Of a DNA stretch of 43,189 nt, positions 1 to 43,189 are shown in pieces. Within the stretch, counting starts at the first letter, position 1. Every line of letters starts with the position of its first letter. This DNA is from Hoeflea sp. BAL378 (GTDB taxonomy: Bacteria; Pseudomonadota; Alphaproteobacteria; Rhizobiales; Rhizobiaceae), in NCBI RefSeq assembly GCF_000759435.1, contig NZ_JRJG01000028.1, forward strand, positions 1 through 43,189, in the 5' to 3' direction. Position numbers and translations under genes: made by a program. The notes beneath the pieces were generated by a model. The model saw nothing but the letters and a program-made list of their open reading frames with translations, was not told the origin of the DNA and did no database searches.

Positions 1-546
1 GGGCCCCAGCGTTTCGGCGGCCGCCATGATCGACCGGATGTCGGCCATCGGCGCGCCGGAGAGCCAGGCGAGCTCGTGCACGTTTGGCGTGGCGATGTCG
101 GCGATCGGGATCAGCTTCGAGCCGATCGCCTGGGCGACCGGTTCGGGCACGTAGAGCGCGCCGGTGTCGCCGATCACCGGGTCGCACATGTAGACGGCCT
201 TCGGATTGGCCTCGCGCACCGCGCCGACGAGCCGGGCGATGTCGGCGGCCTGGCCGGCGTCGCCGAGATAGCCGCTGAGCACGGCGCCGACTTCGCCGAT
301 CCAGGGCGCGGAGCACAGATCATCGATCAGCGCGCTGAAATCCCCGCTCGGCGGCACGATCCGCGTCGCCCGCGAGTGGCCCGGATGCCATGGCAGGATG
401 ACCGTGGGAACCGCCCAGACCGGGAAGCCCAGGGTTTCGAGCGCGAACACCGCCGCCCGGTTGCCAACGGAACCGCGCACCACATGGCTGGAGATCACGA
501 TAACCGAGGGCCGGATATCGGGATTGCGGGAAGTCTCAGCCGTCAT
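1..546 (-). CDS. pdxY: Pyridoxal kinase (PdxY family), 3' end cut off by window edge
   Basis: ATP-dependent phosphorylation of pyridoxal to PLP in the cytoplasmic vitamin B6 salvage pathway. The 182 codons seen read in frame to base 1. They carry the ribokinase-like PdxY signatures: a substrate-pocket segment SSHVVRGSVGN (residues 19-29), VLSGYLG (89-95) and CDPVIGD (121-127). The family is about 285-295 residues long, so roughly 110 C-terminal residues, including the catalytic GTGD region, lie outside the window. The ATG at 546 overlaps the TGA of the upstream small gene (ATGA), so the two are probably translationally coupled. PdxY rather than PdxK is inferred from similarity to the E. coli PdxY layout. 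Confidence 0.9.
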   Translation of the reverse strand, partial: MTAETSRNPDIRPSVIVISSHVVRGSVGNRAAVFALETLGFPVWAVPTVILPWHPGHSRATRIVPPSGDFSALIDDLCSAPWIGEVGAVLSGYLGDAGQAADIARLVGAVREANPKAVYMCDPVIGDTGALYVPEPVAQAIGSKLIPIADIATPNVHELAWLSGAPMADIRSIMAAAETLGP

Positions 547-785
547 CGCCAGACCTGCCCGAGCAGCCAGACCACCAGCGCGCAGAAGGCGACAAGCGCC
601 AGGCCGCGCGCGATCCGCGTGCCCCACACCTCGATCCTGTCGGAGGTGTCGGCGTCGCGCGCCGCAAAATGATCGCGCACGCTGGTGGTGGCGGATTTCA
701 TCGCGGGCGTCGCCGACAGGCCGCCCTCCTCGCCGATGCGGTCGAGCGTGCGTTTTGCCTGGCGAACGGTTTCGTCGTCTTTCAT
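543..785 (-). CDS. Small single-pass membrane protein upstream of pdxY, unknown function
   Basis: An 80-residue hypothetical protein. The N-terminal half is charged and probably cytoplasmic (starts MKDDETVRQAKRTLDR). Residues about 59-78 form one hydrophobic helix (GLALVAFCALVVWLLGQV), and the chain ends in Arg two residues later. It resembles a tail-anchored small protein with no recognisable domain. The ATG at 785 was chosen over upstream alternatives because the longer reading adds a Pro/Arg-rich stretch. Its stop overlaps the pdxY start by two bases, so it is the promoter-proximal gene of that unit. The function cannot be assigned from sequence. Confidence 0.7.
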   Translation of the reverse strand: MKDDETVRQAKRTLDRIGEEGGLSATPAMKSATTSVRDHFAARDADTSDRIEVWGTRIARGLALVAFCALVVWLLGQVWR

Positions 786-824
786 GATCCGGGCTCCCGG
801 CCCCTTTGAGTTCCTGCGCATCAT

Positions 825-838
825 AGCATCCCGATGCT
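825..838. promoter_or_regulatory. 14-bp inverted repeat upstream of the small membrane protein/pdxY unit
   Basis: AGCATC-CC-GATGCT has 6-bp arms and a 2-bp centre, about 40 bp upstream of the ATG at 785. It could be an operator or a short 5'-UTR hairpin. No -10/-35 pair could be fixed around it. Confidence 0.25.
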
Positions 839-936
839 CCGGGCACAGCACCTATCGGCCCGCTGGAGCAATCAGACCCCGGCCGCGACCAGGAACATGC
901 CCGCCCCGGTCCGGCTCCGGCGCGGCCGTGCCCGCG

Positions 937-1512
937 TCATCGCGCAAGGCCGTGATACTCGGGATTGGGCCGCATGTCAGTGGCCGACGCCATGCGGTTG
1001 GTCATGTTGAAGAAGGCGGCGACCGCGGCGATGTCCCAGATGTCGCGGTCGCTGAAGCCGTGGTCGCGCAGTCGCTGCCGGTCGGCCTCGACGATCCGCG
1101 CCGGGTCCTCGGTCACCAGCACGGCGAAATCGAGCATCGCGCGCTGGGCCGGCTCGAGCTCCGCCGCCCGGTAGTTCATCACCATCTGCTCGCCGAGCTC
1201 GGGGCTGCCCGACAGGTAACGGACCGCGGCGCCGTGGGCGGTCAGGCAGTAGTAGCAGTGGTTGACGGACGACACCGCCACCGCGATCAGTTCGCGGTCG
1301 AGCTTGCTCAGATTGGATGCGCCGAGCATCAGGTCGTTGTAGAAGGCGACGAAGGCTTCGAGCTTTTCGGTGTTGAACGCATAGGCCTTGAGCACGTTCG
1401 GCACCATGCCCAGTTTTTCCTCGCACTTGGCGAAATAGGCGGTCATGGCCGGGCTCAATGTGGTTTCCGTCTCACATGACAGGGCTGTGACGGCTTCATC
1501 TGGTTTTTTCAC
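937..1512 (-). CDS. AhpD-like alkylhydroperoxidase / peroxidase-related protein
   Basis: A carboxymuconolactone decarboxylase/AhpD-fold protein of 191 residues. The redox motif is NHCYYCLTAHG, with the Cys86-x2-Cys89 pair and His93 of the AhpD active-site signature, so thiol-dependent peroxidase activity is expected. This is the 'peroxidase-related enzyme' subgroup of about 190 residues, not AhpD proper. The GTG start at 1512 is preferred because GGAGG lies 7 bases upstream (1520-1524); the longer reading begins upstream of that ribosome-binding site. It is divergent from the glutamate dehydrogenase gene, with only about 100 bp between the two starts, so both promoters must share that gap. 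Physiological substrate is unknown. Confidence 0.85.
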   Translation of the reverse strand: MKKPDEAVTALSCETETTLSPAMTAYFAKCEEKLGMVPNVLKAYAFNTEKLEAFVAFYNDLMLGASNLSKLDRELIAVAVSSVNHCYYCLTAHGAAVRYLSGSPELGEQMVMNYRAAELEPAQRAMLDFAVLVTEDPARIVEADRQRLRDHGFSDRDIWDIAAVAAFFNMTNRMASATDMRPNPEYHGLAR

Positions 1513-1611
1513 GTTTTTTCCTCCGCGGGTGAGCTTTTCCAGGAAATCAGGTCGCATTGCCTGACACTTCTGCTAGGTTTCGGCCAAAGATCAAGCCTTG
1601 GAGGGACTGGG

Positions 1612-4600
1612 ATGACGGTCGGGAACACACGCGGGTCGGAAACGCTGCTTGCGGAGGCTGCGTCCATCGCCGAAAGGGGCAAAAAGCCGCATGTCGATCC
1701 GGACGTGCTGTTCTCCCGCGCCAGCGTCGACGATCTCAGGCATTTCCCGGCCAGCACGCTGGCCAGCTACGCCGTGCTTGCCGAGACCGAGCTTCGCGCC
1801 TGGGACGGCACGACCGCCCGGGTGAGCCTGGTCGATGTCGACAAGGCCACGACCGACGGCCGCGATGTCACCGTCCTGTCGATCACCACGCTGAACAAGC
1901 CGTTCCTCTATGATTCGGTCATGGGCGAAGTCACCTCGGAGGTGCGCGACATCCTGATGGCGCTGCACCCGATCCTGGTCGTCTCGGGCGACGCGCCGGC
2001 GGTGCTGTTCTCGCATGGCGACGGCAGCGAGCCCAAGCAGCGGGTCAGCCACATCCAGATCCACATGCCGCGGCTCGGCGAGGAAGCCTCCGCGAAGCTC
2101 GCCGAGCGGGTGCGCTATGTGCTCGACCAGATCCGCGCGGCGGTGGGCGACTGGAAAGCCATGCTGGCGATGATCGACCACAGCGCCGCCGATCTGGTGG
2201 CGCTCGACGTCGACAAGAGCGTCGAGCCGGCCCGGCAGGAGGCGCTCGCCTTCATCGCCTGGCTGAGAGACAACAATTTCACCTTTCTCGGCATGCGCGA
2301 ATATGTCTATTCCGGCGACGGCGAGACCGCGCAGTTGAGCCGGGCCTCGTCGGAAGGACTCGGCATCCTCTCCGATCCCGACGTGCTGGTGCTGCGGCTC
2401 GGCAAGGACCAGGTCACCACCACGCCCGAGATCCTGCAATTCCTGCAGGGGCCGGATTTTCTGATCGTCACCAAGGCCAATGCCCGCTCGGTGGTCCATC
2501 GCCGCGCCTATATGGACTATATCGGCATCAAGCGGTTCAACAGGAAGGGCAAAGTGATCGGCGAGCTGCGCGTGGTCGGGCTTTTCACCTCCACCGCCTA
2601 TACCGGCTCGGTCACCCGCATCCCCCTGCTCCGCTCCAAGGTGCAGGCGGTCGTCTCCGAATTCGGCTACGACCCCGAAAGCCATTCCGGCAAATTGCTG
2701 CTCAACACGCTCGAGGCCTATCCGCGGGACGACCTGTTCCAGATCGACACCCAGATGCTGGCGCGGTTCTGCTACCAGATCAACGAACTGTCCGACCGGC
2801 CCCGGGTCCGGGTGCTGCCGCGGATCGATCATTTCGACCGCTTCGTCTCGCTGATCGTCTATGTGCCGCGCGACCAGTATGATTCGGTCGCCCGCGAACG
2901 CATCGGCGCCTATTTCAAGACCGTCTACAACGGTCGTGTGTCGGCTTACTATCCCGCCTTTCCGGAAGGCGGCGTGGCACGCGTGCATTTCATCATCGGC
3001 CGCTCCGAGGGCAAGACGCCGCAGGTCTCGCAGGAGCAGCTCGAACGCGACGTCCGCTCCATCGTCACCCGCTGGGAGGACCAGTTCCGCGCACTCGGCG
3101 GGGCCAACGCCGCGCGGATGGGCGTGAGCCCGTCCTACAAAGAGAGGTTCCGGCCCGAGGAGGCGCTGGCCGATATCGGCGACATCCTGGCCTGCAAGGC
3201 GCCCGGCGCGATCCGGATCGCCTTCTACCGCGGCGACAACACCGCCGAGGACCATCTGGCGCTGAAGATCTTCCATGCCGGCGAACCGGTGTCGCTGTCG
3301 CGCCGGGTGCCGCTTCTCGAGAATCTCGGCTTCCAGGTGATCAGCGAGCAGACCCACGAGATCTTTCTCGACGAAAAGGCCGGATCCTCGAGCACCGTCT
3401 TCGTGCACGACATGGAAATCGCCCACGAGGACGGCCGCCTGATCGACCTGGCGTCCGACGGCGCGCGGCTCGAGGAGGCGTTCCTGTCGGTCTGGCGCGG
3501 CCACACCGACAATGACAGCTACAACCGGTTGGTGACCAATGCCGGCCTTTCGGTGCGCGAGGCGACCGTGCTTAGGGCCTATGCGCGCTATCTGCGGCAG
3601 GCGGGCATCGCCTATTCCCAGGAATACATCGCCCACAGCCTCAACCGTCATGCCGGCATTTCCGCCAAATTGTTCGAACTGTTCCGGATCCGGTTCGATA
3701 TTCGGCTTGAGGCCGGCGCCCGCGAGAAGCAGAGCGCCCGGCTGATGGAGGAGATCGAGACCGCGCTCACCGAGGTGCCGAGCCTCGACGACGACAAGAT
3801 CCTGCGGCGCTATGTCAACGCCATCGCGGCGTCGCTGAGGACCAATTATTTCCAGACCGGCGCCGACGGCGCGCCGCGCCCGGCGATGGCCTTCAAGCTC
3901 GATCCGAAGAAGCTCGAGGGATTGCCGGAGCCCCGCCCCTTCCGCGAGATCTTCGTCTATGGCTCGGAAGTCGAGGGCGTGCATCTGCGCTTCGGCCCCG
4001 TCGCCCGCGGCGGCCTGCGCTGGTCGGACCGGGCGCAGGACTACCGCACCGAGGTGCTGGGACTGGTCAAGGCGCAGCAGGTCAAGAACGCGGTGATCGT
4101 GCCGGTCGGCGCCAAGGGCGGCTTCTATCCCAAGAAGCTGCCGGTCGAGGGCGGCCGCGACGCGGTGTTCGAGGCCGGCCGCGAGGCCTACAAGCTGTTC
4201 ATCCGCACCCTGCTGTCGGTGACCGACAACATCGTCAATGACGCGATCGTGCCGCCGGCCGACACCATCCGCCATGACGCCGACGACCCCTATTTCGTGG
4301 TCGCCGCAGACAAGGGCACCGCAACCTTCTCCGACACCGCCAATGCGCTGAGCCAGGAGCAGGATTTCTGGCTCGACGACGCCTTCGCCTCCGGCGGCTC
4401 CGCCGGCTATGACCACAAGAAGATGGGCATCACCGCGCGCGGCGCCTGGGAGGCGGTCAAGCGGCATTTCCGCGAAATGGACATCGACATCCAGACCACG
4501 CCGTTCACCGTCGCCGGCGTCGGCGACATGTCGGGCGACGTCTTCGGCAACGGCATGCTGTTGTCCCGGAAGATCCGGCTGGTCGCGGCCTTCGACCACC

Positions 4601-6402
4601 GCGACATCTTCATCGATCCCGATCCCGATTGCGAGACAGGGTTTGCCGAACGCAGCCGGCTGTTCGACCTCAGCCGCTCGAGCTGGCAGGACTACGACCG
4701 GTCCAAGCTGTCCGCGGGCGGCATGATCATTCCGCGCACGCTCAAATCGGTCGACCTGACGCCGGAGGCGGCGGCGGCAATCGGGCTCGGCCATCTCAGG
4801 GTTGCGCCCCAGGACATCATGAGCGCGATCCTGACGATGGAGACGGACCTGCTGTGGTTTGGCGGCATCGGCACCTACATCAAGGACATGGGCGAGAACG
4901 ACGCCGATGTCGGCGACCGCGCCAATGACGCGATCCGGGTTCTCGCCCGGCACGTGCGCGCCAGGGTGATCGGCGAGGGCGCCAATCTCGGCGTCACCCA
5001 GAAGGGCCGCATCGCCTATGCGCTGAGGGGCGGGCGGCTGAACTCCGACGCCATCGACAATTCCGCCGGGGTCAACTCCTCCGACGTCGAGGTCAACATC
5101 AAGATCGCGCTGGCCAACGCCATGCGCGAGAACCGCCTGACCCGGCCCAAGCGCAACATCCTGCTCGCCTCGATGACCGACGAGGTGGCGGAACTGGTGC
5201 TGCGCAACAACTACCTGCAGACGCTGGCGATCTCCCTCGCCGAGGCGGAAGGCATCTCCGGCGTGGGCGAGCTCAACCGGGTGATGGGCAATCTCGAGGC
5301 GAGGGGCCTACTCAACCGCAAAGTCGAGTATCTGCCCGACGATGCGGCCGTCGCCGAGCGCATCGCCGGCGACCACGCACTCACGCGCCCCGAGATCGGT
5401 GTGCTGCTGTCCTATGCCAAGCTTGTGCTGTTCGACGAGATCGTCGCCAGCTCGCTGCCCGACGAGCCCTATTTCGACCAGACGCTGCGCTCCTATTTCC
5501 CGAAGAAGATGCAGAAGCCGCATGCCTCCGACATCGCCAGCCATCGGCTGCGCCGCGAGATCATCGCGACCATTCTCGGCAACGACGCGATCAACCGCGG
5601 CGGCCCGGCCTTTGTCATCGGGCTCGGGGACAAGTCCGGCGCGACGGCGGCCGAGATCGTCAAGGCCTTCGTCCTGGCCCGCGACGGTCTGTCGCTGACG
5701 GCGCTCTATGCCCGGGTCGATGCCCTCGACACCAGGGTTCCCGGCGCCGTCCAGAACCGGCTCTATGCCCAGATCGGCCAGACGCTGAAGGAAGTCACAA
5801 GCTGGGCGCTCAAGACCGGCGCCGCGCAGGGCGAGCTCGCCGAGGCCGTCAAATCGATGCAGGCGGGCATCGCCCGGCTGCGCGGCAAGCTGCCCGAGGC
5901 GATGCCGGAATTCATGCGGCACGAGGCTGACTCGATCCGGGCGGATCTGATGGCGGAGGCGGTGCCGGAAGATCTCGCTGCCGAGATCGCCGGGCTGGGC
6001 GGCCTGGCGCTGGCGCCGGACATCTGCCATGTCGCCGCCACCTCGAACACCGATCTGGCGCGGGCGACGGAGGCCTTCTTCGCCGTCACCGACGCCTTCC
6101 GCGTCGGCCGGATCGTCGCCGCGGTGGACCGGATCCAGGCCTCCGACCATTTCGAGGGTCTGGCGGTGGCGCGCGGCCTCGACGAGATCTTCGAGGCCCG
6201 GCGGATCATCGCCGCAACCGCGCTCGACGCCAATCCCAAGGCCGCGGACCCCGCCGGCGACTGGCTCGACGCCAACAAGGGCCGCATCGCCCATGTCCGC
6301 AGCCAGATCCTGACGCTCACCGACAGCGGCGAATTGTCGGTCGCCAAGCTCACCGTCGCCGCCGGGATGCTGAGCGACCTTGCCCGATCCCTGCGCGCGT
6401 GA
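1612..6402 (+). CDS. Large (180 kDa class) NAD-specific glutamate dehydrogenase
   Basis: Oxidative deamination of glutamate to 2-oxoglutarate with NAD+, a catabolic enzyme feeding the TCA cycle. At 1,596 residues it has the normal length of the bacterial large GDH family: a long N-terminal regulatory region with ACT-like folds, a central catalytic GDH domain and a helical C-terminal region. The catalytic part is clear, with GGLRWSDR near residue 800 followed by GLVKAQQVKNAV and the Lys-containing VGAKGGFYPKK near 830. A GGAGG-type ribosome-binding site lies 7-12 bases before the ATG. The Caulobacter member (GdhZ) also regulates FtsZ; whether this one does is only inference. Codon use matches its neighbours. 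Confidence 0.97.
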   Translation: MTVGNTRGSETLLAEAASIAERGKKPHVDPDVLFSRASVDDLRHFPASTLASYAVLAETELRAWDGTTARVSLVDVDKATTDGRDVTVLSITTLNKPFLYDSVMGEVTSEVRDILMALHPILVVSGDAPAVLFSHGDGSEPKQRVSHIQIHMPRLGEEASAKLAERVRYVLDQIRAAVGDWKAMLAMIDHSAADLVALDVDKSVEPARQEALAFIAWLRDNNFTFLGMREYVYSGDGETAQLSRASSEGLGILSDPDVLVLRLGKDQVTTTPEILQFLQGPDFLIVTKANARSVVHRRAYMDYIGIKRFNRKGKVIGELRVVGLFTSTAYTGSVTRIPLLRSKVQAVVSEFGYDPESHSGKLLLNTLEAYPRDDLFQIDTQMLARFCYQINELSDRPRVRVLPRIDHFDRFVSLIVYVPRDQYDSVARERIGAYFKTVYNGRVSAYYPAFPEGGVARVHFIIGRSEGKTPQVSQEQLERDVRSIVTRWEDQFRALGGANAARMGVSPSYKERFRPEEALADIGDILACKAPGAIRIAFYRGDNTAEDHLALKIFHAGEPVSLSRRVPLLENLGFQVISEQTHEIFLDEKAGSSSTVFVHDMEIAHEDGRLIDLASDGARLEEAFLSVWRGHTDNDSYNRLVTNAGLSVREATVLRAYARYLRQAGIAYSQEYIAHSLNRHAGISAKLFELFRIRFDIRLEAGAREKQSARLMEEIETALTEVPSLDDDKILRRYVNAIAASLRTNYFQTGADGAPRPAMAFKLDPKKLEGLPEPRPFREIFVYGSEVEGVHLRFGPVARGGLRWSDRAQDYRTEVLGLVKAQQVKNAVIVPVGAKGGFYPKKLPVEGGRDAVFEAGREAYKLFIRTLLSVTDNIVNDAIVPPADTIRHDADDPYFVVAADKGTATFSDTANALSQEQDFWLDDAFASGGSAGYDHKKMGITARGAWEAVKRHFREMDIDIQTTPFTVAGVGDMSGDVFGNGMLLSRKIRLVAAFDHRDIFIDPDPDCETGFAERSRLFDLSRSSWQDYDRSKLSAGGMIIPRTLKSVDLTPEAAAAIGLGHLRVAPQDIMSAILTMETDLLWFGGIGTYIKDMGENDADVGDRANDAIRVLARHVRARVIGEGANLGVTQKGRIAYALRGGRLNSDAIDNSAGVNSSDVEVNIKIALANAMRENRLTRPKRNILLASMTDEVAELVLRNNYLQTLAISLAEAEGISGVGELNRVMGNLEARGLLNRKVEYLPDDAAVAERIAGDHALTRPEIGVLLSYAKLVLFDEIVASSLPDEPYFDQTLRSYFPKKMQKPHASDIASHRLRREIIATILGNDAINRGGPAFVIGLGDKSGATAAEIVKAFVLARDGLSLTALYARVDALDTRVPGAVQNRLYAQIGQTLKEVTSWALKTGAAQGELAEAVKSMQAGIARLRGKLPEAMPEFMRHEADSIRADLMAEAVPEDLAAEIAGLGGLALAPDICHVAATSNTDLARATEAFFAVTDAFRVGRIVAAVDRIQASDHFEGLAVARGLDEIFEARRIIAATALDANPKAADPAGDWLDANKGRIAHVRSQILTLTDSGELSVAKLTVAAGMLSDLARSLRA

Positions 6403-6442
6403 CAGGATCGGCATCATCAGGCCTGACGGGGGGATGGATCGA

Positions 6443-7846
6443 ATGTCCGATGCAATCGGGTTGCCGCCGGTGACTGTCGTCCGCCGCCGGGGCGTATTTG
6501 GCTGGATGATGTTCGACTGGGCGGCGCAGCCTTTCTTCACCGTCGTCACCACCTTCATCTTCGGCCCCTATTTCATCTCGCGCATGGCGAGCGACCCGGC
6601 CACCGGCCAGGCCGCCTGGGGCTACGGCATCGCCGCCGGCGGCTTCATCATCGCCATCCTGTCGCCGGTGCTGGGCTCGATCGCCGACCAGACCGGGCCG
6701 CGCAAGCCCTGGATCGCGACCTTCGCGCTGATCAAGATCCTGGCGCTGTGCGGATTGTGGTTCGCGGCCCCCGGCTCCAACCTCGTGGCCGTCGTCGCCC
6801 TGTTCACGCTCGCCTCGGTGGCGGCCGAATTCTCGATCGTCTTCAATGATTCGATGCTGCTGCGGCTCGTGCCCAAGGCGCAGATCGGCCGGGTGTCCAA
6901 CCTCGCCTGGGGGCTCGGCTATCTTGGCGGCATGATCGTGCTGATCTTCATCATCGCCTGCCTCGCGGCCTCCCCCGAGACCGGCAAGACCCTCATCGGC
7001 ATCGACCCGCTGTTCGGGCTCGATCCGCTTCAGGGCGAGGACGCCCGCGCCTCGGGGCCGATCTCGGCGCTGTGGTACGCCGTCTTCATCCTGCCCATGT
7101 TCTTCTTCACGCCCGACGCGGGCGGCCGCCGCGCCATGGGGGTCGCTATCCGCGACGGCCTGATCGAGCTGAAATCGACGCTCGGCGAGGTGCGCCAGCG
7201 CGCCGGCATCTTCCGCTTCCTGGTCGCCCGGATGATCTACCAGGACGGCGTCAACGCGCTGCTGGCGCTGGGCGGCGGCTTCGCGGCGGCCATGTTCGGC
7301 TGGTCGATCACCGAGATCGGCGTCTACGGCATCCTGCTCAATGTCGTGGCGATCTTCTCCTGCCTCTATGCCAGCCGGCTCGACACGCGGCTCGGCTCGA
7401 AATCGGTGGTGCTGATCTCGATCCTGCTGTTGCTGATCGCCACCATCGGCATCGTCTCGACCGGTCCCGGATTTACCTTCTTCGGCGGCCTGATGCTGGG
7501 CGACGCGGATTCGGGCGGCCTGTTCGGCACCGCCGCGGAAAAGGCCTATATCGCCTTCGGGCTCCTGATCGGCATCGCCTTCGGGCCGGTCCAGGCCTCC
7601 TCGCGCGCCTATATGGCGCGCAGCGTCACCGAGGACGAGGCGGGGCGCTATTTCGGCATCTATGCGCTGGCCGGCCGCGCCACCAGCTTCCTGGCGCCCT
7701 TCATGGTCGCCACGGTGACCGCGCTCTCCGGGTCCCCCCGGCTCGGCATGGCCACCATCATCGTCTTCTTCGCCGCGGGCCTGGCGATCCTCTGGAGCAC
7801 GCCCTATCCGGCCGACCAGCCGTCGGGCAAGCCGGCCGCCGTCTGA
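6443..7846 (+). CDS. UMF1/Atg22-type major facilitator superfamily transporter
   Basis: An inner-membrane permease of 467 residues with about 11-12 hydrophobic helices. The opening [21 protein letters not shown] and the later [19 protein letters not shown] are typical of the UMF1 (yeast Atg22-like effluxer) branch. Bacterial substrates are not established; amino acid or small-metabolite export is a family-based guess. The ATG at 6443 was chosen because a run of six G residues (6428-6433) lies 9 bases upstream; an ATG at 6434 would abut it. The gene follows NAD-GDH by 40 bp on the same strand and may be co-transcribed, which would fit export of amino acids or their products. Confidence 0.85.
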
Positions 7847-7868
7847 TCAACCGGTCGGAAGCATTTCC

Positions 7869-7907
7869 CCGTACTTGGGGTATGGACCGAACATACCTCG
7901 GGTACGG
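7869..7907 (+). terminator. 16-bp RNA hairpin after the MFS gene, strand-specific, no U-tract
   Basis: The arms 7869-7884 (CCGTACTTGGGGTATG) and 7892-7907 (CATACCTCGGGTACGG) pair along all 16 positions in plus-strand RNA. Three of the pairs are G-U wobbles and the loop is 7 bases (GACCGAA). In minus-strand RNA those three positions become A-C mismatches, so the fold favours the MFS transcript, not purH. It lies 22 bp past the MFS stop and 38 bp before the converging purH stop. No T-run follows, so it is either a Rho-assisted 3' end or mRNA-stabilising stem rather than a classical intrinsic terminator. Confidence 0.55.
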
Positions 7908-7945
7908 ATGGACAATTCCCGAAAACTCCGTCCGCCGCCGGCCGC

Positions 7946-9559
7946 TCAGTGGCGGAAATGGCGCATGCCGGTGAACACCATGGCGATCCCGGCCGCATCG
8001 GCCGCGTCGATCACGTCCTGGTCGCGCATCGATCCGCCCGGCTGGATGACCGCGGTCGCCCCGGCCTCGATCGCCGACAGCAAACCGTCGGCGAAGGGGA
8101 AGAAAGCATCCGACGCCACCACGCTGCCCTTGGTGAGCGGCGCTTCGAGCCCGAGCGCTTCCGCCGCGTCGACCGCCTTGCGTGCGGCGATCCGGGCCGA
8201 ATCGACCCGGCTCATCTGCCCGGCGCCGATGCCGACCGTGGCACCGTCCAGCGCATAGACGATGGCATTGGACTTGACGTGCTTGGCGACGCGGAAGGCG
8301 AATTCGAGATCGGCGAGCTCGCGCGCATCCGGCACCCGTCTGGTCACCACCTTGAAATCGGCCGGAAGCACGCGGCCATTGTCGCGGCTTTGCACCAGCA
8401 GCCCGCCGGCGACGGTCTTGACGGTGATGCCGGGCTGCAGCGGATCGGCGAGGCCGCCGGTGGTCATCAGCCGCAGGTTCTTCTTGGTCGACAGGATCTC
8501 GCGCGCCTCGTCGCTGGCCTCCGGCGCGATGATCACCTCGGTGAACAGCTTGACGATCTCGGCGGCCGTTTCCGCATCGAGCGCGCGGTTGAAGGCGATG
8601 ATGCCGCCGAAGGCCGAGGTCTGGTCACAGACGAGCGCCCGCCGGTAGGCGTCGACAAGGCTTCCGCCCACGGCGACGCCGCAGGGATTGGCGTGCTTGA
8701 TGATGGCGCAGGCCGCCGTGTCGGGATCGAATTCGCTGACGAGTTCGAAGGCCGCGTCGGTGTCGTTGATGTTGTTGTAGGAGAGCTGCTTGCCCTGCAG
8801 CAGCCTGGCGCTGGCCACGCCGGGACGACGGTCGCCGGTGGCGTAAAAGGCCGCCGTCTGGTGCGGATTCTCGCCATAGCGCATCACGTCGATGAGCCGG
8901 CCGCCGAACGCCCGGTGGCGCGGCGCCGCCAGATCGATCTCGCCGGCGAACCAGCCCGAGACCGCGGCATCGTAGGCGGCGGTGCGGGCAAAGGCCAGCG
9001 CCGCCAGCTCGCGCCGCAGGCCGAGGGGTACCGAGCCGTCATGGCTTTCGAGCGCGGCCAGCACGCGGGAATAATCTTCCGGATCCGTGACGATCGTCAC
9101 ATAGGCATGGTTCTTGGCCGCGGCGCGGATCATCGCCGGCCCGCCGATGTCGATATTCTCGACGCTGGTCGCGTAGTCGGCGCCGGAGGCCACGGTCTCC
9201 TCGAAAGGATAGAGATTGACCACGGCGAGATCGATCTCGGCGATGGCGTGCGCCTGCATCGCCGCCCGGTGCTCCTCATCGTCGCGGATGGCGAGCAATC
9301 CGCCATGCACGCCCGGATGCAGGGTCTTGACCCTTCCATCCATGATTTCGGGAAACGACGTCAGGTCGGAGACGTCCCGGACCGCGAGGCCCGCCTGTTC
9401 GAGCGCGGTGCGCGTGCCGCCGGTCGAGACCAGCTCGACGCCGGCCGCGGCAAGCCCGCGGGCGAACGCGACCAGCCCGGATTTGTCCGACACCGAAAGC
9501 AGGGCGCGGCGGACCCGCACCAGCTCCGGCACGGGATGGTTCTTGGAAACTACAGCCAT
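7946..9559 (-). CDS. purH: Bifunctional AICAR formyltransferase / IMP cyclohydrolase
   Basis: It catalyses the last two steps of de novo purine synthesis, from AICAR to FAICAR (10-formyl-THF donor) and then to IMP. At 537 residues it has the normal length. The N-terminal methylglyoxal-synthase-like IMP cyclohydrolase domain (about 1-150) contains [16 protein letters not shown] and [14 protein letters not shown]. The C-terminal AICARFT domain has RYGENPHQ and the catalytic KHANPCG motif (Lys-His). The gene reads away from a 150-bp gap after the heparinase-like gene; a promoter is expected there but no convincing -35/-10 pair was found. Confidence 0.97.
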
Positions 9560-9709
9560 GGAGATCCCCTCATACTTGCCGCATCAGCCAGGCGGCGCCG
9601 GCATGGGGTTAGCACAGCAGGCCGGTCTGTAAAACACGCAAATCGGCGCAGGCGCGGCGCTTGTCCGGTCGTGCGGGATCCCCGCCGGATCGGCTGCGGC
9701 AAGGGCGGA

Positions 9710-11419
9710 TCAGGCTTCCGCGCGCGGCAGGGTGGTGCGGATCAGCTTCCAGTCGACCCGCGGGGTTTCCCCGACGGTGAACTCGAGCACGATCTGCTTG
9801 CTGGTGCGCGCCCCGGCGAGATCGGCGAAATGGACATCCTCCTCGATCCGCGGCGTCAGGTCGCGCGCGAGAAACACCCAGGATTCGCCGTCGCCGGCTG
9901 TCATGTGCACCGCGCCGTCCTCGTCCTGCGAGACGGCGATCTTCGGATGCACGTGGAACCTGGCCACGCCGACCGTCCGGTTGTCGGGCGCGGGCGCGGT
10001 CTCGTCGAGCCGGAGCACCTCGTCGCGGCCCTGCACCTCGTGCCCGGAGGCGAGCAGGCGGATCCTGCGCCGGTGCAGGAGCTTGAGGCTGCTGACATAG
10101 CCGTCATGGGTGGCGACGAAGCCGAGCTGCCTTGCCTCCTGGTCGAGTGATTCGACCGTGACCCGCCGCACGCCGCCGGTGACGATCGGCCCGAGGAAGG
10201 CGGAATGCGAGATCTTCAGCGAGGAACTGTCGTCGAGCGTCAGGGTGCTGTGCGCCGCGGTCAGCCGGGCGAACTCCGCATGCCGCGGATGATAGGTCAC
10301 CGGCGCGCCGGCGTTGACGATGAAACGGTTGGCGCCCGAGGACAGCTCGAAGGACAGGCATCCCGCATGCGCCGTCGTCGACATCCGGTCCTTCGGCGGC
10401 GGTCCGGTGTCGGCGATCAGCACAGTGTTCGCCGCCGTCAGCCGCTGATAGCGCGAATGCGGCATCTCGCGATAGGCCGTCCCCGAGGTCTCGTCATAGC
10501 GCAGCACGCCGAGCATGCGGTCCGCCGACATCGCCGACGCGCCGTTGAACAAAGCGAGCTCGCCATTGGAATGGCGGAAGAACCGGAGCGCCGAGAACAT
10601 CCGGTCCATCCCCGCGGCCATCTTGGCCGGCGGTTTCTGGCCGAGATTGACATAGGTCTGCCGGAGCGGCAGCAGGTCGGTCAAAAGGTCGATCAACACC
10701 ATCGGGTTGCGCGAGGTGTGCCCGCCGTCGGGCAGGATCTGCAGATCGAATTCGGCGTCGAGATGCCGCGAGGCGGAGCGGACCGTGCCGGCGCTGGCGG
10801 GAAGGCACAGGCTCGCCATCGCCAGCGCGATCCGGGCCCGGAAGCGGACCGCATCGGCGGGCATCGCCGCGGTCACATGCCTGAGATAGCGCGTCTGCAG
10901 CGCGATGCTCTTGAGGAACCGCCGGTAGAAGCCGTGATCGGCGCCGCGTAGCACGATCGGCGAATGGGAGAACCAGGCAATCAGCCGGCTGGCGAGAACC
11001 TCGGGCTGAAAACCCAGGCCGTTGAGATGCCGGCCCTCGACCGTGATCCAGTCGTCCACCAGCGCGCGCGCATTGGCGCAGGCCAGATCGTGGTCCGCCG
11101 CCCGCATGTGCCTGAGCCAGCCGAAGGCATGCAGGCTGCGGGCGAAGGCGCGGTTGGGCGCTTCCACCTGGAAGGGACTGCCGCCGCCGGTATCGACCAT
11201 GGTGCCGCCCATGGCGAAGCGTCCGGAATAGATCTCCTCGGCGATATGGGAATCGGCGATGCGCAGATCAATCGGCGCCACGACCAGCCGGTCGGGCGTC
11301 CCGCCTGCAAACCGCATGGCGTTGATTCGTCCCAGGGCCATGCGGCGGGCAAACCGCCGCCACATCTCCGCCCCGTACAAATACGCCGAGCGTTGCGAAT
11401 CAACCACCGAAAATGCCAA
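9710..11419 (-). CDS. Heparinase II/III-like protein (putative polysaccharide lyase fold)
   Basis: The family has an N-terminal alpha/alpha-toroid and a C-terminal beta-sandwich. Family features visible here are APxDLRxAD and AEEIYSGRF near the N-terminus, a helical middle region, then HPRHAEFARLTAAHSTLTLDD in the second half, the usual heparinase II/III core. No signal peptide is seen, so a cytoplasmic or unconventional location is implied. In rhizobia this gene conventionally sits between purH and rsmB. The start is uncertain: the reading is open further upstream (to about 11542), but family-like sequence begins at the TTG at 11419, which has AGGA 8 bases upstream; a GTG at 11407 is an alternative. 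With the TTG the product has 569 residues. Real substrate is unknown. Confidence 0.8.
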   Translation of the reverse strand: MAFSVVDSQRSAYLYGAEMWRRFARRMALGRINAMRFAGGTPDRLVVAPIDLRIADSHIAEEIYSGRFAMGGTMVDTGGGSPFQVEAPNRAFARSLHAFGWLRHMRAADHDLACANARALVDDWITVEGRHLNGLGFQPEVLASRLIAWFSHSPIVLRGADHGFYRRFLKSIALQTRYLRHVTAAMPADAVRFRARIALAMASLCLPASAGTVRSASRHLDAEFDLQILPDGGHTSRNPMVLIDLLTDLLPLRQTYVNLGQKPPAKMAAGMDRMFSALRFFRHSNGELALFNGASAMSADRMLGVLRYDETSGTAYREMPHSRYQRLTAANTVLIADTGPPPKDRMSTTAHAGCLSFELSSGANRFIVNAGAPVTYHPRHAEFARLTAAHSTLTLDDSSSLKISHSAFLGPIVTGGVRRVTVESLDQEARQLGFVATHDGYVSSLKLLHRRRIRLLASGHEVQGRDEVLRLDETAPAPDNRTVGVARFHVHPKIAVSQDEDGAVHMTAGDGESWVFLARDLTPRIEEDVHFADLAGARTSKQIVLEFTVGETPRVDWKLIRTTLPRAEA

Positions 11420-11633
11420 ACGGGAAATCCTGAAAACGGGTCCCGGCCCTCCACCGGACCGGAATCGTAACACAGTGGATATTTTGTTCAACTGCCTCAT
11501 GCTGGACGAAGGGGCGCAATGAAGCGCGCCGCGGACCGCCAATATCCGACAGTAATCTTTCCCGGGTTTGGTGGGTGTTGGTTGCCGAAGACGGCGCTTT
11601 GCTTGCTGCGGCGCCGCGTGCCTGCCCGATGCT

Positions 11634-13025
11634 TCACCGCCGGGTCAGCACCACGGCGTAAAATCCGTCGAGACCTGCCAGCCGCGGATCTTCATGGGCG
11701 AGCATCGCCGGATGGGTGCGGACCTCGCCCTTCTCGGTGATGGCCGATTCGAGGCCGGGCCAGCGCGAGGCGTCGACCGGCCGGATCTTCCAGTCGGGAT
11801 GATCGGCAAGGAAGCCCGCGACCATCTCCTCGCCCTCTTCCGGATCGAGCGAGCAATTGGAAAACACCAGCTCGCCGCCCCCCCGCACCAGGCCCGCCGC
11901 ATGGTCGAGCAGGTCGCGCTGCACCCGCGCCAGCCGCGTGATGTCCTCGGGCGTCTTGGTGTAGGGAATGTCGGGATGCCGGCGAACGGTGCCGGTCGAC
12001 GAGCAGGGCGCGTCGAGGAGCACGCCGTCGAACCCGTCCGGCGCCACGAGGTCCTGCGCCCGGGTCAGGCGGGTCTCCACCTCGAGGCCGAGGCGCTCGA
12101 GATTGCCGCAGAGCCGTTCGAGCCTGTTGGCGGACTGGTCGCACGCCGTCACGCGCGCGCCGGCGAGCGCCAACTGCGCGGTCTTGCCGCCGGGCGCGGC
12201 GCAGAGATCGGCGATCTCGAGACCCTCGAGCCGCGAGAACAGTTGCGCCGGCAGGCTGGCGGCTGCGTCCTGCACCCACCAAGCGCCGTCGTCAAAGCCT
12301 TCCAGGCCCGACACCGGGCCGTCGGGCCGCCCGATGCGGACAGAGCCGGTCGGCAGCACCACGCCGCCCAGCTTTTCGGCCCAGCTGGCAGGGTCCGCCT
12401 TGACCGTCAGGTCGAGCGCCGGCGGCTCCGAGAGAAGCTTGAGGATCGCCGCGGCGTCGGCGGCATAGGATGTGCTGAGCCGGCTTTCGAACCAGTCCGG
12501 AAAATCCGGCGTACTCGCGGCGATCCGGGGCAGGAGCTCGTCCTTCTCCCGCGCCAGCCGCCGCAGCAGCGCATTGACGAGGCCGGAAAAGCGCCGGTTT
12601 CTGGGGTCCGAATCCGCCTGGCTGACCGCGAGGTCCACCGCGGCGCGATCGGGAACGTCGAGATAGAGGATCTGCGCCGCTGCCACCCGCAGCACCTGCC
12701 TGAGCGCGCGCGCCCCGTCGGGCAGCGGCGTCTCGACCAGCGAGTCGATCGTCGCGTCGATCACCCTGAGATGCCGGAGCGCCGACAGGAGGATCGCCCG
12801 CACCAGCAGCCGGTCCTGGTCGCCAAGAGCGGTGAAAGCCGGGTTGCCGCCTGCCGGATCGAGAAGCCCGTCGAGCGAGGCCCGGCTTTCGGTCACCGCC
12901 GACAGCAGCCGCGCGGCGGCCTGGCGGGCGGCGAGGCCGGGCTTGGCATCATTTTGATCCGGGCGGGACTGGCTCTTGCCTGGCCGCCGGCGGGCTCCGG
13001 CGGACCGCACGCCGGTCAAGACCAC
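11634..13025 (-). CDS. rsmB: 16S rRNA m5C methyltransferase, RsmB family
   Basis: An S-adenosylmethionine-dependent cytosine-5 methyltransferase acting on 16S rRNA (C967 in E. coli). The N-terminal NusB-like RNA-binding domain (about 30-160) is followed by a Rossmann methyltransferase domain with the SAM loop [10 protein letters not shown], the motif [10 protein letters not shown] with Cys341, and the motif [15 protein letters not shown] with the expected nucleophile Cys391. Motif VI is more often YSTCS; the Asn is a variant that keeps the cysteine. At 463 residues it is within the family range. The GTG start overlaps the end of htpX by 10 bases and has GGAAGGG just upstream, so the pair is probably co-transcribed and translationally coupled. 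Confidence 0.93.
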
Positions 13026-13936
13026 GGTCCCTTCCGGACCGCGCCGTCACGGCCCCAGGGTCCCGGCGAATCGGCAGCGGCCGGCGCCGGCGCGAATTCC
13101 GCCACCATCGCCTCGAGCGCCGCGATGCGGTTCTCGGTGGCCGGGTGGGTGGAGAACAGGCTGTCCATGCGCTGGCCGTTGAGCGGGTTGATGATGAACA
13201 TGTGGGCGGTGGCGGGGTTGCGTTCGGCGTCCTCGTTGACGATGCGGCCGGCGCGGCCGGCGATCTTCCTCAAAGCCGAGGCGAGCCACAGCGGATTGCC
13301 GCAAATCTCCGCGCCGCGCCGGTCGGCGGCATATTCGCGGGTGCGGCTGATGGTCATCTGCACGATCATCGCCGCCAGCGGCGCGACGATCACCGCCACC
13401 AGCACGCCGATGATGCCGAGCGGATTGTTGTTGTTGCGGTTGCCGCCGAAGAAGAAGGCGAAATTGCCGAGCATCGAGATCGCGCCGGCCAGCGTCGCGG
13501 TGATCGTCATGGTCAGCGTGTCGCGGTTCTGCACATGCGCCAGCTCATGCGCCATCACCGCGGCGACCTCCTCATCGGTGAGCGTCTCGAGCAGGCCGGT
13601 GGAAGCCGCCACGGCGGCGTTTTCCGGATTGCGGCCGGTGGCGAAGGCATTGGGCTGGGCGTTGCGGATCACATAGACCTTGGGCATCGGCAGGCCGGCA
13701 TTCTGCGCCAGATCGGCGACGATCCGGTAGAATTCCGGTGCGGTGCGCTCATCCACCTCGACCGCATGGTGCATCCTGAGCACCATCTTGTCGGAGTTCC
13801 AGTAGGAAAACAGGTTCATCGCGGCGGCGACAAGGAACGCGATCATCATGCCGCCGGCGCCGCCGATGAGGTAGCCGACGCCCATGAACAGGGCGGTCAT
13901 CAGAGCAATCAACATAGCAGTGCGAACAAGGTTCAT
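13016..13936 (-). CDS. htpX: Membrane zinc metalloprotease HtpX
   Basis: An inner-membrane M48 protease that degrades misfolded membrane proteins. Two N-terminal membrane helices (about 5-40) and two more near 150-195 surround the catalytic HELAH (130-134, Glu131). The third zinc ligand lies in [14 protein letters not shown]. It has 306 residues. The ATG at 13936 (MNLVRTAML) was chosen because AAAGGA lies about 9 bases upstream, while an ATG three codons earlier overlaps that site. A CTTGAA hexamer on the minus strand (14018-14023) resembles a heat-shock sigma-32 -35 box, but no good -10 partner was found, so heat-shock control remains a family expectation. Confidence 0.96.
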
Positions 13937-14062
13937 GCCCGTCATCCTTTCCAGCGACCAATTGCCCGGGGTCCGGGGATTTGGTTTTTGTTGCTTGTGG
14001 CGTTAAAGATGGGAGGCTTCAAGCTATTCTTCAATGCGAAGGCCAATCTGGCGGACCAGCTC

Positions 14063-14296
14063 ATGACCACGAATTCTCCTCCTTCCGCTGAGCCAGGCTC
14101 AGTCGACACCGCCGGAACCACCGCCGAGCGGGTGCTGAGCCCCGCAGCCAAACGCGCCCTGGCCGAGGCCGAGGCGCGGCGGCAGGCGCGGGAGCAGCAG
14201 CGTCAAGCCGCCGAGAAGGAAATCGGCGGCCGCGGCGGCGCCGATCCGGCCCGCTTCGGCGACTGGGAAATCAACGGCCGCGCCATCGACTTTTAA
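14063..14296 (+). CDS. DUF1674 small protein (Sdh assembly factor 4-like)
   Basis: A 77-residue protein. An Ala/Arg/Gln-rich helical middle (LAEAEARRQAREQQRQAAEK) precedes the C-terminal signature GGRGGADPARFGDWEINGRAIDF-type ending, shown here by its key parts DPARFGDWE and AIDF at the very end. This ending defines DUF1674, whose mitochondrial relatives (SDHAF4) bind flavinated SdhA during succinate dehydrogenase assembly. A role in respiratory complex II assembly is therefore inferred for the bacterium. It is divergent from htpX and followed 50 bp later by the thermonuclease-like gene. Confidence 0.85.
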   Translation: MTTNSPPSAEPGSVDTAGTTAERVLSPAAKRALAEAEARRQAREQQRQAAEKEIGGRGGADPARFGDWEINGRAIDF

Positions 14297-14309
14297 GACC
14301 CGGCGACGG

Positions 14310-14347
14310 TTGATCCGGCAAGGATAAAGGAATATATTCCTCTATCA
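14310..14347 (+). promoter_or_regulatory. Putative promoter with 14-bp palindrome over the -10; possibly leaderless
   Basis: TTGATC (14310-14315), a 17-bp spacer and TATATT (14333-14338) form a good sigma-70 pair. The -10 is the centre of the perfect palindrome AGGAATATATTCCT (14328-14341). The expected start of transcription, 7-9 bases after the -10, falls on or next to the A of the thermonuclease ATG (14347), which would give a leaderless mRNA. The palindrome would suit a dimeric repressor. The assignment rests on sequence pattern only. Confidence 0.5.
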
Positions 14348-14820
14348 TGCGAATCACCCTTCCCCGCCTGTCCGCGTTTGCCCTTGCCCACATGCTGGTG
14401 CTGGTTTCGGTCCACGCGGCGGGGGCAAGTCAGGACGAGTGGCGCAGCGTCGCCGGCCCGGTGTCCGCCCGCATTGTCAGGATCATCGACGGCGACACGC
14501 TGCTGGTCGACGCCCATCCCTGGCCGGGGCACGCCGTGCGGGTCTCGGTAAGGCTGCGCGGCATCGACACGCCGGAACACCGGTCGTCATGCGCGCAGGA
14601 ACGGATGGCGGCGAACCTGGCCCGCGTCGAGCTCGAGCGGCTTGTCTCGGGATTCTCCACCGTCGACCTGATCAACGTCTCCGGCGGCAAGTATTACGGC
14701 CGAGTGCTGGCCGATCTCAGGGCCGGCACGCGCGACATCGCCGCGGCCATGCTGGAAAGCGGACTGGCGCGGCCCTACGCGGGCGGCAGGCGGGTGAAGG
14801 CAGTCTGCGCCAACGAGTGA
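14347..14820 (+). CDS. Secreted staphylococcal nuclease-like (TNase) protein
   Basis: A 157-residue protein with a signal peptide (hydrophobic LSAFALAHMLVLVSV, likely cleavage near AAGA-S at about residue 26-28), so periplasmic or extracellular. The SNase OB-fold core follows, with RIIDGDTLLVDA, the calcium/catalytic stretch RLRGIDTPEHR and YYGRVLADL. The three catalytic positions of staphylococcal nuclease (Arg35, Glu43, Arg87) appear conserved as the Arg of RLRG, the Glu of TPEH and the Arg of YYGR. Short rhizobial relatives are annotated as thermonuclease family proteins. Nuclease activity is likely but not proven. Confidence 0.85.
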   Translation: MRITLPRLSAFALAHMLVLVSVHAAGASQDEWRSVAGPVSARIVRIIDGDTLLVDAHPWPGHAVRVSVRLRGIDTPEHRSSCAQERMAANLARVELERLVSGFSTVDLINVSGGKYYGRVLADLRAGTRDIAAAMLESGLARPYAGGRRVKAVCANE

Positions 14821-14831
14821 ACGGAATCAAA

Positions 14832-14856
14832 AAGGCCACCCGCGAGGGGTGGCCTT
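14832..14856 (-). terminator. Intrinsic terminator of the minus-strand mini-gene
   Basis: AAGGCCACCC and GGGTGGCCTT form a 10-bp stem around a 5-base loop. On the minus strand a run of five T follows immediately (GGCCTTTTTGATT); on the plus strand only TT follows. The orientation therefore best serves the small unit at 14933-14998, although it may also end the thermonuclease transcript. Confidence 0.75.
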
Positions 14857-14932
14857 CGTGAATTCCAGCGCCGGTTGGACGCCTGCCCGATCGCTTCGAG
14901 AAGGACCGGGACTTGCCAGTATCACCGGCTCT

Positions 14933-14998
14933 TCAGAGGCTGCTCCGAAGTCCGGCAATCCGAATCGTACGAACCGGCTTTTGGGAATCACTCGACAT
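14933..14998 (-). CDS. Orphan 21-codon ORF with a full-length anti-16S ribosome-binding site
   Basis: ATG at 14998, 21 codons, TGA at 14933-14935. The peptide begins MSSDSQKPVRT, is basic (4 Arg/Lys in the first 13 residues) and ends LRSSL. Upstream, the minus strand reads GAAAGGAGGTGATCC (15000-15014), complementary over 15 bases to the canonical 3' tail of 16S rRNA; GGAGG is 7 bases from the ATG, ideal for initiation. The unit lies between the acs terminator and its own intrinsic terminator, so it is transcriptionally separate. A 5-bp hairpin (AGCCC/GGGCT) precedes the ribosome-binding site in the leader. No function or relative is recognised; it could be a small protein, a dual-function RNA or a ribosome-binding decoy. 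Confidence 0.5.
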   Translation of the reverse strand: MSSDSQKPVRTIRIAGLRSSL

Positions 14999-15170
14999 CG
15001 GATCACCTCCTTTCAATGGTTGAAGACAGCCCAGTCTGTATCGGGCTTTGAGCGATTGCAAGATTTAAATCAGCTTCGGATTCCGGGCCGCTTTTGCGCT
15101 GGTGCGGACCGATCCTGCCCCCACCCTCTGCCCCGGCCCCGAAAGCCTGTACCATCCATCGTTCATGAAA

Positions 15171-15197
15171 AAGCCCGCCGGAGTGATCGGCGGGCTT
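15171..15197 (-). terminator. Intrinsic terminator of acs
   Basis: AAGCCCGCCG, a 7-base loop, then CGGCGGGCTT, with TTTTT completing the minus-strand 3' side (GGGCTTTTTCATG). It lies about 75 bp past the acs stop in the direction of transcription and separates acs from the mini-gene downstream. Confidence 0.85.
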
Positions 15198-15272
15198 CCT
15201 CGGTCTTGAGAGTGGGGGTCCTTTGCCGGGTCTAGCGGTCACTTGGGGCCACCGCTGACATCCGGCGGGCTA

Positions 15273-17225
15273 TCAGCCCTTCTTGTTCTGCCGGTTGGCG
15301 ATCAGGTCGTCCACCACGCTCGGATCGGCCAGCGTCGAGGTGTCGCCCAGCGCGCTGAATTCATCCTCGGCGATCTTGCGGAGGATCCGGCGCATGATCT
15401 TGCCCGAGCGGGTCTTGGGCAGGCCCGGCGAGAACTGGATCTTGTCCGGCGAGGCGATCGGGCCGATCTCGTGGCGGACATGGTTGACCAGCGCCCTGCG
15501 CAGCTCGTCGCTTCCTTCCTGGCCTTCCATCAGCGTGATGTAGCAGTAGATGCCCTGGCCCTTGAGGTCATGCGGATAGCCGACCACGGCGGCCTCCGAG
15601 ACCGCGTCATGCGACACCAGAGCGCTTTCGACCTCGGCCGTTCCCATCCGGTGGCCCGAGACGTTGATGACGTCGTCGACGCGGCCCGTGATCCAGTAAT
15701 AGCCGTCTTCGTCGCGGCGGCAGCCGTCGCCGGTGAAGTACTTGCCCTTGTAGGTGGAGAAATAGGTCTGGATGAAGCGCTCGTGGTCTCCATAGACCGT
15801 GCGCATCTGCCCCGGCCAGGAATCAACGATGCACAGATTGCCTTCCGCGGTGCCCTCGAGCACGTCGCCGTCATTGTCGACCAGTTGCGGCTGCACGCCG
15901 AAGAACGGCCGCGTCGCCGAACCGGGCTTGAGCGGCGTCGCGCCCGGCAGCGGGGTGATCAGGATGCCGCCGGTTTCGGTCTGCCACCAGGTGTCGACGA
16001 TCGGGCAGCGCTTCTCGCCCACGACATTGTAGTACCAGATCCAGGCTTCCGGATTGATCGGCTCGCCCACCGATCCTAGGACTCTCAAGGACTTGCGCGA
16101 CGACCTTGTCACGTGGTCGTCGCCCGCTCCCATCAGCGCGCGGATCGCCGTCGGCGCCGTGTAGAAGATGTTGACCTGATGCTTGTCGACCACCTCCCAG
16201 AACCGTCCCGGCGTGGGATAGTTCGGCACGCCCTCGAACATCAGCGTGGTGGCGCCGTTGGCGAGCGGGCCGTAGACGATGTAGGAATGACCGGTGACCC
16301 AGCCGACATCGGCGGTGCACCAGTAGATGTCCCCGGGGTGATAGTCGAAGACATATTCATGTGTCATCGAGGCATAGACCAGGTAGCCGCCGGTGGTGTG
16401 CAGCACGCCCTTGGGCTTTCCGGTCGAGCCCGATGTATAGAGGATGAACAGCGGGTCCTCGGCCTTCATCTTGGCCGGCGGGCAGTGCGGCTTGGCCGCC
16501 GCGATCGCCTCGTGGTACCAGATGTCGCGCGCGTCGTACCATCCGATCTTGCCGGCGGTGCGCCGGACCACCAGCACGTTCTTGACGATGACGCCCGACC
16601 GCTGGGCGATCTCGACGGCGAGGTCGACATTGTGCTTGAGCGGGATCTTCTTGCCGCCGCGCAGGCCCTCGTCGGCGGTGATCACGAAGGTCGATTCGCA
16701 GTCGGAGATCCGGCCGGCCAGCGCGTCGGGGGAAAATCCGCCGAAGACGATCGAGTGGATCGCGCCGATGCGGGTGCAGGCCAGCATCGCATAGGCCGCT
16801 TCCGGGATCATCGGCATGTAGATCGTGACCCGGTCGCCCTTCTTCACGCCATTGGACTTCATCACATTGGCGAGGCGGCAGACCTGGTCGTAAAGCTCTT
16901 TGTAGGTGATCTTCCGGTCATCATAGGGGTTGTCGCCCTCCCAGATGATGGCCACCTGGTCGCCGCGCTTCTCAAGGTGACGGTCGATGCAATTGTAGGA
17001 AACATTGGTGAGGCCGTCCTCGAACCACTTGATCGAGACCTTGCCGTCGAAGCTTGTGTTCTTGACCTTGGTGTAGGGCTTGAACCAGTCGATCCGCTTG
17101 CCGTGCTTGTCCCAGAATTTGTCCGGATCCTTGATGCTCTGCTTGTACCATTTCTGGTAGGTCTCATCATCGATTAGCGCCCGGGATTTCGCGTCCTTCA
17201 GGACCTTGTAGGTTTTATGCGGCAT
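15273..17225 (-). CDS. acs: Acetyl-CoA synthetase
   Basis: An AMP-forming ligase converting acetate, ATP and CoA to acetyl-CoA. Its 650 residues match the family. Visible motifs are the P-loop-like [11 protein letters not shown], the acyl-binding [26 protein letters not shown] (hinge Asp region) and the C-terminal [15 protein letters not shown]. The lysine in SGK is residue 609, the position reversibly acetylated in enterobacterial Acs, so post-translational control by acetylation/deacetylation is likely. The ATG at 17225 has GGAGGAG about 6 bases upstream. The open reading continues upstream antisense to trcR, but that part is not coding. It diverges from trcR; the shared 243-bp gap holds both promoters. 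Confidence 0.97.
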
Positions 17226-17295
17226 TTGACTCCTCCTCACTAACGGGCATGCGCGTGCTGCCATCCTAAGCCCAACCCGGCTTCCATGGCGACCA

Positions 17296-17323
17296 TTAAT
17301 AGCAGCGCCGAGTGTTGCGGCAA
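17296..17323 (-). promoter_or_regulatory. Putative acs promoter
   Basis: On the minus strand, TTGCCG (17318-17323), a 16-bp spacer and TATTAA (17296-17301) lie about 70 bp upstream of the acs ATG. The -35 lies inside the first copy of the imperfect direct repeat at 17315-17339. Confidence 0.45.
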
Positions 17324-17377
17324 TTAGACATTGGGCCGGTTCCGCGAAACCACATTGCGACAATTGCAATTGGCCGG
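17315..17377 (+). repeat. Imperfect direct repeat pair, 40-bp period, in the acs/trcR divergent promoter region
   Basis: Copy 1 is 17315-17339 (begins TTGCGGCAATTAGACATTGG) and copy 2 is 17355-17377 (begins TTGCGACAATTGCAATTGG); both end GGCCGG. With one or two short gaps, about 20 of 25 positions agree. Copy 1 overlaps the acs -35 and copy 2 overlaps the trcR -35. The 40-bp spacing is close to four helical turns, as expected for two operators on one DNA face. Confidence 0.45.
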
Positions 17378-17392
17378 GCTTGCGGTTATAAC
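17364..17392 (+). promoter_or_regulatory. Putative trcR promoter
   Basis: TTGCAA (17364-17369), a 17-bp spacer and TATAAC (17387-17392) give one of the best sigma-70 matches in the window. Transcription would start near 17399, leaving a leader of about 70 bases before the trcR ATG. Confidence 0.6.
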
Positions 17393-17468
17393 GACGCCGA
17401 TTTCCCGGAAATGGTGGTTTCATCCACGGCCCGCGCCCCCGGAGCGGACGGACAGGAGGATTGTATTC

Positions 17469-18164
17469 ATGGCACAGCAGCTTCTCATGCCAAAGGCGAC
17501 CGCCGTCTGGCTCGTCGACAACACCGCGTTGAGCTTCGATCAGATCGCCCAGTTCTGCAAGCTTCACCCGCTCGAGGTCAAGGCGATCGCCGACGGCGAG
17601 GCTTCGCAGGGCATCAAGGGCCTCGACCCGATCGGCACCGGACAGTTGTCGCGCGAAGAGATTACCGCGGCCGAAGCCAACCCCGAGCACCGGCTGAAGC
17701 TTTCCGATCCGAAGGTCCACGTGCCCGAAAGCAAGCGCAAGGGACCGCGCTACACACCGGTGTCCAAGCGCCAGGACCGCCCCAACGCGATCCTGTGGCT
17801 GGTGCGCAACCACCCTGAACTCAAGGATGCGCAGATCTCGCGCCTGGTCGGCACCACCAAGTCGACCATCGAGCAGATCCGCGGCCGCACCCACTGGAAC
17901 GCGGCGAATCTCACGCCGATGGATCCGGTGACGCTGGGCCTGTGCACCCAGATCGATCTCGATTTCGAAGTGGAACGCGCCTCCAAGAACCGCGGCGCCG
18001 TCCCCGAAGCCGACCACGGCAGCGTGCTGGTCTCCGCCCGCGAGACCGAATCGGCCGATCGGCGCGACGAGGACAGCGGCGAGAAGGAAATCGACGCCGA
18101 TGCCGTCTTCGCCAAGCTGAGTTCGATGAAGCGCATGGAACCGGAAGACGACGACGACAACTGA
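17469..18164 (+). CDS. trcR: Cell-cycle transcriptional regulator TrcR (DUF1013)
   Basis: A 231-residue cytoplasmic protein confined to Alphaproteobacteria. It starts [19 protein letters not shown] and has two helix-turn-helix-like stretches: [19 protein letters not shown] (about 19-38) and, after the basic [39 protein letters not shown] (about 122-140). The tail is acidic (EPEDDDDN). The domain is DUF1013, now named TrcR in current annotation. Regulation of cell-cycle genes is family knowledge, not visible here. The ATG at 17469 has AGGAGG 8 bases upstream. It has its own promoter and a strong terminator, so it is monocistronic. Confidence 0.88.
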
Positions 18165-18187
18165 GCGTTTCCGAAGCCTCCAATTGC

Positions 18188-18212
18188 AAAGGCCCGGCAT
18201 TGCCGGGCCTTT
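18188..18212 (+). terminator. Intrinsic terminator of trcR
   Basis: AAAGGCCCGGC, loop ATT, GCCGGGCCTTT followed by one more T: an 11-bp perfect stem 24 bp after the trcR stop. Confidence 0.85.
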
Positions 18213-18244
18213 TGCGTTGGGGGGGGGCGATGAAAGCCCGTGCG

Positions 18245-19030
18245 CTATTCCTTGACCGGAACCGTGTAGTTGAGCGGCATGCGGCCGCCATCGGCATAGA
18301 TCGTCTGTCCGGTGACATAGCTCGCATCCGACGACAGCAGGAACGCCGCCACCGAGGCGATCTCCGAGGGCTCGCCTAGCCGGCCGAGCGGCGTGCGCGA
18401 CAGGATCCGCGTCTTGACCTCCGGATTGTCGGCCACCGAGGCCAGCATGTCGGTCATGATCGAGCCGGGGCCGATCGCGTTGACCCTGATGCCGTGCGGC
18501 GCCAGCGCCAGCGCCATCACCTTGGTCATCTGGCTCACCCCGCCCTTGGAGACGGAATAGGGAACCTGGTTGGCGATCGCGAACGTGTCGTTGATCGAGG
18601 ACATGTTGACGATCGAGCCGGGCTCCTCGCCCTTGCCGATCTGCTGCACCATGTGCCGCGCCACGGCCTGGCCGCACAGGAACACGCTCTTGAGGTTGAC
18701 CCCCAGCACGCGGTCGAAATCGGCCTCTTCGAGATCGAGGAAATCGGCGGCATGAACGATGCCGGCATTGTTGACGAGCGCATTGATCGAGCCGAAGGCG
18801 TCGACCGTCTTGGCCACGAGATTGTGGACGTCGAGCCGCTCGGAGACGTCGGTGGCGGTGAACAGCACCTCGCCCACGCCCGAAAGATCCTCCACCGCCG
18901 CAGCACCCGCGGCCTCGTCAATATCGGCGATCATCACCCGGGCGCCCTCGGCGGCGAGCCGGCGCACGATCGCCAGCCCGATTCCCTTGGCGCCGCCGGT
19001 CACGATGGCTGTGCGTCCATCCAGTCTCAT
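18245..19030 (-). CDS. Short-chain dehydrogenase/reductase (classical SDR)
   Basis: An NAD(P)-dependent oxidoreductase of 261 residues. The Rossmann cofactor motif TGGAKGIG lies at residues 11-18, with an acidic DID at the end of beta-2 (NAD(H) preference is inferred). NNAG, the catalytic Ser in NMSSIN and the YSVSKGG Tyr-x3-Lys pair are all present. The C-terminal [12 protein letters not shown] is typical of 3-ketoacyl-ACP reductase/glucose dehydrogenase-like SDRs. The substrate cannot be read from the sequence. It lies 157 bp downstream of prpE on the same strand. A CCCGCGCC/GGCGCGGG stem (19052-19076) lies between the two genes, so co-transcription is possible but not certain. Confidence 0.88.
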
Positions 19031-19187
19031 GCGTCTTTCCTTCCACTCCGACCCGCGCCGTTTCAGGAGGCGCGGGGCTCATTCCAGTTCTGTGTCATCC
19101 TACACCAGGCCGGCGGCGAACCGAATGCAGATCCGCCCGCCCCGACCCCCGTGGGCAGCGCGACAGTGGCCCGGCGGGCCGGGAAGG

Positions 19188-21098
19188 TCAATCGGCCTTC
19201 CTGGCGATCCCGTGCTTTGTCATCACCGCGGCGATTTCGTCGAGAATGCCCGGATCGTCGATGGTCGCCGGCATCTTCCACTCCTGGCCGTCGGCGATCT
19301 TCTGCATGGTCGCGCGCAGGATCTTGCCCGACCGCGTCTTGGGCAGGCGCTTGACCACCATCACCGTCTTGAACGCCGCCACCGGGCCGATCTGGTCGCG
19401 CACCAGCCTGACGACTTCCTTCTCGATCTCCTCGTCGCTCTTCTCGACGCCGGAATTGATGACGATGAAGCCCGCCGGGATCTGGCCCTTCATGCTGTCG
19501 GCGATGCCGATGACGGCGCATTCGGCGACATCGGGATGGCTGGAGACGGCCTCTTCCATGCCGCCGGTCGACAGCCGGTGGCCCGCCACATTGATGATGT
19601 CGTCGGTGCGCGCCATGATGAACAGGTAGCCGTCCCCGTCGACATAGCCGGCATCGGCGGTTTTGTAGAAACCCGGGAATTCCGCCAGATAGGCATTGTG
19701 GAAACGCTCGTCGGCGTTCCACAGCGTGGGCAGGCAGCCCGGCGGCAGCGGCAGCTTGACCACGACATTGCCGAGCGTCCCCGCCGGCACCGGATGACCG
19801 GCATCGTCGATCACCTGCACGTCGTAGCCCGGCATCGGCACCGCGGGAGAGCCGTATTTGACCGGCAGCAGGCCCAGGCCCATCGGATTGCCGGCGATCG
19901 TCCATCCGGTCTCGGTCTGCCACCAGTGATCGATGACCGGAACGCCGAGCACCCGCTCGGCCCACTGGATCGTGTCCGGATCGGCCCGCTCGCCGGCCAG
20001 GAACAGCGCCCGGAAGCCGGACAGGTCATAGTTACTGATCAGGCTGCCCTGCGGATCTTCCTTGCGGATGGCGCGGAACGCCGTCGGCGCGGTGAACAGC
20101 GCCGCGACATTGTGTTCGGCGATCACCCGCCAGAACGTGCCCGCATCGGGTGTCCCCACCGGCTTGCCTTCGAACACGATGGTGGTGTTGCCATGCAGCA
20201 GCGGCGCGTAGACGATGTAGGAGTGTCCCACCACCCAGCCGATGTCGGAGGCCGCCCAGAAGACTTCGCCAGGCTTGAGCCCGTACATCGCATGCATGGA
20301 CCATTCGAGCGCCACCATGTGGCCGCCATTGTCGCGCACCACGCCCTTGGGCTGGCCGGTGGTGCCGGACGTGTAGAGGACATAGAGCGGATCGGTGGCC
20401 GCGACCGGCGTGCAGGCGACCTTGCGGCCCCTGTTGGCGCTCATCAGCTCCGCATAGTCGAAATCCCGGCCCTCGATCAGTTCGCAGCGATGCTGGTCCC
20501 GTTGCAGGACGATCGTGGCGTCGGGCTTGTGGTGCGAATGGGCGATGGCTGCATCGAGCAGCGGCTTGTAGGCGACGATCCGCCCCGGCTCGATGCCGCA
20601 GGAGGCGGTGACGACGAGCTTGGCCTTGCTGTCGTCGATGCGGGTGGCGAGCTCGGAGGCCGCGAAGCCGCCGAAGACCACCGAATGCACGGCGCCGAGC
20701 CGGGCGCAGGCGAGCATGGCGACGATCGCCTCGGGCACCATCGGCATGTAGAGAACGACCCGGTCGCCCTTGCCGATCCCCTTGTCGGCCAGCGCCCCGG
20801 CGAAGGCCTCGACCTCGGCCAGCATCTCCGAATAGCTGAGGCTGCGCTTGGTTCCGGTGATCGGGCTGTCATAGATGAGGGCCGCCTGGTCGCCGCGGCC
20901 GGACGCCACGTGCCGGTCCAGGCAGTTGTGGCAGGGGTTGGTGACCCCGCCGACAAACCACCGGCCATAGGCGCCCTGATCCGGATCGAAGGCCTTTTCG
21001 GGCGCTTCGAACCAGTCGATCGCCCTGGCCTGATCCATCCAGAACCCGTCCGGATCCTCCTGCCAGCTCCTGTAGACCTCGGCATAGCTGCTCGGCAT
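19188..21098 (-). CDS. prpE: Propionyl-CoA synthetase (acyl-CoA ligase PrpE)
   Basis: An AMP-forming ligase activating propionate (and related short acids) to the CoA ester. It has 636 residues. Motifs are CHNCLDRHV near the N-terminus, YTSGTTGQPKGVVRDNGGH, DHWWQTETGW, MARTDDIINVAGHRLSTG and [10 protein letters not shown]. The TETGW and RDNGGH variants separate PrpE from Acs. The SGK lysine is residue 592, the position acetylated in Salmonella PrpE. The ATG at 21098 was chosen because AGGAGG lies 8 bases upstream; an ATG two codons earlier is too close. No prpBCD genes are adjacent, so propionate catabolism must be completed elsewhere. Confidence 0.93.
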   Translation of the reverse strand: MPSSYAEVYRSWQEDPDGFWMDQARAIDWFEAPEKAFDPDQGAYGRWFVGGVTNPCHNCLDRHVASGRGDQAALIYDSPITGTKRSLSYSEMLAEVEAFAGALADKGIGKGDRVVLYMPMVPEAIVAMLACARLGAVHSVVFGGFAASELATRIDDSKAKLVVTASCGIEPGRIVAYKPLLDAAIAHSHHKPDATIVLQRDQHRCELIEGRDFDYAELMSANRGRKVACTPVAATDPLYVLYTSGTTGQPKGVVRDNGGHMVALEWSMHAMYGLKPGEVFWAASDIGWVVGHSYIVYAPLLHGNTTIVFEGKPVGTPDAGTFWRVIAEHNVAALFTAPTAFRAIRKEDPQGSLISNYDLSGFRALFLAGERADPDTIQWAERVLGVPVIDHWWQTETGWTIAGNPMGLGLLPVKYGSPAVPMPGYDVQVIDDAGHPVPAGTLGNVVVKLPLPPGCLPTLWNADERFHNAYLAEFPGFYKTADAGYVDGDGYLFIMARTDDIINVAGHRLSTGGMEEAVSSHPDVAECAVIGIADSMKGQIPAGFIVINSGVEKSDEEIEKEVVRLVRDQIGPVAAFKTVMVVKRLPKTRSGKILRATMQKIADGQEWKMPATIDDPGILDEIAAVMTKHGIARKAD

Positions 21099-21204
21099 GA
21101 TCATGTCCTCCTCAAAGCCCCGCACGGCCGCGCCGGCGATCAAACGTCCAGGCCGCGATTTCCCGAATGGGCGGCACCCTAAGCCCGTGCCCTCCGCTTG
21201 GGAA

Positions 21205-21222
21205 ACTAGACCTTTGACTAGT
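21205..21222. promoter_or_regulatory. ACTAG-N8-CTAGT dyad upstream of prpE
   Basis: A perfect 5-bp inverted repeat with 8 bp between the arms, 107-124 bp before the prpE ATG. It has the size and symmetry of a response-regulator or LuxR-type operator. A possible minus-strand -10 (CTATAA, near 21283) lies further upstream, but no convincing -35 was found. Confidence 0.4.
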
Positions 21223-21348
21223 GGGGCGATTTGTCCCGCCGGCCCGGATCCGCTCCCTGGGAGCCGCCTTCGCGTATTTATAGCCTGTGGCCGGGAATTT
21301 CGAAACAGACCCGCGGCCCAAGGTCCGGCCGGACCGCGCGGTCCGGTG

Positions 21349-22017
21349 TCACAGCGGCGGGCGCGCGCCGAAAATCGCCGATCCGACCCGCACCTCGGTG
21401 GCGCCGAAGCCGATCGCGGTGGAAAAATCATCCGACATGCCCATCGACAGGGTCTCGATGCCGTTGGCCCTGGCGATCTTGGCGAGCAGGGCGAAATGCG
21501 GCCCCGGATTCTCGTCGACCGGCGGGATGCACATGAGCCCGGCGATGGAGAGGCCGAGTTCGCCGCGGCACAAGGCCAGGAATCCGTCGGCCTGGTCCGG
21601 CTCGATGCCGGCCTTCTGCGGTTCCGAACCGGTGTTGACCTGCACGTAAAGCCGCGGGGTCTTGCCCTGCTTCTCCATTTCCCGGGCGATCTCCCTGGCG
21701 ATCTTCTCCCGGTCGACGGTCTGGATCACGTCGAACAGCGCCACCGCTTCGGCGGTCTTGTTGGATTGCAGCGGGCCGATCAGATGCAGCTCGATGCCCG
21801 GCGTTTCGGCCTTGAGGCCCGGCCATTTGGACTGGGCCTCCTGGACGCGGTTTTCGCCGAACAGCCTCTGCCCGGCCTCGATCACCGGCCTGATCTCCTC
21901 GGCCGATTTCGTCTTGGAGACCGCGACCAGCCGAACCGAATCCGGCTTTCTATCGGCTTCCACCGCTGCGGCGGCGATAGCCGCACGCACGTTTTCAAGG
22001 TTTTCCCGGACGTCCAA
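21349..22017 (-). CDS. PLP homeostasis protein (YggS/PLPBP family)
   Basis: A single-domain alanine racemase-fold protein that binds PLP without known catalysis and helps balance B6 vitamers and amino acid pools. It has 222 residues. The PLP-binding Lys is in LVAVSKTK; also present are LFGENRVQEA, HLIGPLQSNK, VNTGSEPQKAG, LSMGMSDD and VRVGSAIFG, all diagnostic of the family. No ATG exists at the family start; TTG at 22017 is chosen because AGGA lies 8 bases upstream and the length then fits. It diverges from leuS and is upstream of prpE on the same strand, 250 bp apart. Confidence 0.93.
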   Translation of the reverse strand: MDVRENLENVRAAIAAAAVEADRKPDSVRLVAVSKTKSAEEIRPVIEAGQRLFGENRVQEAQSKWPGLKAETPGIELHLIGPLQSNKTAEAVALFDVIQTVDREKIAREIAREMEKQGKTPRLYVQVNTGSEPQKAGIEPDQADGFLALCRGELGLSIAGLMCIPPVDENPGPHFALLAKIARANGIETLSMGMSDDFSTAIGFGATEVRVGSAIFGARPPL

Positions 22018-22236
22018 GCCTTGCTTCCTTCTCTCGCCTTGAGGTTCTGCGCCCGGTGTTACCCCAGCCGGAGCCGCTTGCCAATCCGCAGGCGGCGGTG
22101 GGACGGGACCGCATCCCGGCCCGCCGCGTCCTGTCCCGGCGCCGGAACTTCCGCTTCGATGCCGCTCAATGGTTGACGCTTGGCGGGTTTCATGGTGAAG
22201 GTCGCGGCGAAATCTGGCGGTTTTCTGGTGAAGCTC

Positions 22237-24849
22237 ATGGCTATGGAACGATACAATCCCAAACAGGCGGAAACCCGCTGGCAGCGTATCTGGGAAGAGC
22301 GGCGAATCTACGAGACGGACACCAATAGTCCGGATCCGAAATATTACGTGCTCGAGATGTTCCCCTATCCGTCCGGGCGCATTCACATGGGCCATGTCCG
22401 CAACTACGCCCTGGGCGACGTCGTGGCGCGCTACAAGCGCGCCCGCGGCTTCAACGTGCTGCATCCGATGGGCTGGGACGCCTTCGGCATGCCGGCCGAG
22501 AACGCCGCCATGCAGAACAAGGTGCATCCGCGCGACTGGACCTATGCCAATATCGACGCCATGCGCAAGCAGCTCAAGTCCATGGGCCTGTCGCTCGACT
22601 GGAGCCGCGAATTCGCCACCTGCGATGTCGAATACTACACGCAGCAGCAGGCCCTGTTCCTGGATTTCCTCGAAGCCGGGCTGATCTTCCGCCGCAACTC
22701 CAAGGTCAACTGGGATCCGGTCGACATGACCGTGCTTGCCAACGAGCAGGTGATCGACGGCCGCGGCTGGCGCTCGGGCGCCCTGGTCGAGCAGCGCGAC
22801 CTGACCCAGTGGTTCTTCCGCATTTCCGATTTCGCCGAGGAACTGGACGAAGCGCTCGACGGACTTGACGGCTGGCCTGAAAAGGTCCGGACGATGCAGC
22901 GCAACTGGATCGGCAAGTCGCGCGGGATCGAGATCGATTTTCCGCTTGTGGCGCCCCTGAGCGACATCGATACCGTCACCTGCTTCTCCACCCGGCCGGA
23001 CACGATGCATGGCGCCAGCTTCATCGCGATCTCGCCGGATCACCCGCTGTCGCTCGCGCTGGAGCCCGGCCATGCCGAGCTTGCCGCCTTCAACGCGGAT
23101 TGCCGCCGCATCGGCACCTCCGAGGAAGCGCTGGAGAAGGCGGAAAAGCGCGGCTTCGACACCGGCCTGAAGGTGAGCCATCCCACCGAGGACCGCGAAC
23201 TGCCGGTCTGGGTGGGCAATTTCGTGCTGATGGGCTACGGCACCGGCGCGGTGTTCGGCTGTCCGGCGCATGATCAGCGCGATCTCGACTTTGCCCGCAA
23301 ATACGGCCTGCCGGTGCGCAACGCCTTCTTCATGGTGGGCGATGACAGCCCGATCGTGGCCGAGGCTCTGGTTCCGGCGAAATCGGAAAAAGTGTCCTAT
23401 GTCGACCATTTCGCCGGCCTGACCGAGGCGACCGGCCAGGAGGCGATCGACCGGACCATAAGCTGGTTCGAAGACCGCAATCTCGGCAAGGCCATCACCC
23501 GCTACCGCCTGCGCGACTGGGGCCTGTCGCGCCAGCGCTATTGGGGGGCGCCGATTCCGGTGATCCATTGCGACGACTGCGGCGTCGTGCCGGTGCCGGT
23601 CGCCGACCTGCCGGTCAGGCTTCCCGACGACGTGACGCTCGACAAGCCGGGCAACCCGCTCGACCATCATCCGACCTGGAGCCATGTCGCCTGCCCCCGA
23701 TGCGGCAAGGACGCGCGGCGCGAAACCGACACCATGGACACCTTCGTCGATTCGTCGTGGTATTTCGCCCGTTTCACCGCGCCCCGTCACGACAGGCCCA
23801 CCGATCCGGCCGTCGCCAGCGCCTGGCTGCCGGTGGACCAGTATATCGGCGGCATCGAGCACGCGATCCTGCACCTGCTCTATTCGCGCTTCTTCACCCG
23901 CGCCATGCGCCAGACCGGGCATGTCGATCTCAAGGAGCCGTTCCGCGGCCTGTTCACGCAAGGCATGGTGGTTCACGAGACCTACCGCGCCGACAGGGAC
24001 GGCAAGGGCGAATGGATCCCGCCCGCCGATGTGGTGGTCGAGGAAGCCGACGGCGTGCGCACGGCACGCCACGCCAAGACCGGCGAATCGCTCGTCATCG
24101 GCTCGATCGAGAAGATGTCGAAATCGAAGAAGAACGTGGTCGATCCCGACGACATCATCGACAGCTACGGCGCCGACACCGCGCGCTTCTTCATGCTGTC
24201 GGATTCGCCGCCCGATCGCGACGTGATCTGGACCGAGGCGGGCGTCGAAGGCGCCCACCGATTCGTCCAGCGCATCTGGCGCGTGCTGGGCGAGGCCTCG
24301 GCCGAACTCAAGGCGGTGACCCCGGCCGCCGGCGGCAGCGGCGTCGCGCTCGCGGTCTCGCGCAGCGCGCACAAGACCGTCAAGGCCGTGGGCGAGGACA
24401 TCGAGAGGCTCGCCTTCAACAAGGCCGTGGCGCGGCTCTACGAACTGCTCAACACCCTTGCCGCGCCGCTGGCCGATGTGGCGGCGGGCAAGGCCGACCC
24501 GGAGCTCAAGGCCGCCTGCAGGCAGGCTGCCGACATGGTGGTGCTGCTGATCGCGCCGATGATGCCGCATCTGGCGGAAGAATGCTGGAAAATGCTCGGC
24601 AATGACGGCATGGTGGCGACCACGGGCTGGCCGGACTATGATCCGGGCCTGGTAACGGATGAACAGGTGACCATGCCGGTGCAGATCAATGGCAAGAAGC
24701 GCGGCGATTTGACAATTGACCGCAATGCCGATCAAGCTGCCGTCGAGGCGGCGGTTCTGGCGCTCGATGTCGTACGGGCCGCAACCGGAGGCAATCCGCC
24801 GCGCAAACTCATTATCGTACCCCAGAGGATCGTCAATGTTGTCATCTGA
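22237..24849 (+). CDS. leuS: Leucyl-tRNA synthetase
   Basis: Class I aminoacyl-tRNA synthetase charging tRNA-Leu; 870 residues. The HIGH-type signature is HMGH (50-53) within [15 protein letters not shown], and the KMSKS loop is at 626-630. Between them are the CP1 editing domain (about 225-420, with [11 protein letters not shown]) and a zinc-like CDDCG...CPRCG segment near 445-490. The ATG at 22237 (MAMERYN) is preferred by comparison with rhizobial LeuS; earlier in-frame ATGs at 22180 and 22192 exist. A TTGACG hexamer lies near 22170, but its -10 is weak. The stop overlaps the start of lptE, so leuS-lptE-holA form an operon. Confidence 0.97.
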
Positions 24850-25339
24850 AGCTGCCGGACCGGGCTGGAAAATCAAGGCGCTCGCCTGCGCCCTGGGATT
24901 GGCGCTGCTGGCGGGATGCCAGGTGAAGCCGCTTTACGGCTCGCTCGACGGCGAGACACAGTCGATTTCCGTGTCCCATGCCGACAGTCGCGTCGAGCAG
25001 ACCGTGCGCAATGAGCTGGTGCTGGGATTTGGCGGCGAGCAGACCAACACCGCCTACCAGCTCGATCTGTCGGTCTCCTCCGGCGTCACCGGGCTTCTTC
25101 CCGGCGGGATCGACAACGAATTCTCCGCCGCCCGCGCCACGGTGACGGCCTCCTATGTGCTCAAGTCGACCTCCACCGGCGAGATCGTCAAGTCAGGCTC
25201 CCGCTTCGCCGACGCCCAGCTTGACCTTCCCTCGCAGCAATTCGCCCAGGTCAGAGCCAAGCTGGACGCGGAAGACCGGGCCGCGCGCGCCGTGGCGGCG
25301 CTCGTCCGGGCTGATGTCGCCGCAGCCCTTGGCCGCTGA
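24836..25339 (+). CDS. lptE: LPS-assembly lipoprotein LptE
   Basis: The outer-membrane lipoprotein plug partner of LptD in lipopolysaccharide export. It has 167 residues. The N-terminal lipoprotein signal ([15 protein letters not shown]) puts the lipobox cysteine at position 28, followed by QVKPLYG, the conserved start of the LptE fold. The remainder ([29 protein letters not shown]) fits the beta-rich DUF330-like domain. The ATG overlaps the last 14 bases of leuS and AGAGGA lies 7 bases upstream. The leuS-lptE-holA order is widely conserved in Gram-negatives. Confidence 0.92.
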
Positions 25340-25437
25340 GGCGCCGCGCCGGATGGCGTGTTTATGGTGTTGGATCAACCGGTTAGGAAATTCATCGTGC
25401 TGACCGGCACGGCACACCTGTTCTTGCGGCGGCACCC

Positions 25438-26466
25438 ATGGCCCAGATAAAGACCCATGAATTCTCCGCTTTTGTTCGCCGCGAGGGGACGCCGTACCGG
25501 ATCGTGCTGGTCTATGGCCCGGACCGCGGCCTAGTGTCCGAGCGCGCTGCGCAGGTGGCCGCCAAGACCGGGGTCGATCTCAAGGACGATTTCGCCGTTC
25601 TCAGGCTCGAAGCCTCCGACCTCTCCGGCGATCCCGGCCGGCTGGCCGATGAATTCGGCGCCATCAGCCTGTTTGGCGGAGACCGGCTGGTCTGGGTGCG
25701 CAATGCGGGGAACGAGCGCGGCCTGATCGAGGGGATCACCGCCATCGCCGACACCGATCCCGGCTCCTCCCACCTCATCATCGAGGCCGGCGATCTCAAG
25801 AAGGGCAGCGGCCTGCGCAAGATCGTCGAAAACAGCAAGACGGCGCTGGCGATCCCCTGCTATGCCGACGATGCGCGCGGCATCCAGGCGCTGATCGACG
25901 AGGAACTGGGCACTGCGGGGCTCGCCATCCAGGCCGACGCCCGCCAGCGCCTGTCGCAGCTCCTGGGCGGCGACCGCCTGGCGAGCCGCAACGAGTTGCG
26001 CAAGCTGGCGCTCTATTGCCACGGCACCGGCAGGATCACCGACGAAGATGTAATCGAGGCGATGGGCGATGTGGCCGCCCTTTCGGTGGATGACGCGGTG
26101 GATGCGGTCTTTTCCGGCGACGCCGCCGCGCTCGAGGCAGCCCTGGAGCGGATCCTGGCCTCCAAGACCTCGGTCTTCCTGGTGTTGCGCGGCTGCATCG
26201 TGCTGTTCGAGCAGCTCGACGCCATGCGCTCGCTGGTGGAAAACCACAACCGCCAGCCGGCCCAGGCCATCACCGAGAAGGGGCGCGGCATTCATTTCAA
26301 GCGCAAGCCGATCGTCGAGCGGGCGCTGCGCCACTGGCGGCTGGAGGCCATCAACCGCGAGATGCGCCGGCTGTCGGACGCGGTGCTGGAAACCCGCCGG
26401 CGGCCGCAACTGGAGGCGGCCATTGCCCGCCAGGCGCTGCTGCGCGCCTGCCTGCTCAGCCGCTGA
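25438..26466 (+). CDS. holA: DNA polymerase III subunit delta
   Basis: The clamp-loader wrench subunit that opens the beta sliding clamp; 342 residues. It begins MAQIKTHEFSAFV and shows RIVLVYGPDRGLVSERA (domain I, AAA+ fold without a functional P-loop), GDRLVWVRN, and C-terminal collar helices (LEAINREMRRLSDAVLETR). It lies 98 bp after lptE on the same strand. It converges on parB with a gap of about 20 bp and no obvious hairpin. Confidence 0.95.
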   Translation: MAQIKTHEFSAFVRREGTPYRIVLVYGPDRGLVSERAAQVAAKTGVDLKDDFAVLRLEASDLSGDPGRLADEFGAISLFGGDRLVWVRNAGNERGLIEGITAIADTDPGSSHLIIEAGDLKKGSGLRKIVENSKTALAIPCYADDARGIQALIDEELGTAGLAIQADARQRLSQLLGGDRLASRNELRKLALYCHGTGRITDEDVIEAMGDVAALSVDDAVDAVFSGDAAALEAALERILASKTSVFLVLRGCIVLFEQLDAMRSLVENHNRQPAQAITEKGRGIHFKRKPIVERALRHWRLEAINREMRRLSDAVLETRRRPQLEAAIARQALLRACLLSR

Positions 26467-26487
26467 ACCGATATCCGATTGATTCTG

Positions 26488-27384
26488 TTAGTTCTTTTCG
26501 CCCAGCAGACGGCAAAGCTCGTCAAGCTGCTCGAGCGACTTGTAATCGATGCGCATCTGCCCGCCATAGCCCTTGTGGGCGAGCTGGACCTTGAGGCCGA
26601 GATAATCCGACAGGCTCTTTTCCAGCGCGACCGTATCGGCATCCTTGGCGCCTGTGGTGCCGGCTGACTTGGTTTCGAGGCCCTCCGGCCTGTTGGCCTG
26701 GTCGGCGTCCTTCTGAGCCAGTTTCTCGGCGTCCCGCACCGACAATCCGCCCTGGGCGATCTGCTTGGCGAGCGCAACCGGATCGGAGGTCGAGACGATG
26801 GCCCGCGCGTGACCGGCCGATAGAACGCCTTCGGCAAGCATAGCGCGGACCTCGTCCGGCAGCTTGAGCAGCCTGAGCGAATTGGCGACATGGCTGCGGC
26901 TCTTGCCGATGACCTCGCCCAGATCATTCTGGGTGTAGCCGTACTGGGCGATGAGCTGCTCGTAACCCTGCGCCTCTTCGAGCGCATTGAGATCGGCGCG
27001 CTGCACGTTCTCGACGATGGCGATCTCGAGCGCGGTCTTGTCGTCGACGTTGCGGACGATCACCGGGATCTCGACCAGGCCGGCCATCTGCGCGGCCCGC
27101 CAGCGGCGCTCGCCGGCGATGATCTCGTAGCGGTCCGTGCCGGAGCTGCGCACCATCACCGGCTGGACGATGCCATGCTGGCGGATCGAGCGCGACAGGT
27201 CCTCGAGGTCGGCGGGATCGAACGAGCGCCGCGGATTGCGCGGATTGCGGCTGACATGCTCGATCGGCACCATCCGGTCGGCCGATATGACCGGCTTCGA
27301 CTGGGTCGCCGACGGCTGGTCGATTTCGCCGATCAGGGCAGCCAAACCGCGCCCGAGGCGCTTTTTCGAAACATCTTCTGACAT
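26488..27384 (-). CDS. parB: Chromosome partitioning protein ParB
   Basis: The CTP-dependent DNA clamp that loads on parS and segregates origins; 298 residues. The N-terminal ParA-stimulating motif LGRGLAALIG is at 10-19. The CTPase motifs include GERRWRA (from residue 91) and ENVQRADLNALEEAQGY. The helix-turn-helix is QNDLGEVIGKSRSHVANSLRLL. A C-terminal dimerisation domain ends ELCRLLGEKN. The ATG at 27384 has GGAAG 5 bases upstream; a GTG four codons earlier is an alternative. Its own binding sites occur five times in this window. It lies 35 bp downstream of parA. Confidence 0.97.
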   Translation of the reverse strand: MSEDVSKKRLGRGLAALIGEIDQPSATQSKPVISADRMVPIEHVSRNPRNPRRSFDPADLEDLSRSIRQHGIVQPVMVRSSGTDRYEIIAGERRWRAAQMAGLVEIPVIVRNVDDKTALEIAIVENVQRADLNALEEAQGYEQLIAQYGYTQNDLGEVIGKSRSHVANSLRLLKLPDEVRAMLAEGVLSAGHARAIVSTSDPVALAKQIAQGGLSVRDAEKLAQKDADQANRPEGLETKSAGTTGAKDADTVALEKSLSDYLGLKVQLAHKGYGGQMRIDYKSLEQLDELCRLLGEKN

Positions 27385-27419
27385 CGTCACTTCCACTCTC
27401 GCCTGGGCCCGGTCCGGGG

Positions 27420-28214
27420 TCAGGCAGCCTTTCGGTTACGTTCGCGCTGGATCACTTCCGACGCCAGTTGCAGATAGGCCTGGCTCCCGGCGCATTTGAG
27501 ATCATACAGGATCGCCGGTTTGCCGTAAGACGGCGCTTCCGACACCCGGACATTGCGCGGAATCAGCGTCCGGTAGACCTTGTCGCCCAGATGCGTCCGG
27601 ACATCCTCGACGACCTGCAGCGCCAGATTGTTGCGCGGGTCGTACATGGTCATGACGATGCCCTGGATATCGAGCGTCGGGTTGAGCGCATCGCGCACCT
27701 GTTCGACAGTCTCCAGGAGCTGGCTCAGGCCTTCGAGCGCAAAGAATTCGCATTGCAGCGGTACCAGGATCGAGTGCGCTGCCGCCATGGCGTTCATGGT
27801 CAGCAGGTTGAGCGAGGGCGGACAATCGATCAGCACGTAATTGTAGCGCTGCGCGTCGGGCGCCTGCAGCGCCTTGCGCAGCCGGAACACACGGTCCGGG
27901 GAACCGGCGATCTCCATTTCCACGCCGAGCAGGTCCATGGTCGAGGGAATGATGCTGAGATGCGGCACCGCCGTTTCGGTGACCGTCTCGCTAACGGTCG
28001 CGTTCTGGGTCAGGAGGTCATAGGCCGAGACGCCGCGGTCCTTGCGGTCGATGCCGAGCCCGGTGCTGGCATTGCCCTGCGGATCGATGTCGACGATCAG
28101 CACCTCTTCGCCGATCGCCGCCAGGGCGGTGGCGAGATTGATGGCGGTGGTGGTCTTGCCGACACCGCCTTTCTGATTGGCGATGGTGATGATCCGGTTC
28201 TTCGAAAGGTGCAT
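27420..28214 (-). CDS. parA: Chromosome partitioning ATPase ParA
   Basis: A deviant-Walker ATPase forming the nucleoid gradient that moves ParB-parS complexes; 264 residues. The Walker A is KGGVGKTT (15-22) with the signature Lys15. DIDPQGNASTGLG (Walker A') and VLIDCPPSLNLLT (Walker B) follow, and RNVRVSEAPSYGKP is near the C-terminus. The ATG at 28214 is 17 bp past the rsmG stop, so translation in a mnmG-rsmG-parA-parB operon is likely. The start lacks a strong ribosome-binding site, which suggests coupling. Confidence 0.97.
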   Translation of the reverse strand: MHLSKNRIITIANQKGGVGKTTTAINLATALAAIGEEVLIVDIDPQGNASTGLGIDRKDRGVSAYDLLTQNATVSETVTETAVPHLSIIPSTMDLLGVEMEIAGSPDRVFRLRKALQAPDAQRYNYVLIDCPPSLNLLTMNAMAAAHSILVPLQCEFFALEGLSQLLETVEQVRDALNPTLDIQGIVMTMYDPRNNLALQVVEDVRTHLGDKVYRTLIPRNVRVSEAPSYGKPAILYDLKCAGSQAYLQLASEVIQRERNRKAA

Positions 28215-28230
28215 CGGGAGGGTCCGCGGC

Positions 28231-28875
28231 CTAGTTGCGCTTGGAAAGTTTGCTGAGCTGCAGGATCGCCGATCCATCCCGCGCCAGACTTTGATGTTCT
28301 ATCAGATCAAAGCACCAATGGTCACGCGCTGATCGCACTTCTCCCGGATAATCCAACCCTTTGTGGAACCACATCTCGAGCGCCGGATTTTCCGCCGCAA
28401 AGGGGGCGGCGTAGTCCAGGAGATCACTCAGCGAGGCCAGTGCCCGCGCCGAAATGGCGTCGATTCCGGTGAGCGCGCCGGGCATTGTCTCCATCCTGAG
28501 GGCGTGGACGCTGGCGCGCGCGCCGGTCTTGACGATCACCTGGCGCAGAAACGACGCCTTCTTGTTGTTGCTCTCGACCAGATGCACCCATCCCCCGCCC
28601 AGATCCTGGAGACAGATCGCTGTCACCAGCCCCGGAAAGCCGGCGCCGCTGCCCATGTCGATCCAGGTGAGCGGATCCGGCCGGAGGCGAAACAATTGCA
28701 GGCTATCCAGAACATGCCGGTCCCATAGCTCGGGAAGGGTCTTCGGCGAGATCAGATTGATCGACGGTTGCCATTTGCGGACAAGATCGGCATAGAGCCG
28801 CAACCTGTCCCATGTTTCACGTGAAACAAACCCGGACTCCGGGAAAAACCCGGCGGAAGGTGCTGGAGACGCCAT
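28231..28875 (-). CDS. rsmG: 16S rRNA m7G527 methyltransferase RsmG (GidB)
   Basis: A SAM-dependent methyltransferase modifying G527 of 16S rRNA; loss usually gives low-level streptomycin resistance. It has 214 residues. It carries the SAM loop DMGSGAGFPGL and the ESNNKKASFLR stretch, ISARALASL and WFHKGLDY. The segment FVSRETW near residue 16-22 is encoded by DNA that is itself a perfect parS site. The ATG is one base past the mnmG TGA (TGAAATG), indicating coupling. Confidence 0.96.
   Translation of the reverse strand: MASPAPSAGFFPESGFVSRETWDRLRLYADLVRKWQPSINLISPKTLPELWDRHVLDSLQLFRLRPDPLTWIDMGSGAGFPGLVTAICLQDLGGGWVHLVESNNKKASFLRQVIVKTGARASVHALRMETMPGALTGIDAISARALASLSDLLDYAAPFAAENPALEMWFHKGLDYPGEVRSARDHWCFDLIEHQSLARDGSAILQLSKLSKRN
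28813..28828. promoter_or_regulatory. parS site 1 (perfect), inside rsmG
   Basis: TGTTTCACGTGAAACA, a perfect 16-bp palindrome identical to the bacterial parS consensus. It lies within rsmG, where it encodes VSRET, and about 0.6 kb upstream of parA. Confidence 0.95.
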
Positions 28876-28876
28876 T

Positions 28877-30748
28877 TCAGCCCGCGGCCCCCGCCGCCCG
28901 CGTGTCGGTGGCCTTCCGCATATGCGCCAGAATCAGGGCGACGGCCGCCGGGGTCATGCCTTCGATCCGTTCGGCATGGCCGATGGAGGGTGGCCGGACC
29001 CGGTCGAGTTTCTGCTTAAGCTCCTGGGAGAGGCCGGGCAGGTTGTCGTAGCGGAAATCATCCGGGATCAGCCGGCTCTCTTCCCGGCGGCGCTGTTCGA
29101 TGTCCTGCATCTGCCTGTCCATATAGACGGCATAGACCGCGTCGACAGCCGCGGCGCCCAGCACCTTCTCCCCATGCACGGCTAGTTCTGGCCAGATCGC
29201 CAGCAGCGTCTCGAGGCTCACATCCGGATAGGACAACAACTGAAACGCCGAACGGCGAATGCCGTCCTTGTTGAGCGACAATCCATGCCGCTCAGCCTCG
29301 CTGGGCGACAGGCTCCGCGCCTTCAGGTCCTGCAAACATTTCGTCAGCGAATCGACATGAGCCAGAAACCTGGTCTGGCGCTCTTCCGCGACGCATCCCA
29401 ATTCGATCGCCTTCGGCGTCAACCGCAGTTCCGCATTGTCAGCCCGCAGCGACAGCCTGTACTCGGCCCTGGAGGTGAACATCCGGTAGGGTTCGCTCAC
29501 GCCTTTGCTGGTGAGGTCATCCACCATCACGCCGATATAGGAATCGGTGCGGCTGAACAGTTGCGGGGGCCTGCCCTGTATCTTCAGCGCCGCGTTCAGC
29601 CCCGCCACCAATCCCTGCGCCGCAGCCTCTTCATAGCCGGTGGTGCCGTTGATCTGGCCGGCGAGGAACAGCCCGGCGATCCGCCGTGATTCCAGGGTCT
29701 GCGCCAACTCGCGCGGGTCGACATGATCATACTCGATTGCATAGCCCGGCTGGATGATGCGCACATTTTCCAAACCGGGAATGGTGCGCAGAAATGCCTC
29801 CTGCACGTCCTCGGGCAGCGACGTCGAAATGCCGTTGGGATAGACCGTCGAATCGTCCAGCCCCTCCGGCTCCAGGAAGATCTGGTGGCCATCGCGTTCG
29901 CCGAAGCGGACGATCTTGTCCTCGATCGACGGGCAGTAGCGGGGCCCGACGCCTTCGATCTGCCCGGAATACATGGCCGAGCGATGGATATTGTCCTGAA
30001 TGATCTTGTGGGTTGCGGCGGTCGTCCGGGTAATACCGCAGCGGATCTGCGGCACTTCGATCCGGTCGGTCATGAAGGAAAACGGGATCGGCGCGGCATC
30101 GGCCTCCTGCCATTCCACCTGGCTCCAGTCGATCGTCGTGCCATCCAGCCGCGCCGGGGTCCCGGTCTTCAGCCGCCCGAGCGCGAAGCCGGCCCGTTCC
30201 AGGGTCGCCGACAGGCCGAGTGCGGGCGCTTCGTTCATCCGCCCGGCGGGGATCTTGCGGTCGCCGATATGGATCAGGCCGCGGAGAAAGGTCCCGGTGG
30301 TCAGCACCACGGCCTCAGTTTCGATGACGCGGCCGTCCTTCAATACCACGCCGGTGACAGACCCGTCGGCAGTGACCAGATCATCCGCCTCGGCTTCGAT
30401 AATGTCGAGGTTGGGCGTCTCTTGCAGCAGAGCCTGGATGGCAAGCCGGTAGAGTTTTCGGTCGGCCTGGGTGCGGGGTCCCCACACAGCAGGCCCCTTG
30501 CGGCGGTTGAGCATGCGAAACTGAATCCCGGAGCGATCGGCCGCCAGGCCCATCAATCCGCCCATGGCGTCGACCTCGCGCACGAGATGGCCCTTGCCAA
30601 GCCCGCCGATTGCCGGATTGCAGGACATCGTGCCGATACTGTCGAACCGGTGCGTGACCAGGGCAGTCCGGGCACCCATGCGGGCGGAAGCGGCTGCAGC
30701 TTCGCTGCCCGCATGTCCGCCACCGATCACAACAACATCATACTGCAT
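28877..30748 (-). CDS. mnmG: tRNA uridine-5-carboxymethylaminomethyl modification enzyme MnmG (GidA)
   Basis: The FAD enzyme that, with MnmE, installs cmnm5U at wobble position 34 of several tRNAs. It has 623 residues. The FAD-binding [10 protein letters not shown] begins at residue 9. [41 protein letters not shown]-like TGTPARLDG and YIGVMVDDL follow, all standard for the family. [19 protein letters not shown] marks the C-terminal insertion. It lies downstream of the mnmE/parS gap with CAGGAGATT (AGGAG) upstream of the ATG, and shares a complex with the product of the neighbouring mnmE. Confidence 0.98.
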
Positions 30749-30800
30749 ATCAATCTCCTGGGACGTGTTTTGGGGCCGTCGTTCCGAGAGTCAAGTCAAA

Positions 30801-30816
30801 TGTTTCACGTGAAACA
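30801..30816. promoter_or_regulatory. parS site 2 (perfect), mnmG upstream region
   Basis: TGTTTCACGTGAAACA, identical to site 1, 53 bp before the mnmG ATG. A DnaA-box-like TGTGGATAC (30819-30827, GTATCCACA on the minus strand, 8 of 9 matches) begins two bases after it. Confidence 0.95.
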
Positions 30817-30858
30817 ACTGTGGATACGGTTTTTGGTGTCTGGCGCGGTCCATTGACA

Positions 30859-30874
30859 TGTTTCACGTGAATCA
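30859..30874. promoter_or_regulatory. parS site 3 (one substitution)
   Basis: TGTTTCACGTGAATCA differs from the perfect palindrome only at position 14 (A to T). It is 42 bp from site 2 in the mnmE-mnmG gap. Confidence 0.88.
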
Positions 30875-30939
30875 TCGGTTCGCTGCGTCAACTTTTCCAA
30901 CTCAATCAGTCGGCCAAATCGGCATAGAGGCGAATCACG

Positions 30940-30955
30940 TGTTTCACGTGAATCA
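30940..30955. promoter_or_regulatory. parS site 4 (one substitution), overlapping the mnmE stop codon
   Basis: TGTTTCACGTGAATCA, the same variant as site 3, 65 bp away from it. Its last three bases are the mnmE stop codon (TGA on the minus strand, 30953-30955). A further TCACGTG core directly abuts it on the left (30935-30941), making a compact tandem. Confidence 0.88.
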
Positions 30956-32272
30956 CTTGCCGACACAGAATTCCGAGAATATCACGCCGAGCAGATGCTC
31001 GACATCCACCGTTCCGGTGATCTTGCCAAGCGCGTGCGATGCCGCACGCAAACGCTCGGATCTGATCTCGAGCGGCGCGTCTGCTTCCGCCAGCGCCGCA
31101 TCTAATTCAGCGACGCACTCCTTTAGCAACTGGATGTGCCGCTCCCGCGTCGGCACTGCATCCTCCATGCCGGCGTCAAGGGCGTAAAGCCGCTCCGCGA
31201 TTGCGGCAATCAGGGTATCAACTCCGGCGCCGGACTTGCTGGAGACGGCAATGCCTGCAGCCGGGGTGCCGGAGGTCTCCTTCAGGTCTGCCTTGGTCCA
31301 CACCACCAACCTGTCACCGGACAGGCCCGGTATCTCGGCCGACGGCGGTTCAGAACCGGTCAGGCCGCGCAGTTCAAGAACCAGATTCGCGTCTCCGGCA
31401 GCCAGCAGGCTGCGGCGGATTCCCTCGAGCTCCACCGGATTATCGGAACCGCGGATGCCGGCCGTGTCCATCATCAGCACAAGGTGGCCGGCAATATCCA
31501 GCCGCACCTCGATCACGTCCCGGGTTGTGCCCGCCATGTCCGAAACGATCGCCACATCACGCTGCGCAAGGCAGTTGAGCAGCGACGACTTGCCCACATT
31601 GGGAGGACCTATGAGCGCGACCCGGAAGCCCGAGCGAATGATCTCGCCAGCACGGGCCCCGGCGAGATGCCGGCCGATCTCTTCGGCCAGAAGGCCGATA
31701 TCCGGCCAGATACTGTCGGCCACCGATCCCGGAATGTCGTCTTCGTCGGAGAAATCGATATCGGCCTCGATCAGCGCCCTGGCCCTGGTCAGGCGCGTGG
31801 CCCAGCCCTCATAGAGATCCTTGAGGCGACCACCGCTCTGGCTAAGTGCTTGACGACGCTGGGATTCTGTCTCTGCGCGGATCAGATCGGCCAGGCCTTC
31901 CACCGCAGTCAGATCCATCCGGCCGTTCTCGAAGGCGCGGCGGGTGAATTCACCGGCCTCGGCCGGCCTGAAGCCGTCCAATGCGGAAAGGGCGGCCAGA
32001 ACCGCTGAGACCGAAGCGCGGCTGCCATGGATCTGCAGCTCGGCCACATCCTCGCCGGTAAACGACCGCGGCGCCGGAAAGAACAGGGCCAGTCCCTGAT
32101 CGAGCAGCTCTCCGGCGGAGTTGCGGATAGCGCAGAACCGGGCCATGCGAGCCGGCGGAATCGATCCTGTTACCGTTTCGAGTCCGAATCGAGTTGCGGG
32201 ACCGGAGATGCGGATGACCGCAACCCCGGCCGGCGGCTGTCCGGTGGAAAGCGCATAGATCGTGTCACGCAT
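30953..32272 (-). CDS. mnmE: tRNA modification GTPase MnmE (TrmE)
   Basis: A potassium-dependent GTPase partner of MnmG; 439 residues. The N-terminal tetrahydrofolate-binding domain contains GVAVIRISGP and EFTRRAFENGRMDL. The G domain has G1 GPPNVGKSS, the G2-type TTRD (in GTTRDVI) and G3 DTAG. G4 reads TKAD instead of the usual NKAD. The C-terminus ends FCVGK, with the cysteine needed for modification. It lies 204 bp upstream of mnmG, with three parS sites in between. Confidence 0.97.
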   Translation of the reverse strand: MRDTIYALSTGQPPAGVAVIRISGPATRFGLETVTGSIPPARMARFCAIRNSAGELLDQGLALFFPAPRSFTGEDVAELQIHGSRASVSAVLAALSALDGFRPAEAGEFTRRAFENGRMDLTAVEGLADLIRAETESQRRQALSQSGGRLKDLYEGWATRLTRARALIEADIDFSDEDDIPGSVADSIWPDIGLLAEEIGRHLAGARAGEIIRSGFRVALIGPPNVGKSSLLNCLAQRDVAIVSDMAGTTRDVIEVRLDIAGHLVLMMDTAGIRGSDNPVELEGIRRSLLAAGDANLVLELRGLTGSEPPSAEIPGLSGDRLVVWTKADLKETSGTPAAGIAVSSKSGAGVDTLIAAIAERLYALDAGMEDAVPTRERHIQLLKECVAELDAALAEADAPLEIRSERLRAASHALGKITGTVDVEHLLGVIFSEFCVGK

Positions 32273-32314
32273 GAACGTTCCGGTTTCGAATCGAGTCGGT
32301 CGTCCTGCAGACCG

Positions 32315-33580
<1,266 letters not shown>

Positions 33581-33691
33581 GGAAAATCCAAATATTGATG
33601 ATATCGACGTGGGGAAAAGCGGGCATTACGTTCCGGCTCGGGAAAGCCGGCCAGAAGAATACTGGCGCCCGCCATAAAGGACGTGGACGAT

Positions 33692-33720
33692 AGATAGCGA
33701 TTCACGTGAAACGCCGCAAG
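33692..33720 (-). promoter_or_regulatory. Putative rho promoter with a parS-like site in its spacer
   Basis: On the minus strand, CTTGCG (33715-33720), a 17-bp spacer and CTATCT (33692-33697) closely match the rhizobial housekeeping pattern CTTGAC-N17-CTATAT. The spacer is almost entirely occupied by parS site 5. Confidence 0.6.
33698..33713. promoter_or_regulatory. parS site 5 (variant) upstream of rho
   Basis: The core GATTCACGTGAAAC (33699-33712) has one mismatch to the 14-bp parS core and is the exact reverse complement of the core of sites 3 and 4. The two flanking bases differ from consensus. It is 1.7 kb from the perfect DnaA box in oriC. Confidence 0.75.
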
Positions 33721-33777
33721 CCCCGTGATGCGGCAAATTGCAGCGTCCGCAGCCCCTTCGGGCGAATCCCGGCCGGC

Positions 33778-34320
33778 TTAGCTGAAGGGTTTGATGATCA
33801 CCATGATGATCACGACGATCATCAACACCGTCGGCACTTCGTTGGCCATCCGCCATTGCCGCGCCGTCATTGTGTTCTCGCCCGCCGCGAACCGCCGCGC
33901 CGACCGGCTCAGGAAGACGTGAAACACCGTCAGTCCGATGACGCCGGCGATCTTGATCCACAGCCATGTGCCCTGGAAGCCGAAGCCGCTCCAGGCCAGC
34001 CAGAGACCGACCGCCCAGGACACCATCATCGCCGGCGCCATGATCACCTTGACGAGCCGCTGCTCCATCACCACGAAGGTTGCCGCGGGCTCGCCGCCCG
34101 CCTCCGCGTCGGCATGGTAGACGAACAGCCGCGGCAGGTAGAACAGCCCCACCATCCACGAAATCACCGCCACCACGTGCAGCACCTTGAGCCACTCGTA
34201 GAGCCAGGCCGGATCGAACCACCAGGCAAGCAGCGCCAGCGCCACCACCACGGCAATCGAGAGATAGGCCTTGGCGCGGGCCTTGCCGCCCTCGCGCGCG
34301 CTGGTCGCCTTCTCCGCCAT
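33778..34320 (-). CDS. hemJ: Protoporphyrinogen IX oxidase HemJ
   Basis: An integral membrane haem-synthesis enzyme converting protoporphyrinogen IX to protoporphyrin IX; 180 residues with about four membrane helices. LKVLHVVAVISWMVGLFYLPRLFVYH carries the conserved histidine and ends in the key YLPRLFVYH stretch. HVFLSRSARRF and NEVPTVLMIVVIIMVI complete the UPF0093 pattern. The ATG shares one base with the hemE TGA, so the two are coupled. An upstream reading extends into hemE but is not family-like. Confidence 0.94.
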   Translation of the reverse strand: MAEKATSAREGGKARAKAYLSIAVVVALALLAWWFDPAWLYEWLKVLHVVAVISWMVGLFYLPRLFVYHADAEAGGEPAATFVVMEQRLVKVIMAPAMMVSWAVGLWLAWSGFGFQGTWLWIKIAGVIGLTVFHVFLSRSARRFAAGENTMTARQWRMANEVPTVLMIVVIIMVIIKPFS

Positions 34321-35360
34321 CACGATCTCGTGGCGCTCCGGATGCGCTGCATCAGCCGGGTCACGTTCTCGGGATCGGCCTGCGGCGTGATGCCGTGCCC
34401 GAGGTTGAAGATCAGCGGGCCGTTGCCGAGCGTCTCGAGAACCTCGTCGACCCCCTCGTCGAGCGCCGCACCGCCGGCGACCATACGCAGCGGGTCGAGA
34501 TTGCCCTGCACCGCGCCGCCCGCCTGGATCTGCCGGCCGAGCTTGGCGGGAACGGTCCAATCGAGCCCGACGCAATCGACGCCGGTCGCGGCACGGTAGT
34601 TTTCCAGAAGCGCGCCGGCGCCCTTGGCGAATCCGATCACCGGGACGCCGGGCCGCGCTTCACGGATGCGGTCGACCATGCGCTTCACCGGCGCGATCGA
34701 GAACCGGGCGAAATCCCGCTCGCTCAACACCCCAGCCCAGGAATCGAAGATCTGCACCGCATCGGCGCCGGCATCGATCTGGGCGATCAGGTAATCGGCG
34801 GAAATCTCCGCCAGCAGGTCGAGCAGCGTCCTGAACGCCTCCGGGTGCTGCATGGCGAACAGGCGCGCCGGCGCCTGGTCCGGTGTCCCGTGTCCGGCGA
34901 TCATGTAGGTGGCAACCGTCCATGGCGCGCCGCAGAACCCAAGCAGGGTGGTCTCTTGGGGCAATTCCGCCCGGAGCCGCCGCACCGTCTCGTAGACCGG
35001 CGCCAGATGCGCATGCATCCGGGACGCATCGAGCGACGCGATGGCTTCGGCGGAGATCGGATCCATCAGCGGGCCGGTGCCCTCGACAAAGCGCACATTG
35101 CGGTCGAGCGCATCGGGTATCACAAGAATATCGGAAAACAGGATCGCCGCATCGAAGCCAAACCGGCGGATCGGCTGCAGCGTGACTTCGACGGCGAGAT
35201 CGGGCGTGTAGCACAGGTCGAGAAAGCCGTCCGCCTTCGCCCGCGTCGCCCGGTACTCAGGCAGATACCGGCCAGCCTGCCGCATCAGCCAGACCGGTGG
35301 CGGGAACACCGTCTCCCCAGCCAGTACCTTCATCACCTTGCGATCCCCGGTTTTCGTCAT
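34320..35360 (-). CDS. hemE: Uroporphyrinogen decarboxylase
   Basis: It converts uroporphyrinogen III to coproporphyrinogen III in haem synthesis; 346 residues. Signatures are [18 protein letters not shown] (N-terminal active-site loop), [25 protein letters not shown] and [15 protein letters not shown]. The ATG at 35360 has AGGA 7 bases upstream; a GTG two codons earlier is an alternative. The gene reads away from oriC, and hemE next to the origin is a classic alphaproteobacterial arrangement. Confidence 0.97.
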
Positions 35361-35736
35361 CACCACTTCCTTAAAACAAATCCTTGTTTGAAAAGGATTC
35401 TGATTCTTAGACTCTGTGGTTTACGGGGATTGCGCCTTATCCACAGCCCGTCCACAGCTTGTGCATATAAACCGTGTCAAACCGGAAGGACAATCCGAAT
35501 TGACATGCGGAGCGTCCGCTTTCCGAAAAACCTTTGAATTCAGGCGATTCCGTCCGTCCCCCCGGAATGAACGGATGGGCGGCCCCCCAATTATCCCCGG
35601 ACCGAGCCATAGCCGCGAAAAAACTGCGAACAGGATGGCCATTGTGGAGAACCGGCCGGGTTATCCCTTGCATTCCTGCCCGGTCGCCTCTTAGCTCGTC
35701 CCTGTCCCGGTCTATCAACACCCCACGGAGAATCTT
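35361..35736. other. Putative chromosomal replication origin (oriC)
   Basis: A 376-bp non-coding gap between the outward-reading hemE and PSRP genes. It holds one perfect DnaA box TTATCCACA (35437-35445, plus strand), an 8-of-9 box (TGTGGAGAA, minus TTCTCCACA, 35643-35651) and weaker ones at 35415-35423, 35448-35456 and 35591-35599. An A/T-rich stretch at 35370-35413, containing the inverted repeat AATCCTT/AAGGATT (35379-35385/35393-35399), is a candidate unwinding element. Two divergent TTGACA hexamers (minus 35475-35480, plus 35500-35505) may serve the flanking genes. Position, boxes and parS proximity agree with the Caulobacter hemE-linked origin. Confidence 0.8.
35396..35414. promoter_or_regulatory. 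Cluster of three GANTC (CcrM methylation) sites in oriC
   Basis: GATTC at 35396-35400, GATTC at 35402-35406 and GACTC at 35410-35414, with a fourth GATTC at 35546-35550. GANTC is the target of the cell-cycle methyltransferase CcrM in Alphaproteobacteria. Three in 19 bp is far above chance. Confidence 0.75.
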
Positions 35737-36558
35737 GTGGAGCAGACAAAAAACTATTTCCACCTGCACCTGATCTCCGATTCGACCGGCGAGACGCTGA
35801 TGGCGGCGGGCCGCGCCGCCGCCGCGCAGTTCCAGGGCGCGCAGGCGCTCGAACATGTCTATCCGCTGATCCGCACCCGCAAGCAGCTCTTTGCCGTTCT
35901 CGACGCCATCGACGGCGCGCCGGGGATTGTGCTCTACACCATCGTCGACGCCGAACTCTCCTCCATCATCGAACTCAAGTGCCGTGACATGGGCCTGCCC
36001 AGCGTGTCGGTGCTCGAGCCGGTGATCAATGTGTTCCAGTCCTATCTGGGGGCGCCCTCCCGCCGCCGGGTCGGCGCACAGCACGCCATGGGCGAGGAGT
36101 ATTTCCGCCGCATCGACGCCCTGAATTTTACGCTCGACCATGATGACGGCCAGTTGCCGGCGGATTTCGACGAAGCCGACCTGATCATCCTCGGCATCAG
36201 CCGCACCTCGAAAACCCCGACCAGCATCTACCTCGCCAATCGCGGCATCAAGACCGCCAACATCCCGATCGTCTACGGCGTGCCGCTGCCGGAAGCGCTG
36301 ATCAGGGCCAAGAAGCCGCTGGTGGTCGGTCTCGTCGCCTCTGTCGAGCGTATTTCCCAAGTCCGGCAGAACCGGCTTCTGGGCGCCACCGCCGGCTACC
36401 AGAGCAATCACTACACCGACCGGTCGCTGATCAACGAGGAGCTGAAATATGCCCGGTCGCTGTGCGAGCGCCACAATTGGCCGATCATCGACGTGACCCG
36501 CCGTTCGATCGAGGAGACCGCCGCCGCCATCCTTGCCTTGCGGCCCAAGTGGCGTTAA
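35737..36558 (+). CDS. Pyruvate,water/phosphate dikinase regulatory protein (PSRP, DUF299)
   Basis: A bifunctional ADP-dependent kinase and Pi-dependent pyrophosphorylase that switches PEP synthase or PPDK off and on by Thr phosphorylation; 273 residues. The P-loop is [11 protein letters not shown]; the N-terminal [11 protein letters not shown] and the C-terminal [15 protein letters not shown] with [11 protein letters not shown] are family signatures. Whether PpsA or PpdK is the partner cannot be told here. The start is GTG with GGAG 8 bases upstream, and the GTG itself lies within a weak DnaA-box-like sequence. It is the first gene on the plus-strand side of oriC. Confidence 0.95.
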
Positions 36559-36602
36559 CCCCGTCCCATCCGATCCGGCAGGACACTATTCAGGAGAATT
36601 CC

Positions 36603-37196
36603 ATGGCGTCGCGCCTCGTACTCGCATCGGCGAGCCCCTTCAGAAAAGCGCTGCTGTCCAATGCAGGCCTGTCCTTCGACGTCGAGCCGGCCAATATCGA
36701 CGAGCGCGCGGTCGAGCAGACGCTGGACGGGATGGATGCCGAGGACATCGCCCTGATCCTGGCCGAGGCCAAGGCCCAGAACGTCTCCGCCCGTACGCCC
36801 GGCGCCCTGGTCATCGGATCGGACCAGACCCTGTCGCTGGACGGCGAGGTCCTGCACAAGCCCGCCGACATGGAAGAGGCGCGCAGGAGGCTGCTCGCGC
36901 TGTCCGGCCGCACCCACGCGCTCAACAGCGCCGTGGTGCTGGCGCGGGACGGCGAAACCCTCTGGCGGCATGTCTCGATCGCGCGCCTGACCATGCGAGA
37001 CCTCGATCCCGGCTTCATCGGCCGGCATTTGTCCAATGTCGGCGATGCGGCGCTGTCCTCCGTCGGCGCCTATCAGCTCGAAGGCGAGGGCATCCAGCTC
37101 TTCGACCGCGTCGAGGGCGATTATTTCACCATCGTCGGGCTGCCGCTGCTGCCGCTGCTGGCCGAGCTGCGCGCGCTGGGGGCGATCGATGGCTAG
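36603..37196 (+). CDS. maf: Maf-family nucleotide pyrophosphatase
   Basis: A house-cleaning nucleoside triphosphate pyrophosphatase linked to septum inhibition; 197 residues. It starts with [14 protein letters not shown] (substrate loop S-A-S-P-x-R), then [17 protein letters not shown] and [13 protein letters not shown], with [13 protein letters not shown] near the end. The ATG at 36603 has AGGAG 7 bases upstream. The last 8 bases overlap the aroE start, so maf-aroE-coaE-dnaQ form a tight operon. Confidence 0.95.
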
Positions 37197-38046
37197 TCCG
37201 GCGAACACCCCGCGCCGGGCCTTCGTCATCGGCGATCCGATCAGGCATTCGCGGTCCCCGCTGATCCACCGCCACTGGCTCGACCGCGCGGGTCTCGCCG
37301 GCGGCTACGATCCGGTCGCGGTCAGCGCCGCGGACCTGCCCGCCTTCGTGGCGTCGCTCAAGGACGGATCCTCAGGCTTCTGCGGCGGCAACGTCACCAT
37401 TCCGCACAAGGAGGCGATTCTCGGCCTGGCCGACGAGGCCGACGCCACGGCGCGCGCCATCGGCGCCGCCAACACGCTGTGGCTCGAGAATGGACGGCTG
37501 ATGGCGACGAACACCGATTCCCACGGCTTCTCCGCCAATCTCGATGATGTCGCCCCGGGCTGGGACCGGGGAAAGCGCGCGCTGGTGCTGGGCGCCGGCG
37601 GCGCCAGCCGCGCCATCATCCATGCGCTGCTGGCCCGCGGTTTCGGTGCGATTGCCATTGTCAACCGCACCGAAGACCGGGCCCGGGCGCTGGCCGAGCG
37701 GTTCGGCCCGCGGGTGACGGCGCATGGCATGGACGGTCTCCAGGCTCTCGTCGCAGGCGCCGATCTGTTCGTCAACACCACCTCGCTCGGAATGGGCGGC
37801 TCGGACGTGCCGCGCATAGATTTCACCGCCATGGCCGACAAGGCGCTGGTCACCGACATCGTCTATGTCCCGCTCGAAACACCGCTGCTGGCGATGGCGA
37901 AACGCCAGGGCATGCGGACGGCCGATGGTCTGGGGATGTTGCTGCACCAGGCGGTTCCGGGCTTCGAGAAATGGTTCGGAGTGAGGCCGCAGGTGACCCC
38001 GGAGCTGCGGCGACTGCTGATCGCCGACATGGAGGCCCACGCATGA
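37189..38046 (+). CDS. aroE: Shikimate dehydrogenase
   Basis: It reduces 3-dehydroshikimate to shikimate with NADPH in aromatic amino acid synthesis; 285 residues. It shows the substrate-binding [14 protein letters not shown], the catalytic lysine in NVTIPHKE, the partner Asp in TNTDSHGF, the nucleotide loop GAGGASRA and the NRTEDRA NADP motif. [18 protein letters not shown] ends the protein. The start overlaps maf by 8 bases and the stop forms ATGA with coaE. Confidence 0.96.
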
Positions 38047-38639
38047 TCATCATCGGCCTGACCGGCTCGATCGGCATGGGAAAAACCACCACGTCCGGCA
38101 TGTTCCAGGCCCTGGGAATCCCCGTCAACAGCGCCGACGATGTCGTCCATGAGCTCTATCGCGGCGAGGCGGCGCCGCTCATCGAGGCGGCGTTTCCGGG
38201 AACCGCGCCCGGGGGCGTGGTCGACCGCGCACGCCTGGCCGAGCATTTGATCGCCGTGCCCGGGGATTTTGCCCGGCTCGAGGCGATCATTCATCCGCTG
38301 GTGCGCGCCCGCGAGCAGGAATTCCTGGCCCAGGCGCGATCCCGCGGCGAACCGGTGGTGGTGCTCGACATTCCGCTGCTGTTCGAAACCGGGGCGGCGG
38401 ACCGGGTCGATGTCGTGGTCGTCGTCAGTTGCGCGCCGGAGATCCAGCGCGAGCGGGTGCTGGCGCGCCCCGGAATGACGGCCGAGAAATTTGCTGCTAT
38501 CCTGGCGCGGCAGACGCCTGATTCCGAAAAGCGCGCCCGCGCTGATTATGTCATCGACACCGGCAAGGGGCTGGATGCCGCCAGGCAGCAGGTCAGCGAC
38601 ATTGTCGCCGGCCTTGCAAACCGGCAGAAGCGGAGCTGA
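38043..38639 (+). CDS. coaE: Dephospho-CoA kinase
   Basis: It catalyses the final step of CoA synthesis, phosphorylating dephospho-CoA; 198 residues. The P-loop GSIGMGKTT lies at residues 8-16, followed by [11 protein letters not shown] and the lid-region [27 protein letters not shown] and [12 protein letters not shown] complete the family pattern. The P-loop Met at GMGK is typical of rhizobial CoaE. ATGA overlap with aroE shows coupling; dnaQ follows after 4 bases. Confidence 0.95.
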
Positions 38640-38643
38640 CCAG

Positions 38644-39339
38644 ATGCGCGAAATCGTCTTCGACACCGAAACCACCGGGCTCGACAACCAGGCCGACCGG
38701 ATCATCGAAATCGGCTGCATCGAGCTCGAGAACCAGTTCCCGACCGGCCGCTCGCTGCACCTGTTCATCAATCCCGACGGCCGCAAGGTGCATCCCGACG
38801 CGCTGGCGGTTCACGGCATCACCGATGCATTCCTGGCGGACAAGCCGGTGTTTGCAAAGGTGGCGGACGACATCGCCGCGTTCTTCGACGGCGCCCGCTA
38901 TGTGGCTCACAACGCCACCTTCGACATCGGCTTTCTCAACGCGGAATTCAAGCGGGTGGGACTCCCGCCGGTCGAGGCCGAGCTGGTGATCGACACCCTG
39001 GCGCTCGCCCGCCGCCGTCACCCGATGGGTCCCAACAGTCTCGATGCCCTGTGCCGGCGCTATGGCATCGACAATGCCCACCGCACCAAGCATGGCGCGC
39101 TGCTCGACGCCGAACTGCTCACCGACGTCTATATCGAGATGCTGGGCGGCCGCCAGGCGGCGCTCGGCCTGTCGGTGGTGGACACGGTCGTCGTGGCGCG
39201 CAACCCGGATGACGTCGTCGTCGAGATCGGCCAGCGGCCGAAGCCGCTGCCGCCGCGGCTGAGCGCGGCCGAACTCCAGGCGCATGCGGAGCTGATCGAC
39301 CGGATCGGCGCGAACGCCCTCTGGCACCGGTCCAACTGA
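38644..39339 (+). CDS. dnaQ: DNA polymerase III epsilon subunit (3'-5' proofreading exonuclease)
   Basis: The proofreading subunit of the replicative polymerase; 231 residues. The DEDDh residues are complete: Asp7 and Glu9 in FDTETTG, Asp94 in NATFDIGF, and His150 and Asp155 in HGALLDAE. The C-terminal tail is expected to bind the alpha subunit. It is the last gene of the maf-aroE-coaE-dnaQ operon; a strong hairpin follows about 110 bp downstream. Confidence 0.96.
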   Translation: MREIVFDTETTGLDNQADRIIEIGCIELENQFPTGRSLHLFINPDGRKVHPDALAVHGITDAFLADKPVFAKVADDIAAFFDGARYVAHNATFDIGFLNAEFKRVGLPPVEAELVIDTLALARRRHPMGPNSLDALCRRYGIDNAHRTKHGALLDAELLTDVYIEMLGGRQAALGLSVVDTVVVARNPDDVVVEIGQRPKPLPPRLSAAELQAHAELIDRIGANALWHRSN

Positions 39340-39370
39340 CCGGCACAGATGTTGGGGTGACGGCGCTTTC

Positions 39371-39385
39371 CATACTTCGAGTATG
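39371..39385. repeat. Short palindrome CATACT-TCG-AGTATG
   Basis: A perfect 6-bp inverted repeat around TCG, 32 bp past the dnaQ stop. It shares the pattern CATAC-N5-GTAYG with both arms of the hairpin at 7869-7907, differing from the right arm only by three transitions. Its role is unknown. Confidence 0.35.
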
Positions 39386-39451
39386 TAACTGGTTTCCGCG
39401 TCCGGACGGTGTCCAAGGTCCACAGGACGGCAAACGAGAAGCCTGAAAACA

Positions 39452-39478
39452 GGAAAGCCGCCCCCGGGGCGGCTTTCC
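39452..39478. terminator. Bidirectional terminator-like hairpin between dnaQ and secB
   Basis: GGAAAGCCGC, loop CCCCCGG-rich, GCGGCTTTCC: the arms are fully complementary for 13 bp with a one-base centre, so 10 bp with a small loop is realistic. It ends only with TTTCC on either side. It sits between converging genes and probably ends both transcripts. Confidence 0.7.
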
Positions 39479-39504
39479 GTCATTCACGGGCGTGAAGACT
39501 TGTC

Positions 39505-40020
39505 TCAATTGACCTGGTTGGCGGCAACCTGCGACTTGGTCTTTTCCTCGGCCATGCGCTGCTGGAACATCTGGCCGAAATCGATCGGGTCGATCAGCAG
39601 CGGCGGGAAGCCGCCATTGCGGGTGGCGTCGGCGATGATCTGCCGGGCGAAGGGGAACAGGATGCGCGGGCACTCGATGAACAGCAGCGGCAGCATGTGC
39701 TCCTGCGGGAAGTTGGCCACCCGGAAGACGCCGCCATAGACCAGCTCGACATTGAAGACGACGGCGTCGGCGGACTTGGCTTCGGCATTCATCGTCAGAA
39801 GGACGTCGAATTCGGTCTCGCTGATCGGATTGGCGTTCACATTGACGTTGATGTTGATGTTGGGGGCCTTTTCGCGCGGTCCCAGCGACTTGGGCGCGCC
39901 GGGATTCTCGAAAGACAGATCCTTGATGTATTGCGCCAGAACGTTCAGCGTCGGCGCCTCGCCATTGCCCTTCGCGTCAGTCGTTGCCGCGGCGCCCTTG
40001 TCCGTTGTCTCTTTTGCCAT
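39505..40020 (-). CDS. secB: Protein-export chaperone SecB
   Basis: A homotetrameric cytosolic chaperone keeping preproteins unfolded for SecA; 171 residues. [16 protein letters not shown] opens the conserved core, then [54 protein letters not shown] and IDFGQMF. The N-terminal Lys/Gly/Thr-rich tail (about 1-23) and C-terminal tail are low in conservation, as usual. It follows fxsA by 83 bp on the same strand. Confidence 0.96.
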
Positions 40021-40102
40021 GTGGCTCTTCCCTGTTTTTCATCCGCCAAGGCGGGTCGTCCGGAAAATTGATCGCGCATGGGCTAGCATTTCGCCGCACC
40101 GC

Positions 40103-40690
40103 TTACAACCCGTTTGCGCCGCCCCGGCCCGTCTTGCCCGGCGCGTCGTCGGGTCTGGCCAGGCTGTCGCGGTCCGGTGACCAGGGCGAGGACGGATCGG
40201 CATGACGCTCGAACTCGTCTTCGCCGAGATCGACCACGCCGTCGCCCCGGCCGCCGCCGCGCGCCCTTCCGTCCGCTCCGCCCGGCCCGCCCGGCCCGGC
40301 CGGCCCGGCCGCAAAGCCGGCCGACATCGTCTGAACCACGATCTTATCCTTGACCGTGCGCCAGACCAGGTCCCGGATGGCCGGCACGAACAGCAGGAAG
40401 CCGAGCGTGTCGGTGACGAAACCCGGCGTCAGCAGCAGCACGCCGGCGATCAGGATCATCACGCCATGAACGAGGTCCCGGCCCGGGATCCGGTTGGCGC
40501 GCATTTCCGCGTTGATGCGGTTGAACAGGCCCACTCCCTGCCACCTCAGCAGGAAGGTGCCGATGATGGCGGTGAGCAGCACCATGCCGAGCGTCGCCCA
40601 GACGCCGATCTGCCGGCCCACGACCACGAAGGCCGCGATTTCGGCCAGCGGCACGACGAGCAGCAGGAGCGGGATAAGGGAGAAACGCAT
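40103..40690 (-). CDS. fxsA: FxsA family membrane protein
   Basis: An inner-membrane protein whose E. coli member suppresses phage T7 exclusion by the F plasmid; the physiological role is unclear. It has 195 residues. About four hydrophobic helices lie in residues 1-110 (LIPLLLLVVPLAEIAAFVVVG first), with TPGFVTDTLGFLLFVPAIR diagnostic of the family. The C-terminal 60 residues are a disordered Gly/Pro/Arg-rich tail (GPAGPGGPGGADGRARGGG), longer than in E. coli. It diverges from the Tim44-like gene. Confidence 0.9.
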   Translation of the reverse strand: MRFSLIPLLLLVVPLAEIAAFVVVGRQIGVWATLGMVLLTAIIGTFLLRWQGVGLFNRINAEMRANRIPGRDLVHGVMILIAGVLLLTPGFVTDTLGFLLFVPAIRDLVWRTVKDKIVVQTMSAGFAAGPAGPGGPGGADGRARGGGRGDGVVDLGEDEFERHADPSSPWSPDRDSLARPDDAPGKTGRGGANGL

Positions 40691-40714
40691 GGTGTCCTGT
40701 CCGGATTCGGGCGG

Positions 40715-40730
40715 GCCTGTCTATACAGGC
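40715..40730. promoter_or_regulatory. Dyad GCCTGT-CTAT-ACAGGC upstream of fxsA
   Basis: A perfect 6-bp inverted repeat with a 4-bp centre, 25 bp before the fxsA ATG. On the minus strand it contains TATAGA, which could be an fxsA -10; no good -35 was found. Confidence 0.35.
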
Positions 40731-40756
40731 GGAATGAAATAGAATGAGGCGACCCT

Positions 40757-40785
40757 TTGAATGATCGGCCTTTGGGGATTATATG
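40757..40785 (+). promoter_or_regulatory. Putative promoter of the Tim44-like/mltA/smr operon
   Basis: TTGAAT (40757-40762), a 17-bp spacer and TATATG (40780-40785). The predicted start near 40793 leaves a leader of about 29 bases with AAGAAGG before the ATG at 40822. Confidence 0.5.
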
Positions 40786-40821
40786 CATTCCTAGCAATGA
40801 TGAAACCGAAAGAAGGCGGGA

Positions 40822-41526
40822 ATGGGTTCCTTTGATTTTGTGACGTTCTTCTTTTTTGTGGCGGCGGTGATCATATTCATCCAGCTGCGGTCGGTGCTTG
40901 GAAAGCGGACAGGGAACGAACGCCCGCCGCGTGACCAGGCCGTCCGCCGTGACCAGGCAGCCGCTGCCGAGGGGATGGACGATCCGAAGGTGGTCACCCT
41001 GCCGCGTCGTGGCCGTGAAAATGCCGATCCCGACGCCTATGCCGGCATTGATGCCTATGCGGCGCCCGGCACCGATTTGAACAAGGGCCTTCGCGCCGTG
41101 GTCGCGGCCGATCCGGGTTTCGACCCCAAGGTCTTCGTGAGCGGCGCCACCACCGCCTATGAGATGATCGTCTCGGCCTTCGCCGAAGGCGACCGCAAGA
41201 CCCTGAAGGGCCTGTTGTCGCGGGAAGTCTATGACGGGTTTGTCGCAGCCATCGACGAACGCGAAACACGCGGCGAAACGGTGCGCTCCAATTTCGTCGG
41301 CATTGAAAAGGCCAACATCATCCAGGCCGAAATGAAGGGCTCGGAAGCCAACATCACGCTGCGCATCGTCAGCCAGCTGATCTCGGCGACGCTCGACAAG
41401 AACGGCGAGGTCATCGAAGGCGATCTGGTCGAGGTCACCGACGTCAACGATGTCTGGACCTTTGCCCGCGACACCCGCTCGCGGGATCCGAACTGGCGCC
41501 TGATCGCGACGGAAGCCGATCAGTAA
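40822..41526 (+). CDS. Tim44/TimA-like membrane-anchored protein
   Basis: A 234-residue protein with a single N-terminal membrane helix (FVTFFFFVAAVIIFIQL, about 6-22). A charged linker (to about 75) and a C-terminal Tim44-like domain (about 100-230: SAFAEGDRKTLKGLLS, RIVSQLISATL, VWTFARDTRSRDPNWRLIAT) follow. Mitochondrial Tim44 tethers the Hsp70 motor to the TIM23 channel; alphaproteobacterial homologues (TimA) are inner-membrane proteins of unclear function. It is next to secB/fxsA and precedes mltA, with its TAA sharing one base with the mltA ATG. Confidence 0.88.
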   Translation: MGSFDFVTFFFFVAAVIIFIQLRSVLGKRTGNERPPRDQAVRRDQAAAAEGMDDPKVVTLPRRGRENADPDAYAGIDAYAAPGTDLNKGLRAVVAADPGFDPKVFVSGATTAYEMIVSAFAEGDRKTLKGLLSREVYDGFVAAIDERETRGETVRSNFVGIEKANIIQAEMKGSEANITLRIVSQLISATLDKNGEVIEGDLVEVTDVNDVWTFARDTRSRDPNWRLIATEADQ

Positions 41527-42647
41527 TGGACGTCTCGCTCCGCCGGGAAGATTTCTCCACCCTTCCCGGCTGGGCCGATGACGCGCCGGCACAGGCTTTC
41601 ACCGCCTTTCGCCGCTCGGCCGAACAGGCCATCCGCACCACGCCCTATCGCACCGGATCGCTTGGCCTCGCCCACGCCGAGCTGGCGCCGGCCTATGCCG
41701 CGGCACTGGCCGAATCCGGCTCACTATCGGATTTGCGGGCCCGCGAATTCTTCGAGGCCTGGTTCCGGCCGGTGGAAATCTGCCCGGGCAGCGGCGCGGG
41801 GCTGGTGACCGGCTACTACGAGCCCGAGATTGCCGTTCGCAGCCGGCCGGACTCCGGCTACCGGTTTCCGTTCCTGCGCAAGCCTGACAATCTGGTGCCG
41901 GTCGCCGATCCGGACAATCCGCCCGCTTCGATCCCGGCCGGCTTCGCCTTCATGCTCGATGACGGCGGCCTCGCCACCCCCTGTCCCGACCGGGCGGCGA
42001 TCGAGACCGGCGCCCTTGACGGCCGGGGGCTGGAAATCGCTTGGGCCGCCTCCAGGGTGGACGTGTTTTTCGCCCATGTGCAGGGCTGCGCGCGGCTGCG
42101 CTTTGCCGACGGCAGGCTGATGCGGATCAACTACGCGGCCAAGAGCGGCCATCCGTTCACGGCCATCGGCCGGCTGCTGGTCGAGCGCGGCGAGCTCAGC
42201 GCCGCGACCGTGTCCATGGCCGCGATCCGGAACTGGCTCGCCGTCGATCCGGAACGGGCGGACAGGCTGATGCGGGAGAACCGGTCCTACATCTTCTTCA
42301 AGGAAACCGAACTGAACGATGAGAGCTCGGGTCCGGTGGGCGCCGCCGGCGTGTCCCTGGAGGCCGGGCGGTCACTGGCGGTGGACCACCGCATTCACAG
42401 CTTCGGCACGCCGGTCTTCGTGATCGCAGACGGGCTTGCGGATTTCGATGCGCCCCGGTCCTTCGCGCGGCTGATGATCGCCCAGGATACGGGCACGGCG
42501 ATCACCGGTCCGGTCCGCGGCGACCTGTTCGCAGGCTCGGGACCCGCGGCCGGCGACAAGGCCGGCTCGGTCAAGGCCGCGGCCCGGTTCGTTGTCCTTG
42601 CCCCCAGGGATTCGGAAATGGCGCGGCGGGCCGGCCATGAGCGGTGA
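41526..42647 (+). CDS. mltA: Membrane-bound lytic murein transglycosylase A (MltA)
   Basis: It cleaves the glycan strand of peptidoglycan to 1,6-anhydro-muropeptides; 373 residues. The MltA domain shows RAREFFEAWFRPVE, GLVTGYYEPEI and YRFPFLRKP. The C-terminal 3D domain is VIADGLADF then QDTGTAITGPVRGDLFAGSG, with catalytic Asp candidates. Odd: the N-terminus (MDVSLRREDFSTLPGW) has no signal peptide or lipobox, unlike E. coli MltA. Either export is unusual, or the start is wrong, but no better upstream start is possible because the Tim44-like gene ends there. Confidence 0.92.
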   Translation: MDVSLRREDFSTLPGWADDAPAQAFTAFRRSAEQAIRTTPYRTGSLGLAHAELAPAYAAALAESGSLSDLRAREFFEAWFRPVEICPGSGAGLVTGYYEPEIAVRSRPDSGYRFPFLRKPDNLVPVADPDNPPASIPAGFAFMLDDGGLATPCPDRAAIETGALDGRGLEIAWAASRVDVFFAHVQGCARLRFADGRLMRINYAAKSGHPFTAIGRLLVERGELSAATVSMAAIRNWLAVDPERADRLMRENRSYIFFKETELNDESSGPVGAAGVSLEAGRSLAVDHRIHSFGTPVFVIADGLADFDAPRSFARLMIAQDTGTAITGPVRGDLFAGSGPAAGDKAGSVKAAARFVVLAPRDSEMARRAGHER

Positions 42648-43185
42648 CAAGCCGAGGCTCAGCCACGAGGACCGCATCATCTGGGCGCGCGTCGCCCGCA
42701 CGGTCGAGGCGTTTCCGGGAAAACAGGTCGAGGAGGATGACTGGTTCGCCGTCGAGACGCCCCCGGCGCCACCGCCCGCCAAGGAATCCCAGGTCAAGCG
42801 GCCGCAGTCGATCCTGAGCCTCAATCCGCCGTCCAGGCCCGGGCCGCATCCGATCGAGAAGCCGGTCATCCGCAAGCTGGCCCGCGGCCGGTTGCCGATT
42901 GACGGCCGCATCGACCTGCACGGCCTCACCCAGAGCGAAGCCCACAATTTGCTGTTCGGCTTTCTCGCCCGCGCCCATGAACGCGGGCTCAGGCATGTGC
43001 TGGTCATCACCGGCAAGGGCGCGTCGCGCGGCAGCGAGGGCGTGCTCAAGCGTCTGGTGCCCGACTGGCTCGGCAAGCCGGAATTCCGCTTCCTGATTTC
43101 CGGCTATGAGGATGCGGCGCGCGGCCATGGTGGCGACGGCGCACTCTACATCCGGCTGCGGCGGGAAAGAGCAAAGCCGAGATGA
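42637..43185 (+). CDS. Smr/MutS2 C-terminal domain protein
   Basis: A 182-residue protein with a basic, Pro-rich N-terminal half and a C-terminal Smr domain: IDLHGLTQSEAHNLLFGFL (about 91-109) and HVLVITGKG. Smr domains are DNA- or RNA-binding nicking nucleases in some proteins. Stand-alone members are often called YdaL-like, with an unsettled role. It overlaps the last 11 bases of mltA and ends four bases before the window edge. Confidence 0.92.
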   Translation: MSGDKPRLSHEDRIIWARVARTVEAFPGKQVEEDDWFAVETPPAPPPAKESQVKRPQSILSLNPPSRPGPHPIEKPVIRKLARGRLPIDGRIDLHGLTQSEAHNLLFGFLARAHERGLRHVLVITGKGASRGSEGVLKRLVPDWLGKPEFRFLISGYEDAARGHGGDGALYIRLRRERAKPR

Positions 43186-43189
43186 CGCC

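Follow-up and report, generated by a model that had tools for sequence, protein, structure and literature searches.

The stretch analyzed here (the window) comprises 43,189 nucleotides of Hoeflea sp. BAL378 contig NZ_JRJG01000028.1. Two protein-coding genes flank the region of interest: on the minus strand, an upstream gene (15273..17225) for a 650-aa protein that we take to be acetate-CoA ligase (acs), and on the plus strand, a convergent thermonuclease-like gene (14347..14820; Pfam SNase PF00565, E = 2.7e-7). Between them lies a minus-strand unit with an expected RNA of ~200 nt, bounded, as the first-pass annotation of this DNA had it, by two intrinsic terminators on that strand: a terminator-like hairpin and T run downstream of acs, recognized by eye (about 15168..15197), and the unit's own terminator, a GC-rich hairpin followed by a T run (14829..14857), whose hairpin also occurs in the window-genus units examined. 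A promoter-like pair, found by simple consensus scoring only, consists of a −35-like TTGCAA (15056..15061, minus strand) and, after a 17-nt spacer, a −10-like CAGACT (15033..15038; CACATT in other species); it places the predicted transcription start near 15027, and conservation within the genus starts at query position 173, which is 15028. A simple sequence scan of the window, stricter than the consensus scoring, missed both terminators and the promoter-like site. The layout is confirmed as that of a free-standing mini-gene with a promoter-like site and its own terminator.

Within the unit, all on the minus strand, a conserved leader includes CAAC (15019..15022), which belongs to the leader consensus and also forms the first bases of the consensus of the Rfam family CC2171. 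It is followed by the 15-nt GAAAGGAGGTGATCC (15000..15014), complementary to the single-stranded 16S rRNA tail, and by a 21-codon ORF, MSSDSQKPVRTIRIAGLRSSL plus TGA (14933..14998; ATG at 14998-14996, stop at 14935-14933). The ATG lies 1 nt past the 15-mer and 7 nt past its GGAGG core, the latter being the 7-base distance given in the first-pass annotation, whose description of match and ORF agrees with ours. A predicted hairpin with a CAGC loop contains the stop codon (14931..14950); some other genera have a related hairpin near the stop with a different stem, as judged by eye. Codons 2-5 (TCGAGTGATTCC, 14984..14995) are predicted to form the 5' arm of a long-range helix, P1, whose 3' arm (GGAATTCACGA, 14856..14866) abuts the terminator. 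The unit as a whole folds somewhat better than shuffled sequences (z = −2.46; 5 of 200 shuffles were equally good).

A 381-nt query matched 33 of 61 genomes, including 17 of 17 from the same genus (72-96% identity over about 190-240 nt); other genera retain the leader, the 16S block, and the start codon. Leader, ORF, and terminator are conserved in relatives, so the lack of conservation that the first-pass annotation had named as counting against the gene was not encountered. A strict pattern matched at least 119 stretches of a species-genome collection; among the 80 titles listed, 77 name an alphaproteobacterial taxon and 3 only "Proteobacteria," with hosts that include Sphingomonas, Novosphingobium, Mesorhizobium, Bosea, Methylobacterium, Bradyrhizobium, Brevundimonas, Defluviimonas, Roseococcus, and Azospirillum. 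The unit was present in 49 of 385 genomes of a class sample, once in each (control, 0). With a looser pattern, 75 of 398 genomes of a phylum sample matched, which by hand count are 69 of ~135 alphaproteobacteria and 6 of ~263 others; one alphaproteobacterial genome had two matches. Allowing ≤2 mismatches, 165 of 297 genomes of an order sample matched, a few of these being second, chance-like matches, and five genomes of the same family (G477, G510, G534, G669, and G681) gave no match at this setting. The unit thus appears to be typically a one-copy element of many alphaproteobacterial genomes and rare elsewhere in the phylum.

No 16S 3' end could be located in the readable sequence of the Hoeflea assembly, and we therefore infer the 15-nt match from relatives: a genome of the same genus (G003) has GGCTGGATCACCTCCTTTCTAAGGAA as its 16S 3' end, and the identical tail is present in S. 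meliloti 16S oligonucleotides (PMC6943124). Most genomes tried likewise yielded no 16S sequence. The predicted duplex of GAAAGGAGGTGATCC with this tail has an energy of −28.5 kcal/mol, compared with a mean of −6.3 and a best value of −17.3 kcal/mol for 614 starts in the window (candidate start codons of ORFs ≥250 aa). The 16S match is thus exceptional, as the first-pass annotation had it. The 14-mer AAAGGAGGTGATCC occurs a single time in the 5,480,459-base assembly (reversed control, 0). As a pattern by itself, the 13-mer AAAGGAGGTGATC gave 83 non-16S matches in 385 alphaproteobacterial genomes after the remaining matches, antisense to 16S genes, had been separated by hand. A start codon lies 1-2 nt after the 13-mer in 73 of the 83 (ATG, 41; GTG, 28; TTG, 4), and 65 additionally have a TCN second codon, never more than one in any genome. 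Predicted openness of the 16S complement is only slightly above that of body-shuffled controls (unpaired fraction of 0.47 versus 0.43, single-sequence folding).

Variation within the 15-mer tends to preserve pairing. Among the matches listed, 35 changes keep a wobble pair (A>G, C>T), 3 are pairing-breaking transitions (G>A, T>C), and 8 are transversions, 6 of them at the first (outermost) base; outside the GGAGG core, the listed matches show 34 wobble-keeping and 2 pairing-breaking changes. These counts cover 41 of the 46 mismatch rows listed, the 5 without ATG or GTG in place being left out, and the binomial P values (5e-9 and 4e-6) ignore relatedness of the units. The C15>T change alone is found in seven families among the matches listed, and within the window's genus the block varies between GAAAAGGAGGTGATCT and GAGAGGAGGTGATC forms, both of which keep pairing via G-U. 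This substitution pattern indicates that extended 16S pairing is kept under selection through G-U wobble changes. A plus-strand 16S rRNA fragment was considered as the origin of the likeness and dropped: the similarity spans only 15 nt, and the wobble pattern and layout favor a minus-strand RNA. In one family (f6; genomes G041, G957, G974, G1005, and G1032), the units open with CAAAGGAGG in place of GAAAGGAGG.

Such over-long pairing, together with structure after the start codon, might hold 30S subunits captive, either in reserve or as a sink, with the ORF serving to free stuck ribosomes. The wobble-kept pairing with the whole tail (mean predicted duplex over units, −28.3 kcal/mol) and a helix that starts 1-6 nt after the start codon speak for this explanation; however, the constrained ORF length and kept stop codons described below point to complete translation, and a gene present in one copy would affect the 30S pool only if its RNA were extremely abundant. 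We regard this explanation as unlikely.

At curated Rfam thresholds, nothing was found in the window. At relaxed thresholds, the whole CC2171 model (RF01867, positions 1-159) aligns to 15022-14833 with 36.7 bits (E = 1.4e-6; cut-off, 75), taking in the leader CAAC, the GAAAGGAGGTGATCC-N-RTGTC block, a predicted closing helix near the start, and the 3' intrinsic terminator. Of 20 other units that share the leader, 10 reach the cut-off, so the remark in the first-pass annotation that no described family was recognized is not quite right. In the loci of 15 relatives, CC2171 matched at E ≤0.1 in 11, all below the cut-off. When the window segment without the 5' block (14820-14998) was searched, CC2171 was absent among 17 Rfam matches with E up to 10. 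Because the match rests on the 5' block and shared layout, membership is probable rather than proven; by sequence, the unit is most likely a divergent member or orthologue of CC2171. Synteny failed as proof of orthology: acs adjoins only the units of near relatives, and homologue comparison did not confirm a Roseococcus locus in the acs cluster.

CC2171 is a described sRNA family, so this unit is not wholly unknown. Rfam types the Caulobacter RNA as an sRNA, and a constrained ORF and a wobble-kept 16S complement are absent from the accessible portions of the Rfam-related text. A literature search, with supplementary tables and Landt 2008 (reportedly the original Caulobacter sRNA paper) outside its reach, found no published account of 16S pairing or an ORF in CC2171. 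What appears to be new here is the selection pattern, that is, wobble-kept 16S pairing and a kept ORF length together with a drifting peptide. According to the accessible part of its description, Rfam 15 added one covarying pair for CC2171 (PMC11701678). In Mesorhizobium huakuii 7653R, the minus-strand RNA MH_s33, annotated as RF01867 CC2171, has a 215-nt sequenced product; its likeness to our unit is by that annotation alone, and the accessible text gives no ORF or 16S pairing (PMC5596092).

The MH_s33 product (PMC5596092), the size of the unit, its own promoter-like site and terminator, and the Rfam sRNA label all fit an ordinary trans-acting sRNA, in which a strong Shine-Dalgarno sequence and short ORF would only protect the RNA by ribosome cover while the 3' part pairs with targets regardless. 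Whole-tail pairing and a helix at the start codon would, however, be unneeded in such an RNA, and no conserved seed across clades was identified; we consider this explanation quite unlikely. Schrader 2014, in its accessible text, reported that most Caulobacter noncoding RNAs are untranslated and that two earlier-predicted ones are translated, which cuts both ways for translation of a CC2171-type RNA (PMC4117421).

Two other known systems resemble the unit in part, as far as the accessible portions of their descriptions go. The rnTrpL RNA of Sinorhizobium meliloti, likewise a small RNA ending in a terminator of its own, doubles as the message for a 14-residue peptide, peTrpL (PMC10117765, PMC7143759); it is, however, a trp attenuator that lacks a leader and precedes trpE, whereas our unit possesses both a leader and a complete 16S complement and is linked to no gene. 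The S. meliloti sRNA RcsR1 was considered as a homologue and dropped, being transcribed from the same position as rnTrpL. Extended Shine-Dalgarno mRNAs, for example in Staphylococcus aureus, likewise pair with 16S rRNA beyond the usual extent, but these are ordinary Gram-positive mRNAs, whereas the unit is one dedicated small RNA pairing with the whole tail (PMC13009471).

ORF length, P1 duplexes, covariation, folding, and 16S duplexes were analyzed in 182 distinct units, namely those with a hairpin found by a terminator rule (a first rule found one in 140 of 172, a few of them doubtful); for ORF length, these were thinned to <75% identity, leaving 131 representatives. The RNA predicted from the units is about 160-250 nt long (median, 185 nt). 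An ORF of 14-36 codons is present in 129 of 131, and the first stop comes at codon 14 or later in all 131. The other two frames gave 50 and 45, and 200 shuffles gave 45.3 (SD, 5.6; maximum, 60), the shuffles being the better control because a TCTAG motif partly fixes frame 2. The stop precedes the terminator in 182 of 182 units, a result that is partly built in because terminators were sought only from 90 nt past the start codon onward. Stop position is constant while the stop codon varies, both in 32 Sphingomonadales-type units (TGA, 16; TAA, 15; TAG, 1) and in 16 Rhodobacteraceae-type units (TGA, 7; TAG, 7; TAA, 2). From these comparisons, ORF length looks to be under selection. The first-pass annotation had put forward translation and 30S binding, and each idea keeps some support because ORF length looks selected and 16S pairing is wobble-kept; in that respect, its reading stands in part.

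The peptide itself behaves differently among clades. The ORF is present in all 18 members of the window's genus (its own included), with codons 2-5 identical, and more than one codon is used at 13 of the 20 codons after the start, many changes being conservative. In this clade (10 distinct sequences, one from another genus), the substitution ratio is 0.35 in frame and 1.08 and 8.8 in the other frames, which suggests weak purifying selection on the peptide, something that a pure RNA reading does not need. The other five clades have in-frame ratios of 0.63, 1.14, 1.09, 1.26, and 0.81, with similar or lower values in the other frames in most, so that five of the six clades tested show no clear amino acid constraint. 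Peptides of different clades have little in common past M-S, and the GAGCAGCCT motif, which other genera read in frame, is out of frame in the window's genus. The idea of a peptide conserved throughout the class was therefore dropped. Selection would thus seem to favor ribosome recruitment and a quick finish and, for the most part, not the peptide made. As a separate observation, the GGAGCAGCCT hairpin near the stop (14950-14931) encodes in-frame E-Q-P in several other genera and lies in a different frame in the window's genus, as if an RNA element had been retained while the reading frame across it shifted.

A micro-protein gene, in which a very strong ribosome-binding site drives synthesis of a short functional peptide, has its best case in the window's genus, where the in-frame ratio, the conservative codon changes, and the kept ORF length all agree with it. 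The ratios elsewhere (0.63 to 1.26, like or above those of the other frames in most clades), the little that clades share beyond M-S, and the out-of-frame GAGCAGCCT speak against it, and we consider it improbable. The suggestion of a micro-protein, made in the first-pass annotation, is therefore unsupported in general as regards a peptide kept for its sequence, because five of six clades lack clear purifying selection; the window's own genus is the exception.

Promoter-like sites occupy similar positions in several clades by the same consensus scoring: in 15 of 16 window-genus units, the best pair starts 63-65 nt ahead of the start codon, and the −35 element lies 63-66 nt ahead of it in 24 of 31 Mesorhizobium-like and 33 of 50 VSHC/VSHR units. 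No consistent position emerged for Sphingomonadales-type units. The neighboring genes are less constant. Homologues of acs are 78-86% identical in 10 named loci and 39-48% identical in two more, and acs adjacency is kept only in near relatives. Downstream, called ORFs lie on the opposite strand in 94 units and on the same strand in 67; no gene is widely shared, and the biggest same-strand cluster comprises 7 of 161. This absence of a shared downstream gene indicates that the unit is not a simple leader. A transcription attenuator or leader peptide for a downstream gene, the classical layout of which is likewise a short ORF followed by a terminator, was dropped as most improbable, given the convergent SNase gene next in the window, the excess of opposite-strand downstream ORFs, and the lack of any linked codirectional gene. 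Two neighboring RNAs were seen in individual loci: in L021, an Rfam ar14 sRNA (1743-1864, minus strand) that scores 61.7 bits and so passes its cut-off is convergent with the unit, at most ~250 bases away, and in L162, a tmRNA gene (2723-3020, minus strand; Rfam match cut at the 5' end) lies ~1.2 kb away on the same strand.

In each of the large clades, codons 2-5 are able to pair with the segment before the terminator, and do so through differing sequences (CATTGTC/GACAATG, CATGGTTCAGC/GCTGACCATG, and GTGATTCC/GGAATTCAC). Over the 182 units, the native P1 duplex averages −15.1, compared with −10.2 when 3' arms are swapped in from other clades and −10.5 when they are shuffled; the native duplex outdid all 40 swaps in 46 of 182 units and all 40 shuffles in 46. 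The window's own P1 duplex is predicted at −13.6 kcal/mol. Covariation in GTG-start VS[HDIN] units (0.859 versus 0.816) was reached by none of 500 shuffles, that in MSH units by 1 of 500, and that in all 182 units pooled by 2 of 500; among MSS-type units, the window's among them, it was not significant (101 of 500). Selection and covariation tests were computed ignoring relatedness of the units. In several small clades (Bradyrhizobium VSFT/VSYP/VSYT, MSRS, and MSSV), P1 was no better than with swapped arms, and by single-sequence folding codons 2-6 were no more paired than in body-shuffled controls (unpaired fraction of 0.38 versus 0.35). Covariation therefore supports the predicted helix in part, that is, in two of three clades.

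Given selection on ribosome recruitment and a quick finish, no linked gene, and a helix that may form at the start codon, we favor, tentatively and at somewhat less than an even chance, an RNA in which ribosome loading determines the fold or the activity. The sequences themselves show how the unit is laid out, that it is conserved, that changes in its 16S complement keep wobble pairs, and that its ORF is constrained in length; translation, mutual exclusion of P1 and the 30S subunit, and any target are what we infer from them. The 5' end would act as a 30S docking arm that pairs with the whole single-stranded 16S tail and puts the RTG start in the P site. Codons 2-5 can instead take part in P1, which would have to come apart for a ribosome to occupy the start codon; the ORF being short, a loaded ribosome would initiate, pass P1, and come off ahead of the 3' part. 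Ribosome loading could therefore move the RNA between two states, one with P1 closed and one that is open and translated and has its 3' arm free, and RNA stability or base-pairing activity may thereby be tied to free, mature 30S subunits.

A broader version of this ribosome-loading hypothesis, which we find doubtful as a whole, is that of a widespread alphaproteobacterial ribosome-sensing RNA in which loading, via a short ORF free of sequence constraint, unlocks P1 and so reports 30S availability; if the 5' arm is selected for the complete tail, loading would be confined to free 30S subunits whose 3' end is complete. If true, a little-studied sRNA family would prove to be a widely kept element in which ribosome recruitment and ORF length, not protein, are preserved, and the view of CC2171-type genes as plainly noncoding would need correction. 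Because few RNAs are, to our knowledge, known to pair with the whole 16S tail, the unit would also offer a natural system for the interplay of over-strong Shine-Dalgarno pairing, start-codon structure, and the supply of free 30S subunits.

Rhodobacteraceae-type units have two further features. Those from L032 to L143 carry, between roughly 65 and 30 nt ahead of the start codon, a strongly conserved TTTGACA-ACACAAAATCTGTGGCACGCT stretch with a CACA/TGTG inverted repeat, which looks like a promoter together with a possible regulator site. In addition, some of these units (including L032, L051, and L055) have a CACCTCC just upstream of the terminator that could pair with their own Shine-Dalgarno block, a putative alternative fold specific to this clade.
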